Part shown: piece after piece, positions 1-64,000 of the stretch
Layout: each line of letters opens with the position of its first letter
Numbering within the stretch: position 1 is the first letter of the stretch
Assembly: GCF_014304815.1 (NCBI RefSeq)
Contig: NZ_CP047958.1
Location: 930,001 to 994,000, forward strand
DNA from: Synechococcus sp. MIT S9220
GTDB taxonomy: Bacteria; Cyanobacteriota; Cyanobacteriia; PCC-6307; Cyanobiaceae
DNA: 64,000 bases
Direction of reading: 5' to 3'
Notes under the pieces: model-generated
Told to the model about the DNA's origin: nothing
What the model saw: only the letters and a program-made list of their open reading frames with translations
Databases searched by the model: none
Position numbers and translations under genes: made by a program

Positions 1-1
1 T

Positions 2-100
2 GCTTCTGTTCACCTTCGTTGTCTGACGCTTGAGCAACTCTCAGGCATCACATCAGGGCTGCGTCTGCACGGTGGTCGCTGTCCCGCCAGCATGGTCTGA
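2..100 (+). CDS. possible C-terminal end of a gene entering from the left
   Basis: Of the three forward frames only this one is open from the window edge, for 33 codons to a TGA. The peptide has a natural-looking composition (it includes LTLEQLSGITSGLRLHGG), but no family is recognised. It could be the tail of an upstream gene or a chance open frame; the sequence to the left would decide. No function is proposed. Confidence 0.25.
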   Translation, partial: ASVHLRCLTLEQLSGITSGLRLHGGRCPASMV

Positions 101-433
101 TCGTCGCGATCTGCCTGGTTACGGGGCTTTGGTGAGTTCGTGATCGGTCGACAGCGACCCAATCATGGTTGTGCTTTGAGTCTTGCGGCCGCTCGCCCTT
201 GGCGGCTCGAATGTTTCTGGCTGAACCTCCCCCAGAACCGCTGGAGCCACTACGCAGCTGCGCTGCTGCAGCTTAGGCGGACGGGCCTGCCCTCACTGGA
301 ATCTGTCCACTCACGACCCCATCGATCCCTTCAATGTCCTTCTCTGGTCAAAATGATTCAACCCCGGTGAGGGATTTTCGATAACTTACTCTGTAGTTTC
401 TTCTGAGACAGAACGCCAAAATGCATCAATCAT
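101..433. other. gap with no convincing gene
   Basis: A 76-codon open frame lies here on the plus strand, but its Arg/Pro/Leu-rich composition looks like out-of-frame DNA and it has no recognisable domain. The stretch just before the desaturase is AT-richer and probably carries that gene's promoter, but no clear -35/-10 pair can be assigned. Confidence 0.4.
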
Positions 434-1558
434 TTGAATAGTTCTGCGACCTGCGCCCCAAAAAAGAGACCTGTTCGACGAGTCGACTTTGATCTCAAGT
501 CTTATATGGCTAGTGATGATCGCATCGCTACCTGGCAGATTGTTAATACTGTTGTTCCCTTGGCTCTCTGTGCATTCGGATTATCTGCAGTCACAACATC
601 GTTTGATTTGACATCGGTGGTGATGGCCCCGTTGTTCTTTGTGCTCATCATTCTGCTGATGAGCCGAAGTTTTTCCTTGATGCATGACTGTGGTCATCAA
701 AGCTTGTTTGGCTCTAAGCGAGTCAATCGTTTTGTTGCATTTTTGCTCAGCATCATTCACGGGATCCCTCACCATCCGTGGTCGAGAGGCCATGCTTTTC
801 ACCATAAATACAATGGCAACTGGGATCGTTATAGAGGCCCTTCGGCTTTGACGACACGGGTCCAATATGAGGCGAAGAAATCAGACGAGAAGGCTTTTTA
901 TCGATTTTTGCGTCACCCATTGTTGTTGTTCCCTGGAGGCTTTTATTACCTCATTCTTAAGCCGAGGATTGCTCTTATTCTTGGTTTCTTTGAATGCTTT
1001 TTTGTAAGTCTAAAAAAGGTGGCTTTTGCGATCTCTAAAGGGAAAATTCCCAATATTCCTTTGATCATTAATAAGCATCAATCAAGTTTTTTCTACACTC
1101 GAGGTGAAGTCTACGACACCATCGCAAACACCGCAATACTCTTTGCTTGCTGGTTCTTCATTGGCCGTTCGATCGGTCACTGGCATTTCTGGCTCCTCTA
1201 CATATCTGTAATGAGCACGAGTGCCGCGTTGATGATTGCTGTGTTCTTTGTTCAGCATAATTTCCCAGGCTCTTATGCCAGTGATGAGAAGGATTGGAGT
1301 TATTTCAAGGGTGCTATCGAGGGATCTTCTTTTCTTCAGATGCCAGCAATCTTGAATTGGTTCACTGCAGATATTGCTTATCACCACATCCATCATCTTT
1401 CCGAAAGAATTCCTAACTATCGGCTGCGGGATTGTCACCATGCAAACCTTCATCTGCTTGACTCCGTTCAGCCTCTTTATTTGCATCAAATACCTTCGTG
1501 CTTTTCTCTCATCCTTTGGGACAACGTTAATTTGGAGCTTGTGCCTGCTGGGCTCTAG
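434..1558 (+). CDS. membrane fatty-acid desaturase
   Basis: Di-iron membrane desaturase of about 374 residues, expected to insert double bonds into acyl lipids using oxygen and ferredoxin. The three histidine boxes are visible: HDCGH at residues 84-88, HAFHH at 120-124, and HHIHH near 317-321 followed by LSERIPNY. Hydrophobic stretches near residues 36-80 and 230-275 fit the usual transmembrane pairs. TTG at 434 is the first usable start, because an ATG at 421 runs into a stop; an in-frame ATG at 506 would trim 24 residues and keep all boxes. The family is clear, but regiospecificity (delta-9, delta-12 or other) cannot be read from the sequence. Confidence 0.9.
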   Translation: MNSSATCAPKKRPVRRVDFDLKSYMASDDRIATWQIVNTVVPLALCAFGLSAVTTSFDLTSVVMAPLFFVLIILLMSRSFSLMHDCGHQSLFGSKRVNRFVAFLLSIIHGIPHHPWSRGHAFHHKYNGNWDRYRGPSALTTRVQYEAKKSDEKAFYRFLRHPLLLFPGGFYYLILKPRIALILGFFECFFVSLKKVAFAISKGKIPNIPLIINKHQSSFFYTRGEVYDTIANTAILFACWFFIGRSIGHWHFWLLYISVMSTSAALMIAVFFVQHNFPGSYASDEKDWSYFKGAIEGSSFLQMPAILNWFTADIAYHHIHHLSERIPNYRLRDCHHANLHLLDSVQPLYLHQIPSCFSLILWDNVNLELVPAGL

Positions 1559-1846
1559 GTATTGGTTAAAGACTTCTTTGATTGCTGGATTCAGGATGCT
1601 TTGAACTGGCCGTTCGTCGTTTAAGAGTCCTTCCATTCCTCAAGAATGAGGCGCTTGCTGTTATGTCGTGATAACGGTTGCTAGCAAGCAACAATGATTG
1701 TGCGATCTCTATCTTCTCCTTGGCTGATCAGGCTCGTGTCTGTACTGGAGTGACCGCGTTGGATTGCTTCGGTGCCAATCAAGCGCCAGAGCTGCTTGCG
1801 TCAGTGTCGATGAAGGGCCAGAACAGAAACAGTGGAACTGCAGGCC

Positions 1847-2059
1847 ATGCCGTCAAACCCTGTCCAGAACTTGTCTGTTGATTTGACGACCAGAGTGATC
1901 GTGGTAATTGGTGTTTTGTCTGGTCTGAGCTGTCTGGCAGTTGTGGTCATCGGTGGCTTCATCACGGCATCGGCGGTCAAAGAGGGAATCAAGCAAGTGC
2001 CTGTGGAGGCCCCCATTCCGATGGAGGATTCCCAAGTTCCGCCACTTCCGCTGCAATGA
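1847..2059 (+). CDS. small single-span membrane protein, hypothetical
   Basis: A 70-residue protein with a short polar N-terminus, one strong transmembrane segment (residues ~14-40, rich in Val/Ile/Gly), and a Pro/Glu-rich tail ending PPLPLQ. The ATG at 1847 is preferred over an upstream in-frame start because it begins MPSNPVQNLS directly before the hydrophobic segment. It sits 34 nt upstream of the DUF1651-like gene on the same strand. No family is recognised. Confidence 0.5.
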   Translation: MPSNPVQNLSVDLTTRVIVVIGVLSGLSCLAVVVIGGFITASAVKEGIKQVPVEAPIPMEDSQVPPLPLQ

Positions 2060-2093
2060 TCAGCTGCGGAGTTTTTGACTCTCGTCAGATTCA

Positions 2094-2366
2094 ATGATGT
2101 CCAACGATCATCCTGACGCCTCTCAGTTCGACCAGCTGCCCCAAGCTGGGGCATGGCTTGTGAATTCTCAGGATGGTCTGTTCATTCACCTCAAGCCAGA
2201 CGCTTCGACCGAGCAGCCTCAGTTCGTTGTGCTGAGCACGTTTCGTTGGTCACCTGTTCTGGGTCAACCAGTCCGCCAGCAGCGGATGCTTCATTCCCTC
2301 GGTGTTGAGTTATGGAAGAACCTGCAGAACACCGGCTGGATGCCCTGCTCTCCCCCTCTGCGTTGA
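2094..2366 (+). CDS. DUF1651-like small protein
   Basis: A 90-residue soluble protein whose C-terminus (LGVELWKNLQNTGW) matches the conserved DUF1651 ending, also seen in the paralogue at 4872-5102 (LYQELQQIGW). The N-terminal WLVNSQDGLFIHLKPD resembles the family opening, in which a Trp is followed by an acidic linker and a hydrophobic strand. DUF1651 is a picocyanobacterial family of unknown function, often in several copies per genome. The central VENGRP-type motif is poorly kept here, so this is a divergent member. Confidence 0.6.
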   Translation: MMSNDHPDASQFDQLPQAGAWLVNSQDGLFIHLKPDASTEQPQFVVLSTFRWSPVLGQPVRQQRMLHSLGVELWKNLQNTGWMPCSPPLR

Positions 2367-2520
2367 CTTTGCGGAAAGAGGGAGTGTGACGTCTCCCTCT
2401 CCCCAACGCACATGAGTCGGCTGCTCGACTTGCCTCTCATGTCACTCTTCAAGGTATCAAAGCGAACACCTCTGTGCACGCTTGTAGGGGGCATTGGGGC
2501 CTTGTCTGCCCAGCCACTTG

Positions 2521-3069
2521 TCAGCACTCAACGTGTTCGCTTTGGCGATAAGGGGTGATGAAGTTGTTGCGAACGGCATGAATCAAGGCTTCAGGTAGTT
2601 GAAGACCGCAGCCCTTGCTGTAACGCATCAGGCTTCCATCAAGCCATGGGGAAAGCGCGATGCATTGTGCCGCTGATAGCGCCAAAGCCAGTTGGTATCT
2701 CTCCGGGTGTTTTTTGCCCGCATGAAACAACCTGCAGCCTTCATTGATCACGGCTCGAATCTCTGGGGCTCTGAGATCCACGGTTCCCTCAGAGCCAAGA
2801 TGCATGATCCGATCGCGGATGGCTGCTCGAACCAGTACGAACGATGCCTTCGCCAATTCAGGCCCAAAGCGATCTTCGCTTTCTCGCTTCTCTCGGATCT
2901 GCAAAAGAGCATTCACAAGCTCTGCTGATTTGAAAACAGATAGCTTGTGCTTGTGTTCGCAGCTGAGCGTTTCAACTGTTGGGAGATACGAAGCCACAGC
3001 ATCCAGAAACTCAGGAGACCTGTTCTGCAGTGGTTCCAGGGATCGCCACAACTCCTGACCCGATGCCAT
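2521..3069 (-). CDS. hypothetical protein, mostly helical
   Basis: A 182-residue soluble, largely alpha-helical protein with no signal peptide or membrane segment. It contains Cys residues (SCEHKH near 37, AQCIALS near 134, and a terminal VEC) but no clear metal-binding pattern. It is transcribed opposite to its left neighbour. Composition and codon use look genuine, and plus-strand readings of the same DNA are Ser/Arg-rich shadows. No family recognised. Confidence 0.6.
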   Translation of the reverse strand: MASGQELWRSLEPLQNRSPEFLDAVASYLPTVETLSCEHKHKLSVFKSAELVNALLQIREKRESEDRFGPELAKASFVLVRAAIRDRIMHLGSEGTVDLRAPEIRAVINEGCRLFHAGKKHPERYQLALALSAAQCIALSPWLDGSLMRYSKGCGLQLPEALIHAVRNNFITPYRQSEHVEC

Positions 3070-3137
3070 CAGCCCTGAATCTGACTTCTGAAAAGCTAGC
3101 GATTGATGTCTGGTTCAAAAACGATGGTGTCTGTCGG

Positions 3138-3290
3138 TTAGCCAGCGAGTGAAAGCCCAATATTGACCAGCGCTAGGCCACCTAAAAAGAATGCCGCTAG
3201 CAGGGAGGATTCGGGGAAGAATTTGGCCAACGCCAGCCCTGCTCCCATGAAGGTGGATGAAACCAGAATCGCCGTGACATCAACGGGCAT
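3138..3290 (-). CDS. 50-residue membrane protein, hypothetical
   Basis: A short frame from ATG to TAA encoding a 50-residue, almost wholly hydrophobic protein: residues ~5-22 (AILVSSTFMGAGLALAKF) and ~27-48 form two probable membrane segments separated by FPESS. Composition is typical of small cyanobacterial membrane proteins rather than chance. It is on the same strand as the hypothetical gene at 2521-3069 and about 70 nt upstream of it. Function unknown. Confidence 0.5.
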   Translation of the reverse strand: MPVDVTAILVSSTFMGAGLALAKFFPESSLLAAFFLGGLALVNIGLSLAG

Positions 3291-3357
3291 CTGAACGGGG
3301 CCTTGAGCAGTGCTTTTTAACAGATGACGGCTTTTCGTGAGGTCAACTGCGATTAAT

Positions 3358-3380
3358 CCTGCAGATCACCTGTCTGCAGG
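3358..3380. repeat. 8-bp perfect hairpin
   Basis: CCTGCAGA at 3358-3365 pairs perfectly with TCTGCAGG at 3373-3380 across a 7-nt loop. No T-run follows on either strand, so it is not a classical terminator, though it lies just beyond the stop of the decayed hydrolase on the minus strand and may protect or end that transcript. Confidence 0.4.
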
Positions 3381-3456
3381 CTCCAGTCACCTCTTAAGAG
3401 CCTCGGAGCGTTCGCTGCAGCTGACCATTGTTCTTGTTGGCACTTGGCGGGCCTGA

Positions 3457-4200
3457 TTAGAGCGCTGCCAGCCATTTCCTAACGCTGTTGACGCACTCCT
3501 CTGTGGATTCATAAGGAAGAACGTTTCTGCCAGGGATGGTGCTGATCGAAGCGTTGGGCAATTGTTCTTTGTAGGTACTGAGCCGCTCGTTGAGATCATC
3601 CCAGTTCTTGGATGAACCAATGCCGGTGGCCTTGGTTCCAAAGATGATCTGCACCGGGATCTTCAAGCCGGTCAGCAGCGGTTCCCAGTCACGTCGCCAG
3701 AATCCTGCCAGGAATGAATACACGGCCCAGCGGGTGTCCATCGCGCGTGATCCCTGATTGAGCATCTCAAGCCATTCCTGATCGACGGCTTCAGGTTGTG
3801 CGAACAAATTTTTTCTAGAGAAGGCGTCTAGAAATCTGCGCCGCCGCGCATATCGGTAAAACAAGTTGCCAATCAGTCCACCAAATAGCAATCGCCAGAG
3901 CCAACGTGCTCTCCTCTGGGGGAATTCCTGCTTGAGAACCAGCCAGGCTGGAGGGCTGACCGCCACTAAAGCGCTCACCATCTCTGGCGCCTTGGCTGCC
4001 ACCGCGAGTGCTATTGGCAAAGAAGCTCCTTGGGAGACCAAGACAGCAGGTCCGTTGTTTCGCTCGCGAAGCAGATGGATGAGCGGCTCAGCCCACTCTT
4101 CAGGCGTGAGTGGCCGTGCTGGGCATGGTGCAGTTCCGCAACCGAGCAGATCGTCGACGGTCTGCTCGACTTTTCTCCCTATGCGAAACGCCCTGAAGTG
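3457..4200 (-). pseudogene. alpha/beta hydrolase, N-terminally truncated, probable pseudogene
   Basis: Read without requiring a start, the minus-strand frame is open from 4200 to 3457 and keeps alpha/beta-hydrolase core features: DDLLGCG, then TPEEWAEPLIHLL, then the strand and elbow region LVSQGASLPIALAVA, a cap rich in Arg/Trp, and KIPVQIIFGTKATG before the C-terminal helix. A TAA at 4201-4203 cuts the frame before the oxyanion-loop region that normally opens the family, and the first usable start is a TTG at 4041 inside the elbow. At the elbow the usual G-x-S-x-G reads SQGAS, so the Ser nucleophile position is Gly; related cyanobacterial proteins also show QGA there, so this alone need not mean loss. 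About 40-60 N-terminal residues appear missing. Confidence 0.6.
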
Positions 4201-4548
4201 TTACGAGCATTGCGTTTAAGCGCTGCTAAGCGAGATGACGCTGCGGCTTTTCAATCAGCGTTCTCAAAATTCGACCAATAACTGTGTTGGTGGTGCTGCG
4301 TGGCATTTGATCGCGAAACCTGATGAAGTAACAAATGAACTGGAATTTGTTTTCAGGCGTTAGCTACAGAAAGTGCAGGAGCTCTTGCCCTGTTAGAGGT
4401 GACTTGGACTCGAGCTCAGGCGGTTTGGCCAGTACCAGGCTGGATCGTCCTGCCTGGAGTTAGGTCTTGGTGTTTCGACCTGGTCGATCACTTTTGAGAC
4501 GAATCCTCCGGTGATGCAGCTTGGTTCAGAACAACTGTGATTCTTTCT
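4201..4548. other. gap, probably remains of the hydrolase 5' end
   Basis: No supported gene. The minus strand has short out-of-frame pieces upstream of the truncated hydrolase, consistent with decay of its 5' end. An 83-codon plus-strand frame overlapping 4030-4281 is taken as the hydrolase shadow. Confidence 0.4.
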
Positions 4549-4728
4549 ATGGCGAAGGACCAGATTCAAATCAACATTCCTGCTTCTGACTTCTCCAGGC
4601 TGAGGTCTGCTCTTTGCAGGGTTGGTTGCGGCAACACTCCTGATGCCGAAGAAGCAGCTTTGCTGCATGAGTTGATGAAAATCCTCGAAAGTGCCCAGGA
4701 TCAACTTCTTGGAGGCTCACTCCCCTAA
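4549..4728 (+). CDS. small hypothetical protein
   Basis: A 59-residue soluble protein starting MAKDQIQINIPASDF, with a helical C-terminal half (AEEAALLHELMKILESAQ). The ATG at 4549 is chosen over an earlier in-frame start because it opens a natural N-terminus. No domain is recognised. It lies upstream of the DUF1651 gene on the same strand. Confidence 0.45.
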   Translation: MAKDQIQINIPASDFSRLRSALCRVGCGNTPDAEEAALLHELMKILESAQDQLLGGSLP

Positions 4729-4871
4729 GACAGCTTCGATGGCTCAGCTGCTTACTGACTGTCCTCTTCCCAACGATCGGGTGAGGATGACTCCTTGTAT
4801 TTATTTGTACTTGGCTGGGCATCAGGGGGTACGGGTCTCTATCGATAAGAGCAAGACCTCAGCAAGTGACG

Positions 4872-5102
4872 ATGTCTGACGCCTGGCTGGAAGACCCCAA
4901 GACCCATTGGGCGATGAGGTTCCATCAGCAATCAAAAACACTTGATGGAGATGTGCAGGTCGTCGTGGAAAACGGCAGACCCATGCCTCATAGCCAGCCA
5001 GCTCTGATCAAGTCACGCATCCATATGGCTTATGAGGATGCAGTGTCTCTCTACCAAGAGTTGCAGCAGATTGGCTGGATGCATTGCCCAGCCTTTTGGT
5101 AA
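4872..5102 (+). CDS. DUF1651 family protein
   Basis: A 76-residue protein showing the DUF1651 layout: WLEDPKTHWAMRFHQ, then VVVENGRPMPHSQPALIKSR, then a helix AYEDAVSLYQELQQIGW near the end. The central VENGRP and the terminal LxxxGW are the hallmark motifs. An in-frame GTG six bases upstream is possible but ATG at 4872 is simpler. The family is common in marine Synechococcus and Prochlorococcus with no known function. A second, more divergent copy lies at 2094-2366. Confidence 0.8.
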   Translation: MSDAWLEDPKTHWAMRFHQQSKTLDGDVQVVVENGRPMPHSQPALIKSRIHMAYEDAVSLYQELQQIGWMHCPAFW

Positions 5103-5128
5103 GGCTCCGTGGCAGCCAGCCTGAACTC

Positions 5129-5398
5129 ATGACGACTGATCCCATCTCCGCGGTTTTAGAAGGAGTTTTGCTCGGAGCAGAGGATCTGCAAGGCACTCAT
5201 CCATGGAAGGCCACGACGGAGCAAATCATCAGCGCTTGTATGCGTCTCGTTGAGGACTACGGCATCAAGCTGCAGGGGAGGGGGAGAGATTGCAGCAATT
5301 CACGATTCCATCTAGGAGGCGACGACGAATTTCGGTATTCGCACCAGAAAGACGATGCGGGCAATCCAGCTGTTTTGGTTTTGTTGGCGGAGGGCTAA
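5129..5398 (+). CDS. hypothetical protein
   Basis: An 89-residue soluble protein starting MTTDPISAVLEGVLLGAEDLQG, with a helical N-terminal half and a polar Gly/Asp-rich C-terminal half ending VLVLLAEG. The ATG at 5129 is preferred over an upstream start that would overlap the DUF1651 gene. It converges on the TauE/SafE gene. No family recognised. Confidence 0.5.
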   Translation: MTTDPISAVLEGVLLGAEDLQGTHPWKATTEQIISACMRLVEDYGIKLQGRGRDCSNSRFHLGGDDEFRYSHQKDDAGNPAVLVLLAEG

Positions 5399-5461
5399 GG
5401 CTCTGTCATTCGTCGCACTCAGGGCAGCAGCCAATCTTGTCTTGATCTGTGAGTGATCAGC

Positions 5462-6229
5462 TCACAGGCTCCGGATCAGGAGAGACAAGCCCATCAGTAG
5501 AGCGAGGCATTCGAAAGCAAGCTTGACAACTCGGCTTCCTTTTTTGAGTGACAGGTGGGCACCGAGATATCCCCCGATCAGAGATCCTGCGATCAAGGCC
5601 GGTACCCAGTCCCAGCGGATCTCACCACTGAACCCGAGCACAAGAGCACCGGTGCCATTCCAGGCCAGACCCACCAGGATCAGTGTGTGGGCAACGGCTC
5701 TTGGATAACTCAGGCCGAACCAGCGAACCAGCCACAGTGTGACGAACAGGCCCGAGCCAGAGGTGAGTGAGCCGTTGAGCACTCCGATGACGAAAATCAC
5801 AGCAGTGCCGATGAGCTTTTGCTGTCGGTTGTGGTTCACCAGCCTGTCGGTCTGTCCCAGTTCAGGCTTGCGTGTGGAGTACACCCCGAGGGACAGGGTG
5901 AGCAGCCCAAGTGCTGCGGTGGCGATGCGATCCGGTAAAGCCATCACGCTGCTGGCGCCGACCCACACTCCCGGCACACCTGCGAGCAGAACTAACAGGC
6001 TGATGTGGGGATCAAGGCTGCTCGCCCGCCAGTGGCGACCGGCGGCACCAACGCCGAGGGCCACGCTGGCCAGTTTGTGGGTGGCGAGAGCCGAAGCGAA
6101 GGGAAGCCCCAGCAGGATGAGGCCTGGTAGCTGCACCAGGCCGGCACCGCCACCGGCAAAGGCTGAAAGGCCATTGGCCACAACCGCAATTGCAGCGAGT
6201 GCCAGCTGCAGCAGCAGCTCACTGACCAT
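5462..6229 (-). CDS. TauE/SafE family anion exporter
   Basis: A 255-residue integral membrane protein with about eight hydrophobic helices in the two-halves arrangement of TauE/SafE proteins. The first half carries the typical GGGAGLVQLPGLILLG loop and LATHKLASVALG; the second half has GVLNGSLTSGSGLFVTLWLVRWFGL and the mirrored SLIGGYLGAHLS. The family moves sulfite, sulfoacetate or other small organic anions across the inner membrane; the substrate here is unknown. It is monocistronic and transcribed away from the accessory region to its right. Confidence 0.85.
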   Translation of the reverse strand: MVSELLLQLALAAIAVVANGLSAFAGGGAGLVQLPGLILLGLPFASALATHKLASVALGVGAAGRHWRASSLDPHISLLVLLAGVPGVWVGASSVMALPDRIATAALGLLTLSLGVYSTRKPELGQTDRLVNHNRQQKLIGTAVIFVIGVLNGSLTSGSGLFVTLWLVRWFGLSYPRAVAHTLILVGLAWNGTGALVLGFSGEIRWDWVPALIAGSLIGGYLGAHLSLKKGSRVVKLAFECLALLMGLSLLIRSL

Positions 6230-6436
6230 GGGACGACATCGATTCAGACATCCGTGTCATCAGTGTCCTCCTGCAAGACAAGCTCTCCTGCCGCTGGCAC
6301 GAATGCTCTGTCCGCACAGCTCTGTTGGATGTCTGAGGGGTGAATCACTTGTCCTGTGCAACTTATTCATGTTCCTGGATAGGTATCTCTATGGCGGCGG
6401 TGATTGTGAAATAGCACTTGCAGGTCAGGGACGGGT

Positions 6437-6484
6437 GACTGGGGCTTGTGGATGGGGCGAGTCATCCATCTCTGCGGAGTTGTC
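6437..6484 (+). pseudogene. DUF3104 relic, middle fragment
   Basis: The plus-strand reading DWGLWMGRVIHLCG matches the centre of DUF3104 (DWWMGQAIHCGG in the complete gene at 10349-10618), and the nucleotides match over the WMG and IH codons. After GVV the similarity ends and the frame becomes a hydrophobic run with no DUF3104 character. It is the westernmost of the DUF3104-like pieces and the weakest case. Alternative: chance similarity. Confidence 0.45.
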
Positions 6485-6541
6485 TTTTCACCAATTCTGC
6501 TCTACTTGCTAGAACTGCTGGTGAGACTCGTTTCTTTGAGC

Positions 6542-6748
6542 ATGAGCGATTACTGGGCAAACCGCATGACTGTTCCCGTCGTGCGTGCCAAAGAGTTCGC
6601 CGAGCTATCAGCTTGTTATCGGGAAGCTCTGAAGGACCGTGGTGCTTTGGATTGCACTTACAAGCTTTGGTCAGAGATGACTGCTGCCGAGAAAGCAAAA
6701 GTTGCCAAGAGATTGCCTAGTACAGCTAATAATTGGTATGTCAATTGA
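6542..6748 (+). CDS. small hypothetical protein
   Basis: A 68-residue soluble protein starting MSDYWANRMTVPVVRAKEF, with charged helices (AELSACYREALKDRG, then EMTAAEKAKVAKRLP). The ATG at 6542 is chosen because the longer in-frame start would add the DUF3104 relic and a hydrophobic run. No family recognised; it may belong to the accessory region. Confidence 0.45.
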   Translation: MSDYWANRMTVPVVRAKEFAELSACYREALKDRGALDCTYKLWSEMTAAEKAKVAKRLPSTANNWYVN

Positions 6749-7097
6749 TTGGACGGTTATAACCTTTTAGTTTTAATCAAAGAAGGTCGGCTGATGCTGT
6801 CTTCCTTGATGGTCTTTTTCTGGCAAATCGTTGGCCAGGAGAAGTCTGTTGCTGCAACATGGATTTGCAATTCAGCTTCCAAACGGAACTAGGTAGTCCG
6901 TATTGATCGCTCCTGCTATACAGCTGATTTCCGGCACTGCTAGTTGAAGAGCGTGGCTTTATTTAAAAAAAACTGTTATTCGGGTGCGCTGATTGGAATC
7001 TCTCGAGATCTAGTGAAGATGAGACCACGATTGTTTGTTGGCCAGACAGTTCAAGGAAAATTCCTTTTGTCTAATTAGTTGTTGCTGTATGCCTAAC
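6749..7097. other. gap, nothing recognised
   Basis: About 350 bases, AT-richer than the surroundings, with a poly-A run near 6966-6973. Only very short frames occur (for example 32 codons from 6794) and none has convincing composition. No tRNA or terminator was seen. Confidence 0.4.
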
Positions 7098-7562
7098 TCA
7101 TGATGTGAGTTCGCAGTGGATATACATCAGCTCAGGTGCAGGGTCCCAGCACAGCTTGAGCCATGGGCAGAGCCAAGCTTGCTTTCCAGTGACTTCGTCT
7201 AACCAGTAAGTAGATCCTGGGTTTTTAGAGTCTTCTCTTAGCTTGGTGAAGGTGGTTGTTTGTTCTTCTAATGGCACGCGACTGACAGTGACTTCCATCG
7301 TGGAAAAGCGATCAGGCTTCACCTCAGATATCGATCGATAGATATCGTCCATGATCTGCTCAGTGCCGCCCACGAGCAATTCGTTGTGTGTCTTGTACTC
7401 GGGCATAGAGAACTGCCACATGCCGTCATCACGACGTTCCATATTGAAGGCCCACTGATCTTGATCTGGCGCTGAAGCGTTGACAAGTGCACGCTCTTCA
7501 TCAGTCAGCTGCCAGTAACTACAATTATTTTCGAGCAGGGCTGTGTTTTCTTTGGTTGACAT
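7098..7562 (-). CDS. hypothetical protein
   Basis: A 154-residue soluble acidic protein starting MSTKENTALLENNCSYWQL. The middle (WQFSMPEYKTHNELLVGGTEQIMDDIYRSI, given here in two overlapping blocks: WQFSMPEYKTHNELL and GGTEQIMDDIYRSI) and the closing GKQAWLCPWLKLCWDPAPELMY resemble small cyanobacterial domains of the DUF6717 type, but that is a weak impression from the G-x-E-x-I-D-D pattern followed by a Trp/Cys-rich end. It is monocistronic with AT-rich flanks. Function unknown. Confidence 0.55.
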   Translation of the reverse strand: MSTKENTALLENNCSYWQLTDEERALVNASAPDQDQWAFNMERRDDGMWQFSMPEYKTHNELLVGGTEQIMDDIYRSISEVKPDRFSTMEVTVSRVPLEEQTTTFTKLREDSKNPGSTYWLDEVTGKQAWLCPWLKLCWDPAPELMYIHCELTS

Positions 7563-7710
7563 TCAGTTAATTGAATGAGGTCTTGCTGAAAGCAGCATAG
7601 GTATTAATTGCGACAATCATTGAATATCTTGATTTATGCATTTGATCCCAAAATAAAACCAATGGTTTGTTGATAGAGGTTCAGTGCAGCTTGAGACTTT
7701 AGGTGTATCC

Positions 7711-7905
7711 ATGGCTCGATCCATGAAAAGCCACAAGCGCTATACAGTCAGACACCGCGAGACCAGTAGTCGAAGGATTGAAAGCTGCTATTACGCAGGT
7801 GACGCTTTCGAAGCCCGTGTTCTGGCTATGGAGGTGGTTCCCTTTATCAAGGCACACCCCAACTCCATTGAAGAGATCCGCTGCGAGGAGCCAAAGCAGG
7901 TTTAA
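7711..7905 (+). CDS. small basic hypothetical protein
   Basis: A 64-residue protein starting MARSMKSHKRYTVRHRET. The N-terminus is strongly basic and the second half is a helix plus acidic tail (GDAFEARVLAMEVVPFIKAHP). The ATG at 7711 is preferred; an upstream start adds nine residues without support. It could bind nucleic acid, but no known fold is recognised. Confidence 0.45.
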   Translation: MARSMKSHKRYTVRHRETSSRRIESCYYAGDAFEARVLAMEVVPFIKAHPNSIEEIRCEEPKQV

Positions 7906-8056
7906 CTCGACTCCAAGCCATCCGACAATGAAATAGTTCCGTGTCCAGAGCCTGGCGGTATTGAGTTGCCAACCGATGCAACATTGCGCCTATCACCGCA
8001 ATGCCTCAGCCGATCCACACTCCATGCAGGATTCCGATAGTTAGGCCCGAGAACTA

Positions 8057-8209
8057 GACAAATATTGGTGGATGGGAGAGGTGATCCACTGCGGCGGCGC
8101 TGTCCTTGATCCAAAGACCTACAACCTGTGCCAGATCGCCGATGTGGATTCCGGTGTGATCCGCTGGGTCAATGCCGACCTGGTCAGCCATGTGATTCCG
8201 GACTGCTGA
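8057..8209 (+). pseudogene. DUF3104 relic lacking its N-terminus
   Basis: Reading DKYWWMGEVIHCGG, then QIADVDSGVIRWVNADLV, then SHVIPDC and TGA, this 51-codon stretch matches residues ~42 to the end of the complete DUF3104 protein at 10349-10618. A stop at 8042-8044 closes the frame on the left and the usual first ~40 residues are not recognisable upstream. An ATG at 8072 could still start a 45-residue product, so expression cannot be excluded. Confidence 0.7.
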
Positions 8210-8364
8210 GAGTCTCTGACGAAGGTTGGGTAAACCGTCAGCAATGAACTCTCACCGCCCAAGCCTCTATTTCTACGGTCGATGAGTCGTATTGATGAAG
8301 GATGCGACAGCTCGAGGCAGGAAGTGATGACCCTGCCTTTTTCCTAATCGCATCACTAAGCGCC

Positions 8365-8433
8365 ATGCTTTATCTCTTAATCGCTGTTACGTGGGTTGCG
8401 GTGCTTTTTGGCATCGCCAAAAGCGAGAAATAG
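8365..8433 (+). CDS. possible 22-residue membrane peptide
   Basis: ATG to TAG encoding a 22-residue peptide with a single membrane span (LYLLIAVTWVAVLFGIA) and a basic/acidic tail KSEK. The shape is that of tiny single-span membrane proteins, and a terminator-like hairpin follows 40 nt downstream. There is no clear ribosome-binding site, and with this length chance cannot be excluded. Confidence 0.35.
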   Translation: MLYLLIAVTWVAVLFGIAKSEK

Positions 8434-8472
8434 GTAGGCAAAAAGAAACCACCGCCAAAGGCAGTGGCTCCT

Positions 8473-8516
8473 AAAACTCAAGGGTGTGTGTCCTTGTTTC
8501 CACCCCTGTGAGTTTT
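8473..8516 (+). terminator. hairpin terminator
   Basis: AAAACTCA (8473-8480) pairs with TGAGTTTT (8509-8516), extended by GGGTG/CACCC inside small bulges. The 3' arm ends in four Ts. It probably ends the transcript carrying the 22-residue peptide. Confidence 0.55.
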
Positions 8517-8597
8517 CTCCTCACAGCTTCAAGTTACCGATAGAACGTAGGAGTGCAACCCTCTATTACCGGCCAAGTGAAAGGAATAAGCGGCTGC

Positions 8598-8603
8598 TAT
8601 ACC
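8598..8603 (+). promoter_or_regulatory. -10 element of the Yfr1-like RNA
   Basis: TATACC in the context GCTATACCT lies six bases before the base chosen as RNA start (8609). No strong -35 box is visible, which is common for cyanobacterial promoters. The assignment depends on the RNA being real. Confidence 0.4.
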
Positions 8604-8608
8604 TGAGG

Positions 8609-8681
8609 CAGTTGGTCTCCTCACCGGGACTCCAACTCCTCACACCCTCTGAAGACCTGTGAAACATCGGGTCTTTTTTTT
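8609..8681 (+). ncRNA. yfr1: Yfr1-like small regulatory RNA
   Basis: Roughly 73 nt with Yfr1 architecture: a 5' hairpin (GTTGGTCTC at 8611-8619 with GGGA and CCAAC at 8626-8636, two bases bulged), then the 11-mer ACTCCTCACAC at 8635-8645, which is the ultraconserved core of cyanobacterial Yfr1, then a short spacer and a 3' hairpin with eight Ts. In known Yfr1 the core is single-stranded and pairs with the translation-start regions of outer-membrane channel mRNAs; here its first two bases can pair in the 5' stem. Yfr1 is usually described in the guaB-trxA region; neither gene is near, so this may be a relocated or additional copy. The RNA start is inferred from the -10 box. Confidence 0.65.
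8652..8681 (+). terminator. intrinsic terminator of the Yfr1-like RNA
   Basis: AAGACCTG (8652-8659) pairs with CGGGTCTT (8668-8675, one T-G pair) around an 8-nt loop, and an eight-T run covers 8674-8681. Confidence 0.8.
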
Positions 8682-8687
8682 GGCTAG

Positions 8688-8732
8688 TGGCTCAATACCG
8701 ACCTGGCCGACCACATCCTTCCTGCGATCTGA
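8688..8732 (+). pseudogene. DUF3104 3'-end relic (tail only)
   Basis: The frame WLNTDLADHILPAI followed by TGA is the last 14 codons of DUF3104. Bases 8712-8732 are identical to the end of the complete gene (10598-10618), and 8688-8706 are identical to the tail at 9538-9556. It begins six nt after the T-run of the Yfr1-like RNA. No start codon precedes it. Confidence 0.7.
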
Positions 8733-8868
8733 GGGGGTATGGCCAACTTCACAGCACTGGCTGAGATGGACCGTCAAGACACTCGCTGATGCCGGTTATC
8801 CCTAACGAATCACCTGCGCACCAAGCGGCAGGTATTTCCGACAATCGATTTCTGTTGGAACTAGGGAT

Positions 8869-9093
8869 ATGGACTTGCTTCAACGAATGAGAGTTCTTGG
8901 TAGCGGGTTAGTCATTGCCGCATATTTCATTACTCTCCACCTTGATGTAGTGACTGGCGTAATAGTCCACCTAACGGCAATGAGTATATCTGTGCCTTAC
9001 TTCATCAAATCCAAGGCTTGGGATGTCGTGATAATGATGACGTTCCTCATGACGATCGGATCTGGACGTCTGATTACAGCAGCTATTTCTTGA
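8869..9093 (+). CDS. small polytopic membrane protein, hypothetical
   Basis: A 74-residue protein with two or three membrane segments (residues ~9-24, ~27-45 and ~52-70) and a basic LLQRMRVLG start. The motif SVPYFIKSKAWDVVIMM links the second and third. Similar small membrane proteins occur in picocyanobacterial accessory regions and, from memory, in cyanophages; this was not checked. It lies 126 nt upstream of the HLIP gene and may share its transcript. Confidence 0.65.
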   Translation: MDLLQRMRVLGSGLVIAAYFITLHLDVVTGVIVHLTAMSISVPYFIKSKAWDVVIMMTFLMTIGSGRLITAAIS

Positions 9094-9219
9094 CTGCTTA
9101 TGAGTATTAGGACTTACTGGTGTGCGCTACTCGGTTGAGATGGCAGTGAGGGAAACGTCTTCTCCGATACCACGACCAGTTGTTACTTTAGTTAACAATG
9201 CTGGATAAGCTCCTTGACG

Positions 9220-9450
9220 ATGTCCGAATCAGCTTCCAAGTTCACGCCTTACCCATACAAATCTTTCAGTGAAAAGCTGAATGGAAGAGCCGCAATGCTC
9301 GGACTTGGTATTGGTTTGGCTGTCGAAGCCTTGACCGGTAAGGGCATTATCGAGCAAGTCAGCATCTTCAACCAAGCATCTACGATTGATTTATCCGGCG
9401 TCAATAAATTGCTGGGTGTGATGTTCAGCTGTGTTGGAATCTTCAGCTAA
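9220..9450 (+). CDS. hli: high-light-inducible protein (HLIP)
   Basis: A 76-residue one-helix chlorophyll a/b-binding-like protein of the thylakoid membrane. The family motif ExxNGRxAMxG is present as EKLNGRAAMLG, followed by a helix LGIGLAVEALTG; Glu and Asn/Arg are the chlorophyll ligand and charge-pair positions. HLIPs bind chlorophyll and carotenoid and dissipate excess energy during high light and other stress. Start: ATG at 9220; an in-frame TTG six bases earlier is less likely. The C-terminal extension (FNQASTIDLSGVNKLLGVMF) is longer than in minimal HLIPs. A strong terminator follows at 9498. Confidence 0.85.
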   Translation: MSESASKFTPYPYKSFSEKLNGRAAMLGLGIGLAVEALTGKGIIEQVSIFNQASTIDLSGVNKLLGVMFSCVGIFS

Positions 9451-9497
9451 GTGGTCCTGGTGGTGACGACATCTGAGCCACGACGTTTCAACGCAAT

Positions 9498-9524
9498 GCC
9501 CCGCTCTTATGAGTGGGGCTTTCT
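9498..9524 (+). terminator. intrinsic terminator after the HLIP gene
   Basis: GCCCCGCTC (9498-9506) pairs with GAGTGGGGC (9511-9519, one mismatch) across a four-base loop, followed by TTTCT. Confidence 0.75.
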
Positions 9525-9537
9525 AGTGGTGATGCTC

Positions 9538-9582
9538 TGGCTCAATACCGACCTGGTCACCCATGTGATTCCTGACTGCTGA
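9538..9582 (+). pseudogene. DUF3104 3'-end relic (tail only)
   Basis: WLNTDLVTHVIPDC followed by TGA: the last 14 codons of DUF3104, starting 13 nt after the HLIP terminator. The final 21 bases (9562-9582) match the relic at 8189-8209 in 20 of 21 positions, while 9538-9556 are identical to 8688-8706, so this tail is a mosaic of two others. Confidence 0.7.
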
Positions 9583-9674
9583 AGACAGGTAGTTCCACCG
9601 ATGTGCCCTGGGATACACAGCAGGTAGAAATGGTTCAAGGTCAGAGGTCACCGGGAGTCACCTCAACGACCTTC

Positions 9675-9698
9675 AGGGGCCCAGTGGGGCCCCTTCTT
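9675..9698 (+). terminator. perfect 8-bp GC hairpin, terminator-like
   Basis: AGGGGCCC (9675-9682) pairs perfectly with GGGCCCCT (9687-9694) around a four-base loop; a TCTT tail follows on the plus strand. No gene is seen immediately upstream of it in the 90 bases after the previous relic. Confidence 0.55.
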
Positions 9699-9704
9699 AA
9701 TGGG

Positions 9705-9755
9705 ATTCGCTGGGTCCATGCCGACCTGGTGACCCACATCTTGCCCAGCTTCTGA
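9705..9755 (+). pseudogene. DUF3104 3'-end relic
   Basis: IRWVHADLVTHILPSF followed by TGA corresponds to the final 16 codons of DUF3104 (IRWVNADLVTHILPAI in the complete copy). It begins about ten bases after the GC hairpin. There is no in-frame start or N-terminal part. Confidence 0.7.
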
Positions 9756-9776
9756 TTCCGTTCAATCCTGGCTGGT

Positions 9777-10010
9777 TTAGAACTTGTAGAACTCGCAGAA
9801 CTCCTTGATTGCCCATCGCTTTTGAAAGTTCGCATCACCTTTCTCAGGCTCAAGCTTTAGCCCAAGGCGATTGAAGTAGTCGGCGGCCAATTCGTCGCTG
9901 GCATAGGGTCCTTCGTCTACACATTGAGCGCAGGTGTCGCGCTTTGATTGGTAGCCCGCCAGCAGCAGCGAGGCAACGGCAACGGCAGCAATGGCGGATA
10001 TTCGTTTCAT
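9777..10010 (-). CDS. small secreted or lipid-anchored hypothetical protein
   Basis: A 77-residue protein with a classic signal sequence: MKRIS, then a hydrophobic core AAVAVASLLLAG, then YQSKRD. The region resembles a lipoprotein lipobox but has Tyr where Cys is needed, so secretion or a membrane anchor is more likely. The mature part has a C-x2-C (CAQC, residues ~27-30), an acidic stretch and an aromatic C-terminus. Its ATG overlaps the stop of the upstream zinc-finger gene (ATGA), implying coupled translation. Function unknown. Confidence 0.6.
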   Translation of the reverse strand: MKRISAIAAVAVASLLLAGYQSKRDTCAQCVDEGPYASDELAADYFNRLGLKLEPEKGDANFQKRWAIKEFCEFYKF

Positions 10011-10183
10011 TTATTGCATTCCTCCTCCGGCCCCCACTTGAGCAGCTTTCCGTTGAACGTGGTTTCGCCAGGGATGCCATGGATCTCCCATAGGTGCTGT
10101 CTTAAGCCGACTAACTGCCAGGCATTTCCAAACTGCTGGCCGCAGTGAGGGCAGAAGCTCTTGAGGGGGTCTCTTTTGGACAT
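10007..10183 (-). CDS. small C2H2-type zinc-finger-like protein
   Basis: A 58-residue protein starting MSKRDPLKSF and carrying CPHCGQQFGNAWQLVGLRQH followed by LWEIH. The C-x2-C ... H-x4-H spacing with an aromatic residue and a Leu between is that of a classical C2H2 finger, rare in bacteria but present in small phage and accessory-genome proteins. The ATG at 10183 is preferred; a longer in-frame start adds 14 residues. Its TGA overlaps the ATG of the secreted-protein gene, so the two form an operon. Confidence 0.6.
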   Translation of the reverse strand: MSKRDPLKSFCPHCGQQFGNAWQLVGLRQHLWEIHGIPGETTFNGKLLKWGPEEECNK

Positions 10184-10348
10184 GAGCTCAGCTTGGCCTG
10201 AGGCCTGCTCAAAAACATCCCTCATTCAGGGGAATCTCAGCCGTACTCAGGGCACCATCCGGCCTGGTCTTGCCAAGCGGGGCTCCAGTGTCACCGTGTT
10301 GCAGGCCTGGGCAGTCGTGGCTAGTACTGGTGTCCTATTTTTGTGGGT

Positions 10349-10618
10349 ATGTCGGTTGATCGCGGGGTCTACAACTCGCCCGAGTTAGAGAGGTCGGTCT
10401 TTCTGGATGTGGTTCCAGGGATGACGGTCATCGTCCAGCACGACCTTCAGATCGGAGAGAAGCGCGGCAAGGATTGGTGGATGGGGCAGGCCATCCACTG
10501 CGGGGGAGCTGCTCGCGACCCCAAGGTGCACAACCTTTTTCAAATAGCCGATGTGGATTCCGGTGTGATCCGCTGGGTCAACGCTGACCTGGTGACTCAC
10601 ATCCTTCCTGCGATCTGA
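10349..10618 (+). CDS. DUF3104 family protein, complete copy
   Basis: An 89-residue protein starting MSVDRGVYNSPELERSVF. The DUF3104 core follows in order: PGMTVIVQHDL (a beta strand), DWWMGQAIHCGG, DPKVHNLFQIADVD, then IRWVNADLVTHILPAI at the C-terminus. This reads like a small beta-barrel, SH3-like fold, but that is inference. The family is picocyanobacterial and of unknown function. A GTG six bases upstream is an alternative start. It is the only complete copy here; five partial copies lie at 6.4, 8.1, 8.7, 9.5 and 9.7 kb, all in the same orientation. Confidence 0.8.
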   Translation: MSVDRGVYNSPELERSVFLDVVPGMTVIVQHDLQIGEKRGKDWWMGQAIHCGGAARDPKVHNLFQIADVDSGVIRWVNADLVTHILPAI

Positions 10619-11200
10619 CTCAGTCGCAGCTCATATCCCAACTGTCGCCCCAGGCTTGCTTCACCGTGATCTCCGTTGGAACGGCATTCGACAGGAGAGG
10701 CATCGAGAAGATCGACAGCGCCAACAGGCAGATCGACGCAGGCATCGCCAGTCGGATCCAGTCCTCTTTTCTCATGCTCATCAGATGGTGTGTGCCCATC
10801 TGTCATGGCATCGATCGATGCCTCTTCGCATTCCTGCGGCTCTTCATTCCTGATCAGCGCCACTGACGGGGCAACGGGCAGGGCGGTCAAAACGAACTCA
10901 TCCATTGGGACGGCGGCATCAACAACTTCATTGGGATGCCAACCGCATTCGGTGCAACCGATCTCGCGTCCTACTTCGACAGCCTCGGGTACTCACTGGC
11001 GGTTAACTAGTGAACGGCACTGAGGAAGATTTCGTTCCTATCGAATCTCCATGATGAAACTAGAGGGCCGAGAGAATGAGACTTTGTTCTCGCAAGATTG
11101 CTCGCAGGGATAGCTCAAGAGGTACATAGAGGGCAGTGATTTTCTACCGCCAGAAATGATGAGCTTGTTTAAAACAAAAATAGACCGTAGATCAATCACA
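10619..11200. other. region without an intact gene
   Basis: Contains one orphan protein tail (10867-11010) and otherwise only overlapping low-quality frames on both strands. No terminator or structured RNA was recognised. It looks like decayed accessory DNA. Confidence 0.4.
10867..11010 (+). pseudogene. orphan C-terminal coding relic
   Basis: After a stop at 10864-10866 the frame reads RGNGQGGQNELIHWDGG, then INNFIGMPTAFGATDLASYF, then DSLGYSLAVN and TAG. The regular Gly/Asn/Asp and aromatic pattern looks like the genuine end of a larger protein, but no start precedes it and no family is recognised. The competing minus-strand frame across 10597-10905 has poorer composition. Confidence 0.35.
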
Positions 11201-11302
11201 ATGTCTACTTTTACCTATAGCCTTTTGGCTGGATTTTCACTGTTTACAGTATCAGCAGCATTGTTTCTGTTGCCTTATATGGGTAACTGGCCGCAAAGCT
11301 AA
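11201..11302 (+). CDS. 33-residue single-span membrane peptide
   Basis: ATG to TAA encoding a 33-residue peptide: MSTFTYSLLAG, a membrane helix through FSLFTVSAALFLLPY, and a short MGNWPQS tail. Size and shape are like the low-molecular-weight subunits of photosystems or cytochrome b6f, but it matches none that I recognise. A terminator follows 31 nt downstream, which supports a short transcript. Confidence 0.5.
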   Translation: MSTFTYSLLAGFSLFTVSAALFLLPYMGNWPQS

Positions 11303-11333
11303 TAAGCAGCAGACAAACATCCCGATTTGAAAA

Positions 11334-11353
11334 CCCCGCACTAGGCGGGGCTT
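11334..11353 (+). terminator. hairpin terminator
   Basis: CCCCGC (11334-11339) pairs with GCGGGG (11345-11350), preceded by AAA and followed by CTT. It lies just after the 33-residue membrane peptide gene. The T-tract is short. Confidence 0.6.
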
Positions 11354-11484
11354 GATTGGTGTGAGGTGTTTTGTCGGGAGATCGATAGCGACTACTCAAC
11401 GCCCCCTGCTTTTCCCTTTCGGGTCTTGTATAGCTCTCAGCCTCGCTTTCATGGCCTCAGGCTTCCCGACAAGGAATGGATTAA

Positions 11485-11748
11485 TCAGTAGCAGTCATAA
11501 CCACCAAAAACGCTCTTACTGCATGTCTGATTGAAACGCTGTCCGCCGATTGTTCCCTCTGTTTCGTACCCACCAAAAACATTAGTTCTTGTAGTGCTAT
11601 TAAATCTCTGCCCATTGATTGTGCCGCTGCAGTCGTTGCCTCCAAACCCAAAACTTGGGCGGCAGTTGTAACCAGCTTCAGCAGGATTAGAGATCAAGAA
11701 AGAACCACCGATAACAGCAGCCACAGCGACGAAAGTAGAAAGTTTCAT
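11485..11748 (-). CDS. small secreted repeat protein, hypothetical
   Basis: An 87-residue exported protein. Signal peptide at residues 1-26 (MKLSTFVAVAAVIGGSFLI, cleavage after AEA). The mature part consists of imperfect repeats of about 25 residues built on FGG-x-(D/E)-x-x-GTI-x-GQRFN-x-T: FGGNDCSGTINGQRFNST, then FGGYETEGTIGGQRFNQT, then a half unit FGGYDCY. Four Cys in the mature part could form disulfides. No family recognised; periplasmic or surface location inferred. Confidence 0.65.
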   Translation of the reverse strand: MKLSTFVAVAAVIGGSFLISNPAEAGYNCRPSFGFGGNDCSGTINGQRFNSTTRTNVFGGYETEGTIGGQRFNQTCSKSVFGGYDCY

Positions 11749-12016
11749 TTGATTGATTTAGAGAGTGGAGGTCATCCCTCCTGGACCTCTTCACCATCTC
11801 CGGAATCAATCGGGTTCGCATCACCCTTAAGGGTGAACGTGCTGGCCTCTGCCTCCCCCGATTGGGGATCAGCTCATCCGGAAGCCAGTCACGCCGAGAC
11901 TCGCGGCAAAAGACCCTTTTGAAGGGCAATGCAGGCGTATCCGAGGGCATCGAGCGAGGCGATTGCGTTCCAGCTCGGGTTGCTGAGTGGAGGGTGGTCT
12001 TCAATGAAAGGAGTTG

Positions 12017-12730
12017 ATGCTGTTGAACCCTGTGAGTCAGCTTGATTTTGAGGCTGAATATGGACGCAAATACCGCACCACAATCCAACATTCCGTCCCA
12101 GGTCATGCAACCCTTCTTGAGATCGCAGCGGCTGCAATCGGTGACACGGCTCCAGCAGCTAAGCGAATTCTTGTCGTAGGGCCTGGACCGGGAGATGAGC
12201 TGCCTCAGCTACTGGACGCCTGTCCTGAAGCTGAATTTGTTGTAATTGAGCCCAGTGCTCAGATGTTGCAGACCAGTATTGAAACCTTGAAAGGCCATGG
12301 CGGTTTCGAAAGGTGCCAGTGGGTTCCGAAGAGCCTGGAAGAAGCCGTTCGCTCGGGTCTCCTGCAAAGCGATTTTGATGGCGTCATCTGTCACAACGTG
12401 CTTCACCTGATGGCTCCAGATCAGCAGGGTCTGATGATTGAGCTTCTTGTAGAGCAGTCACTGCCAGGAGGCGTGTTGCTCATCAGCAGTTACAGCGAAG
12501 CTGCGGAACCTGAGATCTGCGACACGATCTTCAGCATCGCTGCACGACGTTTGCTCGATCGCGGTCTTCCTGCCGAAATGGTGGATAAATTTCTAACTGC
12601 CAGGAACACTGCCGTTTTTTCTCTGGATGCAGCCCGGCTCGAAGCCAAGCTCGTGGGGCTGAATTGCCAAGCGCCAATCCAGCTTTATCAAGGCCTGTTT
12701 GCACGGTTGTGGATCACGAGGCGGATTTGA
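12017..12730 (+). CDS. class I SAM-dependent methyltransferase
   Basis: A 237-residue cytosolic methyltransferase. The SAM-binding motif I is ILVVGPGPGDELPQLL (G-x-G-x-G near residues 54-58), followed by motif II EFVVIEPSAQM, a post-I acidic residue, and motif IV DFDGVICHNVLHLM. The second half is a helical cap. Start: ATG at 12017 has AAAGGAG six bases upstream, which favours it over the TTG one codon earlier. Substrate unknown. It stands alone between the accessory genes and tRNA-Ser. Confidence 0.75.
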   Translation: MLLNPVSQLDFEAEYGRKYRTTIQHSVPGHATLLEIAAAAIGDTAPAAKRILVVGPGPGDELPQLLDACPEAEFVVIEPSAQMLQTSIETLKGHGGFERCQWVPKSLEEAVRSGLLQSDFDGVICHNVLHLMAPDQQGLMIELLVEQSLPGGVLLISSYSEAAEPEICDTIFSIAARRLLDRGLPAEMVDKFLTARNTAVFSLDAARLEAKLVGLNCQAPIQLYQGLFARLWITRRI

Positions 12731-12877
12731 ATTTGATGATCTTGTGAAGATCTTGAGTGCCTTTGACATTCGCTGCTCTGGTTCGGACCAGCGCACATGT
12801 ACATCGCCCCAGCACTGCCAGGCGATCCCATATGAGCAAAGCTGGTACTTATTGACCAGAAATAGTGGATTAAGGGG

Positions 12878-13051
12878 ATGGTGCAGATTCTGCAGTTAGG
12901 AGCAATTGCAGTGCTTGCACTAGTGACTGTTGTCGTCGTAGGAGTCGATCAAGGCAAACAGCGAAGTAGCGATCGACCAGCTGAAAGTAAAGGACAGCTG
13001 GAACGCCTACGCGAGGAGCATCTTGAAGACTCCGTTCCACTAAGAAAATGA
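12878..13051 (+). CDS. 57-residue single-span membrane protein, hypothetical
   Basis: ATG to TGA with a membrane segment at residues ~6-22 (QLGAIAVLALVTVVVVG), then a charged helical tail (GQLERLREEHLEDSV). AAGGGG lies directly before the ATG, closer than an ideal Shine-Dalgarno. Its 3' end overlaps the integrase relic on the other strand by 12 bases. Function unknown. Confidence 0.45.
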   Translation: MVQILQLGAIAVLALVTVVVVGVDQGKQRSSDRPAESKGQLERLREEHLEDSVPLRK

Positions 13052-13195
13052 TTGGAAAAGCTGGTCCCTACCGATCAACTCTGATCGCTCCAAGCCCTGG
13101 CCTCGGCGGTTGATCGAGACACCCGCACGCTGAGCTTTCAGGCCCTGGTTGATCAGAGACAGCTGCTGCTTGATGGCGTCAGCGCGGGACGGCAT
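13040..13195 (-). pseudogene. N-terminal relic of a tyrosine-integrase gene
   Basis: A 51-codon frame starting MPSRADAIKQQLSLINQG followed by LKAQRAGVSINRRGQGL. This is recognisable as the opening of the tyrosine recombinases that picocyanobacterial islands carry next to tRNA genes (SRAD, a helix with LINxGLKA, then a V-x-I-x-x-RG-x-x-L strand). After about residue 35 similarity ends and the frame stops at 13040; the catalytic domain is absent. It lies 132 bases from tRNA-Ser, beyond that tRNA's terminator, a typical position for an island integrase. Identification rests on motif memory. Confidence 0.55.
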
Positions 13196-13228
13196 AAATC
13201 CATGGCATAAATCTTTCGCTTTTATGCC
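13191..13228. repeat. short direct and inverted repeats at the integrase start
   Basis: GGCATAAATC occurs at 13191-13200 and again at 13204-13213; TTTATGCC at 13221-13228 is the inverted form. They flank the integrase relic start codon and could be recombinase-binding or regulatory sites, or a short duplication. Confidence 0.4.
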
Positions 13229-13293
13229 AGATCCTTCGCGAAAAAACCAGCGCCCTCTTCCGAAACCACCTCCGCAGGGCTGAGCCTAGATAC

Positions 13294-13317
13294 TAAAAAA
13301 CCCAGTCAGTGACTGGG
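13294..13317 (-). terminator. terminator of tRNA-Ser
   Basis: On the minus strand CCCAGTC pairs with GACTGGG across a three-base loop and is followed by a run of Ts (A-run 13294-13300 on plus). It lies directly downstream of the tRNA. Confidence 0.8.
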
Positions 13318-13326
13318 CTTCTGAAA

Positions 13327-13413
13327 CGGAGAGGGTCGGATTCGAACCGACGGTGAACTTGCGCCCACGCTGGTTTTCAAGACCAGAGCCATAAACCACT
13401 CGACCACCTCTCC
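13327..13413 (-). tRNA. tRNA-Ser (UGA)
   Basis: An 87-nt class II tRNA. Acceptor GGAGAGG at the 5' end pairs with CCTCTCC at the 3' end, with discriminator G. The anticodon loop reads CTTGAAA with anticodon TGA, a long variable arm follows, and the T-loop is GGTTCGAATCC. CCA is not encoded. It is probably the insertion site of the accessory region to its left. Confidence 0.95.
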
Positions 13414-13451
13414 TCACTGCGTGACATCAGCGACATCCGCAAAGGCAGTTT

Positions 13452-13479
13452 AAAGGAGTCACCTCCGGATGACTCCTTT
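13452..13479. terminator. terminator between nrdJ and tRNA-Ser
   Basis: AAAGGAGTCA (13452-13461) pairs perfectly with TGACTCCTTT (13470-13479) around an 8-nt loop. On the minus strand it lies 8 bases past the nrdJ stop codon and ends in TTTAAAC. Confidence 0.75.
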
Positions 13480-13486
13480 CTTTATT

Positions 13487-15823
13487 TCAGCTGTTGGGCT
13501 TGGCCAGAGGCAAGAGGCACTTGTCTGAATCGCAACCGGCGGGGCCGGCTTCGCTGATCTCACCCATGTCGTAGCGCTGCAGCGCCTCGAAGAAATCAGA
13601 GCTCACACGTCGTTGGATGACCTCGGTTTGCATCCTTTCGTACGTTGCGGCATCGATTGGTTCGAACGGCAGGCGGGGGAATGTGGCGTTGGCGTCGAAA
13701 CGGGCCAGCAAGGCCGCTGAGATGTAGCCCTCTCCACGTTCGATGGTGCCGTGCAGTGCATCGGTGAGAGCGTCGATTTCATGCTCACGGAACTCGATCG
13801 TTGCCGAGGTGTTGTGAGCGGTGTAGTGGGTCTGAACCTGCATGTAGAAATCGAACTGGGCCATGGCCGAGAAGGCGTTGATGTCTACTGCATCCGCGCC
13901 GGGCAGATTCGCCCAACTCACTTCGGTGGGAATTTCCACCAGCCATTCGGTGCAACGGGGATCGAACGGATCATCCAGCAGTCGACCTTGCTCATCTTTG
14001 TCGGACTGAGATGGCACCACGGTGTAGCCATAGTCCATGCAAGCCATGGCCACCGGATCGTTCTTGCCGAAGGTGATGCGGCGGATGAAGCGTTGAGCCT
14101 TGGGGGGGTGCCAGCCAGGGGCAGCACCGGTGAGCAGGCTTTTGGTGCCGGCGGGTTGCACTGTTGTGCATCGGTTGGGACGACGCAGTCCATGACGGTC
14201 GCAGTATTCCCAAACCGCTTCATTCACGGTTGTCTTCCAGCGACTGAGATACTCCGCTTCCTGGCGTTTGAAGTCCTGGCCCTCTTCGGTGTCTGGGCGA
14301 CCGGCTTCCCACCATTTCAGCCAGGGCGTTCCGAAGGCGTGCACAAAGAAATCGAACAGGCCCGTGAAACTCACGCCAACGATCGGATCCCAGGCGCGGC
14401 TTTGGCGATAGCGTTCCACTTCGAATTGATGGTTCAGCAGGCAAGCCACTGACAAGGCACCAGCTCTGAAGGCGTCGCGTTGACCCTCGTCATCGCTGGG
14501 GTCGATCTGGTTGAGATGAACTTCTGCCAGGTTGCAGTGGAAGTCTGCGCCGAGAATCTCCCCACAGGGATTGAGCCCATAGCGTCCGAGTCGATGCTCG
14601 AGTTCGTCATCTGCAATTGGGCCGTGATTCAGATTCAGCCAGCGACCAGCCTCTTCTTTGCCTTGATCGCAATAGATGTCGATGAATTCCCGACGCAGTT
14701 CAGGTGTAGAGAGAAGATCAGCATTGGAGCGAGCAATCGCTTCAGGCGCGAACTGGATCGCTCCCTCACCACTGTGGAACTGGCGGGTCACCGCTTCTAA
14801 CAGCACTTCACGGCTGGGGCGGGTGTGATAAACCCTGGTGTGATTGGCCATGCGCAGGGCATCACGCTCGGGATCAATCCGCCAGTTGCCATCAGCATCC
14901 TGCTGCCAGAGATTGTCTTTAGCGCCGGCCGCGCTGGTGTCGTTGAACGCGAACTGACGCATGCCCGCGCTGCGACGGATGTTGCCGGCCACGATGGTGA
15001 CGGCAGCCTCATCAATCAGCAGGCAGCATTCAACAGAGGTCAGCCTGCGCCCAACGGCTTTGCCCAGAAGACGGGCGACACGTCCGTAGAGATCCTTGAG
15101 TTTGACCGGATTGGCCATGCCCCCGAAGCCCTTGAGGGTTTCGCCAACAGGTCGTACGTCGGAAAGATCAACATCAACTTTGATTGTGCGTCCTGCAAAA
15201 CGCTCATCACTGCTGAGGTTGAGCAGCAATTGATAGCTGTCGACCCAGCCCCGACGGGTGTCGCCAACACGGATCGAGACGGTGTCACCATCGATGGTGT
15301 GGGTGGTGGAGTCTTGGCGCTCGCCGGCTGGAGTGACTCCGATGTCGGTGACCTTGACCACTTCAATCGGATTAGTGACCACCGGCAGGCGGTCGATCAG
15401 GTGCGGTTCGATGATGGCGCCTGTACCGCAGCCCATCATCGCCAGGTCCATCATCAGACCGAAGGCTTCCCAATCCACCAAGTTGGTGGAGGTGCAGTTG
15501 TAAGAACCGGAAAAATTTTCCTGGCGTTCGATCCAGGGTGTGCCGCCGATCCAGAGCCAACGACCAGAAGGCAAAGCTTTTTGATTGGCTTGCATCCGGG
15601 ACAACAGCGACACTTCTTCATCGGTTAGCTGGCCGAGCTTCTGTAAACCGCCGAGATTTCGCGATCCAACTTCACTCCAACTCTCTCTTCCGGAGCTGCT
15701 GCGTCGGCTGTATGTCCGATAGAAAACGGGGTTGGCGGCAGGAGCTGTGGCGGGGAAGTTGCCGTTGCTGGACAGAGTTTCAGTGATGTCTTGGGTGTCA
15801 CTGCGGCTTGGAGACAGGGTCAC
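13487..15823 (-). CDS. nrdJ: adenosylcobalamin-dependent ribonucleoside-triphosphate reductase (class II)
   Basis: A 778-residue monomeric class II enzyme reducing ribonucleoside triphosphates to deoxy forms with a cobalamin-generated thiyl radical. Features: NCTSTN near residues 109-114 (first active-site Cys), DLAMMGCGTGA soon after, NPCGEI near 416 (thiyl-radical Cys and the Asn/Glu pair), VQPAGTKSLL, and a C-terminal redox pair C-x4-C (CDSDKC, residues ~764-769). Length and motifs match the Lactobacillus-type enzyme. Start is GTG at 15823. It makes dNTP supply depend on (pseudo)cobalamin, as is usual for marine Synechococcus. Monocistronic with its own terminator. Confidence 0.95.
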   Translation of the reverse strand: MTLSPSRSDTQDITETLSSNGNFPATAPAANPVFYRTYSRRSSSGRESWSEVGSRNLGGLQKLGQLTDEEVSLLSRMQANQKALPSGRWLWIGGTPWIERQENFSGSYNCTSTNLVDWEAFGLMMDLAMMGCGTGAIIEPHLIDRLPVVTNPIEVVKVTDIGVTPAGERQDSTTHTIDGDTVSIRVGDTRRGWVDSYQLLLNLSSDERFAGRTIKVDVDLSDVRPVGETLKGFGGMANPVKLKDLYGRVARLLGKAVGRRLTSVECCLLIDEAAVTIVAGNIRRSAGMRQFAFNDTSAAGAKDNLWQQDADGNWRIDPERDALRMANHTRVYHTRPSREVLLEAVTRQFHSGEGAIQFAPEAIARSNADLLSTPELRREFIDIYCDQGKEEAGRWLNLNHGPIADDELEHRLGRYGLNPCGEILGADFHCNLAEVHLNQIDPSDDEGQRDAFRAGALSVACLLNHQFEVERYRQSRAWDPIVGVSFTGLFDFFVHAFGTPWLKWWEAGRPDTEEGQDFKRQEAEYLSRWKTTVNEAVWEYCDRHGLRRPNRCTTVQPAGTKSLLTGAAPGWHPPKAQRFIRRITFGKNDPVAMACMDYGYTVVPSQSDKDEQGRLLDDPFDPRCTEWLVEIPTEVSWANLPGADAVDINAFSAMAQFDFYMQVQTHYTAHNTSATIEFREHEIDALTDALHGTIERGEGYISAALLARFDANATFPRLPFEPIDAATYERMQTEVIQRRVSSDFFEALQRYDMGEISEAGPAGCDSDKCLLPLAKPNS

Positions 15824-15960
15824 GTTGTCGGGCGGGTCAGTCCCGGCACACTAACGCCAGCAATGGGGGTGGCAACCGGTTGGTGGCACTATCCGCAGTG
15901 TCGCTGGTCAAGAGGGGGCAGAGACTGCCACCATTTCGATCAGTCATCGTCAGCAGGTAG

Positions 15961-18190
15961 ATGGTTTGTTCTCAGCGCCTGGTGGGGCGACTGTTCACGC
16001 GAGCATTGACCCGACCGTTCACGCGTGCGTTGAGATTTCTGCTGGTTGGTCTGGTGGCATTGGCCTTGAGCATTGCCCCACCTCTGCTGAATGTGAAAGC
16101 CACTGAGGCTTTTCAGCAGCAACCCATGACCTCTAAGGGTTTAATTCCGATTGAAGAGCAGCCGTTTTATCCGCTGCTGCTGAAGTCTTCCGAAACTTGG
16201 AGTGATGTCGTACTTGATCAGGTGGTGGGCGATAGCCCTCGAACCACCTTGCTGAACTTTTATTCCGTGATGGCGGATGTTGGTCTAAGGGCCGATCGTC
16301 TTGGTCAGAGATCTTCCGCCAAGAAACAGTCACGTCAGGAACAGATTGACGACACAAATTTGTTGTTCGCTCTGGCTGTTAAGGCACTGGATTCCAGCTC
16401 AATTCCCAAGAGCGTTCGCGATGACATGGCCGATGAGGCAGCGATTCAGCTCAAGCATGTGCTCGATTATGTGTTCACTCACAGCAGGCAGTTGATTGAA
16501 GTCCCCGATGTGGAGGGGATGAAAGAGCTCAATGACCGACGTTCAACGCCGACAAATTCATGGCGCATTCCTGGAACGGCAGTCACGCTCACCTCGGATC
16601 TTGATGATGATCCGGAGAATGAAAGTTTTTATTTCTCTGCGTCAACCGTGTCATCGATCCGCTCGATGTACGACGAGATCAGAACTATCCCAGAGATTCA
16701 ACAACCTTTCGCCACCCCACGTTTCTACTCAGATTTCATCCACACTCCCGGCTATCTGGTACCACCAGATTGGTATCTAGCTCTTCCAAAGAGCTGGCGT
16801 GGCTTGTTCGAATGGCCAATCGGTGATCAGACGCTTTTTCAGGTTTTTTGCGCAGCACTCTTGATCGGTGTGTACGGGTTCATCTATCTGCGCTTGCTGC
16901 GGATGCTGTTTAACACTTACAAATCTGGCGCGCATCGAGTCGAAAATGATCGCTTGATCTTTCAACTCGATTCTTTGGCCTGGAAGCGGGTTTTGATTGT
17001 TCTGCCCGCGCTGCCTCTCACTTATGCCACTGAACAGCTGATCGATAACTTTCTCAATTTCACGGGATTTCCACTCGTGGTGGCCATCTATTCCTTTTAT
17101 GTGATCTGGTATTTCTCGGCCAGTGTTCTCGTCTTCTTTTTATTCGAAGCGGTTGGTCGAAGCAGCTCTGAGTTCCTCGCACGGGTTCGTGGTGGTGAGT
17201 CTCCGATTCGATTGCGCAGGATCACCAGTCTGGTGATGCCAATCAGTCGCGTCGTCGGCGCATTGGTTTCGGTCGTGCTGATTTATCGGCTGCTGCTCCT
17301 GCTGGGTCTCCCTTCCAGCACCGTGCTGGCCTTTTCAGCCGTACCAGGTCTCGCTATCGGTCTCGGAGCTTCCAAGCTGCTCGGCAATCTGTTTGCTGGT
17401 TTGTCGATCCAAACCGATCGTCCTCTGCGGGTTGGTGAATTCTGCGAAGTCGGAGGCAATCTCGGCTTCGTGACCAAGATCGGTCTGCGTTCAATGGAAC
17501 TGCAAACGCTGGAAAGCCGCGTCACGATCCCCAATTCCGTTGCGGATGAAGCCACGATCGTGAATTATTCAAGACGCGGTTGTCAGCTGGGAGCGTCAGC
17601 CGGTGCAAGGGCTTGAGTTGCGCTTGCCGATTCGTGATCCTCTCTCACCCTTTCAGCTGGATGAGCTGATGCGTCAGGCCAGGCGCATGGTTGCCGCACC
17701 TGAAACGCTGCAGTTGGAGGTGGAACTGCATGAACCTGTGGTGAGTCTCGAATCATTGGAAGACGGCACGAATCAACTGATTGTGTTTGTGATGGTTGAA
17801 CTTCACGGTTGGACAGCATTTTTGAAAGTGCGTGAAACGCTGCTAGTAGCCCTGGAAGAGTTACTGGAACGCGTTTCACTCAGTGAGCTTGTGGTGGGTG
17901 TTGCCTACAGCACAACTCCTCAACAGTTGGAACGCATTCCGGAGCTGATGCGATCAGTGGTGGCAGAAGATTCTCAGCTTGATTTCGAGGCCTGTCGGCT
18001 TGTGCGCATTTCAGCGTTCAGCTACGACCATGAATTGGAGATCCGTTCATGCCACGCCATGCATGACGACTTTGAAAACAGTTTGCACCGCCTCAATCGC
18101 AGGATCCTTGAGGTGCTCTCGCAGCATCGCATCGAGATCCCTTTCCCCACACAGACCTTGGAGCTGCATTCCTCTGAATCAAGTCAATGA
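15961..18190 (+). pseudogene. MscS-family mechanosensitive channel, frameshifted
   Basis: Two overlapping frames make one MscS-like protein of about 740 residues. The first (15961-17616) has a signal or membrane segment (LLVGLVALALSIAPPLL), a long extracytoplasmic N-terminal domain, several membrane helices, and the MscS signature: GLGASKLLGNLFAGLSIQTD, then RVGEFCEVGGNLGFVTKIG, ending at IPNSVADEATIVNYSRR. The second frame (open from ~17563 to 18190) continues with SWERQPVQGLELRLPIRD and the cytoplasmic C-terminal domain. A one-base shift between about 17563 and 17603 separates them, while both halves keep normal composition. This is either a recent inactivating mutation or a sequencing error; no slippery heptamer for programmed shifting is seen. 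The 3' part overlaps the next gene's ATG (ATGA). Confidence 0.8.
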
Positions 18191-18900
18191 TTCTGCGCAT
18201 TCCAGAACCTGAAGTGATGAACGACCCGCTGCAGGTGGATGCCTACGCAGCAGCAGATTTCAGTGGAACGGACCAAGCGATGGTCGAGCGAATTGCCACG
18301 TTGCTTCACTCATCCGGCGCATCGTTCAAGCCTCAAGCACGTTTGCTGGATCTCGGATGCGGACCAGGAAATATCACGGCTCGTCTGGCCCAGAGATGGC
18401 CGAAGTGTTCAGTGCTCGGACTCGATGCGGCTGACCGGATGATTGCTGTGGCGGATGATCGCCGTCGTGTAGCCGGTTTGTCGCGCGAGCGCCTTCGCTA
18501 TGAGCAGGCTCTGCTGCCGATTCACCAGGCGGATCAACCAGCGGATCTGATTGTCAGCAATAGCTTGCTGCATCACCTCCACGACCCTCATCAGCTTTGG
18601 TCGTCATTGATCCCACTGGCAGCGCCTCACTGCCTGGTGCTGCATCGCGACCTTCGCCGCCCAGACAGCGAGGCAAGCATTGATCGACTTTGTCAGTGCC
18701 ATGTCGCTGACGCTCCGTTGGTGCTGCAACGGGATTACAGGGCATCGCTGCATGCGTCCTTCTCGTTGGAGGAGGTCAAAGCGCAGTTGCTGCTTGCTGG
18801 TCTGCAGCATCTGCAGGTGGTTGCCGTTGAAGATCGCTACCTGGAGGTGAGTGGCTGGATCACGGGCTGTCAGGCTGGATCTGGTCAACGCACACCATGA
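18187..18900 (+). CDS. class I SAM-dependent methyltransferase
   Basis: A 237-residue methyltransferase with motif [17 protein letters not shown] (G-C-G-P-G), motif [13 protein letters not shown], an acidic loop, and motif [17 protein letters not shown]. The DLGCGPGN pattern groups it with small-molecule methyltransferases. It overlaps the mscS-like gene by ATGA and prfC by ATGA, so it sits in the middle of a coupled three-gene run. Substrate unknown. Confidence 0.8.
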
Positions 18901-20534
18901 GCACCGATTCAGCACTTCAGGACGGACGTGAGCTGCTGGATGCGGTGGCGCGACGGCGCAATTTTGCGATTATTTCTCACCCTGATGCGGGTAAAACCAC
19001 GCTGACTGAGAAATTGCTGCTGTACGGAGGAGCGATTCAGCAGGCTGGTGCGGTGAAAGCCCGTGGTGAGCAGCGCAAGGTCACGTCCGATTGGATGGAG
19101 CTTGAGAAGCAACGGGGTATTTCGATCACCTCCACTGTTCTTCAGTTCGATTACACGGGTAACACCATCAATCTGCTGGATACGCCCGGCCACCAGGATT
19201 TCTCGGAAGACACCTACCGGACCTTGGCAGCAGCGGATAACGCCGTGATGCTTGAAGATGCGGCCAAGGGGCTTGAGCCGCAGACCCGCAAGCTGTTTGA
19301 GGTTTGCCGCATGCGGGAAATTCCTATCTTCACGTTCATCAACAAGATGGACCGACCGGGTCGGGAACCTCTGGCACTCCTCGATGAAATTGAATCAGAG
19401 CTGGAACTCACCCCTTGGGCCGTGAACTGGCCGATCGGCAGTGGCGAGCAGTTCCGTGGAGTGATTGATCGTCGTTCCCACGAAGTGATTCTGTTCAGTC
19501 GTGCTGAACGTGGGCGCCAATCGGAAGAACGTCATCTCTCTTTGGATGACCCTGATCTCAAAGACCTTGTGGAACCCGAGCTGCTGGAGCAGGCGGTTGA
19601 GGAGATGGAGCTGCTCGAAGCGGCAGGGGCTGAACTTGATCTCGAGCTGGTGCATGCCGGCGAGCTGACGCCGGTGTTTTTTGGTTCGGCGATGACCAAT
19701 TTCGGAGTGCGTCCCTTCCTGAATGCGTTTCTGGAGATGGCTCAGAAGCCTGTGGCGCGTCAGGGGCAAGACGGTCCAGTCGATCCGTTGCGGCCTGACT
19801 TCAGTGGTTTCGTGTTCAAACTGCAGGCCAACATGGATCCTCGTCACAGAGACCGGGTCGCTTTTGTCCGTGTCTGCAGCGGGCGTTTTGAAAAAGACAT
19901 GACAGTCCGTCATGCCCGCACGGGCAAGGCCATTCGCTTGTCACGCCCACAGAAACTGTTTGGACAAGATCGTGCGGTTGTGGAGGATGCGTTCCCAGGT
20001 GACGTGATTGGACTGAACAATCCCGGGATGTTCTCAATCGGCGACACGCTCTACACCGGAACCAAGGTGGAGTACGAGGGAATTCCCTGCTTCAGTCCAG
20101 AGATCTTCAGCTGGCTGCGTAATCCCAACCCCTCAGCATTCAAGAATTTCCGTAAGGGGGTCAATGAATTGCGTGAAGAGGGAGCTGTGCAGATCCTCTA
20201 TGACAATGACGAAAGTAAAAGGGATCCAATCCTTGCTGCCGTCGGTCAGCTGCAACTTGAGGTTGTGCAACATCGTCTTCAGAACGAATACGGTGTCGAA
20301 ACTCGCTTGGAGCCGCTGGGCTATCAAGTGGCTCGTTGGGTCACTGGTGGCTGGTCGTCGCTGGAGAAAGTCGGTCGGATTTTTAATTGCAAAACCGTGA
20401 GGGATGCATGGAATCGCCCGGTTCTGTTATTCAAAAACGACTGGAATCTCAATCAGCTTCATGAAGAGCATCCCGATCTTGAGCTCAATGCTGTGGCTCC
20501 TGTCGTGAGTGGAGTTGAGCCGATCAGTCTCTGA
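18897..20534 (+). CDS. prfC: peptide chain release factor 3
   Basis: A 545-residue translational GTPase that removes RF1/RF2 from ribosomes after termination. GTP-binding motifs: G1 SHPDAGKT at residues 27-34, G2 region with the effector T in [10 protein letters not shown]3 DTPGHQDF at 95-102, G4 NKMD at 149-152. The following beta-barrel domains ([20 protein letters not shown], then [10 protein letters not shown]) distinguish RF3 from EF-G and the BipA/TypA or LepA factors. The ATG overlaps the methyltransferase stop. Confidence 0.95.
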
Positions 20535-21119
20535 TCACAGAACGCGCTGATTGATCAGCTGAGGAAAAGCCCTCTCAAGCAGGAAGAGCTTTCTGTTGGT
20601 TTTCACATCTGCAAAGCTGTTCAGCCGATCGCTCGTCGCCTGCTTCATTCGTTGAGCTAACAGGACTCAAGCGAATGGCTGTGCGACCGAGCTTGATTTC
20701 ACCAGTCAGCATCAATAAACCTTGTCGATGTTTATTGATCCATGACATGCATTGGCTCGTCAACGATTTAATCCCGATTTCATCTATGCGAGTCTGAGTT
20801 GGAGGCCTGTTGCTTTGGAATGCACCTTTGAAGTCAATGGTTTTTCTGGAGGATGAAAATTGCAAAGATCCTATTTAAAAAACTCTTGATCAATATTGAA
20901 GAACTGCCTTGATCAATGTGTAGGTCCTGGTCGCCGGCTCCTCCAACCCTGTTCTCTGCAAAATCTGCGCTGGTCTGCACGAAGCTGCTCGCAAGCTAGT
21001 TCAGAGTTGTCTTCAGATCTGATTGGAGCCGTTGTTGGCTTCAATCCCAATCCTTGTTGAAATGTTGAGATTCACTCACGACCGCTTTTCAGTCACGGGC
21101 AAGCAAATTCATCGCCAGA
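20535..21119. other. long gap without a supported gene
   Basis: 585 bases. A 96-codon minus-strand frame (20575-20865) has mixed composition and no recognisable motif, so it is not called. No tRNA fold or strong terminator was found. It may hold a degraded gene or an unrecognised RNA. Confidence 0.4.
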
Positions 21120-21365
21120 ATGTTGCCTCTGAAGCGGTCTGCTGTGGACACCCTCTGGCTGCTCCGTCCTTGTGATGACGGCGGTACTGATTACGTCTGT
21201 TTTCGTGATCATCGCGATCACGTTGAGGTACTGGAGGGATATCACCAGCCTCCCCAAATGCCCCTGATCAAGCACCGTCAGGTCTTGCTCAATGCCGATG
21301 TGCCCCGTTTTCGGCACCGTTTCGAGCGCCAGCAAGGATTTCGCCACGGTCCACCTCTGTTCTGA
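21120..21365 (+). CDS. small hypothetical protein
   Basis: An 81-residue soluble protein starting MLPLKRSAVDTLWLLRPCDD. It has a beta-rich start (TDYVCFRDHRDHVEVLEGYH) and a basic end (RFRHRFERQQGFRHGPPLF). A minus-strand frame over the same DNA is equally long, but the plus-strand product has more natural charge patterning and lies in line with the next gene. Moderate confidence only. Confidence 0.4.
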   Translation: MLPLKRSAVDTLWLLRPCDDGGTDYVCFRDHRDHVEVLEGYHQPPQMPLIKHRQVLLNADVPRFRHRFERQQGFRHGPPLF

Positions 21366-21440
21366 GTCGCTTCCGAATGCAAGGTTTGTGCTCGCTTGAG
21401 CGAGTCTCTCGATAATCTCTAGAGAGATTTCTGTATATCA

Positions 21441-22130
21441 ATGGCTGCAGGGCTGGATCCAGGCTCGGATTCGGATCCAAAAGATCCCTATTCCATGCTC
21501 GGCGTCACTCCTGGCGCCGGATTTGACGACGTTCAAAAAGCAAGAGATCGGGTCGTCGCCTCTTGTGGTGATGATGCAGTTGCCCGCGCTCGTGTTGAGG
21601 CTGCTTATGACGCAGTCCTGATGGAGCGTCTACGAGATCGACAGTCTGGCCGTCTCAGTTCGGCCGCCGCCTCTGCTTCACAGGTGGAACGCCAACAGGT
21701 GTCTGCAGGAGTGCCCAGTAGTGGCAATGGTCCTGCCGCTTTGCTCACCCGTTTACGCGGCATGTCATTGCCGGCGCCGTCACTGAGTGGTGCCGGTTTT
21801 ATGCCCGATCTGCAATTGGTGCAAGGTCAGGGTCTTGTGGTTCGCTCCATCGCAGGAGCTTTGGCCTTACTGCTTTTGCTGCTGGCTCCCCAAACGGTCG
21901 ACCTGCTTCTGCCCCTGTCAACCATTGCGGTGTTCATCAGTCAGGTCAAGCGAGGCCGTCGGCCCTTGGGCTCCCTTGGCTGGACCCTCCTGCTTCTGGT
22001 TGTTGGCCTGGCTCTGGGTGCATTGCTCAGTGCTGTCACTGTTCAGGCGGGTCTGCCACTGGGTGTGGAGCAATGGCAGGCACTGCCCACCCTGCTGTTG
22101 TTGCTTGCCGGAGCTCTGTTATTCGCCTGA
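21441..22130 (+). CDS. CPP1-like (J-domain-related) membrane protein
   Basis: A 229-residue protein. Residues ~13-60 form a J-like domain starting [20 protein letters not shown] and [18 protein letters not shown], without the HPD tripeptide. After a low-complexity linker, about four membrane helices follow ([19 protein letters not shown] onward). This is the layout of the CPP1-like family, whose plant member stabilises protochlorophyllide oxidoreductase and assists chloroplast import; a thylakoid chaperone role is inferred. It overlaps the convergent hslO gene by 12 bases. Confidence 0.75.
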
Positions 22131-23039
22131 TTCGATCATTCCCTCAATCAGGCTTTGTAGCTCTGATTCATTGAATCGATAAACCTCGCTGCAGAAATGA
22201 CAGGTGAGCTCTGCGCCCTTGTCGTCTTCCAGCATGGACTGCAATTCTTCTCTGCCTAGCAACATGAGTGCGCCCAAGCTTCTTCGACGGCTGCAGGGAC
22301 AATGGAACTGCACCGGCTGCGTCGGTTCGCTGCTTGGGATGGGCTGAGGATCAAGATCTGGGAAAACCTCCCGAAGCAACTGTTCCGGATGGTCACCGCA
22401 GCGGTGCAGCTTCTGGCTGAAATGCTCAATCTCGCGGCACCTCTCCTCGAGCAGAGCAACCAGAGCTGGCTCTTCTGCGGCCTTCGGCAGTACCTGAACC
22501 AGCAAGCCTCCGCTGCTCTGCAATCCTTCGCTGTTGATCGTTTCGCCCACGAACACCGCAGAGGGTGTCTGTTCGGAGTGGAGCAGATAGGAAGCGACAT
22601 CCTCCCCGATGCCTCCGCTCACCAGCTCAACTGTGCTGCTGAAGGGTTCGCCTTTGCCGTCGTCCCTCACCACATGCAGATACCCCGTTCCTGCTGCTGA
22701 GGTGAAGTCGAAACTGGCTTGTCCTGCTGAATCGCTGATCGGGTCCAGTTCAAGCGAAGGGTTGCCGACAAAACCACGCACGCTTCCGTCACGGCCGGCA
22801 TCCACTGTCAGGCCCTTGAGAGGGCCATCTGATCCCAGTCGCAGGTTGACGCGACCATGCCGAACCTTCATGGAGCTGGCCAGCAGTAGACCCGCACCCA
22901 TGGCTCTGCCGAGCATCACGGTGGTGAGGTACGAGAGTCCGTGACGTGATTGGGCGGTACGAGTGGTTTCGCCGGTGGTCACCGCCACAAGCCTGATTCC
23001 CCCACCTGCTGCGGTGGCACGGACCAGCCGATCAGCCAT
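22119..23039 (-). CDS. hslO: Hsp33 redox-regulated chaperone
   Basis: A 306-residue cytosolic holdase activated by oxidation. The C-terminal zinc site is present as C247-x-C249 (FHCPCSRRR) and C280-x2-C283 (ELTCHFC); oxidation of these four Cys releases zinc and unmasks chaperone activity. The N-terminal core has [19 protein letters not shown] and the family's [16 protein letters not shown]. Full length for the family. Its start lies 21 bases downstream of the stop of the ABC ATPase gene, with which it may be co-transcribed. Confidence 0.95.
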
Positions 23040-23060
23040 GGCTCTACAACAACCCAGGCG

Positions 23061-23693
23061 TCATGGTGACAGAGCATGCAGTCGGCCATTGCGCAGGCGC
23101 AGGTGCTCACAGCTCCAGCCCTGGAATAGTTCCGGCTCGTGGGTCACCACGATCAGCAAACGCTCCTGGCTCAGCCGGTCAAGCAGTTCGAGCACTTCGG
23201 AACGCACTGACCAGTCGAGTCCTGCTGTGGGCTCATCGAGCAGCAGCACATCCGGCTTGCGTAGCAGCTGCACCGCCAGAGCAAGACGCCGCTGCTGTCC
23301 GCCGCTGAGTCGCTCCGGAGCCTGACGCCCATCCACGCTGCTGAGTCCGACCTTTCGCAGCGCCGCAATCATCTCTTCGCTGCTTAGCCGCCTGTGGCCC
23401 AGCTTCAGTTCCTGGTTGACGCTCAAGCCCAGAAAGTGTCGCTCCGGAAATTGAAACACCACTCCGCAAAGCCAGCGTCGTTGGCGCTGATTGAGTGGCT
23501 GCCCCTTCCAGCTGATGCTGCCGGTGTCAGCACCGGCCATCCCACTGATCACCTCCAGCAGGCTGGTTTTTCCACTGCCGCTGTCGCCGGATATCAGCAG
23601 TGGGCGCCCAGGATCGGCCTTCAGCTGGATGCTGTTCAAGACCAAGTGTTCTGCCGTTGCAGGTTTGTAGTTGATATTTGTGAGTTCCAGCAT
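23061..23693 (-). CDS. ABC transporter ATP-binding protein
   Basis: A 210-residue ATPase with Walker A GDSGSGKTS (residues ~36-44), Q-loop VVFQFPERHFLG, signature LSGGQQRR, Walker B VLLLDEPTAGLD and the switch His in VVTHEPE. The FPERHFL loop is typical of ECF-type (cobalt or vitamin) and related energising ATPases. No membrane component is adjacent, so the partner and substrate are unknown. It lies just upstream of hslO on the same strand. Confidence 0.85.
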   Translation of the reverse strand: MLELTNINYKPATAEHLVLNSIQLKADPGRPLLISGDSGSGKTSLLEVISGMAGADTGSISWKGQPLNQRQRRWLCGVVFQFPERHFLGLSVNQELKLGHRRLSSEEMIAALRKVGLSSVDGRQAPERLSGGQQRRLALAVQLLRKPDVLLLDEPTAGLDWSVRSEVLELLDRLSQERLLIVVTHEPELFQGWSCEHLRLRNGRLHALSP

Positions 23694-23785
23694 TCCGATC
23701 GAATGCCCCGGTCTGGGCTGCCTTGGCTCCCCAGCATGGTCGATGGCTCCGTCGCCGGCGATGATGACGGGGTCAGCGGTGGGTC

Positions 23786-24235
23786 ATGCGCGTTCGCTTC
23801 CGAGAGGTTGATCCCTTCAATTGCTGGGTCTGGTTGCGATTCAGCGAGATTCCCAGTCAGGGAGAACGGAATTATGTGGATGGCATCTTTGACAGTTGGT
23901 ATGTGCTGGGACGTCTTGGCGGGTTCAATGCCGAGAGCCTTCAGGTTCACGAAGAAGGCGATGAGCTCAGCTGGATGAGCTACGAAACCGAGGAGGCAAC
24001 GGGGGTGATGCCGGCTCTGATGCACAACATGGGCCAGATGGAGTACCAGCAGGACTGGGCCCGTTGCTGGATTGATCTGGGCACCAGTGATGGGATTGCC
24101 CTCGATGTTCTGATCAATGCCCTGCGTCAACTTGATTCTGATGTGGTGCAGCTCGAGGAACTGTTGATCGGTGGCGTGAATGACGACTGGCCGGTGGAAG
24201 ACCATCCCGACAGTGTGTTCCCCGGCATGGGTTGA
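23786..24235 (+). CDS. DUF3531 family protein
   Basis: A 149-residue protein with the conserved DUF3531 body: MRVRFREVDPFNCWVWLRF, then YVDGIFDSWYVLGRLGGFNA, then YQQDWARCWIDLGTSD and DVLINALRQLD. The family is restricted to cyanobacteria and plastids and has no known activity. The next gene, rsmE, starts by overlapping its stop codon. Confidence 0.8.
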   Translation: MRVRFREVDPFNCWVWLRFSEIPSQGERNYVDGIFDSWYVLGRLGGFNAESLQVHEEGDELSWMSYETEEATGVMPALMHNMGQMEYQQDWARCWIDLGTSDGIALDVLINALRQLDSDVVQLEELLIGGVNDDWPVEDHPDSVFPGMG

Positions 24236-24993
24236 GCGTTGACGTGGCGGAACGACGTCGCCTGCTGATCGCCTCCCGCAGGTTGCAGTCTGCGGATGAC
24301 CATCGTCGCTTTGTGCTTGAGGATCATGAATCGCGCTACCTGCGCAAGGTTCTGCGGCTGAAGCAAGGTGCTCAGGTGGATGTCATCGATGGCCGGGGCA
24401 ACCTGTGGGTGGCTCGTCTTTTGAACGGTCATCAACTTGAGTTGTGCTCAGAGATCGAGGCGCCTAGTCAGACTGTGATTTCCCCAAGGCCGAAACTGGG
24501 TCTTGCCATTGCGTTGATCCGTCGAGGAATGGATGACGTGATGCGGATGGCTTGTGAGTTGGGTGTGGATCGCTTGCAGCCGCTGGATTGTCAACGCTCC
24601 GTTCCTCAGGCTGAGCATCGTCCGGAGCGTTGGGGCTTGATCCTGCAGGAAGCCGTTGAACAGTGCGAGCGGCTCTGGGCTCCTGAACTGCCTGAACTGT
24701 GTCCCTCCGCAGAGTGGTGGAACACACCGGGGCCGCGCGACCTGCGCTTGATTGCGGTGGCTCGCGAACTGGAGAGTCCTCGATTGTCTGAATGGCTTGC
24801 GACTCAGGCCTCAGTGGATCGATCCATCTGGCTGTCGATCGGACCCGAGGGGGGGTGGAGCGAGCAGGAACTGGCTGCAGCACAAGCAGCAGGCTGGATC
24901 TTTGTGTCTCTGGGTGACACCATCCTGCGCAGTTCCACCGCTGCTGTGGCTGGGATCAGCAGCCTCAGTAACTGGCGCACGCTCAGGTGCTGA
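24232..24993 (+). CDS. rsmE: 16S rRNA m3U1498 methyltransferase
   Basis: A 253-residue SPOUT-class methyltransferase for U1498 in helix 44 of 16S rRNA. N-terminal PUA-like domain (HESRYLRKVLRLKQGAQVDV), then the SPOUT domain with ALIRRGMDDVMRMACELGVD, IGPEGGWSEQEL and SLGDTILRSSTAAVAGISSL, the trefoil-knot SAM site. The TTG at 24232 overlaps the DUF3531 stop (TTGA); GTG at 24244 is an alternative start. Confidence 0.9.
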   Translation: MSVDVAERRRLLIASRRLQSADDHRRFVLEDHESRYLRKVLRLKQGAQVDVIDGRGNLWVARLLNGHQLELCSEIEAPSQTVISPRPKLGLAIALIRRGMDDVMRMACELGVDRLQPLDCQRSVPQAEHRPERWGLILQEAVEQCERLWAPELPELCPSAEWWNTPGPRDLRLIAVARELESPRLSEWLATQASVDRSIWLSIGPEGGWSEQELAAAQAAGWIFVSLGDTILRSSTAAVAGISSLSNWRTLRC

Positions 24994-25233
24994 GGCTCCT
25001 GCGCTTACAGGCATCCATGCAAGGTCTTCCGGTCACTCCCATGCGCTGCATCAGCGTGATCTGCACAGAGGAGGGGCTTTGAAGCGCCTCTCTCAGACCA
25101 GATTCTGAGCAAGTTGCATGTTGCTCAGGGCTGAAGGTGCGTCACGCCTGTGATCCTCCACTGAAGCATCAATGGAATGACGCATCAGTGGATCAGATCA
25201 GGATTGTGCCTGATGAGGCCTGCCCCAGATCGT

Positions 25234-25698
25234 CTAGCTCTTGAACAGCTCGCTGGCCATGCTGCGGAAGCCTGCCAGGTTGTTGCCTGGACGACGCTTG
25301 CCGGGACGAATCGAGTTGCCAGGTTGGAGAGCATCTGGGGCAAAGGTGGTCAACTGAATCTCCGGTTTGGCGGCTTCTGCGGCGGCTAGCTCTGCGGCGA
25401 GGGCCTCTGCAGTGGTCAGAGATGGCTTGGCTTTCGGAGCGTCTTCACTGCTCTTTGCAGTGGTATCGGGATTGCTTGCAGCTTGGCTTTCAGCAACTAC
25501 TGCCACAGGAGCAGGAGCTGGAGCTGGATCAACAGCAGGGGCAGGGACAGCCTCTTCGACTGGAGCTGGGGCCGCTTCTGGCTGGGATGGCTCAGCAGCG
25601 TTCTCGACCTTCTCCGGCTTGGGTTCAGGCTTGGTCTTTGCCGCCTGCGGTTCCTGCTCTCCCAGCTCAAGGAAGAAACCCTTTCTGTTCAGCACCAT
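25234..25698 (-). CDS. Pro/Ala/Glu-rich hypothetical protein
   Basis: A 154-residue protein with a short ordered start MVLNRKGFFLELGEQEPQ, then a long disordered stretch built from Pro-Ala and Glu (PAPVEEAVPAPAVDPAPAPA), then a C-terminal conserved-looking block (NSIRPGKRRPGNNLAGFRSM). The ordered ends with a variable middle are typical of lineage-specific cyanobacterial proteins. No enzymatic motif. It is divergent from the DUF92 gene. Confidence 0.65.
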   Translation of the reverse strand: MVLNRKGFFLELGEQEPQAAKTKPEPKPEKVENAAEPSQPEAAPAPVEEAVPAPAVDPAPAPAPVAVVAESQAASNPDTTAKSSEDAPKAKPSLTTAEALAAELAAAEAAKPEIQLTTFAPDALQPGNSIRPGKRRPGNNLAGFRSMASELFKS

Positions 25699-25731
25699 GC
25701 CTGAGCGGGGAAATCGTCAAGCTGATTATCC

Positions 25732-26550
25732 GTGCCGAAGCGCCCGTCAGCGTTGATGCTTAGGGCAGTGCAACACAGCCTGATGTTTTTCACGCCTTTT
25801 GAGCTCCCGTCTCAAACCGCTGCGCTGTGGCTCACCGCGCTCCTGGTTAATGCGCTCTTGATCGGTTTTGCGCAGCGCTTTCCGTTGCTCACCCGCGCCG
25901 GTTGGTGTCATGCAGGCATCCTTGGCACGGTGCTCTGGGGTTCGCTGGATTGGCGCGGCTGGTTGGCCGTTGTGGCCTATCTCGTGCTTGGTTCGCTGGT
26001 CACCAAGCTGGGCTTTGCCAGGAAGCAGGAGCTTGGTCTTGCCGAGGGGCGAGGCGGTCGTCGCGGTCCAGAAAATGTCTGGGGCTCGGCCTTCACCGGT
26101 CTTGTGCTGGCTTTGCTGATCGCTGCTCGCATCGGTTCGCCGATGTTGTTGCTGATTGGCTTCTCCGCGAGTTTTGCGGCCAAACTGGCCGACACCTTCG
26201 GCAGTGAGATCGGCAAGCGCTGGGGCCGGACCACCTTGCTGATCACCACCCTGCGGCCGGTGCCCGCTGGGACCGAGGGTGCGGTGAGTGTGGAAGGAAC
26301 CCTGGCCAGTGCCGTTGGCAGTCTGCTGATGACGGTTGTGATGGCTCTGCTCGGATTGCTTCAATCCGGAGCTGCCTTTGCTGTTGTGTTGGTGGTGGGT
26401 TTCATCGCCACACTGCTGGAAAGTTTGCTGGGAGCTCTTGGCCAGGACCGCTGGCCCTGGCTGAGCAATGAGCTGGTTAATGGTCTGCAGACCGCATGGG
26501 CGGCAGGACTGGCGATCGTTTTCGCTTGGCTTCTGGGCTTGTCGGGCTGA
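25732..26550 (+). CDS. DUF92/TIGR00297 membrane protein, VTE6 (phytyl-phosphate kinase) homologue
   Basis: A 272-residue membrane protein with about seven hydrophobic segments. Conserved features are the GRGGRRGPENVWGSAFTG loop, ADTFGSEIGKRWG, and LITTLRPVPAGTEGAVSVEG. The plant and cyanobacterial member VTE6 phosphorylates phytyl phosphate to phytyl diphosphate for tocopherol and phylloquinone synthesis and chlorophyll phytol recycling; that role is inferred here. GTG at 25732 is the first start; ATG at 25756 is the likely alternative. Its 3' end overlaps the convergent sigma gene by 74 bases. Confidence 0.75.
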   Translation: MPKRPSALMLRAVQHSLMFFTPFELPSQTAALWLTALLVNALLIGFAQRFPLLTRAGWCHAGILGTVLWGSLDWRGWLAVVAYLVLGSLVTKLGFARKQELGLAEGRGGRRGPENVWGSAFTGLVLALLIAARIGSPMLLLIGFSASFAAKLADTFGSEIGKRWGRTTLLITTLRPVPAGTEGAVSVEGTLASAVGSLLMTVVMALLGLLQSGAAFAVVLVVGFIATLLESLLGALGQDRWPWLSNELVNGLQTAWAAGLAIVFAWLLGLSG

Positions 26551-27340
26551 AATCTCGACCGGCTTCGGCACGCAGGGTGTTGAGCATTCCTCGCAGTGCA
26601 GTCCGCAGCATGAGCCGGTCGATGCATTCGCGGCGTGCAATCTCTGTCAGGGAGAGTCCGTCGATCCAGAACGCACAGAGCCAACGGCAATGGTTCGGCT
26701 CCAAGCTGTTCAACATTTGGATCAGCCATTCGTGCTGTGGATCAGCCGGCTGGCATCGGTGATCTTGCAGACCATCGATCCGGGCCTCTGGTTCAGAAGA
26801 ACCATCGCTGTTGCTGAGCTGATGATGGAGTGACTGGATTCGCCGATCCCGGTGTGCCATGCAGGCCTCTCGCCAGCGATCAGTGCTGACTCCGAGTTGT
26901 TGAGTGAGATCTTCATTGCTGAGTAGCGGCATCCCGGCATGCAATCGCCGCTCCTGCGCTTTCGTTCCCCGGGCATGCAGATCACTGAGTCGCCAGGGGA
27001 TTCGCATCGTTTGCAGCCGGTCTCTTCTGTAATGCCTGATCTGGCCGGTGATCCTCGGCATCGCATAGCTGCTGATGCGGTGGCCGCGACTGGCCTCAAA
27101 ACGCTCAACAGCTCGGATCAGCCCATAGCGGCCTTCCTGCACCAGATCGTCGCGTTCACCGGAACCGTTGTGCAGCAGACGATTGGCACCGAGATGTGCC
27201 AGCCCGAGGTGCATCAGCACAGTGTCATTGCGCTGCAGGATGTGCTCAGGGATCGATCGGCGGCGTTCATGCTGTCGTTGACGATCAAGTCGTCGTTGAA
27301 TTGCCGCCGGTTGCGTGGTGTTGGTCATCGATGCCATCAA
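26477..27340 (-). CDS. alternative sigma factor, sigma-70 family (group 3-like)
   Basis: A 287-residue sigma factor lacking region 1.1. Region 2 is clear: LHNGSGERDDLVQEGRYGLI, then AVERFEASRGHRISSYAMPR and ITGQIRHYRRD. Region 3 has LSNEDLTQQLGVSTDRW, and a divergent region 4 follows (LSLTEIARRECIDR). This architecture fits the short non-primary sigma factors of marine Synechococcus used for stress or nutrient responses; the regulon is unknown. No anti-sigma gene is adjacent. Its tail overlaps the DUF92 gene. Confidence 0.85.
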   Translation of the reverse strand: MMASMTNTTQPAAIQRRLDRQRQHERRRSIPEHILQRNDTVLMHLGLAHLGANRLLHNGSGERDDLVQEGRYGLIRAVERFEASRGHRISSYAMPRITGQIRHYRRDRLQTMRIPWRLSDLHARGTKAQERRLHAGMPLLSNEDLTQQLGVSTDRWREACMAHRDRRIQSLHHQLSNSDGSSEPEARIDGLQDHRCQPADPQHEWLIQMLNSLEPNHCRWLCAFWIDGLSLTEIARRECIDRLMLRTALRGMLNTLRAEAGRDFSPTSPEAKRKRSPVLPPMRSADH

Positions 27341-27436
27341 GCAGGAACCTTTTCAAGGTCCGCTGAGTCATGGCTGGCTCACCTCACTCCTGTGGATGAA
27401 CGGATTCATCCTCAAGGGGGAGGAATGGGCAGGTGA

Positions 27437-27973
27437 TCAGTGCTTGCCAGTGCGCCCGATCAGGTAGGCGCTGAACGCCAACATCAGCACGCCTGCGCAG
27501 TACTGAATCAGCTCGGTGATTGAGGTCACCTCAAAGCTCACCATCACCTTGAACGCCGTCACGATCAGGGCAACGATGATCACCTTGGTGAGCTTCTGTT
27601 TCAGACCATCGAGATCTTGGATGTTCAGCAAATTGCGTCTTGAAGACGATTCATCGTTCTGTCGCGGGTCGATGTCGGAAATCACCAGCTCGTAGATGCC
27701 ATAGCCAAAAATCAGCAGGGCGATGCCGATGAGGTAGTAGTCGATGCCTCCTACCACCTTCCCAATCAGCAGCGTGCTGTTGTCGTGGGTGAAGTCACCT
27801 CGAAAGACTTTTCTGAGAACGCTGATCTCTGCGTAGGTGCCGATAACAAAACAGCTGATGCTCCCCAGCAGACTCATCACCACGGGAATCAGCGTGACCA
27901 GTCGGAACTTCCAGATCAGCCCTTCAAATTTGTGCTCCAGGCGGCTCGATCGGTTCATGCTCGGCTTGTTCAT
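27437..27973 (-). CDS. UPF0114 (YqhA) family membrane protein
   Basis: A 178-residue protein with four membrane segments: SLLGSISCFVIGTYAEI, YLIGIALLIFGYGIYELVIS, LTKVIIVALIVTAFKVMVSF and CAGVLMLAFSAYLIG. The motif YGIYELVISDID is a hallmark of UPF0114/YqhA, a widespread inner-membrane family without known function. It is full length. Confidence 0.85.
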   Translation of the reverse strand: MNKPSMNRSSRLEHKFEGLIWKFRLVTLIPVVMSLLGSISCFVIGTYAEISVLRKVFRGDFTHDNSTLLIGKVVGGIDYYLIGIALLIFGYGIYELVISDIDPRQNDESSSRRNLLNIQDLDGLKQKLTKVIIVALIVTAFKVMVSFEVTSITELIQYCAGVLMLAFSAYLIGRTGKH

Positions 27974-28015
27974 GGTGGCGCTTGGTCTGGATTCGTTTGG
28001 GTGTGAAGGGATGAC

Positions 28016-28255
28016 TTAAGCGAGGTTCTCCGATGTCGGAGGTCTGGAAGGAGGTGGAGGGCCCAGAAGCGCTGGTATGGAGAGTCCCACAAGGGCTGAG
28101 CTCACGGTCAGAAAGACAGCCAGTGGAATGGGCTTCACCAGTGGCTGCCGTTCCATCACGGTGCCGCAACGGAAGCACACGGGCAGGCCCCCTTTCGGCG
28201 GGTGCAGCACGACCGCAGGACCACAACAGCAATCAGGGCAGCGGAATCGAGGCAT
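28016..28255 (-). CDS. small zinc-ribbon membrane protein
   Basis: A 79-residue protein starting MPRFRCPDCCCGPAVV, with a C-x2-C(C) ... C-x2-C zinc ribbon closed by CFRCGTV (residues ~38-43), then a membrane segment (PLAVFLTVSSALVGLSIPALL) and a Pro-rich tail. The ATG at 28255 is chosen because the ribbon starts immediately; longer in-frame extensions overlap the mfd leader. It is divergent from mfd. Possibly a membrane-tethered zinc-ribbon protein of unknown partner. Confidence 0.6.
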   Translation of the reverse strand: MPRFRCPDCCCGPAVVLHPPKGGLPVCFRCGTVMERQPLVKPIPLAVFLTVSSALVGLSIPALLGPPPPSRPPTSENLA

Positions 28256-28334
28256 GGCCGAAGAGCGCGTGCTGATACACGCAGTGGCGAACTGTGAATT
28301 GCGACAATCATGCGTTGCCGTCAGTGGTCCTGCC

Positions 28335-31300
28335 ATGCCCCTCAGCTCCCTGGTGCGCCTGCTGCAGTGCTCAGCGCTGACCAGTGAGCTCGGCGAACGC
28401 ATCGATCGCCCCAACCGGCTCCTGCTCCGCGGAGGTGGTCGGGGAGCCAGGGCTCTTGTGGCCAGTGCGCTGGCGCGCCAACAGGATCGGCCTCTGCTTG
28501 TGGTCGTGCCGACCCTTGAGGAGGCGGGTCGCTGGACGGCTCTTCTGGACCTGATGGGCTGGCGCAGTGCCCAGCTCTATCCCACCAGTGAAGGTTCGCC
28601 CTATGAACCGTTTGACCCCACCAGTGAAATCACCTGGGGGCAGTTGCAGGTGCTCAGTGAATTGCAGCTCGATCAACAGAGCTGCGATCTGGCGATTGTG
28701 GCCACGGAGCGCTGTCTTCAACCGCATTTGCCACCGCCGCAGGCTTTATCTGATCGATGCCGAACCCTTCGTAAAGGCGACAGCGTCGACCTTGAGGATC
28801 TAGCCACCAGCCTGGCCCAGCTTGGTTATGAACGGGTTTCCACCATCGACCAGGAAGGTACCTGGAGCCGCCGTGGCGACATCGTTGATGTTTTCCCGGT
28901 CAGCAGTGAACTGCCGGTGCGTCTGGAGTTCTTTGGTGATGAGCTCGACAAGCTGCGTGAATTTGATCCCGCCAGCCAGCGTTCCCTTGATCCGATCGAA
29001 AGTCTGAGGCTGACCCCGACAGGCTTCAGTCCTTTGATCGCTGAACAGCTGCGCGATGCCATGCCGGATGGTCTCGATCAGTTTCTCAGTGAGGAATCCC
29101 TGTCTGAATTGCTGGAAGGGGGGACTCCCGAGGGCATGCGCCGCCTTCTTGGACTGGCCTGGAAGCAGCCTGCTTCACTTCTCGACTATCTCCCGTCCAA
29201 CAGCTTTGTAGCCATTGATGAGCGACGTCATGGCCGCTCCCATGGGGACCAGTGGCTGGACCATGCCAGGGAGCATCACGACGAACTGGCGTTGCCGTTG
29301 CCGATCCTGCATCGCGACATCGAGGAGGCGATGGGGCTGGCTGAAGCTTTCCCAGGGTTTGATCTGGCTGAGTTGCAGGAAAGTGATGACCATCCCAACG
29401 CTTTTGATCTCAACAGTCGTCCTGTGCCGGCCTATCCCAATCAGTTCGGAAAGCTTGGTGAACTGATCAAGAGCTACGGCAAGGAGAAACAGGCTGTTTG
29501 GCTGCTGTCTGCCCAGCCCAGTCGAGCTGTTGCGTTGCTCGAAGAGCATGACTGCATCAGTCGTTTCGTACCCAATGCTGCCGATGCGCCTGCCATCGAG
29601 CGTCTGATTGAACAGGGAACACCTGTTGCTTTGAAAACACGCGGCACTGCTGACCTCGAGGGTCTGCAGCTTCCCGCCTGGCGGGTCGCTCTCATCACTG
29701 ACCGCGAGTTTTTTGGGCAGCAAACCCTCACCAGCACGGGCTATGTGCGCCGCCGCCGCAAGGCAGCCAGTCGCACGGTGGATCCCAACAAAATGCAGCC
29801 TGGGGATTTCGTGGTGCATCGCAATCACGGCATCGGCCGTTTCCAGAAGCTGGAAAAGTTGGCGATCAGCGGCGAGGTGCGTGACTACCTGGTGGTGCAG
29901 TACGCCGACGGCATCCTGCGGGTGGCGGCGGATCAGCTGGGCAGCCTCGGTCGTTATCGCGCCAACAGTGATGCTCCACCCCAACTCAGCAAGATGGGCG
30001 GTTCGGCCTGGGTCAAGGCCAAGGAACGTGCCGGAAAGGCCTTGCGCAAGGTGGCGCTCGACCTGGTGAAGCTTTACGCCGAGCGACATCAGGCCCCTGG
30101 ATTCGCGTTTCCGGTTGACGGCCCTTGGCAGAACGAGCTGGAAGAGTCATTCCCCTATGAACCAACTCCGGATCAGCTCAAGGCCACAGTCGATGTGAAG
30201 CGGGATATGGAGAAGTCGCAACCGATGGATCGCCTGGTTTGCGGCGATGTGGGCTTCGGCAAAACCGAGGTAGCGATCCGGGCCATCTTCAAGGCGATTA
30301 CGGCCGGTAAACAGGTGGCGATGTTGGCTCCCACAACAGTGCTTGCCCAGCAGCATTGGCGAACGCTTTCAGAGCGTTTTGCGCCCTATCCCATCAAGGT
30401 GGCTCTGCTCAATCGCTTCCGAACCACCAGCGAGCGGAAGTCGATCCTTGAAGGTCTTAAGAAAGGCACCATCGACGCCGTTGTGGGAACGCATCAGCTG
30501 CTGAGCAAGAGCACGGTGTTCGACAAGCTCGGCCTGCTGGTGGTGGATGAAGAACAGCGCTTCGGTGTCAACCAAAAGGAAAAGATCAAAGCGCTGCGCA
30601 AGGACGTCGACGTGCTCACTCTTTCGGCGACGCCGATTCCGCGCACGCTCTACATGAGCCTTTCAGGAGTGCGTGAGATGAGCTTGATCACCACGCCCCC
30701 TCCCTTGCGCCGACCGATCAAGACCCATCTGGCCGCTCTTGATGAAGAGGCGGTTCGCAGTGCCATTCGTCAGGAGCTTGATCGCGGAGGCCAAGTCTTT
30801 TACGTGGTCCCGAGGGTCGAGGGTATTGAAGATGTGGCTGGTCAGCTGCGTCAGATGCTTCCTGGCCTGCGACTACTGGTGGCGCACGGTCAGATGGCTG
30901 AGGGCGAGCTGGAGAGCGCCATGGTGGCGTTCAACGGCGGTGAAGCGGATGTGATGCTCTGCACCACGATCGTGGAAAGCGGACTCGACATCCCCAGAGT
31001 CAACACAATCCTGATTGAGGATGCCCATCGATTCGGACTGGCGCAGCTTTATCAGTTGCGAGGACGTGTCGGTCGTAGTGGCATCCAGGCCCATGCCTGG
31101 TTGTTTTATCCCGGTAATGCCTCTCTCAGTGAAGCGGCACGGCAGCGACTGAGGGCGATTCAGGAATTTGCCCAGCTGGGCAGTGGTTATCAGCTGGCGA
31201 TGCGGGATATGGAGATCCGCGGGGTTGGAAACCTATTGGGAGTGCAGCAGAGCGGGCAGATGGAAGCCATCGGATTTGATCTCTACATGGAGATGCTTCA

Positions 31301-31877
31301 GGAATCCCTGGCCGAGATCCAGGGCCAGGACATTCCTGCCGTCGACGATACCCAGGTGGATCTGCAGGTCACTGCGTTCATTCCTGCTGACTGGATCACC
31401 GATGCCGACGAGAAGATGGCGGCCTATCGATCGGCAGCAGAGTGTGTCAGCAGCGAGTCGTTGGTTGAACTTGCAGCAATTTGGGCCGATCGCTACGGCG
31501 CTCTGCCCGGACCGGTTCAGTCGCTGCTCCAACTCATGGATCTGAAGCTTTTGGCCAAACGCTGCGGTTTTTCACGCATCCGTCCTGAGAAGCCGAACAT
31601 CGCGCTGGAGACACCGATGGAGGAGCCGGCTTTTCGCCTGTTACGCCAGGGGTTGCCGCAGCATTTACATGGTCGGCTTGTCTATCAGCCCGGGGCTGGT
31701 GCGACGGCCAAGGTGATGGCCAGAGGCCTGGGAGTGTTGCCGATGGAGAAGCAGCTTGAGGAAATCAAGAGCTGGCTTGAGCAGATGGCCGCTCAGATTC
31801 CTGATGCCGAAGGGCTCACAGCCGATGAGCGCGAAAAACAGCAAACCGCCCGTAATGAGGCCGTTCTCAGCCTTTAA
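28335..31877 (+). CDS. mfd: transcription-repair coupling factor
   Basis: A 1180-residue ATP-dependent translocase that removes stalled RNA polymerase at lesions and recruits UvrA. Order: UvrB-like N-terminal module ([22 protein letters not shown]), RNA-polymerase interaction domain ([15 protein letters not shown]), helicase motifs [10 protein letters not shown] (~637-645), [11 protein letters not shown] (~737), [26 protein letters not shown], then the TRCF C-terminal domain. The start is ATG at 28335: the frame is open further upstream, but that part overlaps the divergent zinc-ribbon gene and has no family similarity. Confidence 0.95.
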
Positions 31878-31962
31878 CCCTTCGCGCTGATCCTGGCGAA
31901 CGGGCAAAGATGAGAAAGTTCCTACACATTGCGCAATTCTTCGTTACGCTGGCCGGAGCAAA

Positions 31963-32139
31963 ATGGACCACGTGGGCGAATTCATCGATCCAATCAGCAG
32001 CGTGGGTTCCATGGGTCTGTTCTCAAGCCTGATTGGAGCTGCGGCACTGGGTGTTTATGCCCTCTGGCAGGACGATTCGCAGAATAATGACGACGATGAT
32101 TCCTCACCTGGCGGTGGATTGATGCAGCCTGTGGCCTGA
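31963..32139 (+). CDS. 58-residue single-span membrane protein, hypothetical
   Basis: ATG to TGA; starts MDHVGEFIDPISSVGSMG, then a membrane segment (LFSSLIGAAALGVYALW), then an acidic tail QDDSQNNDDDDSSPGGG. A strong terminator follows at 32184. The tail of Asp residues after a membrane helix is distinctive, but no family is recognised. Confidence 0.55.
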   Translation: MDHVGEFIDPISSVGSMGLFSSLIGAAALGVYALWQDDSQNNDDDDSSPGGGLMQPVA

Positions 32140-32183
32140 AAAGTCCAAGCCTGCCTGTCTCCTTTCAGTCACATCCCCTCATA

Positions 32184-32213
32184 ACCATCACCCATTTGGG
32201 TGATGGTTTTTTT
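32184..32213 (+). terminator. strong intrinsic terminator
   Basis: ACCATCACCC (32184-32193) pairs perfectly with GGGTGATGGT (32198-32207) around an ATTT loop, followed by seven Ts when the last stem T is counted. It ends the small membrane-protein transcript and possibly mfd read-through. Confidence 0.9.
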
Positions 32214-32258
32214 GTTTCTGCATAAGAGCCTGGAACAGTCCCACGCCGTTCAGGGCAT

Positions 32259-32753
32259 TTGAGCCGAGTTTTGCTTCGATGTTGTTGGTGTTGGCTTCCA
32301 GCCGTTTGCTTGCCAGTCCTTGCAGCCATTCCGGCGCAGGCGGTGTCCTGGGAATCCATTGATGTTCTGCGCAACAAGCTCACGCAGGCTGGTGTGCGTG
32401 TGGTTCAGAGGGACTGCTCTCAACGAGGGCTCCAGGGTTTGTATCACCCAAGCAGCGACACCCTTGTGGTTTGTCGCTCGCACAGATCCCCAGCCCAGGT
32501 CTGGGACACCCTTGCCCACGAGGCAACCCATCGCATGCAGCGCTGCATTGGCGGCCCTATCTCAGATCGGAAGCACCATCGCGCCATGTACTCAGCCCTT
32601 GCGCGGAGTCATCCGGCGGAGGTGCGTTCGATTCGTGTGTATCCCCGTCAGCAGCAATTGGCTGAACTGGAAGCCAGATACACCGCCAAGCTCCCTCCAC
32701 GCGATGTTCTGCAGTTGTTCGATCGCTATTGCGGAGCTGAGGTTCGCGTCTGA
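32259..32753 (+). CDS. small secreted protein with HExxH motif
   Basis: A 164-residue exported protein: signal peptide ending near AIPAQA (residue ~28), then a compact domain with DTLVVCRSHR, DTLAHEATHRMQRC and DVLQLFDRYCGAEV. HEATH fits the zinc-metallopeptidase HExxH pattern, and three or four Cys could form disulfides. The likely start is TTG at 32259 directly before the hydrophobic core. It is short for a protease and lacks an obvious third zinc ligand, so the activity is unproven. Confidence 0.6.
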   Translation: MSRVLLRCCWCWLPAVCLPVLAAIPAQAVSWESIDVLRNKLTQAGVRVVQRDCSQRGLQGLYHPSSDTLVVCRSHRSPAQVWDTLAHEATHRMQRCIGGPISDRKHHRAMYSALARSHPAEVRSIRVYPRQQQLAELEARYTAKLPPRDVLQLFDRYCGAEVRV

Positions 32754-32797
32754 ATGCCGTCAAAACGTTGTTTCACCCCGATCCATTGGGATTAATC

Positions 32798-33292
32798 ATG
32801 AATTCATTACTGATGCAACTAGCGCTGGCTGCCCTCGGTCAGTTCGGTGGCAATGGCCCCATGCCGATGGGGGGGCTTCCCATCGGAGCTTTCCCTGCGG
32901 GAAGGAGACGTCCCGTCATGCCCGTGTCCAGGCCGATGACCCGCTACCCCACGGCAACAGCGCCAGGTCGCACCTCATCTCTCCAGCTCGCATCACTGGC
33001 CACAGCCACATGCTTGATGCGAGAACGACAGCTAAGCCGCGCGCAGGCTGTTGATCTGCTTGATCGCCAGGGCCAGATCTGGGGATGGGAACCACGATGG
33101 GGGCAACGCATCCAGCTGGCCTCTGTCGATGGAGCGATCAACGCAGCCGGAGGCTGCAGAACCATGGTGCGCAGGATTCAGAACAGCCCTGTATCCATCC
33201 CATCAATGGCAACGGTCCCCGTCAATCGGAACCCGGTTCGCACGGATAGCCGCAGTGAACGTGAGGGATTTGGATTGTTTCCCTATCGCTGA
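32798..33292 (+). CDS. secreted hypothetical protein
   Basis: A 164-residue protein with a weak signal sequence (MNSLLMQLALAALGQFG), a Gly/Pro/Met-rich spacer (NGPMPMGGLPIGAFPAG) and an ordered C-terminal part (LATATCLMRERQLSRAQAVD, then GWEPRWGQRIQLASVDGAI). It follows the HExxH gene by 44 bases. Its 3' end overlaps the convergent CtpA gene by ten bases. No family recognised. Confidence 0.5.
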   Translation: MNSLLMQLALAALGQFGGNGPMPMGGLPIGAFPAGRRRPVMPVSRPMTRYPTATAPGRTSSLQLASLATATCLMRERQLSRAQAVDLLDRQGQIWGWEPRWGQRIQLASVDGAINAAGGCRTMVRRIQNSPVSIPSMATVPVNRNPVRTDSRSEREGFGLFPYR

Positions 33293-34635
33293 AGAGCGGA
33301 GCGCAGGTTTGCGGATCCTGGTTGATAAGCCTGACCGCGTTGTGGTGATCGCAGCGATTTGATCAAGGTGGTTTCGGCAGCCCGGTACTGACTGTCTTTG
33401 CCGGTTCCGAGCTGTTCCACGGTCAGCGATTCGATCTCCTGATCGCTCAGCTTCACGTCCACATCCGGGCGGATGCCGTTCTTGTGAATATCGGTGCCTT
33501 TGGGGGTGAGGTATTTGGCAATGGTGACCGTCAACCCGGATCCATCGGAGAGGCCACGGACGGACTGGACCAATCCCTTGCCAAAGGTCTTCTGACCAAC
33601 CAGAACGGCTCGTTTGTTGTCTTGGAGTGCCCCGGAGAGAATTTCGCTGGCACTGGCTGAACCTTCATTCACCAGCACCACAACCGGACTGTTGGTCAGC
33701 GCGTTGCCAGTGGCGCGGCGCACATCCTGAATGCCATCTCGGGTTTTGGTGCTGACGATGGTGCCTTCATCCAACCATTGCCGTGCAATGTCGATGCTGG
33801 CTTCGAGTAGTCCCCCCGGATTACTGCGCAGATCGAGCACATAGCCCTGAGCGCCATCTTTTTCGAGCTCACGGATGGCAGCCCGCATCTCCCGGGCGGC
33901 ATTGGCATTGAATTGCTTGAGGCGGATATAGCCGACTTTCTTGCCATCGGCTGCTGTGTTGAGCCGACTTTCAACCGCATTGATGGCGATACGTGCTCTC
34001 TTGAGAGGCACCGTGACCACTTCCCCATTACGGCGCAGCCCAAGAGTGACCTGGCTGCCTTCCTGGCCTCGGATCAGCTTCACAGCATCTTCCGTGGTCA
34101 TGCCCTTGGTGGGTTTGCCGTCGATCGAGACGATGACGTCCTTGGGTTGCACACCGGCCCTGGAAGCAGGGGTGCCTTCAATCGGGGACACCACAAGAAT
34201 CTCTTTGGTGTCTTTGTCCAGCGTGATTTGGATGCCAACCCCCGTGAGCTCTCCGGAGGTGTCGATCTGCATCTCCTTGAACTCTTTGGGGTCCAAAAAG
34301 CGCGTGTAGGGATCATCGAGGCTGGCGAGCATGCCTCTGATCGCTTCATAAGACTCATTGGTGCCGGCATAGCTCTTGGCCAGCAGATCTCGTCTCAGGC
34401 TGGTCCAGGTTTCAGGGGAATACTTTCCTGAAGAGTCGAGAAAATCTCTGTAAACGATCTGCCAGACCTGGTCGATGACCTCCTTGGGGCTATTGGTAAT
34501 CGATGAGGAATTGGTGCTGGGGAGGCCAAGACCTGGTGACGCAATAGCGATGGCTGCGGTCAAGCCACCTGCCCCGAGCATCAGCAACAGACCCTTGTGC
34601 TGTGCATCAGCCGTTCGAGGACTTTTGGTGGTCAT
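33283..34635 (-). CDS. carboxyl-terminal processing peptidase (S41, CtpA family)
   Basis: A 450-residue exported Ser/Lys protease. Order: N-terminal signal or anchor (LLLMLGAGGLTAAIAIASPG), a helical linker, DDPYTRFL, a PDZ domain (GVGIQITLDKDTKEILVVSP to KDVIVSIDGKPT), then the tail-specific protease core with YVLDLRSNPGGLL, the nucleophile Ser in NEGSASASEIL (~325) and the Lys in GQKTFGKG (~350). CtpA trims the D1 precursor of photosystem II; cyanobacteria have several paralogues and which one this is cannot be told. Separated from ispG by 37 bases on the same strand. Confidence 0.9.
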   Translation of the reverse strand: MTTKSPRTADAQHKGLLLMLGAGGLTAAIAIASPGLGLPSTNSSSITNSPKEVIDQVWQIVYRDFLDSSGKYSPETWTSLRRDLLAKSYAGTNESYEAIRGMLASLDDPYTRFLDPKEFKEMQIDTSGELTGVGIQITLDKDTKEILVVSPIEGTPASRAGVQPKDVIVSIDGKPTKGMTTEDAVKLIRGQEGSQVTLGLRRNGEVVTVPLKRARIAINAVESRLNTAADGKKVGYIRLKQFNANAAREMRAAIRELEKDGAQGYVLDLRSNPGGLLEASIDIARQWLDEGTIVSTKTRDGIQDVRRATGNALTNSPVVVLVNEGSASASEILSGALQDNKRAVLVGQKTFGKGLVQSVRGLSDGSGLTVTIAKYLTPKGTDIHKNGIRPDVDVKLSDQEIESLTVEQLGTGKDSQYRAAETTLIKSLRSPQRGQAYQPGSANLRSALQR

Positions 34636-34672
34636 TGATGTCCTTCGGGGCCGTCCTTTCAGACTAACGAGT

Positions 34673-35908
34673 TCACTCAGGATCGACCCAGCGTCCGTCG
34701 TCTTTGATCAGCTGAATCAACGCCTGAACACCATCGGCTTCCGGTACTTTGCGGATCTCTTCGCGACCTCGATAGAGCGCGATGGTGCCCGGACCTTTGC
34801 CGACATAACCGTAGTCAGCGTCTGCCATCTCGCCCGGACCATTTACGATGCATCCCATCACGGCGATGTCTAGCCCGGAGAGGTGAGAGGTTGCATTTCT
34901 CACCTGATTCAGCACTTCCTCGAGATTAAACAAAGTGCGACCGCAGCTCGGGCAGGCCACGTATTCGACCATGGTCTTGCGTAAGCCAATGGCCTGCAGA
35001 ATCGAGTAGCAGACGGGGATTTCCTTTTCAGGAGACTCAGTCAGCGAGACTCGGATCGTGTCTCCGAGACCCTCGGACAGCAGGGTTGCGATTCCTGCAG
35101 TGCTCTTGATGCGGCCGTAATCGCCATCACCGGCCTCGGTCACTCCAAGGTGCAGGGGGAAATTGAACCCTGCATTGTCGAGTGTGTCGGCCATCATTCG
35201 ATAGGCAGCGAGCATCACAGGGGCCCTGGAAGCCTTCATCGAAATCACGATGTTGTGGAAATCGAGGTCGTCGCAGATCCGCACAAATTCCATGGCCGAC
35301 GCCACCATTCCCTCAGGGGTATCGCCGTAGGTGAACAACATGCGCTCCGCCAGAGAACCGTGATTCACCCCAATCCGCAGAGCTTTGTTCTCCTTCTTCA
35401 GTGCTTCGACCAGTGGCGAAAATTTGTCCTTGATGCGCTCGCCGATGGCATCGAATTCCTCCTGACTGAAGTCCTGTCGGTTGGGATCTGGTTTGTCGAA
35501 GACGAACAGACCGGGATTGATCCGCACCTTGTCCACGTGCTTGACCACTTCCAGAGCAATCCGAATGCCGTTGTGGTGAACATCCGCCACAAGAGGAACA
35601 TTGCATCCCTGGGCGCGCAAAGCCGCACGGATCTGGCCCATGGCTTTGGCGTGGGCCAAGGTGGGCGTGGTCACCCGCACGATCTCGCAGCCGACATCAA
35701 CGAGTCGACGGATCCCGGCCACGGATCCTTCGATGTCGAGGGTGTCCTCGTTGATCATCGATTGAACGGCCACCGGGTGCTCACTGCCGATGGGGACTTC
35801 GCCGACCATGACCGTGCGCGTACTGCGCCTGCGAATCACCGTGTCGTAACGGGGATTGATGGCAACTTCACTGCTGCTTACAGGAGCACTGGTCAAGGTG
35901 CCGGTCAT
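34673..35908 (-). CDS. ispG: (E)-4-hydroxy-3-methylbut-2-enyl diphosphate synthase
   Basis: A 411-residue iron-sulfur enzyme of the MEP isoprenoid pathway, converting MEcPP to HMBPP with ferredoxin electrons. TIM-barrel start [19 protein letters not shown] with the family [11 protein letters not shown], and the C-terminal 4Fe-4S site [17 protein letters not shown] with [19 protein letters not shown]. It feeds carotenoid, phytol and quinone synthesis. ATG at 35908 is preferred: the frame can be extended to 35983, but those extra residues are not family-like. A pentanucleotide repeat lies upstream. Confidence 0.95.
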
Positions 35909-36030
35909 GGATCGGACGGGTTCTGAGCCAAACCTTGGCATAGACGTCAGCGCAATGACTTGCTGATGTCCCAGTCGAACCACATTTAGCGCTCAACGTG
36001 GACATGGACCCTGGTGCATCTCAATGGCTC

Positions 36031-36070
36031 AGCTCAGCTCAGCTCAGCTCAGCTCAGCTCAGCTCAGCTC
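36031..36070. repeat. pentanucleotide microsatellite (AGCTC)8
   Basis: Eight perfect tandem copies of AGCTC, with a further partial copy on the left. On the minus strand the uracil-DNA glycosylase stop codon falls in the rightmost copies (GAGCTGAGCTGA gives Glu-Leu-Ser-stop), so further copies are in the leader of ispG, 123-162 bases upstream of its start. Such repeats vary in number by slippage. Confidence 0.9.
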
Positions 36071-36616
36071 GAGCAGCTGTAGTCGGCGTTTGGCTTCTCG
36101 CAGATCCTGCAGGGTCAGGTCCTGGGGTGTTCCAGCCTCGCGAGAGCGGAAGCGCAACAGGTAGGAGGGATGAAACACCGGCATGAAGTCGCGGCCGTCA
36201 TGGCTCTGCCACTGGCCCCTCAGCTTGCTGATGCCGCTTCGGACGCCAAGTAGCGCCTGCAGGGCTGTGGCGCCTGAGAGCAACACGAGTGTGGGATCAA
36301 TCAGATCGATCTGTTGCCTCAGCCAGGGTCGGGAGATGTCGATCTCCTTCGCTGTCGGCTTGCGGTTGTTGGGCGGCCTGCACTTGATCACATTGCAGAT
36401 GTAGAGCTCGTTTTGTTCATCCAGGCCTGCTTCGACCATGAGTTCACTGAGCAGCTGTCCTGAGCGACCCACGAATGGCACACCACGGGCATCCTCCTCC
36501 GCTCCGGGTGCTTCGCCGATCAGCATCAGGCGGGCATTCGGATTGCCACGTCCAACCACCAGCTGAGGGCTCTGCTCGCCAAGGTTCATCGGGTTCAGCG
36601 CTGGTTTTGTGATCAA
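36059..36616 (-). CDS. uracil-DNA glycosylase, family 4-like, missing the N-terminal Cys pair
   Basis: A 185-residue glycosylase of base-excision repair. Core motifs: LMLIGEAPGAEEDARGVPFV (water-activating region), then FVGRSGQLLSELM, ICNVIKCRPPNNRKPTAKEI, and HPSYLLR. Family-4 enzymes carry a 4Fe-4S cluster whose first two Cys (C-x2-C) sit about 12-18 residues before the GRGNP strand; here that place reads KPALNPMNLGEQ without Cys. The TTG at 36616 overlaps the stop of the VOC gene (TTGA), which supports this start, so the loss is not a start-choice error. The stop codon lies inside the AGCTC repeat. Confidence 0.8.
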   Translation of the reverse strand: MITKPALNPMNLGEQSPQLVVGRGNPNARLMLIGEAPGAEEDARGVPFVGRSGQLLSELMVEAGLDEQNELYICNVIKCRPPNNRKPTAKEIDISRPWLRQQIDLIDPTLVLLSGATALQALLGVRSGISKLRGQWQSHDGRDFMPVFHPSYLLRFRSREAGTPQDLTLQDLREAKRRLQLLELS

Positions 36617-37023
36617 ATCGTCCGTTCTGATGATTCAGGCCGAAGCACAAGCAGCAAAAAACTCTGGCCCTCTGGATCCTCCAGCCAGCATTCCGCTCCG
36701 AAAGATTCCAGCCTCGGTTCTTCTGTGCTTCTGCCTCCGAGTTGAATTACGTGCTGATGCCAAGCCTGGAGCTCCAGCAGGGGGTCAGCCTTTGCCCGTC
36801 GTTGCAGGCATGGCGCCAGCGCCGAGCCTGAGGCAGGCCATGGACGCTTGCGTGAGGGTGTGTAGATCTGCAGGCTTCCCTGTCCTTGCAGAGGAACAAT
36901 CCAGTGATGTGCTGCCACGCCAGGTTTGGGTTTGGTGCCCAGAAGATCCGCATAGAACCTCGCCAGTTGCTCGGGACTGCGTGAGGCGAGCACCCAGCTC
37001 AGAGCAATGTCGTCACTAGTCAT
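36613..37023 (-). CDS. VOC (glyoxalase/bleomycin-resistance) superfamily protein
   Basis: A 136-residue protein starting MTSDDIALSWVLASRSPEQL, then ARFYADLLGTKPKP, typical of the first beta-alpha-beta-beta module of VOC proteins. The second module ends AECWLEDPEGQSFLLLV, where the Glu/Asp-Pro-Glu-Gly turn is the VOC hallmark. Metal ligands are not complete, so it may be non-enzymatic or a divergent dioxygenase. Its TGA overlaps the glycosylase start, so the two are co-translated. Confidence 0.65.
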   Translation of the reverse strand: MTSDDIALSWVLASRSPEQLARFYADLLGTKPKPGVAAHHWIVPLQGQGSLQIYTPSRKRPWPASGSALAPCLQRRAKADPLLELQAWHQHVIQLGGRSTEEPRLESFGAECWLEDPEGQSFLLLVLRPESSERTI

Positions 37024-37170
37024 GCCGACATGATCCTTGGTCTGGAGCCTGGCTGTGTGAGTCGTTTCTGGGTTGTCGTGCACAACACGTCTTCTCTGTT
37101 GTTTTTGACACCACATCAGGCAGGATGATCAAGCTTCTACCTGCGCATCCACTGGAGGGGTGCCGCTCTG

Positions 37171-38349
37171 ATGTCACGCCCGCCATCCCTTTCAAGCCGG
37201 GCTGAAGCCCTCCAGCCTTCTCTCACCTTGGCGATCAGTGCAAGGGCCAAGGCCTTGCAGCAGGAGGGTCGCGATATCTGCAGCCTCAGTGCCGGGGAGC
37301 CCGATTTCGGCACACCCTCATTCATCGTTGAGGCTTCAATCCAGGCGCTGCGTGACGGGGTCACGCGTTATGGACCTGCGGCTGGAGACCCTGCCCTGAG
37401 GCGGGCGATCGCCAGCAAGATCACCAACGAAAACGGTCTCCCCACAGCGGCAGACGAGGTGCTGGTGACTAACGGGGGCAAGCAGGCCATCTTCAACCTG
37501 TTCCAGGTGTTGCTCAACCCAGGCGATGAGGTGTTGATTCCTGCGCCTTACTGGCTCAGTTATCCCGAGATGGCCCGCCTGGCCGGTGCAAAGCCGATTT
37601 CAGTTCCATCGTCAGCGCTCGACGGTTTCTGCCTGGATCTGCAGGCCCTCGAGGCGGCAATCACTCCGGCCACCCGTTTGCTGGTGATCAATTCACCGGG
37701 CAACCCCACCGGCCGTGTTCTCAGTCTTGATGAGTTGCAGCAATTGGCCGAGCTTGTGCGGCGTCATCCGCGTCTGCTGGTCATGACCGATGAGATCTAT
37801 GAATATCTGCTGGATGACGGCGTTGAGCACCACAGCTTCGCTGCTCTGGCGCTTGATCTGAGAGATCGATGTTTCATGGTGAATGGCTTCGCCAAGGGCT
37901 GGGCGATGACCGGATGGCGCCTTGGCTATCTCAGTGGCCCCGCCTCAGTGATCAAGGCAGCCTCCGCTCTTCAGAGCCAGAGCACCAGCAATGTGTGCAG
38001 CTTTGCGCAGCGAGGAGCCATCGCCGCCATCGAGGGCTCCAGGGACTGTGTGAGACAAATGGCGGAGAGCTACAACGAGCGCCGGACCATTCTCGTTCAG
38101 GGGCTCCAGGCCCTCCCAGGCATCACGCTCGTTCCTCCCAATGGAGCCTTTTACGCCTTTCCCCAGCTTCCCGACGGCTGCGGTGATTCGGTGAGTTTCT
38201 GTAAGAAGGCTCTGGAGGAGGAGGGGCTGGCCATCGTCCCTGGTGGCGCCTTTGGAGACGACCGCTGCGTGCGTCTGTCCTGTGCTGTCTCGCGTGAGAC
38301 GATCGCTGATGGGCTGTCTCGCCTCGCCCGCTTGCTTCCAGCTGGCTGA
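37171..38349 (+). CDS. aspC: aspartate aminotransferase (class I, PLP-dependent)
   Basis: A 392-residue cytosolic aminotransferase. Features: SAGEPDFGTP near the N-terminus, RYGPAAGDPALRRAI, VTNGGKQAIFN, the cofactor-binding NSPGNPTGRVL, TDEIYEYL, the PLP lysine K242 in NGFAKGWAMTGWRLGY, and a final VRLSCAVS with the substrate-carboxylate Arg. This matches the Ib subgroup of aspartate/prephenate aminotransferases. It is expressed divergently from the VOC/glycosylase pair and is followed by the binding-protein gene 41 bases later. Confidence 0.9.
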   Translation: MSRPPSLSSRAEALQPSLTLAISARAKALQQEGRDICSLSAGEPDFGTPSFIVEASIQALRDGVTRYGPAAGDPALRRAIASKITNENGLPTAADEVLVTNGGKQAIFNLFQVLLNPGDEVLIPAPYWLSYPEMARLAGAKPISVPSSALDGFCLDLQALEAAITPATRLLVINSPGNPTGRVLSLDELQQLAELVRRHPRLLVMTDEIYEYLLDDGVEHHSFAALALDLRDRCFMVNGFAKGWAMTGWRLGYLSGPASVIKAASALQSQSTSNVCSFAQRGAIAAIEGSRDCVRQMAESYNERRTILVQGLQALPGITLVPPNGAFYAFPQLPDGCGDSVSFCKKALEEEGLAIVPGGAFGDDRCVRLSCAVSRETIADGLSRLARLLPAG

Positions 38350-38390
38350 GATCGGGAAACACTCTCCTCACTCACAAGGTTTTTAGCGAC

Positions 38391-39290
38391 ATGCCTTCAC
38401 GAGAACGCCAGGCCGTTGCCCTGCTGGCCGTACTGCTCTGCCAAGGGGCAACGGTCTTGCCTGTTATTGCTCAGCCCAGACTCAAGGTGGGGGCCATTCC
38501 TGATCAGAATCCTGAGCGACTGAATCGTCTCTATGGCCAGTTGGCAGACGAATTGAGTGATCGCCTCAATGTGAAGGTGCGCTATGTACCGGTCAGCAAC
38601 TACCCAGCGGCTGTGAGCGCTTTTCGCACTGGTGGACTGGATCTCGTCTGGTTTGGTGGCCTCACCGGTGTGCAGGCCCGCCTGCAGACGCCAGGGGCTC
38701 AGGTGCTTGCTCAGCGCGACATTGATGCCCGCTTCCGCAGTGTCTTCATTGCCAACACAAGCTCCGGGCTGCAACCGATCAGCTCAATCAACGGTCTAAC
38801 CAGTCTGCGAGGCAAGCGGTTTTCTTTCGGTTCAGAGAGCTCGACCTCAGGCCGTTTGATGCCACAACATTTTCTTGCCAAAGCCGGAGTGACTCCGAGT
38901 CAGTTCAGTGGTGGTCGAGCCGGATTCAGTGGCAGCCATGACGCCACGATCGCCGTGGTGCAGAGCGGTGCCTATGAAGCGGGTGCGCTCAATGAGCAGG
39001 TCTGGACATCAGCGGTGAACGACGGGCGCGTGAACACCGAGAAGGTGAGTGTGATCTGGCGAACGCCTGAATACGTTGATTACCACTGGGTTGTTCGCCC
39101 GAAGCTCGATCAGCGGTTCGGGAAGGGTTTCACCACGCGCCTTCAGAAAGCGATCCTCGGCCTTGAGCCCACCACGCCGCGTCAGGTGACCATTCTTGAG
39201 CTGTTTGCGGCCAAGCGCTTCATTCCGGTAGAGGCGAGTCAGTACAAGCCGATCGAAAAGGTGGGCCGGGAGCTGGGCAAGATCAGGTGA
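38391..39290 (+). CDS. PhnD-like periplasmic substrate-binding protein
   Basis: A 299-residue exported binding protein (signal peptide ending near PVIAQP). It shows the PhnD/TauA-type fold: KVGAIPDQNPERLNRLYGQL, VRYVPVSNYPAAVSAFRTG, LDLVWFGGLTGVQAR, FSFGSESSTSGRLMPQHFL, and DATIAVVQSGAYEAGALN. It is the first gene of an operon with an ATPase and a fused permease. The PhnD family binds phosphonate or phosphite; related cyanobacterial operons have been proposed to carry selenate. The substrate is not determinable here. Confidence 0.8.
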   Translation: MPSRERQAVALLAVLLCQGATVLPVIAQPRLKVGAIPDQNPERLNRLYGQLADELSDRLNVKVRYVPVSNYPAAVSAFRTGGLDLVWFGGLTGVQARLQTPGAQVLAQRDIDARFRSVFIANTSSGLQPISSINGLTSLRGKRFSFGSESSTSGRLMPQHFLAKAGVTPSQFSGGRAGFSGSHDATIAVVQSGAYEAGALNEQVWTSAVNDGRVNTEKVSVIWRTPEYVDYHWVVRPKLDQRFGKGFTTRLQKAILGLEPTTPRQVTILELFAAKRFIPVEASQYKPIEKVGRELGKIR

Positions 39291-40045
39291 CAGCGTTGTT
39301 GGAGCTCGATGAGGTGCGTGTTGCCGGTCCCCACGGGGATCGGCTGAATGCTGTCAGTCTCAAGCTCCAGATCGGTGAGCGCATCGCCCTGCTCGGACGC
39401 AGCGGTGCTGGCAAGAGTTCTCTGATTGGTGTGTTCAACGGCAGCCTGCTCCCAGCAGCAGGGCACGTGCGCTTTCAGGGTGAGGCACTTGCGTCGCTCA
39501 GCCGGCGACAGCGCGCACGGATCGGCACCCTGTGGCAGGACCTGCGTCTGATCGAAGAGCTCAGCATTGGGCAGAACGTCAATGCCGGCGCTCTTGGCCG
39601 CCGTCGCCTGCCATGGGCTTTGGGCAACCTGTTGTTTCGGATTGATGCGGAGGCCAGTCGATCCTGTCTGCGCCAGGCAGGTCTGGAGGAATCGCTGCTG
39701 GCTGATACGGGGCTTGATCGTCCTGTGGGGCAGTTGTCGGGAGGTCAGCGGCAGCGCGTGGCCCTGGCTCGACTGTTTCGACAACAACCTGATCTGATGC
39801 TGGCGGATGAACCCCTTGCCAGTCTTGATCCCGCCATCGCGGCCGAAGTCTTGGAGAGACTTCTCACCCCTGAATCCGATGGCACTCTGCGCAGTGGAGC
39901 GCAGGCTGTGGTGGTGTCCTTGCATCGCCCAGAGCTGATCGATCGTTTTGATCGGGTGCTTGGCCTTCGCGCAGGACGGCTTGTGATCGATACGCCTGCA
40001 TCGACTGTCTCAGCCAATGATCTGCGCGATCTGTATGCGCCGTGA
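39287..40045 (+). CDS. ABC transporter ATP-binding protein, PhnC-like
   Basis: A 252-residue ATPase with Walker A GRSGAGKSS (37-45), Q-loop, signature LSGGQRQRVALAR, Walker B LMLADEPLASLDP and the switch His in VVSLHRPEL. PhnC-like opening (LLELDEVRVAGPHGDRLNAV). It starts with GTG overlapping the binding-protein stop (GTGA) and overlaps the next gene in the same way, so the three genes are translationally coupled. Confidence 0.85.
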   Translation: MTALLELDEVRVAGPHGDRLNAVSLKLQIGERIALLGRSGAGKSSLIGVFNGSLLPAAGHVRFQGEALASLSRRQRARIGTLWQDLRLIEELSIGQNVNAGALGRRRLPWALGNLLFRIDAEASRSCLRQAGLEESLLADTGLDRPVGQLSGGQRQRVALARLFRQQPDLMLADEPLASLDPAIAAEVLERLLTPESDGTLRSGAQAVVVSLHRPELIDRFDRVLGLRAGRLVIDTPASTVSANDLRDLYAP

Positions 40046-41571
40046 TTGCTCCAATGCGGCCTACTGCTCCCGCTCTTGTGTTGTTGCCGGCTTTTGCTCT
40101 GCTGCCGGTTCTGATTGTGGTGCTGAATGGAGCCCATGGCGGTGGGGCGGAGACTTTGGGCTCCTTTGTGGTCGGCGCCGTCAGTCCTTCCATGGATCCG
40201 GCTCTGTTGAAGGCCTTGCTGATCGGTCTGCAGGTGACGATCGCCACGGCACTCACTGGATGGAGCTGCAGTCTTGTGCTCGGCGTGTTGTTGGGGTGTC
40301 TGAGTTCGGAGCGTCTCTGGCTCACCTGGTCTCTTCCTGTCTGGCCAGCGATCGTGCTGCGGCGCCTGATGGCTCTGCCCCGCTCCGTCCATGAGCTGAT
40401 TTGGGGCTTGCTGCTGCTGCAGGTGCTTGGTCTGCATCCCTGGGTTGCGGTGATGGCGATCTCGATTCCCTATTCATGCCTGATCGCCCGGGTCTGGCGC
40501 GATCAGCTGCAAAGCCTCGATCCTTCCCGGCTTCAGGCCATGCTCGAGACCGGCTCCTCTCCCATGGCTGCCTGCATGACGGCGTTGTCGCCTGCCATGG
40601 GCTCGGTGCTGATCAGTTACGGGGGCTACCGACTGGAGTGTGCGTTGCGTAGTGCCACCTTGCTTGGGGTCTTCGGGCTTGGCGGTCTGGGGATGGATCT
40701 GGAACTGAGTCTGAAATCTCTGCAGTTCCATGAACTGTGGACGGGACTGTGGTTGTTGACGCTGGTCACGATTGCTCTGGAGCAGGGACTCCGCTGTTGG
40801 AGGAGCTGGGGTCAACAGGCTCAATTCGGACAGCGCCAGGTCATGGGGTTTGCCCTCGCGGTTGTGCTGTCAGCAGGTCTTGGCGGTGTCTGGTTGGCTC
40901 ACCTGTTTCCCGATGCAGGCTCCCTGATCTGGCTTCCTTTGCAATGGCCTGATTTCAGCAGTCTTCGCTTGGCGGCAGAGGAGCTCCCTTGGATCTCGAT
41001 GCTGTGGGACACCTTGATCCTGACTGTGCTGGCGGCTGGAATCGCCATTGGCTTGCCGCCATTGCTGCTTCTGCTGACCCCAGCGCCTCTCTGGCAACGC
41101 TGCATCAGTGGCTTTTGGGTCCTGGTGCGGGTGATACCCCCACCTCTTGCTGTGCTTCTGTTGTTGCTCAGCAACCAGCCAACTCTGGCGATTGGTGCAC
41201 TGGCGCTGGGGCTCCATAACAGCGGTGTGATGGGGCGATTGCTGCAGGAGGGTTTGCAGCAGCAGGACAACTCCGCTCAAGTTGCTCTGACCAGCAGCGG
41301 TGCCTCCTCGCAGATGGGCTGGCTGTATGGATTACTCAGTCCCAGGAGCCCTTCCCATCTCGCCTATGGGGCTTATCGCAGTGATGTGATTCTGCGTGAA
41401 ACGGTGGTGGTCGGTCTGATCGGTGGAAGCGGTCTGGGCTGGCAACTGTTGGAGTCGCTCAGTTCCTTTCACTGGGCGGCGATGTTGTTGTTGATCACCA
41501 CCTATGCGGTGCTGACCCTGATCGGTGAATGGCTCAGTGATCAGTCACGGCAGCACTGGCTGCAAAGCTGA
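40042..41571 (+). CDS. fused PhnE-like ABC permease (two permease domains)
   Basis: A 509-residue membrane protein, about twice a normal permease, with roughly 12 hydrophobic segments. Two copies of the binding-protein-dependent transport signature are visible: one near AMLETGSSPMAACMTALSPA and TLLGVFGLGGLGMDL in the first half, the other near VALTSSGASSQMG and VVGLIGGSGLGWQLL in the second. This is a PhnE1-PhnE2 fusion needing only the upstream ATPase and binding protein. GTG at 40042 overlaps the ATPase stop. Confidence 0.8.
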   Translation: MIAPMRPTAPALVLLPAFALLPVLIVVLNGAHGGGAETLGSFVVGAVSPSMDPALLKALLIGLQVTIATALTGWSCSLVLGVLLGCLSSERLWLTWSLPVWPAIVLRRLMALPRSVHELIWGLLLLQVLGLHPWVAVMAISIPYSCLIARVWRDQLQSLDPSRLQAMLETGSSPMAACMTALSPAMGSVLISYGGYRLECALRSATLLGVFGLGGLGMDLELSLKSLQFHELWTGLWLLTLVTIALEQGLRCWRSWGQQAQFGQRQVMGFALAVVLSAGLGGVWLAHLFPDAGSLIWLPLQWPDFSSLRLAAEELPWISMLWDTLILTVLAAGIAIGLPPLLLLLTPAPLWQRCISGFWVLVRVIPPPLAVLLLLLSNQPTLAIGALALGLHNSGVMGRLLQEGLQQQDNSAQVALTSSGASSQMGWLYGLLSPRSPSHLAYGAYRSDVILRETVVVGLIGGSGLGWQLLESLSSFHWAAMLLLITTYAVLTLIGEWLSDQSRQHWLQS

Positions 41572-41599
41572 CCCTGTTCAGCCGAACAGCAGTGGATTG

Positions 41600-42268
41600 A
41601 TGCGGGCTCCCCGTCAACTGATCGTGATTGGAGACAGCGGCGTGGTGGGCTGGGGAGATCGTGAGCGAGGTGGATGGTGTGAACGTCTTCGCTGCCATTG
41701 GATGCAGCTCCCGGATGCGCCGCTGATCTACGGGCTCGGTGTTCGCGGTGACGGTCTCGAGTCCGTGTCAGCTCGATGGGAACGCGAGTGGTCTTGCCGA
41801 GGAGAATTGCGCCGGAAGAAGCCCGAGGCCCTGTTGTTATCGGTGGGGCTCAATGACACGGCTCGGGTCGGTCGCTCTGACGGCCGACAACCTCTTGATG
41901 CGCAGGCCTTTCGCTTCGGCTTTGAACAGCTGCTGCGGGCCATTCAGCCCCATGGCTCCGTTTTTGTTCTCGGGTTGACGCCTGTCGATGAACACGCCAT
42001 GCCGTTCGCCGACTGTCTTTGGTACAGCAACAGCGACATTGCTCTGCATGAAGCCCAGATCGAGGAAGCCTGTCTTGAGGTGGATGTTCCTTATCTCAGC
42101 CTTCACCGGGCCATGCAGGCTGAGCCTGACTGGTTGCAATGGCTGGAGCCGGATGGCATTCATCTCAATGCCGATGGCCATTCCTGGATCGAGCAACGTC
42201 TGCGCTCCTGGAATGCGCTCCAGCAATGGGCTGGTCTCCAGCCCTTGCAACAGGTCATGCCCTGCTGA
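41600..42268 (+). CDS. SGNH/GDSL-type hydrolase
   Basis: A 222-residue esterase/lipase-like protein. Block I IVIGDSG gives the Ser nucleophile, block III SVGLND the Asn, and block V DGIHLNADGH the Asp-x-x-His pair. The substrate may be a short acyl ester, carbohydrate ester or lysophospholipid. No signal peptide. The ATG at 41600 is chosen because the longer frame would overlap the permease gene. Confidence 0.8.
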   Translation: MRAPRQLIVIGDSGVVGWGDRERGGWCERLRCHWMQLPDAPLIYGLGVRGDGLESVSARWEREWSCRGELRRKKPEALLLSVGLNDTARVGRSDGRQPLDAQAFRFGFEQLLRAIQPHGSVFVLGLTPVDEHAMPFADCLWYSNSDIALHEAQIEEACLEVDVPYLSLHRAMQAEPDWLQWLEPDGIHLNADGHSWIEQRLRSWNALQQWAGLQPLQQVMPC

Positions 42269-42289
42269 TCAGAATCAGAAACGTGCGTG

Positions 42290-42706
42290 TCAGCCGGTTG
42301 AATCTTCTCTGTTGATGCGCGGGCTCTTGAGCAGCTGTGCGAGTGCCCCTAGCGGCCACCCGAGGTTGCGCAAGTGGCGAGCGAGAGATCTCGATGCCTC
42401 GTAATAGCCCTCCCCGTAGCTGTGGGAGTAGCCGATCTCCTTCAACGTCAAGAGGAGCAGTCGGTGCTCGCGACGTGTTCCTTCCCTTGCCTCCAGCAAT
42501 TGGAAGCCTCGCTCTCTGAGCTGTTTGAGGGACTGTTCGTTCAGATCGTCTTGGAACCCCAGGTACATCACATGGTCGATCTCTCTGTACGCGGTAAAAA
42601 CGCGTGCGCCACGGTGGATTTCCAGGAACTGGTAGCGCTCCGTGACGGCGATCACGGCATCCATGCAGGGGGCTAGGAGGGCATCCTCGATCTGAACGAT
42701 GTTCAT
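42290..42706 (-). CDS. hypothetical protein, partner of the RHH gene
   Basis: A 138-residue soluble protein with a beta-rich N-terminal half (AVIAVTERYQFLEIHRGARV, then VMYLGFQDDLNEQ) and a helical C-terminal half (LTLKEIGYSHSYGEGYYEA, then SLARHLRNLGWPLGALAQLL). Its ATG overlaps the stop of the RHH gene (ATGA). It does not match a known toxin fold, so a toxin-antitoxin reading is only a possibility. Function unknown. Confidence 0.55.
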   Translation of the reverse strand: MNIVQIEDALLAPCMDAVIAVTERYQFLEIHRGARVFTAYREIDHVMYLGFQDDLNEQSLKQLRERGFQLLEAREGTRREHRLLLLTLKEIGYSHSYGEGYYEASRSLARHLRNLGWPLGALAQLLKSPRINREDSTG

Positions 42707-42954
42707 GGCGTTGCGCTGCCGGCGGCCAGACGTTCTTCGCAGGCCACTTCGTAGTTGCGAACTGCACCGGCAGGGATCGAACCGTTGCTTTTGAGTTGGC
42801 GTACTGACAGCTCAACACACTGCAAGACCACGCTGGTCAGCTCGCGACCCTCGCACTGAGCCCAGCTGCGAAGTAGCACGTGCAGGCTCGGTGGAACGGA
42901 AACCGTGAGCTTCACCTGGTTTTCCCGTGGGGGCGCCATCCGCTCGGTCTTCAC
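42703..42954 (-). CDS. ribbon-helix-helix (CopG/Arc-like) DNA-binding protein
   Basis: A small protein of 83 residues from the GTG at 42954, or 78 from the ATG at 42939. Core: QVKLTVSVPPSLHVLLRSWA, the beta strand and first helix of the RHH fold, then CEGRELTSVVLQCVELSVRQ for the second helix. RHH dimers bind short direct or inverted DNA repeats. A tandem 18-bp repeat lies 22-61 bases upstream and is a likely autoregulatory operator. It is translationally coupled to the 138-residue gene. Confidence 0.65.
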   Translation of the reverse strand: MKTERMAPPRENQVKLTVSVPPSLHVLLRSWAQCEGRELTSVVLQCVELSVRQLKSNGSIPAGAVRNYEVACEERLAAGSATP

Positions 42955-42975
42955 GTCAGCTGCACCATAGCTCGA

Positions 42976-43015
42976 AGTGACTGTGAAGTCACTAGTCAGT
43001 TACTGTGAAGTTGCT
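42976..43015. promoter_or_regulatory. tandem operator upstream of the RHH gene
   Basis: AGTGACTGTGAAGTCACT at 42976-42993 and AGTTACTGTGAAGTTGCT at 42998-43015 match at 15 of 18 positions and start 22 bases apart, about two DNA turns. The first copy is also an inverted repeat (AGTGAC/GTCACT). Spacing and position fit cooperative binding by RHH dimers. On the minus strand a TATGGT at 42964-42969 could be the -10 element of the RHH promoter. Confidence 0.55.
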
Positions 43016-43106
43016 CCAGAGTTGCTTTGAGCCGGTTTTGTGTGGTTTTGGTGCCGTGATCGTTGTCGTCAGTCGCTTCTGGGTGTCTGCGCGGGCACTG
43101 ATGGTC

Positions 43107-43730
43107 TCAGCGGACCCAGGTGATCATGCGGTTGTTCGCAGGCATCAAGGTGATGTTCTGAAGCGTCAAGCCCGCCGTGCAGGCTTGTTTCAGAACGCTC
43201 GTCTGGTCCCGTACTCCCCAGTCAGGATTCCTTTCGCGTAAGGAGGCGTCGAAGCTTCGATTGCTTTCACTGATGTGATGGCCATCAACGCTGAAGGGCC
43301 CATACACGCAGAGTGATCCACCGCTTGGCAGCACTGCCGCTGATTGCGTGAACAGGGCGGTTGTGCAGTTCCAGTCAGAAATATGGAGCAGGTTGATCGC
43401 AACCACGGCCTGTGCAGGCTCTGTCAGTTGTTTCAGCCAGCCTTTGTCTCTCACGTCCAGTTGCAGCGCAGCCGGCATCTTCAGGGTCAGCTGTTCGTGA
43501 CGAATCCAAGAGTCGATGCTTCGGCAATGCTCAGGATCGGGATCACTGCATTGCCAGGTGAGCTCTGGAAAGCGTTTCTGGAAGGTGACGCCGTGCTCGC
43601 CGGACCCACTGGCGATTTCAAGAATCAATCCTTTGGATGGGAGCTGTTGCGACAGCACATCTCCAATCGGGATGCGGTTGCGCTGGGTTGCAGGGAAGAT
43701 CAGGCGTTCATCGCCGAAGCCGGAATTCAT
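43107..43730 (-). CDS. DUF938 family SAM-dependent methyltransferase
   Basis: A 207-residue protein with the DUF938 pattern: RLIFPATQRNRIPIGDVL, then LILEIASGSGEHGVTFQKRF (SAM motif I), LTWQCSDPDPEH (motif II), VVAINLLHISDW (motif IV), GGSLCVYGPF, and FDASLRERNPDWGVRD. The family is widespread in Proteobacteria and cyanobacteria; the substrate is unknown. Monocistronic. Confidence 0.8.
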   Translation of the reverse strand: MNSGFGDERLIFPATQRNRIPIGDVLSQQLPSKGLILEIASGSGEHGVTFQKRFPELTWQCSDPDPEHCRSIDSWIRHEQLTLKMPAALQLDVRDKGWLKQLTEPAQAVVAINLLHISDWNCTTALFTQSAAVLPSGGSLCVYGPFSVDGHHISESNRSFDASLRERNPDWGVRDQTSVLKQACTAGLTLQNITLMPANNRMITWVR

Positions 43731-43861
43731 GCGATCAGTGCTGTCGGTTTCAAGCTGTTGTTGGGCGGTTTGCGCGCATCCTTTCAGCCTGCTTTATGTG
43801 TGTTGAGCATGATGTCAGCGACAGCTCCCGATAACTTGAAGGCATCAATCGGGAGATTGCG

Positions 43862-44515
43862 TTGCCGCTCGGTTCGGTTGCCGACTATCTCGACTGGGTG
43901 ATCAGTTTTGACGTCAACAAAGTTCGTCAGGAAGTGATGCTGCTTCGCAGGCGCTTCCCGGATGCGACGGCCTATGAGCTTGCGGAGCAAGCCTTCAGCG
44001 ACGTGCGTCTGCGTGTGATCACAGCCGGCGCTGCCATGGGCTTGGCGGCGAATCCGCTGCTCAGTGTGGCTGGTGCGCTGGCTGATCTTTCCGTCACCAC
44101 CCGTGCACAGCTTTTCGCTGCGGCCTGTGCGGCCGAACTCTTGATTCCCGGTTTTCTCGACAGCGAAGCAGCTCGATATGAATTGCTCATTCCTGTGTTC
44201 GGCTCGACTGTGATCAGTCAGTTGGCTGTGGAGTTTGGTCTTAAGGCTGTGAAGACCACCACGCGAGACGTTGTGCTCAGATTGATCAACCAGCGCAGCC
44301 TGAGCCTGATTAATGCAGTGATGACACGGGTTTTCGGTCGCAGGGTGACAAAGAGAGCCTTGATCACCAAAACGATTCCCCTCGTGGGTTGCCTGGTCGG
44401 TGGCGCCTGGAATGCCTTGGAAGTTGAGCTGATCCGGAACCGCACGCTGCGTTACCTCACCAACCAATTCATGGACCCTGTGAGAGTTGTCGAAGTCGAA
44501 GCGGTGGCTGGCTGA
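43862..44515 (+). CDS. membrane-associated hypothetical protein
   Basis: A 217-residue protein with two hydrophobic hairpins (AGAAMGLAANPLLSVAGALA, and IPVFGSTVISQLAVEFGLKA), a Gly-rich segment TIPLVGCLVGGAWNALEVEL and basic ends. The architecture is reminiscent of the DUF697/EcsC-like membrane-associated proteins, but no diagnostic motif is seen. The likely start is TTG at 43862. It is divergent from the DUF938 gene. Confidence 0.55.
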   Translation: MPLGSVADYLDWVISFDVNKVRQEVMLLRRRFPDATAYELAEQAFSDVRLRVITAGAAMGLAANPLLSVAGALADLSVTTRAQLFAAACAAELLIPGFLDSEAARYELLIPVFGSTVISQLAVEFGLKAVKTTTRDVVLRLINQRSLSLINAVMTRVFGRRVTKRALITKTIPLVGCLVGGAWNALEVELIRNRTLRYLTNQFMDPVRVVEVEAVAG

Positions 44516-44628
44516 CGCAGGCAGTCTGCGTTTGATTGCTGGAGTCACGAGCAACACATCAGAGTGTTGTGATTCACACAGCCATTGCTCGAGCTCTGTC
44601 GCTGAATGGTCTGAGCTGATTTTTGCGG

Positions 44629-44817
44629 ATGAGTTATGAACCTGGCAGCTTGGACTGTCGTCTGTTGATTGATGCCAAGCATCACTTGGAGCTTGCACTG
44701 GCTTCACTCAGTGGTCTTCCCCAGAGCGATCACATTCAAAGACAGCTCAAAGCCGTTCATCAGCAGCTTGAGGGCATGCATGATCTCAAGAGATCTCTTC
44801 AGGTTGACAATGCCTGA
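44629..44817 (+). CDS. small helical hypothetical protein
   Basis: A 62-residue soluble helical protein starting MSYEPGSLDCRLLIDAKHHL, with a coiled-coil-like tail (HIQRQLKAVHQQLEGMHDL). The ATG at 44629 is preferred over TTG at 44623. It precedes another small gene on the same strand. No family recognised. Confidence 0.45.
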   Translation: MSYEPGSLDCRLLIDAKHHLELALASLSGLPQSDHIQRQLKAVHQQLEGMHDLKRSLQVDNA

Positions 44818-44871
44818 TCACTCACAGGTGCTCACTGGAACTGGATTGATTGGACGCGCTTCTGGGTGACA

Positions 44872-45006
44872 ATGACATCACCCACTTCAGCCCGCATGTT
44901 CGAAAAGAAGGATCGTCCTGCCTGGCTCAACTGGTTGTTCCTGGGCATTTTCCTGCTGTCGAGTTGGCAGCTCGCCGGCTTCTGGTTTGAGAAGCTGCAC
45001 GGTTGA
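44872..45006 (+). CDS. 44-residue single-span membrane protein, hypothetical
   Basis: ATG to TGA encoding MTSPTSARMFEKKDRPAWLN, then a membrane segment (WLFLGIFLLSSWQLAGFWF) and EKLHG. Basic residues before and acidic/basic after the helix fit a small bitopic membrane protein. It follows the helical protein gene by 54 bases. Unrecognised. Confidence 0.5.
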   Translation: MTSPTSARMFEKKDRPAWLNWLFLGIFLLSSWQLAGFWFEKLHG

Positions 45007-45015
45007 ATCCCGTGT

Positions 45016-45318
45016 TCACTCGGCTGCGATCGCCTTGGCGGTGGTGCGAGGCACCTCTGCCGCTGGCTGGGCGGATGTTCTATTCAGTTCACGCTCGAGC
45101 GCTTCAACCCGGCGCTCACGCAGACAATGTTTGCAGCCGCCAGTGGTCTGGAGGTGTCGTTCAGGCGTGATGGTGATTTCCTGAACAGGGTGTTTGCAAC
45201 AACGGATTTTCACAGGGCTCTTGAAGCTCCGCCATTGGATGCCGGAGTAGTCGAACTGATCACCGAAGCGCTGTTGAGCTCGCTTCAGGAACGTTTCCAG
45301 CGTGATCCGTGCTCCCAT
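45016..45318 (-). CDS. small treble-clef/DUF723-like zinc protein
   Basis: A 100-residue basic protein. Its central domain TLETFLKRAQQRFGDQFDYS, then IQWRSFKSPVKIRCCKHPVQ, then TPERHLQTTGGCKHCLRERR follows the pattern of the treble-clef domains (DUF723 type) found in phage and homing-endonuclease-associated proteins: a helix, a DYS strand, K-x-KIxC-x-x-H, and a final CxxC. The Cys/His set (C..CKH, CKHC) is complete for one zinc. The C-terminal tail is Ala/Thr/Pro-rich. The identification is by pattern only. Confidence 0.55.
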   Translation of the reverse strand: MGARITLETFLKRAQQRFGDQFDYSGIQWRSFKSPVKIRCCKHPVQEITITPERHLQTTGGCKHCLRERRVEALERELNRTSAQPAAEVPRTTAKAIAAE

Positions 45319-45430
45319 CTCTGCAATCTATGGGCTGTGCCCGGCAACTTCGCTCACCCTGTTATCCGTCTTCACGCTCCATCAAGGCTGTGTGAGCGCC
45401 AGAGTGCTCGGGCGTGAGGGTGTGCAGCGG

Positions 45431-46018
45431 ATGGCCGCAAACGAGGCCGTTGAAGTGATGAACTGGACCCATCAGCCAGCCTGGCTATCGCCTGACGGCC
45501 GCCAGATCTGGATGGATCGCTGCGTTCAGCAGATCAACTGGGATCAGCCGCAGGTCCGCGTCTATGGGCGATGGCATCGCGTGCCAAGACTGACGGCTTT
45601 TCTGGCCGATCATCAGGTTGCCTATCGGTACAGCGGTGCAGTTCACCGTGGAGAGGGCTGGCCGGACTGGTTCCGTCCACTGCTGGATCTTGTCTCGTCC
45701 AGAAGCTCAGCGCCGTTCAATGGCTGTCTTTTCAATCTCTATCGCGATGGTCAGGACCGGATGGGCTGGCACGCTGATGACGAACCAGAGATTGATGCCT
45801 CGTTTCCGATTGCTTCGCTGTCGCTGGGATCAAGCAGGGATTTGCAATTCCGTCATCGAGTCAGTGGAGCCCGTTGCGATGTCTCACTGGCTGACGGCGA
45901 TCTGCTGCTGATGGATCCTGATTGTCAGAGGCTCTGGATGCATGGCTTGCCGGTCAGAAAGCGTGTGAAGCAAGCAAGGCTCAACCTCACGTTCAGGGTG
46001 TTCCGTTCAGTGGACTGA
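45431..46018 (+). CDS. alkB: AlkB-family Fe(II)/2-oxoglutarate dioxygenase
   Basis: A 195-residue dealkylating dioxygenase that oxidatively removes methyl groups from DNA or RNA bases. Iron ligands are H114-x-D116 (GWHADDE) and H171 (WMHGLP); the 2-oxoglutarate-binding arginines are R183 and R189 in QARLNLTFR. The substrate lid has FNLYRDGQDRMGWHADDEPE and the core SLSLGSSRDLQFRH. The ATG at 45431 is preferred; the frame can extend upstream to 45302 but that part overlaps the opposite gene and lacks family similarity. It overlaps the AEC gene by 26 bases. Confidence 0.9.
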   Translation: MAANEAVEVMNWTHQPAWLSPDGRQIWMDRCVQQINWDQPQVRVYGRWHRVPRLTAFLADHQVAYRYSGAVHRGEGWPDWFRPLLDLVSSRSSAPFNGCLFNLYRDGQDRMGWHADDEPEIDASFPIASLSLGSSRDLQFRHRVSGARCDVSLADGDLLLMDPDCQRLWMHGLPVRKRVKQARLNLTFRVFRSVD

Positions 46019-46910
46019 TCAGCAGACCCCAAATCGGCACAGTGATCAGCGCGACAAGTGTGCTGATCAAGATCAGTTGTGCTGGTCTGGCTGAGTTCAC
46101 TTGTTCGGATTCAGCGATCAGCAGAACGGAAATTGCGGTTGGGGCAGCTGCCTGCAGAACCAACGCCTGACGTGCATAGCCAGGCAGGGGAAAGGCCAGG
46201 CTGATCAGCAGCATGAGGGTCGGAAACACCACAAGTTTGTAGATCAGCGGAGCAGTTAGATCGACTCCCGGGCTCTTCAGCTTTCGTGCAGCGATATCCC
46301 CCAGCCGCATGCCCACCACAACCAGCGCCAGCACGATCACAGCTCGCGATGGCAGCCAAAGAGCATCACGGATTGGTTCATGCCACGGGGTTGCCTTCAC
46401 GATCAGTGCCCCAAGCAATCCCCTAGTGGCTGGACTGGCGCTGAGATGTCCAAGCAGATCCCGCCAGCGCCCACGGGTGGTTCCCGCTTGGCCTCTTCGG
46501 CTGAGCCAGAGAGGTCCCAGGCTCCAGGTCAAAAGGGTTGCGCCCAGGTCGTAGCCAATGCTCACCGCTAGCGCCTCCGGTGGAAGCAGGGCCAGGGTGG
46601 CTGGAATCCCGAAGTAAGCCGTGTTGCCGATGCAGCTGCCCATCTGCAGATCCGGCTGGCCCAGAGCAGCGATGCCAGAACTCAACAAGTGCAGGATCAC
46701 CAGCATGAGTGCGATGGCTGCAACCGCGAGCAGCGCCATCCCAAACAGCGACCCGTTGATTCCGCCATGCAGCAGTAGCCCCATCAGGCTCAAAGGAATG
46801 CCAAATCGCACCAGCGGAAGGGCTAGTGGTGCGATCCACTGGGGTCGCCATCGTCCAATCAGTGCTCCCCCGAGCAGGCAGGGAGCCATCTCCCAGAGGA
46901 GGTTCAGCAC
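45993..46910 (-). CDS. AEC (auxin efflux carrier) family permease
   Basis: A 305-residue membrane protein with about ten hydrophobic segments in two fivefold repeats. Conserved features: LVRFGIPLSLMGLLLHGG, QMGSCIGNTAYFGIPATLAL (the N-x-x-(F/Y)-x-G-(I/L)-P crossover), and in the second half KLVVFPTLMLLIS with LQAAAPTAISVLLIAE. AEC members export malonate, malate or other small organic anions in bacteria; the substrate is unknown. GTG start at 46910. Confidence 0.85.
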   Translation of the reverse strand: MLNLLWEMAPCLLGGALIGRWRPQWIAPLALPLVRFGIPLSLMGLLLHGGINGSLFGMALLAVAAIALMLVILHLLSSGIAALGQPDLQMGSCIGNTAYFGIPATLALLPPEALAVSIGYDLGATLLTWSLGPLWLSRRGQAGTTRGRWRDLLGHLSASPATRGLLGALIVKATPWHEPIRDALWLPSRAVIVLALVVVGMRLGDIAARKLKSPGVDLTAPLIYKLVVFPTLMLLISLAFPLPGYARQALVLQAAAPTAISVLLIAESEQVNSARPAQLILISTLVALITVPIWGLLISPLNGTP

Positions 46911-46989
46911 GGGGCATGCATCAACACATCAACAGTAGAAACCAAGCCTCTTGTGCCAGACTTCTATCCGTCCGTGCCAAGGGGCCATT

Positions 46990-47214
46990 GTGAGCGTCGC
47001 CGCACCCTCCTGCTTGATACAACGGCATTTTCTTCAGCTCAGCGCGACCCTGGCTGAGCGATGCCAGCAGCTGCAGCTGGAGCTGTCTGATCAGGTGGCC
47101 AGCCTCCCTTTTGGTAATGAGCGTTGGTTGGTGACCGAACGGGAGCTCTCGGCGGCAGAGGATGCGCTGCTGCGTCTCCATAACCGTGTGGATCAGCTTG
47201 TCTCGATCCCGTAG
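46990..47214 (+). CDS. small helical hypothetical protein
   Basis: A 74-residue protein beginning MSVAAPSCLIQRHFLQLSA (GTG at 46990), then a helix-turn-helix-like pair of helices (TLAERCQQLQLELSDQVASL, and ERELSAAEDALLRLHNRV). The N-terminus is uncertain: an upstream TTG adds 13 residues. Its 3' end overlaps the convergent hypothetical gene by 22 bases. No family recognised. Confidence 0.4.
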   Translation: MSVAAPSCLIQRHFLQLSATLAERCQQLQLELSDQVASLPFGNERWLVTERELSAAEDALLRLHNRVDQLVSIP

Positions 47215-47699
47215 TAGCGAAGTGGGATGCCAAACGTCACCACGTCATGTGGATCGCTTGGCAGCAAGGCCACGACGGCAAGTTCTCGGTCGTCGAAGGC
47301 TTCCTTGGATTTGACAACGAAGGATGCCGCATCCGACGCGCTCCATAGAGGTGCTCCACCGCTGCGTTCCTCGCGATAGACCTCGAAGAGTCCTTCAAAC
47401 TCCTCTCCATCGTCGGCATTGCTGAGCATGAGCTCCAATGCGGACTGATCACTCCTGGTCTGGATCAGTTCGAACAGCTGTTGCATCAGTGGATGGTCAA
47501 TGGTCGTGGAGACCCGGACAACATTGCCGATCGTTCCCACCGCAGTGACGTGGAATCGTCGTCTATCGGAACGGGCATCGATCACCGCGACGGGCAGGGT
47601 TAGATCCCACTGATGATGAGCACCTACTTCGATGGCAAGGTTGCGGAGATCTTCGGCGTGGTCTTCGCACAGCTGCTGAACCCGTTCGCGTTGGTCCAT
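47193..47699 (-). CDS. hypothetical protein
   Basis: A 168-residue acidic soluble protein, MDQRERVQQLCEDHAEDL with AVIDARSDRRRFHVTAVGTI and IGNVVRVSTTIDHPLMQQLF in a beta-rich centre, and SSDPHDVVTFG-like loop (LPSDPHDVVTFGIPLRYY) near the end. It has no signal peptide. Domain unrecognised; composition and start (ATG at 47699) are good. Confidence 0.6.
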   Translation of the reverse strand: MDQRERVQQLCEDHAEDLRNLAIEVGAHHQWDLTLPVAVIDARSDRRRFHVTAVGTIGNVVRVSTTIDHPLMQQLFELIQTRSDQSALELMLSNADDGEEFEGLFEVYREERSGGAPLWSASDAASFVVKSKEAFDDRELAVVALLPSDPHDVVTFGIPLRYYGIETS

Positions 47700-47890
47700 A
47701 ACGGGTTACGGGTGTGGGTGAGCCGATAACTGGATCGTTCGGGTGCCTGGCCTGCGGAGCTCCAGATCAAGTCTGGCTGCATCCTTCGTTCTGCTCTCCA
47801 CGATCAGCATTGATGTGCGATCTCTCCAACACATCCTCACCATGGCCAAGTCCTTGGCAAAACAACAGGTTCCTGCGGACCAGATCCTGA

Positions 47891-48634
47891 TCAGTGCGCC
47901 ATTTGATTGAGAAAACGTCGGCTGCGTTCCTCCTTTGCCTGGGTGAAGAATGTGGATGAGTCCGTCAGTTCCACGACCCGCCCTGCATCCATGAATAAGA
48001 CCCGGTCGGCGACTTCACGCGCGAATCCGAGCTCATGGGTCACAACAATCATCGTCATGCCATCGGCAGCAAGTCTGCGCATGGCATCTAGTACTTCCTT
48101 AACCCGTTCTGGATCCAGGGCACTGGTGGGCTCGTCAAACAACATCAGCTCGGGATCCATGGCCAGTGCTCTGGCGATGGCCACCCGTTGTTGCTGACCT
48201 CCGCTCAATTCAGAGGGATATTTCATGGCCTGGTCGGCAATCCCCATTTGTGCCAAAAGGCCGCGAGCCCGTTCTTCTGCATTGTCTTTGCTGATCTTCC
48301 TCACACGGATCGGTGCCAGCGTGATGTTGTCGAGGATCGATAGATGTGGGAACAGGTTGAATTGTTGGAACACCATCCCGACACGACGGCGAATCCGTCG
48401 GATCTGCCGTTCATCCTGATCGGTATCCAGAGGGATGCCGACGATCTCCAGTTGCCCGGCATCGATGGCCTCAAGCCCGTTGAATGTGCGAATCAGCGTG
48501 CTCTTGCCGGAACCGGAGGGTCCCATGACCACCAGCACTTCGCCGTGTTTGACGCTGAGGTTCACCTGATCGAGCGCTTTCTGTGAACCGTTGAAGGTCT
48601 TGGTGATGGATTCGGCTCTGACGGCAATGGTCAT
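47891..48634 (-). CDS. amino-acid ABC transporter ATP-binding protein (GlnQ/AapP type)
   Basis: A 247-residue ATPase with Walker A GPSGSGKST, VGMVFQQFNLFPHLSILDN (the GlnQ-type Q-loop), signature LSGGQQQRVAIARAL, Walker B LMLFDEPTSALDP and the switch His in VVTHELGFA. This is the energising subunit of a polar amino-acid uptake system. It is the last gene of a five-gene operon; its ATG overlaps the upstream permease stop (ATGA). Confidence 0.95.
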   Translation of the reverse strand: MTIAVRAESITKTFNGSQKALDQVNLSVKHGEVLVVMGPSGSGKSTLIRTFNGLEAIDAGQLEIVGIPLDTDQDERQIRRIRRRVGMVFQQFNLFPHLSILDNITLAPIRVRKISKDNAEERARGLLAQMGIADQAMKYPSELSGGQQQRVAIARALAMDPELMLFDEPTSALDPERVKEVLDAMRRLAADGMTMIVVTHELGFAREVADRVLFMDAGRVVELTDSSTFFTQAKEERSRRFLNQMAH

Positions 48635-49671
48635 GAAGGAATGGCTGAAGTGGAGGCAGAGGGGCCCTGACGTTCAAGCTGGCGAGCCATGAGGGCCATG
48701 GCGGTGCACACCAGCCAGTACAGCCCTGCAAGCCAGATGTAGGTCTCGAGGTGTCGGCCGATATAGGCAGGGTTGGCCAGCAGGCTGCGGCTGATCCCGA
48801 GCAGTTCCACCAATCCAAGGATGGCCATCAAGCTGGTGTTCTGGAGCAGGCCAACGGCTTGATTCGTGAGTGCCGGCACAGCCACTCGCAGAGCTTGAGG
48901 CAAAACCACGAGCTGTTGGATCTGCCATGGACCCAGCCCCAGAGCAGCCGCTGCTTCGAGCTGAGTACCTGGAATGGCTTGTAAACCTCCGCGGACATCC
49001 TCGGCGACATAGGCGGCCGCAAACAGAGCGAAGGCCACGACGGCTCTGAGCACACGATTGATTTCGATGTCGACAGGCAGAAACAGAGGAAGAAGCAGCT
49101 GTCCGAAAAACAGCACGGCGATTAACGGTACGGCTCGCATTCCATCGATGTAGAAGCGACAGAGATGGCGTGGCAGTGTCAGCTTGCTTCTGCGCCCAAG
49201 GGCCAGCAGGACCCCCAGTGGCAAAGCCAGGAGACCGCTGAAGCCGGTGAGCAGGACCGTGAGCGTCAAACCACCCCAATCTCTGGAGCTCACGGTCGGC
49301 AATCCAGCTCCGCCTGCGAGCAGCAGCAGGCCCAACGGGAGCATGGCGAGCCAGCACCATGACAGAGCTAATCCACTGAGTCGCCAGCGTGCGGACACGA
49401 GAGGCTGCAACAAAGTTGCTGCCGTCATCAGGCATAACAATCCAAGCCAAAGACAAGGTCTCCAGCGCTCGTTCTCCGGATAGGCCCCAACGGCGAAAAG
49501 CGGCAGATTTTCAGAGACCACAGACCAGTTAGCACCAAAAATCAGCCAGCTCGCTGTGGACCAGACGACCCAAGCGATCAGGGCCAGGATCACAACGCTG
49601 AGCAGTGTCTGCAGTGGATGACGTTTGGCCTGGTTGAGTCGTTTCCGATAGGCAGTCCGTGACCCGGTCAT
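48631..49671 (-). CDS. amino-acid ABC transporter permease (AapM/NatH type)
   Basis: A 346-residue permease with eight or nine hydrophobic segments. The N-terminal extension with two early helices and the core EAAAALGLGPWQIQQLVVLP (EAA loop) are typical of the larger permease of AapJQMP/NatFGH systems; IDGMRAVPLIAVLFFGQLL is the conserved membrane entry. The ATG at 49671 overlaps the stop of the HdeD-like gene by one base. Partner of the permease at 50196-51095. Confidence 0.9.
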   Translation of the reverse strand: MTGSRTAYRKRLNQAKRHPLQTLLSVVILALIAWVVWSTASWLIFGANWSVVSENLPLFAVGAYPENERWRPCLWLGLLCLMTAATLLQPLVSARWRLSGLALSWCWLAMLPLGLLLLAGGAGLPTVSSRDWGGLTLTVLLTGFSGLLALPLGVLLALGRRSKLTLPRHLCRFYIDGMRAVPLIAVLFFGQLLLPLFLPVDIEINRVLRAVVAFALFAAAYVAEDVRGGLQAIPGTQLEAAAALGLGPWQIQQLVVLPQALRVAVPALTNQAVGLLQNTSLMAILGLVELLGISRSLLANPAYIGRHLETYIWLAGLYWLVCTAMALMARQLERQGPSASTSAIPS

Positions 49672-50171
49672 CAATTCCCGGGCTGCTCCGCTGGTGAGCT
49701 GAACAGCTTGAGAGCTGACGTGAACAAGGCGACTCCGAACAGAGTTCCCAGTGCCCAGAGGCTGTCGGACGGCCATTCCAACACCAGCAGAACGCCAATT
49801 AAGGAGGTGAGTAAGCCATCAACAAGGCTCAAGCCACCGGCTGGACCTGATGCACTGGCTCCTGAGGCAAGCTCCATGACACCTTCGACCAACAGCAGGA
49901 TTCCTGCAAACAAGGTGAGGCTGACTTCACTGTCGATGGGATCAATCAGGATGAAGATTGAGCCACCGATGTACAGCAGTGCTGAGAGAACGCGGAACAG
50001 TTTTCCCTGACTGTTGCTCTCCTCGCCGAGTCGTAGAAACTGACCGATGCCTGCGGCAAATGCGATTCCACCAATTCCAATGGTGAGAAGAGTTGCGGAA
50101 ACAAAGGGAAGCAGGATCGCAGCGATTGCAGCGATGACCAGCAGCACTGCAGCGATACGACGGGAATTCAT
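49671..50171 (-). CDS. HdeD/DUF308-like membrane protein
   Basis: A 166-residue protein with six short hydrophobic segments in three hairpins: AAVLLVIAAIAAILLPFVSA, TLLTIGIGGIAFAAGIGQFL, VLSALLYIGGSIFILIDP, TLFAGILLLVEGVMELASG and LVDGLLTSLIGVLLVLEWP. The G-x-x-L/I-DP-x6-L pattern is typical of HdeD/DUF308, an acid-stress-related family of uncertain function. It sits between the two permease genes of an amino-acid ABC operon, with close spacing on both sides, so it is probably co-expressed. Confidence 0.8.
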   Translation of the reverse strand: MNSRRIAAVLLVIAAIAAILLPFVSATLLTIGIGGIAFAAGIGQFLRLGEESNSQGKLFRVLSALLYIGGSIFILIDPIDSEVSLTLFAGILLLVEGVMELASGASASGPAGGLSLVDGLLTSLIGVLLVLEWPSDSLWALGTLFGVALFTSALKLFSSPAEQPGN

Positions 50172-50195
50172 GGGCTAAGGACTGATCAATTGATG

Positions 50196-51095
50196 CTAAG
50201 TGCGCTGTGCAGGACGAACCACGATTCGATTCAGCACCTGCATGCCTCCATTGATCAGAAGATTCAGTGCAAGAAAGCTCAGCAAAAGGATCAGGAATCC
50301 TTCTATGGCTCTACCGGTCTGAGTGATCGCTGTATCACTCACGGCGTAGAGATCTGCAAAGCCAACGGCGATTGCCAGCGTGCTGTTTTTGGCCAGATTT
50401 AAATACTGACTGCTCAGGGCCGGAAGAATGGCCGGCAAAGCCTGTGGCAACACAACCTTTTTCAGGCCCAGGAGTTCGCTGATTCCCAGGCTGCGGAATG
50501 CTTCCCACTGGCCTTTAGGGACGGAGTCGAGCCCGCCGCGAACCACCTCCGCGATCGCCGCACCAGTGAAGACGCTTAAGCCCACCAAAACCGCAGAAAA
50601 CTCCACGCTCAGGTTCAGACCGAGGATGGCGACGCCTTGATTGGAGAGGCTGATCAGCGCTCCAACGGGAGCCATCGGTTCGGATGGCAGGCCAAGAAAA
50701 GCCACGAAATACCAGAAGAGCAGCTGCAGCAGCAATGGGATTTGGCGGATCAAGCCCACGTACAAGGCCGCCAGCTGCCGGAGCAGGGGATTGAGACTTC
50801 GTCTTGCAGCTCCGGCCCCAACACCCAGCACCGTAGCCAGCACGATGCTGCATGCGATCACCCGGAGGCTGTTGAGCCAGCTCACCAGCAAAGCCCAGGA
50901 TGTGCTGTCTCCTGGTTGATAGGGAAGTGTGTGTTCGCTGAGTGCGAATCCTGCAGGCTGCCAGAGCCATTCGAAACTCAGCCCTAAGCCTGTGCGGATC
51001 AGATTCACCGCCAGGTTGTTGACCAGAATTCCCACAAGCGTGAGAACCAAGATCAACAGGACGATCTCAAGCCATGGGAAGCGTTTCCGTTTCAT
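50196..51095 (-). CDS. amino-acid ABC transporter permease (AapQ/NatG type)
   Basis: A 299-residue permease starting MKRKRFPWLEIVLLIL. The HisM-type signature is present: YVGLIRQIPLLLQLLFWYFV, the EAA-loop EAFRSLGISELLGLKKVVLP, and PALSSQYLNLAKNSTLAIAV. It is the smaller first permease, with a long periplasmic loop. The ATG at 51095 leaves a ten-base gap after the binding-protein stop; an upstream in-frame GTG would overlap it. Confidence 0.9.
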   Translation of the reverse strand: MKRKRFPWLEIVLLILVLTLVGILVNNLAVNLIRTGLGLSFEWLWQPAGFALSEHTLPYQPGDSTSWALLVSWLNSLRVIACSIVLATVLGVGAGAARRSLNPLLRQLAALYVGLIRQIPLLLQLLFWYFVAFLGLPSEPMAPVGALISLSNQGVAILGLNLSVEFSAVLVGLSVFTGAAIAEVVRGGLDSVPKGQWEAFRSLGISELLGLKKVVLPQALPAILPALSSQYLNLAKNSTLAIAVGFADLYAVSDTAITQTGRAIEGFLILLLSFLALNLLINGGMQVLNRIVVRPAQRT

Positions 51096-51105
51096 GGGAA
51101 CGGTT

Positions 51106-52158
51106 TCATTGGAATGGTGGCGCGGTGATGACACCTCCATCGCGATGCAACTGATTGAGTCCGCGTGGGATCGGAACGGCGCTGTCTGGTCCCAGGTGTC
51201 GGTTGTAGATCTCTCCGTAGTTGCCGGTGGCCCTGATCACGTTCACCACGAAATCATTGCTGAGGTCCAGCTTGTCGCCTAGATCACCCTCAACACCAAG
51301 AAACCGTCGCAACTTCGTCAGATCAGGATTGTTCTGCGCCTCTTGAAGCTTGTTGTCGACATTGGCCTGGGTGATTCCCATCTCCTCTGCTGTGATCACT
51401 GCATAAACCACCCAGCGCATGGCGTCTGAGAGTTGTTGATCACCACCTGAAGACAGGGGAGCCAGAGGTTCCTTGCTGAGAATATCGCCAAGAATGACGT
51501 GCTGCTCAGGTCGCTCAAACCCTGAGCGTGCTGATGCCAGTTGCGAACGGTCTGATGTCATTGCTTGGCAACGTCCCTGGAGATAACCAGCAACCACTTG
51601 GTTGAGATCCTGATATTTGATCGGCTTATATGGCAGCCCGAGTGACTGAAACGCATCATTCAGATTCTGTTCGGTCGTGGTACCTGAGCCAACACAGATC
51701 GCCTGACCTTTGAGATCTTTAAGACTGCGGATTCCGCTGTTTCGTTGCACCAATAACCCCTGCCCATCGTGGAAAACGACTGGCGCGAAACTCACGCCAT
51801 TTCCACCTGCAGCATCTCGACTGAGGTTGAACGTTGTGTTGCGTGAAAGAAGATCGATCTCTCCAGTTTTCAGTGCTGTGAATCGTTCCGGCGCTGTGAG
51901 CGGTCTGTATTGCACCTTGCTGGGGTCATCGATGATCGCTGCTGCGAAGGCCTTGCACAGATCCACATCAAGGCCCGCATAGCTGCCATCTCTCTGGAGG
52001 AAGCTGAAACCTGGGATCTTTCCGCTGACGCCGCATCGCAGTTCTCCCCTTTTGCGAATCAAATCCACCCTTGATGCATCGCCATCTCCAAGGGTTGCGC
52101 AGGCTGAAATTGCCAGGCATGCGGAGAGAAGGGAGATCAGTGAGCGACGCTTCGTCAT
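51106..52158 (-). CDS. amino-acid ABC transporter substrate-binding protein (AapJ/NatF type)
   Basis: A 350-residue periplasmic binding protein, family 3. Signal sequence with possible lipobox (LLSACLAISACATLG, Cys at ~20). Mature part: RKRGELRCGVSGKIPGFSFL, then GSYAGLDVDLCKAFAAAIID, RFTALKTGEIDLLSRNTTF, and DGQGLLVQRNSGIRSLKDLK, with Asp in YAGLDVD as amino-acid contact. First gene of the operon. Substrates of NatF-type systems are acidic and neutral polar amino acids; here inferred. Confidence 0.95.
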   Translation of the reverse strand: MTKRRSLISLLSACLAISACATLGDGDASRVDLIRKRGELRCGVSGKIPGFSFLQRDGSYAGLDVDLCKAFAAAIIDDPSKVQYRPLTAPERFTALKTGEIDLLSRNTTFNLSRDAAGGNGVSFAPVVFHDGQGLLVQRNSGIRSLKDLKGQAICVGSGTTTEQNLNDAFQSLGLPYKPIKYQDLNQVVAGYLQGRCQAMTSDRSQLASARSGFERPEQHVILGDILSKEPLAPLSSGGDQQLSDAMRWVVYAVITAEEMGITQANVDNKLQEAQNNPDLTKLRRFLGVEGDLGDKLDLSNDFVVNVIRATGNYGEIYNRHLGPDSAVPIPRGLNQLHRDGGVITAPPFQ

Positions 52159-52251
52159 AAGAGTGATCCTTGAAGGGCAATTTTGTCAGAACTTCGAGAG
52201 TTTTGATAAGGATGTCTGCTGACCTTGGAGGGAATCTCTACTGTCTTCAGC

Positions 52252-52596
52252 ATGTTGATCAAGAGCCGAAAGATGTCTCGGTTCCGACCGGGGTCCTTTT
52301 TTGCCATGGCGTTTGTACTGTCCGTGGTTGGTTCTCCTGCTTTGAGCTGGCAGCTCGGTGACCGACAGGCATACAACAACAAGATGGCCTTGCTCAACGT
52401 GATGCTTGAGGGAGCCAAGCAGCGTGCCGTTGATACCGACGATCTCCAGACTCTTTGCCTCGTGATGAGCATCGGGAATGACGTGACCGAGCGCTATCTC
52501 CAGGAGCATTCCAGCGATCAGCAGATCGAACAGCGATTGCAAGGAATGCGCAATGACTTCACATCCTGCTTGGGGCTTCTTTACAGCGGCCAGTGA
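52252..52596 (+). CDS. small secreted hypothetical protein
   Basis: A protein of about 114 residues with a signal peptide (SFFAMAFVLSVVGSPALSWQ) and a helical mature domain (AYNNKMALLNVMLEGAKQRA, then LQTLCLVMSIGNDVTERYLQ) holding two Cys. ATG at 52252 or 52273 may start it. It stands alone between the amino-acid operon and the SulP gene. Periplasmic location is inferred; function unknown. Confidence 0.6.
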   Translation: MLIKSRKMSRFRPGSFFAMAFVLSVVGSPALSWQLGDRQAYNNKMALLNVMLEGAKQRAVDTDDLQTLCLVMSIGNDVTERYLQEHSSDQQIEQRLQGMRNDFTSCLGLLYSGQ

Positions 52597-52643
52597 ACCT
52601 GTTGATTCATCTGTTTGGATCGCAGCCTTGTCAATTACCCCCT

Positions 52644-54227
52644 TCAGCCATGGCCCCCTTCAGGCTGAGAACCGATTCGCTCGAAAAGATTGAGACTTTC
52701 TTCGTTTAATCCTTGAACTTCGACCTTTGACCCACCTTGCTGAAGCTTGCTGATGACCTGGTTGAGTGCGCTGACACCGCTTTGATCCCAGATATGAGCT
52801 GCTGAAAGATCAATCGTGATTTGACTGGGATGATCATGAACGTCAAATCCCTGAAGAAAATAGATTTTGCTGACGAAAAACAGCTGCCCGGTGACGACGT
52901 AGCGGCGCATCTCCTCATTCACATCAACAGCATCAACACGAATCACCTTGGCTACCTTGCGGCTGAACAGGATGCCTGCCAGCGCAACTCCTGCAATCAC
53001 TCCAAGCGCAAGATTATGTGGGGTGGTGAGCATGGTGACGGCGAAGGTCATCAGCATCACCGCCGTGTCGCTCTTCGGGATTGCCCGAAGGCGACGCAGT
53101 CCAGCGATGTCAGCTGTGCTCACGGCGATGCTGATCATCACAGCCACCAGTGCCGCCATGGGGATTTGTTCGAGCCATGGCCGGCCCAGGAGAATCATGG
53201 CCAGCAGGCTGACCCCTGAAAAGAGAGTGGAGAGCCGGGTGCGTCCGCCGTTGTCGATATTCATCACCGACTGACCAACGAGGGCGCAGCCCGCCATGCC
53301 ACCAAACAGTGAAGACACGATGTTGGCGATGCCCTGACCTCGTGCTTCGACGTTCTTGTTGGAGTTGCTGTCGGTGCGGTCGTCGAGGATGTCTTGGGTC
53401 AGGAAGGTTTCCATCAGGCCAACAAGTGAGATGGCCAGGGCCGTTGGTAGAACGATGCCCAAGGTCTCGAGGCTGAAGGGCACTTTCATGTCGGCAGGCG
53501 AACCGAAGGGCCAGCTCGGCAGCGGCAGTCCGGTTGGCAAGTCCCCGAGGCTGCTGACGGTGGGGATCTCCAGGCTGAAACCGATCGAGATCATGGTCAG
53601 CACAATGATGGCCACCAGCTGTGATGGCACCAGTCGTGTGAGGCGCGGCAATCCATAGATGATCACCAGACCAAGCAGGACCAGTCCCCAGACGATCGGA
53701 ATCTGGCTGCCATGGGGCAGCAGGTCATGGGCATGGCCCGCTACGTCTGATTCGCCGAAGTGAAGATTGATGCCCAGTTGAGGAAACTGTGCCTGGAAGA
53801 TCAGCAGCGCCAGCGCGTTCACAAATCCGCTCAGCACGCCAAGAGGCACGAAACGCATCTGGTAAGCCAGGCGCAGCCAACCCCAGAGAATCTGCAGGAT
53901 GCCTGTCACAACCCCGGCAACCAAGAGGTAGGTCAGCCCCAACCCTTCGCCGCGCGCTTCCCCCGTTGCGACCAGACCGGTCATCAGCAGTGCCGTGGAG
54001 CCGGTGGCGGAGGTGATCATTGCCGAGCGACCACCGACGAAAGCGATCGTGATCGACAGCAGAAACGCTCCGAACAGGCCGACCTGCGGATCCACACCCG
54101 CGATTCCTGAGAACGCAATCGCCTCCGGAATCATGGCGAAGGCCACCACAAGTCCGGACAGCAGTTCCTTGCTTGGGTTGCCAAAGCCGAGATTCAACTG
54201 CCGAGGCGCGGATCCTGAGGCCATCAA
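52644..54227 (-). CDS. SulP family inorganic-anion transporter
   Basis: A 527-residue transporter with 10-12 membrane helices and a C-terminal STAS domain (~430-520: PSQITIDLSAAHIWDQSGVS). SulP landmarks: LVVAFAMIPEAIAFSGIAGV, GLFGAFLLSITIAFVGGRSA, and GMAGCALVGQSVMNIDNGGR. The N-terminal sequence resembles general SulP transporters (YvdB/YbaR-like) rather than BicA bicarbonate carriers, so sulfate or another anion is as likely as bicarbonate. Monocistronic. Confidence 0.85.
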   Translation of the reverse strand: MMASGSAPRQLNLGFGNPSKELLSGLVVAFAMIPEAIAFSGIAGVDPQVGLFGAFLLSITIAFVGGRSAMITSATGSTALLMTGLVATGEARGEGLGLTYLLVAGVVTGILQILWGWLRLAYQMRFVPLGVLSGFVNALALLIFQAQFPQLGINLHFGESDVAGHAHDLLPHGSQIPIVWGLVLLGLVIIYGLPRLTRLVPSQLVAIIVLTMISIGFSLEIPTVSSLGDLPTGLPLPSWPFGSPADMKVPFSLETLGIVLPTALAISLVGLMETFLTQDILDDRTDSNSNKNVEARGQGIANIVSSLFGGMAGCALVGQSVMNIDNGGRTRLSTLFSGVSLLAMILLGRPWLEQIPMAALVAVMISIAVSTADIAGLRRLRAIPKSDTAVMLMTFAVTMLTTPHNLALGVIAGVALAGILFSRKVAKVIRVDAVDVNEEMRRYVVTGQLFFVSKIYFLQGFDVHDHPSQITIDLSAAHIWDQSGVSALNQVISKLQQGGSKVEVQGLNEESLNLFERIGSQPEGGHG

Positions 54228-54254
54228 TCATCTGTTGGGTGCAGGGACCGTAGT

Positions 54255-55496
54255 TCAGAGCGGCGGCAATCGTCCCTCCGGGTCCAGTTCGCTCTTGAGT
54301 TGGCGCAGTTCCGGCAACCACTCGCCGAAGGCATCGACCAGTTCCTGGCGATGGTTGGGCAAATGGTCATGCAATTGTGCGAGATGCAATCCCGGGAAGG
54401 CCTGGCGTAGGTCGTCACTGACCTGATCCATCCATTGCAGGCTGCGCTCCCGCCCTGAAAGATCTCCAGGATTCCAGCTTGCTGTGATCCATGGTTTCCA
54501 GACCGAATCGCGGTGAATGAAGGAAGTGCGCTGACGGTCGATTCGCGCTGTTGCTCCGCCGAGTTGCTGAGCGCTGATGCGACATCCACGATGCGGTCGT
54601 TCATTGAGTCGCGCGCTCAGTCGCTCAATCAATGGGCCAGCCTGACGCCCCAGGGCTGGACCGAGACGACCGGTCACCTCGCTGTGAGCCGCCATGGACG
54701 AACCGGTTTCAGAGGCGAGTTTGCCAAAGGTTGGCTGCTCCAGTTGATCCGCGCAGTGCTGAACGGCAGCGTGCTGATCTGTACCCAGGATCGGATCAAG
54801 TCCCGTCAGCGTTTGGGGTGTTGTCTCCTTGGAGCTGCAGTCCACTGCGTAGATCTCCAACCTGTCGCACCAGCTCCATTGCAGGCTGCATGTTTCAGGC
54901 CATTGCTCCGCCATTTGCAGCAGTTCGGGGAGTAACGAGGGACTGATCAAGCCATGGCGTACTCGCAATGGTTGGATTTGTTGGGTCTGCAGGCGCAGGC
55001 GTGTGACCACAGCCAGGAACGGTGAGGCACCCATCAGTCCGCGCCAGAGGCGTCCATCCACTGTTGTTTGATCTTCCGAAAAGGAAAAGGACTCACCTGA
55101 TCCCCAGATCCCTTCGATGGCAGTGATGGAGTCGACAGCGAGGCCTTGAGAGCGGCTCAAGGGACCCATCCCTCCCGTGAGGATGAAGCCGCTTCCGGTC
55201 AGGCCGGCAAGTCCAATGGGAATGCTGCGGTTTGAAGCTCGTAAGACCTGCAGCAGCTCGGTCATCGTCAGACCGGTGCCGAATTCGATTTCTCGGGAGT
55301 TCTCGTGGTAGCTGACTTCCCGATGTCGTTGTAGATCCACTGTCCAGCAGCCATTGGCTGCGCAGCGACTGCTGCTCCCGCCTGAGCAAACCCGTAGGGG
55401 TGTTGATCCAAGCGGTTGCCGCATCAGCTGCTTCAACAACTCCGGACCGGGAGTCAGACAACCAAGGGTGTTTGCATCACTCGCCAGCAGATTCAT
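54255..55496 (-). CDS. FAD-binding oxidoreductase (FAD-linked oxidase family)
   Basis: A 413-residue protein with the FAD-binding type 4 domain: RVCSGGSSSRCAANGCWTVD, then FGTGLTMTELLQVLRASNRS and GLAGLTGSGFILTGGMGPLS, in the order seen in glycolate or lactate oxidases and berberine-bridge-like enzymes. The C-terminal half is divergent. The Cys-rich stretch near residue 40 (CSGGSSSRCAANGC) is unusual. The substrate is unknown. Start at ATG 55496; upstream residues in the open frame are not family-like. It is divergent from the CbiX gene. Confidence 0.7.
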   Translation of the reverse strand: MNLLASDANTLGCLTPGPELLKQLMRQPLGSTPLRVCSGGSSSRCAANGCWTVDLQRHREVSYHENSREIEFGTGLTMTELLQVLRASNRSIPIGLAGLTGSGFILTGGMGPLSRSQGLAVDSITAIEGIWGSGESFSFSEDQTTVDGRLWRGLMGASPFLAVVTRLRLQTQQIQPLRVRHGLISPSLLPELLQMAEQWPETCSLQWSWCDRLEIYAVDCSSKETTPQTLTGLDPILGTDQHAAVQHCADQLEQPTFGKLASETGSSMAAHSEVTGRLGPALGRQAGPLIERLSARLNERPHRGCRISAQQLGGATARIDRQRTSFIHRDSVWKPWITASWNPGDLSGRERSLQWMDQVSDDLRQAFPGLHLAQLHDHLPNHRQELVDAFGEWLPELRQLKSELDPEGRLPPL

Positions 55497-55546
55497 GGTC
55501 TTTGTTTTACGGCCGCGAATAGGTTTGATACAGATGCACCGCACGT

Positions 55547-56659
55547 GTGACCCAGCAGATCGTTGCTCCTGCTGCAACCAAACATGGGGTTCTGATCTGT
55601 GGTCATGGCAGCCGCAACCGTTTGGCGGTTGCCGAGTTCGAGGGGCTGGCCAACGGACTCAAAGAGCGCCTGACCGGATTGCCGGTGGAATATGGGTTCC
55701 TTGAATTCGCACGTCCCATCCTGAGAGATGGCCTGGAAAGACTGCGAGAGCAGGGGGTCGAGAAGGTTCTTGCCGTTCCGGCGATGTTGTTTGCCGCTGG
55801 ACACGCCAAGAACGACATCCCTTCTGTGCTCAACACCTACAGCGCTGAAACCGGGCTGGAGATCGACTACGGCCGAGAATTGGGCGTTGACAGGTTGATG
55901 ATCGCCGCGGCAGGCGCACGCATTCAGGAGGCTCTCAACAGGACATCCAGTGTTGACCTTTCCGACACCATGCTTGTGGTGGTCGGACGTGGCTCCTCCG
56001 ACCCTGACGCCAATTCCAACGTCGCCAAGGTCACCAGGATGTTGGTGGAGGGTTTTGGTTTCGGCTGGGGTGAAACCGTCTATTCGGGCGTCACCTTTCC
56101 ACTGGTCGAACCCGGCTTGCGTCATGTGGTGAAGCTTGGGTTCAAGCGCATCATCGTGTTTCCTTATTTTCTGTTCTCAGGGGTGCTAGTCAGCCGCATC
56201 CGTCAACACACAGAACGGGTTGCGGAGGATCATCCAGGCGTTGAGTTTGTGAATGCGTCCTATCTGGGAGATCACAGCTTCGTTCTAGACACCTTCCTGG
56301 AGCGGGTTCATGAGGTGATGGGCGGAGAGACTGCAATGAACTGCTCTCTCTGCAAATACAGGGCTCAGGTGCTGGGCTTTGAGCAGGAAGTGGGGCTTGA
56401 CCAGTCAAGCCACCACCATCACGTGGAGGGCCTTACAGAAGCTTGCGCCCTTTGCGAACGCGAATGCACGGGGGTTTGCCAGCCAGACGGCATCCCGATT
56501 CCTGTCGGCGCTGGCCACCATCACGATCATTCCCATGAGCATGACCATCACAGCCATGACCATGGGCACCACCCCTACCCCCACGCCGATCACCCCCTTG
56601 GACCCACGACCCTGCGTCGAATAGCACCACAGCAAGAGGCCACTGAGTCTCAAATCTGA
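55547..56659 (+). CDS. cbiX: sirohydrochlorin cobalt-/ferro-chelatase, CbiX long type, with His-rich tail
   Basis: A 370-residue chelatase. Two CbiX/CbiK-like halves: GVLICGHGSRNRLAVAEFEG with VLAVPAMLFAAGHAKNDIPS, and VVVGRGSSDPDANSNVAKVT with RIIVFPYFLFSGVLVSRIRQ; the HGS and GHAKND His are metal-site residues. After the catalytic part there are CSLCKYRAQVLGFEQE and ACALCERECTGVC (Cys pairs fitting an iron-sulfur site of CbiX long forms) and then a His-rich tail (HHHDHSHEHDHHSHDHGHH) for metal storage or delivery. It supplies siroheme or the corrin ring precursor. GTG start at 55547. Confidence 0.85.
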   Translation: MTQQIVAPAATKHGVLICGHGSRNRLAVAEFEGLANGLKERLTGLPVEYGFLEFARPILRDGLERLREQGVEKVLAVPAMLFAAGHAKNDIPSVLNTYSAETGLEIDYGRELGVDRLMIAAAGARIQEALNRTSSVDLSDTMLVVVGRGSSDPDANSNVAKVTRMLVEGFGFGWGETVYSGVTFPLVEPGLRHVVKLGFKRIIVFPYFLFSGVLVSRIRQHTERVAEDHPGVEFVNASYLGDHSFVLDTFLERVHEVMGGETAMNCSLCKYRAQVLGFEQEVGLDQSSHHHHVEGLTEACALCERECTGVCQPDGIPIPVGAGHHHDHSHEHDHHSHDHGHHPYPHADHPLGPTTLRRIAPQQEATESQI

Positions 56660-56682
56660 AGCAATTCAGTGGAAATGGCATG

Positions 56683-56710
56683 CTCAGGCATCTCTGTCTT
56701 GCCTGAGTTT
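56683..56710 (+). terminator. hairpin terminator after cbiX
   Basis: CTCAGGCA (56683-56690) pairs perfectly with TGCCTGAG (56700-56707) and is followed by TTT. It lies 24 bases past the cbiX stop. Confidence 0.65.
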
Positions 56711-56753
56711 CGTGAGACTTGCTTGCATAAGCGTGCCTGATGTTTGACGGCGC

Positions 56754-56801
56754 TGTGGAGAACAGCTGGGGTTTTCCACAGTTCTGGGTCGCTTTTCCAC
56801 T
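56754..56801. promoter_or_regulatory. cluster of DnaA-box-like sequences
   Basis: Three 9-mers close to the cyanobacterial DnaA box TTTTCCACA: the inverted TTCTCCACA form at 56754-56762, the exact box at 56772-56780, and TTTTCCACT at 56793-56801. The first two form an inverted pair. No replication gene is adjacent, so a replication origin is unlikely, and a DnaA-binding regulatory or titration site is a guess. Confidence 0.35.
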
Positions 56802-56880
56802 GTGATTTCCCGAAAGCAGCCGCCTGAGGGCTGGATCTGTGGTTTTGGGTTCCGGTGCCTTTCGCGACTTGACAGGAATC

Positions 56881-56902
56881 ACCGCTCGAATGCTCGAGCG
56901 GT
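56881..56902. repeat. perfect 9-bp inverted repeat
   Basis: ACCGCTCGA (56881-56889) pairs perfectly with TCGAGCGGT (56894-56902) around a 4-nt loop. No T-run follows, so it may be an operator or mRNA structure. A TTGACA at 56869-56874 lies just before it. Confidence 0.5.
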
Positions 56903-57074
56903 GGGTTGTGCTCGTCTCAGGAGCTGATCCACTGCACTGCAGTGAGTCTTGTTTGAGATCGTTGTTTGCTGGCAATGCGTTGCCGGCTTTGACGATCAGG
57001 GCTGTTGTGTGGCTTTCTGTTGGTGGAAACGGGACGCAGAAGCGCGGATGGATCGCAATCATTTGGAGCGCTGC

Positions 57075-57311
57075 ATGGAAACGCAGCCGACCACGGCATC
57101 GGATGCTGAATCACCCTTCGTAAGTCTTGAAGCTGAAATCCCTGAAGTGCTCTATCAGGGCATGAAAGCCTTCATCGGATCCAATCCGGCTTGGGATCAA
57201 TACCAGGTGATGAGCTCAGCTCTCGCCCAGTTCCTGTTTCAAAACGGCTGTTCCGAGCGCGCCGTCATGGAGCGCTATCTCGATGATCTGTTCAGTCGTT
57301 CTCAGGCGTGA
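57075..57311 (+). CDS. DUF2811 family protein
   Basis: A 78-residue protein starting METQPTTASDAESPF with the DUF2811 core VSLEAEIPEVLYQGMKAFIG, then NPAWDQYQVMSSALAQFLFQ and a final helix RAVMERYLDDLF. The family is cyanobacterial, small, and likely DNA- or protein-binding by its helix-turn layout; that is inference. Earlier starts are unlikely. Its 3' end overlaps the convergent GMC gene by 20 bases. Confidence 0.7.
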   Translation: METQPTTASDAESPFVSLEAEIPEVLYQGMKAFIGSNPAWDQYQVMSSALAQFLFQNGCSERAVMERYLDDLFSRSQA

Positions 57312-58947
57312 CAGCCGCCAGGCATGCCCTGCGGGTGATCGCCATCATGGTGAGCGTCGGGCTCTGCCATCCGGAGCTGGGCCAGCAGGCCCCATCCACC
57401 ACCAGCACGTTGGGACAGCGCCAGAGACGGTTCCATCGATCAACGACGCTGTTGTCTTCGCTGGTTCCCATGGGTGCCCCTCCGACTTCGTGGATGTAAT
57501 ACCCGGGAGCTGGAGCGTCCTCCTGGGCAGAAAGGGCTTTGGCAACGAGCGGCTTCACAAGCGGTAGGTGCACTTGATCAGCCAGGGATGTCGTGACACC
57601 TCCGGCGACGTTGATGCAGTCCTGAATCGTGCTCTGCATGTGTTCCACCATCGCCTGCTCATTCGCTCTCCATCGGCAGCTGATATGGGGCATTGGCACA
57701 CCCAGTGGATCGCAGCGTTGCGAGAGGCACACCTGATTCCTTGCATCTGAGAGCACCTCGCCGTGGCCGATCAGAAAGCCAAGCCGATGATCTGGATTGC
57801 GTTTCAGCCACCAGGGTGGATCAAACCGGTTGATGCCCCCCCAAATCCCATAGCCGCGCAGAAAGGGGCGCCCCGCGCAAGTCTCTGGGGCATTGCCGAA
57901 AGGTAGGAAGAAGCTGCCCGCTCCTGAAAGCGAGCTGGATGGATCGGATTGTTGTGTCGCCACACGTCCGGTTGCGCTGGGAACGGAAAAGAATCGACAG
58001 CAGGAGACGTGGTCCATCAAGCCTTTCCCCAGTTGGCCGGAGGGATCACTGAACCCCCTGGAATGGGACTGGCTCTCTGACTGCAGCAGCAGACGCAGCG
58101 TTGCGATCGTTGAAGCGCAGACCACCACAAGATTGCAGTCCAGTCGTTGACGTTCGCCAGTGCTGCGGTTCACCACCACAACAGAACGGGCACGCTCTTG
58201 TGCTGGACCCATGTCGAGGTATTCCGCCATCGAATTGGACAGAATCTCCACTCGACCCGTGGCCAGAGCGCGCTCAAGGCTGGAGCCGTTGCTGCTTGAT
58301 TTCGGCCAGCTCGAGGTCTGCTGGCGTTGGTGGGCCTCAAAGCCTCGCGAATGGATGAAGGGGATGCCGCGTTCCCTTGTCAGCAGCTCACGGAAACGCT
58401 CTTCCTCAGGCATGAATGGCAACGCCGGTGCCATTCGACCATCAGGGAGCTGCTCAAGGCCATCCCGTTCACCTCGGACTTCAAACAGCTGCTCGAGTGC
58501 GCTGTAGTGAGGATCAAGATCGGCATGAGTGATAGGCCAGTTTTGGCCGTATCCGTCATGATCCGCGCCCTTGAACTCATAGTCCGAGAGGCGCAGTGTG
58601 ATGCCACCCCAGGTGAGACTGCGCCCGCCAACTTGACGACCCTGGGTCCAAAGAAAGGGTTGATCCTCTGGTGTGCTGTAGGGGTACTGACGCTCGTCTG
58701 CGTAGAGGGAGGGGTTTTGTTTCCAGTAGCCAGGATGCTGGATCTGACGCCGATGGCGGCCGCTGATCAGCCCTTCGGCCCGCCTGACACTATTGCCTGG
58801 CTCACTCCCCAGGGCTTCCGAAGCTGATCGATCGGGTCCTGCTTCCACGACCAGAACCCGGAGCCCTGCTTCGGCAAGTGTCATCGCGGCGACGCCACCT
58901 GTGGCCCCCGACCCGATCACAATCGCTTCAAAGGGATTTAAGGACAC
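57292..58947 (-). CDS. GMC-family FAD oxidoreductase
   Basis: A 551-residue flavoprotein. The dinucleotide-binding motif is AIVIGSGATGGVAAMTLAEA followed by VLVVEAGPD. The GMC middle has LWTQGRQVGGRSLTWGG (the G-G-R/S-S-x-x-x-G motif) and VVVCASTIATLRLLLQS; the C-terminus has HEVGGAPMGTSEDNSVVD and SPTLTMMAI. The family oxidises alcohols, sugars or sterols. The start is GTG at 58947: the open frame runs to 59091 but the extra residues are basic and not family-like. Substrate unknown. Confidence 0.85.
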   Translation of the reverse strand: MSLNPFEAIVIGSGATGGVAAMTLAEAGLRVLVVEAGPDRSASEALGSEPGNSVRRAEGLISGRHRRQIQHPGYWKQNPSLYADERQYPYSTPEDQPFLWTQGRQVGGRSLTWGGITLRLSDYEFKGADHDGYGQNWPITHADLDPHYSALEQLFEVRGERDGLEQLPDGRMAPALPFMPEEERFRELLTRERGIPFIHSRGFEAHQRQQTSSWPKSSSNGSSLERALATGRVEILSNSMAEYLDMGPAQERARSVVVVNRSTGERQRLDCNLVVVCASTIATLRLLLQSESQSHSRGFSDPSGQLGKGLMDHVSCCRFFSVPSATGRVATQQSDPSSSLSGAGSFFLPFGNAPETCAGRPFLRGYGIWGGINRFDPPWWLKRNPDHRLGFLIGHGEVLSDARNQVCLSQRCDPLGVPMPHISCRWRANEQAMVEHMQSTIQDCINVAGGVTTSLADQVHLPLVKPLVAKALSAQEDAPAPGYYIHEVGGAPMGTSEDNSVVDRWNRLWRCPNVLVVDGACWPSSGWQSPTLTMMAITRRACLAAVTPEND

Positions 58948-59103
58948 GGCATGACGACGACCTACCGATAGTGTCTGACGCGGTCGACGGCTCTGGCCAG
59001 TCTCCTGAATCTTCCTGCTGCGTCTGCCCTTGATCTTGCTCAGACCTGTTTCCGAGCAGAGCCATCGGAGCTTGGTGGCAGTAAGACCCATCTCCGAGAG
59101 CAG

Positions 59104-59343
59104 ATGGAGAGGATTCCAAGGCTGATTCAGGCTGTTGTTGAATCAGCTGAAGAGGCTCATTTTGACTCTGCCTGCTTCATTGGCGTTGGAGATCTCTCTC
59201 TCAAAGTTGAATCTCTGCTATGTCCTCCAGATGCAAGGTTTCGCGATGTTGCTAGCCAGCAATGTGGGGTCAATCTGAACCAGATGTCTTGCTTTCAAGA
59301 CAAGACATTGAGATCGCTTTCCTTGCTCAGGTCTTGCATTTGA
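59104..59343 (+). CDS. small hypothetical protein
   Basis: A 79-residue protein starting MERIPRLIQAVVESAEEAHF, with GVGDLSLKVESLLCPPDARF and a Cys-rich tail (QQCGVNLNQMSCFQDK). It lies 12 bases from the upstream limit of the GMC open frame, divergent from it, and ends 40 bases before a bidirectional terminator. No family recognised; may be real by its position before a terminator. Confidence 0.4.
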   Translation: MERIPRLIQAVVESAEEAHFDSACFIGVGDLSLKVESLLCPPDARFRDVASQQCGVNLNQMSCFQDKTLRSLSLLRSCI

Positions 59344-59381
59344 AGCAATTCGAGCGAAATCAACCAAACAAGAAAAGCATT

Positions 59382-59412
59382 AAAAAAGCCCCAACAAAGT
59401 GGGGCTTTTTTT
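59382..59412. terminator. bidirectional intrinsic terminator
   Basis: AAAAAAGCCCC (59382-59392) pairs perfectly with GGGGCTTTTTT (59401-59411) around an 8-nt loop, giving T-runs on both strands. It can end the plus-strand small gene and the minus-strand tRNA. Confidence 0.9.
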
Positions 59413-59415
59413 AAT

Positions 59416-59492
<77 letters not shown>

Positions 59493-59543
59493 GTGACTCA
59501 AGAACTATACAACTTGGTGATCGAAGACACCACTCAATGGTGT

Positions 59544-60518
59544 TCAGGACGTTCGCAGCTCACCTTCCACATCCAGGTGAACGCCAGGGTTGAGGATCAG
59601 CAGCTGTTCCTCCAGTTCCTTCAGTCCGCTCGGCGTCATCCAATCGAGCTGACGCAGCAGATGCAGGGCTACAGCCTGTTTGGCACGTCGGGCGCCATCT
59701 TCAACCTTGATGGCCACGCCAAGTCCTTCTCCGGTTCGGCTCAGACATTGAATGCCTTCTGCCCCTCCTTTGCTAATCACCTGGTGATGGGAGCGTCGCA
59801 TCAATTCCGTATCGAATCGACCTTCCCCAGCCACCAGTTCCGGATGCGCAAGCATCGCCCGGCTGATCTGTTCGAGCTCCGCATGAGCGGAAGAGCCCAG
59901 ATGGGCAAATAACAGTGCCATCTGGTCGAGCTGAAGGCGCAGTGTGGGGGCGCCGCAGTCATCGCGTTCAGCGACCAGTTCATCAGGGGGCAAGCCGAGC
60001 AGTTCTGCCACGCGACGCGTAATCTCCTGCTGCAGAGGATGGTCTCCCTGGAGGTAGGTCTCAACGGGCCATCCCATTTTGCGAGCAGTGATTAAAAAAG
60101 CAGCGTGCTTGCCCGAGCAGTTGTGCTCTAGAGGACTCGACCGGCCTGATGGGATGGGGCACTGCAGATCATCACTGTCCAGTTCTGCGTTCCAAAGCAA
60201 CCGAAAGGCCTCACGCGCATGATTTGGGGTGCCTGAATGGGATCCACAGCTAATGGCGATCCCCCGTTCCCCACAGCTGTAGGTCTCCGAGGCACCGCTG
60301 CTGATCAGCGGCAGGGCCTGAAAGGGTTTGAGTGCCGAACGAATGAACGTTTCGAAGTCTGGCTGCCCAGCCTTCATCAGCACCCGGCCGCGGCTGTCGC
60401 AGACCACTGCATGCACACGGTGAGTGGACTCGATCGAGGAGCCTCGCCGCAGCCGGACCTCAAGAGGTGGAGTACTCAGGGAGCGCGCCGAACCGCGGTA
60501 ACCCGATGGGATCGACAT
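59544..60518 (-). CDS. asparaginase (asparaginase II-like family)
   Basis: A 324-residue protein starting MSIPSGYRG. Conserved blocks of the pfam asparaginase_II family: VRRGSSIEST-like start (LRRGSSIESTHRVHAVV), SRGRVLMKAGQPDFETFIRS, SALKPFQALPLI, GIAISCGSHSGTPNHAREA, LEHNCSGKHAAFL, GDHPLQQEI and DDCGAPTLRL. It hydrolyses asparagine to aspartate and ammonia, inferred from family. ATG at 60518 is chosen over an upstream TTG. It overlaps nothing and lies close to the CGLD27-like gene. Confidence 0.85.
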   Translation of the reverse strand: MSIPSGYRGSARSLSTPPLEVRLRRGSSIESTHRVHAVVCDSRGRVLMKAGQPDFETFIRSALKPFQALPLISSGASETYSCGERGIAISCGSHSGTPNHAREAFRLLWNAELDSDDLQCPIPSGRSSPLEHNCSGKHAAFLITARKMGWPVETYLQGDHPLQQEITRRVAELLGLPPDELVAERDDCGAPTLRLQLDQMALLFAHLGSSAHAELEQISRAMLAHPELVAGEGRFDTELMRRSHHQVISKGGAEGIQCLSRTGEGLGVAIKVEDGARRAKQAVALHLLRQLDWMTPSGLKELEEQLLILNPGVHLDVEGELRTS

Positions 60519-60537
60519 GCCCTGTTGTTCCAAAGGT

Positions 60538-61032
60538 TCAGAGAGCCTGACAGATGCTTGCTCCGCCCAGCATCAGACCGGTCACGAGGGCCATGGCCCT
60601 ACCGAGACGGCCAAGGATTGGCCTGACTTCGTGCTGAGCAAGCAGGAGATCACGTTCTCGCCAGGACACAGGTTTTTCCCAGACCTGAAAGTCATACCAG
60701 CCTGATTCCTCATATTCGACCTTCTCCGACAGCAGGCGTTTATGCACGTAGGTCCAGCCCAGCCATTGCCTGATCAACAGCAGCATCGGCATCACAAGGG
60801 CTGCAACAGCACCGGCAAGCAGCAAACGCACTGGATCGTGGCGCAAGGTCCAGCTACCACTGGCCACCAGCACGGTGATTGGTGAAATCAGCAGCCAGCT
60901 GATCAGCAAAGCCCGGTCGAGCGAAATCTGGGCCGTACAGGGCCATGCAAAAAACCAGGATCTGCTGAATTGAGCAAATTCCTCCTGAGGTCTTTGCTCA
61001 GGGGGAACAGGGCAAGGGATGCTCGAGGCCAT
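60538..61032 (-). CDS. CGLD27-like (DUF1230) membrane protein
   Basis: A 164-residue protein with the DUF1230 opening CPVPPEQRPQEEFAQFSRSW followed by two or three membrane helices (LISWLLISPITVLVASG, LLLAGAVAALVMPMLLLI) and the conserved EESGWYDFQVWEKPVSWRER. CGLD27 proteins are conserved in green algae, plants and cyanobacteria and are important for photoautotrophic growth, with unknown molecular role. Same strand and 13 bases downstream of rsfS. Confidence 0.85.
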   Translation of the reverse strand: MASSIPCPVPPEQRPQEEFAQFSRSWFFAWPCTAQISLDRALLISWLLISPITVLVASGSWTLRHDPVRLLLAGAVAALVMPMLLLIRQWLGWTYVHKRLLSEKVEYEESGWYDFQVWEKPVSWRERDLLLAQHEVRPILGRLGRAMALVTGLMLGGASICQAL

Positions 61033-61045
61033 GCCGGGCCGCCTG

Positions 61046-61417
61046 TTAATCGTCAGATGATTTGGACGTTAGGTAGGGACGGCATTCCCCGTGACTCCAA
61101 AATGCTTCAAGGTCGTAGTAACTCCTTTCTCCAGGTTGGAGCACGTGCACGATAAGTTCGCCGTAATCCAGTAAGGCCCAGCGTCCTTCGTTCACTCCCT
61201 CTTTTCGCAAGGGAAGTCTCTGGACCTCATCCTCAATCCGATCCTCGACCGAGCGTGCAATCGCTCTGACTTGAACGTCACTCTGGCCACCGGCGATCAC
61301 CATCCAGTCGGCAAGACTTGAGACCTCATCAACGCGGATGAGCTGAATGTCCACCGCCTTACGGTCATCGCAAGCATCGGCCGCGAGTTCCGCAAGCTGT
61401 TCACTATCCATAGACAT
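61046..61417 (-). CDS. rsfS: ribosomal silencing factor RsfS
   Basis: A 123-residue protein starting MSMDSEQLAELAADACDDRK. Family features: IRVDEVSSLADWMVIAGGQS with VQVRAIARSVEDRIED, then GRWALLDYGELIVHVLQPGE and RSYYDLEAFW. RsfS binds uL14 on the 50S subunit and blocks subunit joining under nutrient limitation. ATG at 61417 starts 14 bases inside the end of the upstream DUF3318 gene. Confidence 0.9.
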   Translation of the reverse strand: MSMDSEQLAELAADACDDRKAVDIQLIRVDEVSSLADWMVIAGGQSDVQVRAIARSVEDRIEDEVQRLPLRKEGVNEGRWALLDYGELIVHVLQPGERSYYDLEAFWSHGECRPYLTSKSSDD

Positions 61418-62039
61418 TTTCGCTGGTGACGGACTGACGGGAACCTTGCTGTTGCGCCATTTCAGCGCGAGCTTTCCCAGCACTCTTGCGTAACGCCTCC
61501 AGTCGGTCTTCGTAGAAGCTGCGTTTTTTCTTCTTTCTGGTTTTTTCGACGAGTTCCTTCAGTGCGCCGCCCAGGCTTTTGTAGGCATTCGGGACGCTGT
61601 AGCCAAAGCGACAGGCCAGATCAATGGCTCGTTCATCAGCCGAGATCGCATCGCGAAGCCGTTTTTCGGCATTGTTCTTCAAATAGAGGCGGTAGCCAGC
61701 GAATCCGGATAATCCAAGGGCCATGAACAAGAGCAGACCGTCTTGCACCCAGAGCTCGCCGATGGCCCCGCCGAGGCCGATCGCTAGGGCCGCCATCTCC
61801 CAGCCATCGCGGGGAATGGTGTCATTCTGAATCCTGCCCACCTCATGCCAGAACAGCAGATTTCGGTGATCGAGAGCCAGGTTGTCCCAGGCGTCGAGAT
61901 CAATCTGAATCTCAACCTCATCCCTGCCGATCTCTTCAAGGGTGATCAAAGCCGGCTCAACGGCAGCGGCTGCCTCGACGAACACCCAGCTCTGCATCTC
62001 CGGGGGAAGCAACCCTTTCAGACGCTGGAGCTCACTCAT
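61404..62039 (-). CDS. DUF3318 membrane protein
   Basis: A 211-residue cyanobacterial protein: MSELQRLKGLLPPEMQSWVF and VEIQIDLDAWDNLALDHRNLL with FWHEVGRIQ, then two membrane segments (AALAIGLGGAIGELW, DGLLLFMALGLSGFAGYRLY) and a basic coiled tail (KELVEKTRKKKKRSFYEDRL). HEVGRIQ has a zincin-like HE dipeptide but not a full HExxH. First gene of a DUF3318-rsfS-CGLD27 cluster and divergent from carB. Confidence 0.8.
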   Translation of the reverse strand: MSELQRLKGLLPPEMQSWVFVEAAAAVEPALITLEEIGRDEVEIQIDLDAWDNLALDHRNLLFWHEVGRIQNDTIPRDGWEMAALAIGLGGAIGELWVQDGLLLFMALGLSGFAGYRLYLKNNAEKRLRDAISADERAIDLACRFGYSVPNAYKSLGGALKELVEKTRKKKKRSFYEDRLEALRKSAGKARAEMAQQQGSRQSVTSENVYG

Positions 62040-62162
62040 AACTGTCGATTGTTCTCCTGACCCCTAACGCTAGCGACTGCCGGGCACCTGCCGCTGAACA
62101 GATGCATGTGGACATGGGGCTGCGTGGGAGACTCAAAAGGTTTGGCTGCAGAGAGAACGCAC

Positions 62163-64000
62163 ATGCCTCGGCGGAATGATCTTCGTCGCATTCTTCTGCT
62201 GGGTTCAGGGCCGATCGTGATCGGCCAGGCTTGTGAGTTCGATTACTCCGGAACTCAGGCGTGCAAAGCACTTCGCGCCGAGGGATATGAGGTCGTGCTG
62301 GTGAATTCCAACCCGGCTTCGATCATGACCGATCCGGATATGGCAGATCGCACCTACGTGGAACCGCTGACCCCTGAGGTGGTCGCAAGGGTGATTGAAC
62401 AGGAGCGACCTGACGCTCTGCTTCCCACCATGGGAGGCCAGACCGCCCTCAATCTGGCTGTCAACCTGGCTGAGGACGGAACCCTGGAGCGATTCGGGGT
62501 CGAGCTGATTGGTGCCGATCTGCAGGCGATCCGAAAAGCTGAGGATCGACTGCTGTTCAAGCAGGCGATGGAGCGGATCGGAGTGAAGGTCTGTCCTTCG
62601 GGAATCGCATCATCGATCGAAGAGGCGGAGGCTGTCGGAGCCGCTATCGGCACTTATCCCAGAATCATCCGCCCCGCCTTCACTCTGGGCGGCAGTGGAG
62701 GTGGCATTGCCTACAACCCTGAGGAATATGCCTCAATCTGCAAAACCGGACTTGATGCCAGTCCCGTCTCGCAGATTCTGATCGAACAGTCGCTGCTGGG
62801 TTGGAAGGAATTTGAACTGGAGGTGATGCGCGATCTCGCCGACAACGTGGTGATTGTTTGCAGCATCGAAAACCTCGATCCCATGGGTGTTCACACCGGT
62901 GATTCGATCACCGTGGCCCCAGCCCAGACCCTCACGGACCGCGAGTACCAACGACTGAGGGATCAATCCATCGCCATTATTCGCGAGATCGGGGTGGCCA
63001 CTGGAGGCAGCAACATCCAATTCGCGATCAACCCCGCCGATGGCGAGGTGGTGGTCATCGAGATGAATCCCCGCGTCAGCCGATCGTCGGCTCTGGCCAG
63101 CAAGGCCACTGGATTCCCCATTGCCAAAATTGCTGCGCGTCTCGCTGTTGGCTACACCCTCGACGAGATTCTCAACGACATCACCGGCAAAACACCCGCC
63201 TGCTTTGAACCGACGATTGATTACGTCGTCACCAAGGTTCCACGCTTCGCCTTTGAAAAATTTAGGGGCTCGCCTGCAGTGCTCACCACGGCCATGAAAT
63301 CGGTGGGTGAAGCCATGGCCATCGGACGCTGTTTCGAGGAGTCGTTCCAGAAAGCTTTGCGATCCTTGGAGACCGGCCTGGCCGGCTGGGGTGGTGATCG
63401 CGCTGAGCCGGAGCTCACCGCTACAGAACTTGACCGCTCCCTGCGTACGCCCTCGCCGGAACGAATCCTTACGGTGCGAACCGCCATGCTGGCGGGACGC
63501 TCGGATGAACAGATTCATCAGCTCAGTCGCATCGACCCCTGGTTCCTGGCCAAGTTGCGCGTTCTGATCAACACCGAATCCGAACTGCTCAACGACCGGC
63601 AGCTGTCGGCCCTCAGCGCTGCGGATTTTCTCCGGCTGAAGCAGCTCGGCTATTCCGATCGTCAGATCGCTTGGTTCACCGGCTCAGATCAGCTGGATGT
63701 GCGCGAAGCGCGACTGAAGCTTGGCGTGCGTCCCGTGTTCAAGACCGTGGACACCTGTGCGGCCGAATTCGCTTCGACCACTCCCTATCACTACTCAACC
63801 TATGAACGTCCTTGGTCTCGCCTGGATGCAACGGGGACACTGACGGTTCAGCCCCCGGCGACAGAAGTGTCAGAGGACAACAGGCGCAAACTGATGATCT
63901 TGGGCGGCGGTCCCAATCGCATTGGTCAAGGCATCGAATTCGATTACTGCTGTTGCCATGCATCGTTTTCAGCCCAGGACCGTGGCTTCGCCACGGTGAT
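62163..64000 (+). CDS. carB: carbamoyl-phosphate synthase large subunit, partial (N-terminal 612 residues)
   Basis: The gene runs off the right edge. It makes carbamoyl phosphate for arginine and pyrimidines from bicarbonate, ammonia (from CarA) and two ATP. The first ATP-grasp half is complete: [91 protein letters not shown] and [20 protein letters not shown]. The linker domain follows and the second half begins [20 protein letters not shown]. About half of a usual ~1100-residue protein is visible. Start ATG at 62163. Confidence 0.95.

What the first reader, a model, noticed from the sequence alone, without database searches (positions are those of the whole stretch)
8057..10618. DUF3104 3' end repeated at five places in one orientation, like cassette boundaries
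The last 14-50 codons of DUF3104 recur at 8057-8209, 8688-8732, 9538-9582 and 9705-9755, and as the complete gene at 10349-10618, all on the plus strand. The tails are mosaics: 8712-8732 is identical to 10598-10618, 8688-8706 is identical to 9538-9556, and 9562-9582 matches 8189-8209 at 20 of 21 positions. Three tails begin 6-13 bases after a hairpin or terminator (8681, 9524, 9694). Between the tails sit unrelated small units: a tiny peptide plus Yfr1-like RNA, a membrane protein plus HLIP, and a zinc-finger/secreted pair. Integrative elements that use a gene's 3' end as attachment site leave exactly such duplicated ends. The alternative is repeated duplication of DUF3104 followed by 5' decay.
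Basis: partly seen in the sequence, partly recalled or inferred. Interest (0 to 1): 0.75.

Follow-up and report, generated by a model that had tools for sequence, protein, structure and literature searches.

The report
Gene-end repeats between swapped small genes
In ocean Synechococcus bacteria the last 50 or so bases of one small repeated gene sit as linkers between interchangeable tiny genes; the array is real and recombines at those linkers, but it looks like ordinary shuffling plus decay rather than a dedicated insertion system.

Summary
In detail: five same-strand DUF3104 3' ends with the stated identities. It is genus-wide. A 57-nt tail model matches 27 of 31 genomes. All 15 catalogued neighbouring pairs within 1.5 kb share a strand. 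3'-only fragments outnumber 5'-only ones 40 to 8, although either half is detectable.

Tails go with the small unit downstream. Beside units h and i DUF3104 is eroded stepwise. Decay is real.

It is not everything. All four combinations of two upstream blocks with two downstream units exist. The last ~20 nt goes with the unit where the upstream part does not. Some units lie between DUF3104 and its displaced native end. So recombination occurs inside the 3' end.

A dedicated attachment site is not supported: no fixed left border, no DNA-level constraint, no recombinase found specific to tail-rich genomes, no phage, viral or plasmid hit. The RNA is Cyano-1, not Yfr1. Full copies carry LexA-box-like promoters.

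The parts
6413..6496 (+). possible mid-gene fragment of DUF3104 (profile 15-40; nucleotide model about 80-160), just upstream of a copy of unit i
   Evidence: weak, E 0.47 and 4e-4
6538..6720 (+). copy of unit i (small ORF '..SDYWANRMTVPVVRAKEF..'), which follows full DUF3104 genes in G024 and G016
8000..8056 (-). C-terminal remnant of a small ORF that is complete in the close relative G002; shared flank ends at about 8061
8057..8209 (+). 5'-truncated DUF3104 (left border about position 113 of 273), attached to unit a
8210..8433 (+). unit a: leader and tiny peptide ORF (MLYLLIAVTWVAVLFGIAKSEK, from about 8365); follows a full DUF3104 in G001
8469..8530 (-). Cyano-1 RNA (RF01701), in a dispersed module
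8652..8682 (+). terminator-like hairpin and T-run directly before the tail
   Evidence: read
8679..8732 (+). short DUF3104 3' end (tail) attached to unit c; clear homology from about 8687
8733..9528 (+). unit c: small ORF 8869-9093, HLIP-like ORF 9214-9450, dispersed terminator module (about 9450-9522)
9529..9582 (+). 54-nt DUF3104 3' end attached to unit b
9583..9701 (+). unit b (119 nt, with a terminator-like hairpin near its end); follows a full DUF3104 in G015
9702..9755 (+). 54-nt DUF3104 3' end before a convergent pair of small ORFs
9777..10225 (-). two small minus-strand ORFs (9777-10010 and 10007-10225; the second with sub-threshold zinc-finger matches)
10323..10336 (+). LexA-box-like site AGTACTGGTGTCCT upstream of the complete gene
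10349..10618 (+). complete DUF3104 gene (89 aa)

Best explanation
DUF3104 is a small multi-copy island gene with a LexA-box-like promoter. Its 3' end is a place where small gene units (peptide genes, HLIP plus membrane protein, RNA modules, terminators) are joined and exchanged. A unit joined at the 3' end brings the last ~20 nt of the gene with it and can displace the older 3' end downstream. Repetition gives same-strand arrays of [DUF3104 end + unit]. The copies then lose their 5' part by ordinary deletions, because promoter and start are dispensable while the 3' side is shielded by the next unit. Shown: units are re-used, linkage changes inside the 3' end, native ends lie displaced behind units, and DUF3104 is eroded from its 5' side. 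Inferred: that the exchange is homologous or short-homology recombination between DUF3104 ends (whole copies and 54-nt tails) of resident and incoming DNA, not a dedicated recombinase; and that loss of the promoter explains why 5' ends go first.
For: Same downstream unit behind DUF3104 ends of different length: unit a left borders 113, 222, 2, 188; b 123, 219, 2; c 227, 2; h 2, 157 and an internal deletion. Opposite unit order: a-c in the window, c-a in G002. Four combinations of {terminator-module tail, full gene} x {unit a, unit b}: G002, G000, G001, G015. Among ends without the native terminator, 18 pairs that share the downstream unit but not the upstream sequence have right-tail identity 0.73 vs 0.50 in 2965 other pairs (p 2e-7) and left-tail 0.74 vs 0.72 (p 0.12); in all 38 such unit-sharing pairs the left tail is linked too (0.81 vs 0.72). 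Unit o is 98% identical in G002 and G001 beside gene bodies 78% identical, and lies between CTGCCGAG and the native end GGCTCCAGGGCAATAA. Native end within 1.2 kb downstream of 11 of 74 non-native ends vs 2 of 72 upstream (p 0.017). 3'-only vs 5'-only fragments 40 to 8. Non-first array members full in 1 of 15 vs 29 of 71 isolated ends. Deletion routes seen: GTGATCC direct repeats (G007, G010) and a terminator/gene microhomology (G020). LexA-like box above the null 95% level in 28 of 38 full-length copies.
Against: 54-nt tails sharing only about 30-54 nt of imperfect identity are poor substrates for RecA (recalled), yet the four-combination test places exchange there. In the arrays that hold a full gene it is first in 5 of 6 (6 of 7 with G015:C15, whose tail runs off its contig), as 3'-end integration would predict; one-sided p 0.06 for 6 of 7. 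By eye, 8 of 9 short tails examined follow a terminator directly but 0 of 7 longer array members, which a random process does not predict; four other short tails had no terminator before them and three were not examined. In one search the end-linked identity of full genes (0.79 vs 0.53, 23 pairs) is partly circular, because 19 of the 23 pairs share the native end. Pairs are not independent, so p-values are too small. Several units also occur with no DUF3104 end recognised.
Confidence: 0.55

Rival explanations
1. Pure duplication and decay: [DUF3104 + neighbour] pairs were duplicated or transferred whole, and each DUF3104 later lost its 5' part; no exchange ever happens inside the tail.
For: Full genes before the same units a, b, c elsewhere; graded remnants of DUF3104 beside units h and i; internal deletions at direct repeats; broad spread of left borders.
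Against: Four combinations of two upstream blocks and two units; unit o 98% identical with gene bodies at 78%; right-tail but not left-tail linkage in 18 pairs; a second island gene family shows no strong 3' bias in the fetched loci, 7 vs 5 (several of these are cut by locus ends).
Confidence: 0.22
2. Site-specific integration: the DUF3104 3' end is the attachment site of small non-autonomous cassettes moved in trans by a tyrosine recombinase, as in integrative elements that use gene 3' ends or, loosely, integron cassettes.
For: Same-strand arrays (15 of 15 pairs), displaced ends mostly downstream of the full gene, exchange within the gene's 3' end, displaced native ends. A ~405-aa tyrosine recombinase group occurs in several tail-rich genomes.
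Against: No fixed left border; no excess synonymous conservation in the tail (0.43 vs 0.36, p 0.31) and perfect inverted arms in 11 of 98; that recombinase group is also in tail-poor genomes; no phage, viral or plasmid hit; the window has its full gene last.
Confidence: 0.15
3. The tail is kept because it works for the downstream unit (promoter, leader or RNA processing element), so selection preserves 3' ends.
For: The 4 unit a copies whose match starts at its first base all follow a DUF3104 end (three further partial matches start 130-144 nt in and were not checked); three window tails lie between a terminator and the next unit.
Against: Units g and h read as convergent to the tail (my reading of the alignments), so the tail cannot be their promoter; units i and h persist with only about 20-35 nt of it in several genomes.
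Confidence: 0.08

Closest known systems
Integrative elements that use the 3' end of a gene as attachment site (tRNA-type genomic islands)
   Same: Duplicated gene 3' ends in direct orientation, usually downstream of the intact gene; new 3' codons supplied together with the downstream DNA
   Different: Units of about 0.2-0.9 kb in which no integrase was seen, no fixed core, variable left border, protein gene with many copies
Integron gene cassette arrays
   Same: Interchangeable small units in one orientation separated by related short sites; partners recombine at the site; full DUF3104 copies have a LexA-box-like promoter (integron features recalled)
   Different: No integron integrase identified, the site is a coding 3' end rather than a folded attC, and the sites decay
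Tycheposons (marine cyanobacterial tRNA-integrating elements)
   Same: The locus lies beside tRNA-Ser, with duplicated tRNA-Ser 3' ends in several relatives
   Different: The DUF3104 tails are a separate, much smaller-scale repeat; no complete element was defined here (what tycheposons are is recalled; one search was a listing only)
DUF3104 (PF11302)
   Same: The complete gene and the longer truncated copy match it
   Different: Described as a family of unknown function; multi-copy 3' ends and LexA-like boxes are added here

Membership tests
DUF3104 (PF11302) | Profile match above the curated cut-off | tested here: met
   97.4 bits (cut-off 27) for 10349-10618, 71.7 bits for 8057-8209; the short tails do not reach it
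Integrative element using a gene 3' end | Direct repeats of the gene 3' end flanking the inserted DNA | tested here: met
   15 of 15 neighbouring pairs same strand; displaced native ends
Integrative element using a gene 3' end | One constant core sequence with a constant left border | tested here: not met
   Left borders of clearly truncated ends run from about 55 to 238 of 273; no synonymous constraint, arms perfect in 11 of 98
Integrative element using a gene 3' end | Integrase carried by the inserted unit | tested here: not met
   No integrase match among the window unit ORFs tested; in G001, G002 and G006 integrase matches lie some kilobases from a DUF3104
Integron cassette array | Interchangeable units in one orientation with re-assorted partners | tested here: met
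Integron cassette array | attC sites and an integron integrase | tested here: inconclusive
   Tyrosine recombinases surveyed by Pfam only; no integron-specific model was run; tails lack a conserved inverted repeat
Tycheposon | tRNA-flanked element with tyrosine recombinase and cargo | tested here: inconclusive
   tRNA-Ser 3'-end duplicates in several relatives and an integrase match at G016:1961845 between them; no complete element defined
LexA regulon | LexA-box-like site in the promoter | tested here: met
   28 of 38 full-length copies above the 95% null level, mostly at -24 to -30; binding and induction not testable here
Cyano-1 RNA (RF01701) | Covariance model score above the gathering cut-off | tested here: met
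   54.4 vs 41 bits at 8469-8530 minus
Yfr1 RNA (RF01116) | Score above the gathering cut-off in the stated unit | tested here: not met
   Only a 26.4-bit match (cut-off 38), elsewhere at 11331-11399 minus

The most novel reading that the evidence does not exclude
The 3' end of DUF3104 is the working recombination site of an integron-like cassette system of marine Synechococcus: tiny peptide and RNA genes move between 54-nt coding-derived sites, driven in trans by an unrecognised recombinase, with the head gene under SOS control.
Probability: 0.12. Interest if true: 0.85.

Novelty: new variant of a known kind. Interest (0 to 1): 0.5.

Why it matters
It gives a concrete, testable account of how very small genes (an HLIP, membrane peptides, regulatory RNAs) are traded between island loci in an abundant marine cyanobacterial group: through the shared 3' end of one high-copy gene. 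It also predicts that DUF3104, a family of unknown function, is SOS-induced, which may link unit turnover to DNA damage such as UV.

Tried and rejected
Yfr1 identity of the RNA: rejected. Phage, viral or plasmid origin of DUF3104: no match in phages by tblastn, in viral contigs (24 pattern stretches, 0 confirmed), or in plasmids by blastn; PHROGs has no match for the complete gene. A perfect inverted core TGGGTCA-N12-TGACCCA: attractive in the consensus but perfect in only 11 of 98 ends, with up to one mismatch in 43 of 98. A fixed left border at GTGATCC: several short tails begin there, but at least two arise by deletion between internal GTGATCC repeats and profile borders are pulled to conserved letters, so I do not claim it. 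A recombinase specific to tail-rich genomes: not found; the clustering used a motif filter that kept 36 of 483 ORFs and missed several integrases. Fold of DUF3104: model of middling confidence (pLDDT 75.6), small Tudor/SH3-like barrels among the best matches (Foldseek best E 0.067, VIA best Z 8.2, which can mean only a common arrangement), so no function inferred. Orthology of 8057-8209 with the DUF3104 copy of G002 at the same island: rejected, 76% against 88-92% for the flanks. Literature: 'DUF3104' occurs in 1 paper of the library (its one passage read, on metagenome clustering only). Full-text searches for tycheposons and for cassettes, repeats and islands in these cyanobacteria listed no paper that I recognised as describing this repeat; I saw listings and the starts of abstracts. 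Passages only were read of PMC2518516, PMC7522525, PMC3744912 and PMC3091678. A 48-bp repeat in Prochlorococcus MED4 islands is recalled from memory and did not turn up. On re-check I found that one search was partly circular and replaced it; the odds did not need to change.
Full report
What is there. Searching the own genome with the complete gene finds the ends at 8064, 8688 and 9701 at E 1.3e-5 or better, but not the one at 9529; a nucleotide model of full genes finds 9529 at 2e-5 but 8686 only at 0.2. A 57-nt tail model (39 sequences, these five among them) scores all five at E 2.6e-7 or better in the whole own genome. It finds nine ends there below 1e-6: the five here, two at 754.8-755.1 kb, and full genes at 750.3 and 925.8 kb. 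The RNA in the first unit is Cyano-1, not Yfr1.

How common it is. The tail model matches 27 of the 31 genomes of the genus that are held; seven have 7 to 17 matches, the others 0 to 4. The Pfam profile gave 150 matches in the own and related genomes (40 genomes searched, matches in 24). Of these 93 are about full length, 44 are 3'-only (40 after joining frameshifted pairs), 12 are 5'-only (8 after joining; one of these sits at a contig end and one has its own tail nearby) and 1 is internal. When a third or more of the profile is missing the ratio is 32 to 3. The halves of 42 full genes score 53 bits (5') and 62.5 bits (3') on my own profile, so the bias is not mainly one of detection. The binomial p-values are 3e-6 and 4e-7; related copies are not independent, so they are too small. 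As a rough control, another small island gene family gave 7 3'-only and 5 5'-only pieces in the fetched loci, some cut by locus ends.

Arrays. Of 122 ends in my catalogue, 23 weak or class-B ends and one cut by a contig end were dropped, leaving 98: 35 full, 14 with left border 5-99, 31 with 100-200, 18 above 200. In these, 15 of 15 neighbouring pairs within 1.5 kb lie on one strand, in 12 arrays with spacings of 173-863 nt. Non-first members are full in 1 of 15, isolated ends in 29 of 71 (p 0.015). The full gene is first in 5 of the 6 arrays that hold one, and in 6 of 7 if G015:C15 is added, where the tail runs off the contig. The window is the exception, with its full gene last.

Units go with ends. 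Unit a (tiny peptide) follows a full gene in G001, a 188-border end in G010, a 222-border end in G002 and the 113-border end in the window. Unit c follows a full gene in G002, and unit b a full gene in G015. Reading the alignments by eye: beside unit h, DUF3104 is full in G010, starts at 157 in G020, has an internal deletion in G024, is about 35 nt long in G040 and G012, is about 20 nt long in G016, and is not recognisable in G044 and G008. Beside unit i it is full in two genomes, truncated in one, and reduced to about its last 20-25 nt in five, including the own genome at about 6490-6512. Such short remnants are tentative. Two ends arose by deletion between two GTGATCC repeats inside the gene, and one by a join between a terminator GGCGGGG and the gene's own GGCGG stretch.

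Why decay alone is not enough. (1) The order of units a and c is reversed between the window and G002. (2) A terminator module joined to a short tail precedes unit b in the window and unit a in G002, while full DUF3104 precedes unit a in G001 and unit b in G015: all four combinations, which calls for an exchange inside at most about 54 nt. (3) Leaving aside ends with the native terminator, 18 pairs that share the downstream unit but not the upstream sequence are alike in the last ~20 nt (0.73 vs 0.50 in 2965 other pairs, p 2e-7) but not in the preceding stretch (0.74 vs 0.72, p 0.12). In all 38 such unit-sharing pairs, 20 of which also share upstream sequence, both parts are elevated (0.80 and 0.81). 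An earlier version on full genes (0.79 vs 0.53) is partly circular, since 19 of its 23 pairs share the native end. (4) Unit o is 98% identical in G001 and G002 while the DUF3104 bodies beside it are 78% identical. It lies between CTGCCGAG and the native end GGCTCCAGGGCAATAA, so that by my reading its frame ends with DUF3104's own APGQ, and identity falls off within the terminator. (5) The native end occurs within 1.2 kb downstream of 11 of 74 non-native ends with enough sequence, against 2 of 72 upstream controls (p 0.017) and 2.5% of random windows (up to 5 mismatches of 24).

Why not a dedicated attachment site. Left borders are spread, the tail shows no extra synonymous conservation (0.43 vs 0.36, p 0.31), and a palindromic core is intact in 11 of 98 ends. 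Tyrosine recombinases were surveyed in 16 genus members (with nine other genomes) and in 15 more. The largest group in my partial clustering, of about 405 aa, occurs in four of the seven tail-rich genomes (G000, G010, G015, G024) and in tail-poor ones. No phage, viral-contig or plasmid record carrying DUF3104 was found by the searches made. Some units also occur without a recognised DUF3104 end, and the stretch with Cyano-1 and a terminator module are dispersed on their own.

The locus. The window island lies beside tRNA-Ser and the gene whose segment 13300-15000 I used as flank (a ribonucleotide reductase by recall). G002, the nearest relative by that segment (97%), shares the left flank up to about 8061 and the right flank from 13294; between them only DUF3104 and the terminator module match. 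tRNA-Ser 3' ends are duplicated in several relatives, as expected for an integrative tRNA island. By contig number and length, G002 corresponds to Synechococcus AG-673-F03, G001 to AG-673-A03, G015 to AG-679-A04 and G009 to WH7803. G001, G002 and G015 are 70-80% complete (single-cell origin recalled from their names), but arrays and truncated ends also occur in single-contig genomes (G000, G016).

A regulatory clue. With a matrix from 37 LexA sites listed in passages of PMC3091678, 28 of 38 full-length copies have an upstream site above the 95% level of random windows and 16 above the 99% level, mostly 24-30 nt before the start. The window copy has AGTACTGGTGTCCT at 10323-10336. Passages of PMC3744912 report SOS induction and strong upregulation of island genes by mitomycin C in two marine Synechococcus; I did not see DUF3104 named in them.

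Judgement. I read it as unit exchange by recombination within the homologous 3' ends of a high-copy gene, followed by erosion of the upstream parts. A dedicated cassette system is not excluded and would be far more interesting.

Noticed in passing
window 10323-10336, and upstream of full DUF3104 copies in other genomes: LexA-box-like site mostly 24-30 nt before the start of full-length DUF3104 copies (28 of 38 above the 95% null level), suggesting SOS control.
   Followed up: yes
window 8469-8530 (minus): Cyano-1 RNA; the stretch that holds it is a dispersed module, and most matches of the unit a query in other genomes lie there.
   Followed up: partly
window 11331-11399 (minus): Sub-threshold Yfr1-like match (26.4 bits); the same stretch recurs at up to 97% identity several times in G010 (L258, L259).
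   Followed up: no
window about 9450-9522: A terminator module (GAGCCACGACGTTTCAACGCAATGCCCCGCTC...GAGTGGGG) repeated in many genomes, often followed by TGTTTGCCTGCAGTGG, in four seen cases by a DUF3104 tail, one of them decayed.
   Followed up: partly
window 13327-13413 (tRNA-Ser) and relatives: Second copies of the tRNA-Ser 3' end some distance away in several relatives such as G010, G016, G024 and G003, with an integrase match between them in G016.
   Followed up: partly
L083 and L336 (G002:C7, G001:C1): Unit o appears to be an ORF whose C-terminus APGQ and terminator are the displaced native end of DUF3104 (my translation).
   Followed up: partly
L082 about 17819-18406 (G002:C16, minus): ORF that reads like a serine resolvase remnant, beside an MscL-like gene, inside the variable island (family names recalled, not searched).
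   Followed up: no
window 4883-5079 and many loci: Another small island gene family (W..DPK..W...RPMP...YEDA) with full, 5' and 3' pieces; its 3' end stands in place of DUF3104 before units n and g in some genomes.
   Followed up: partly
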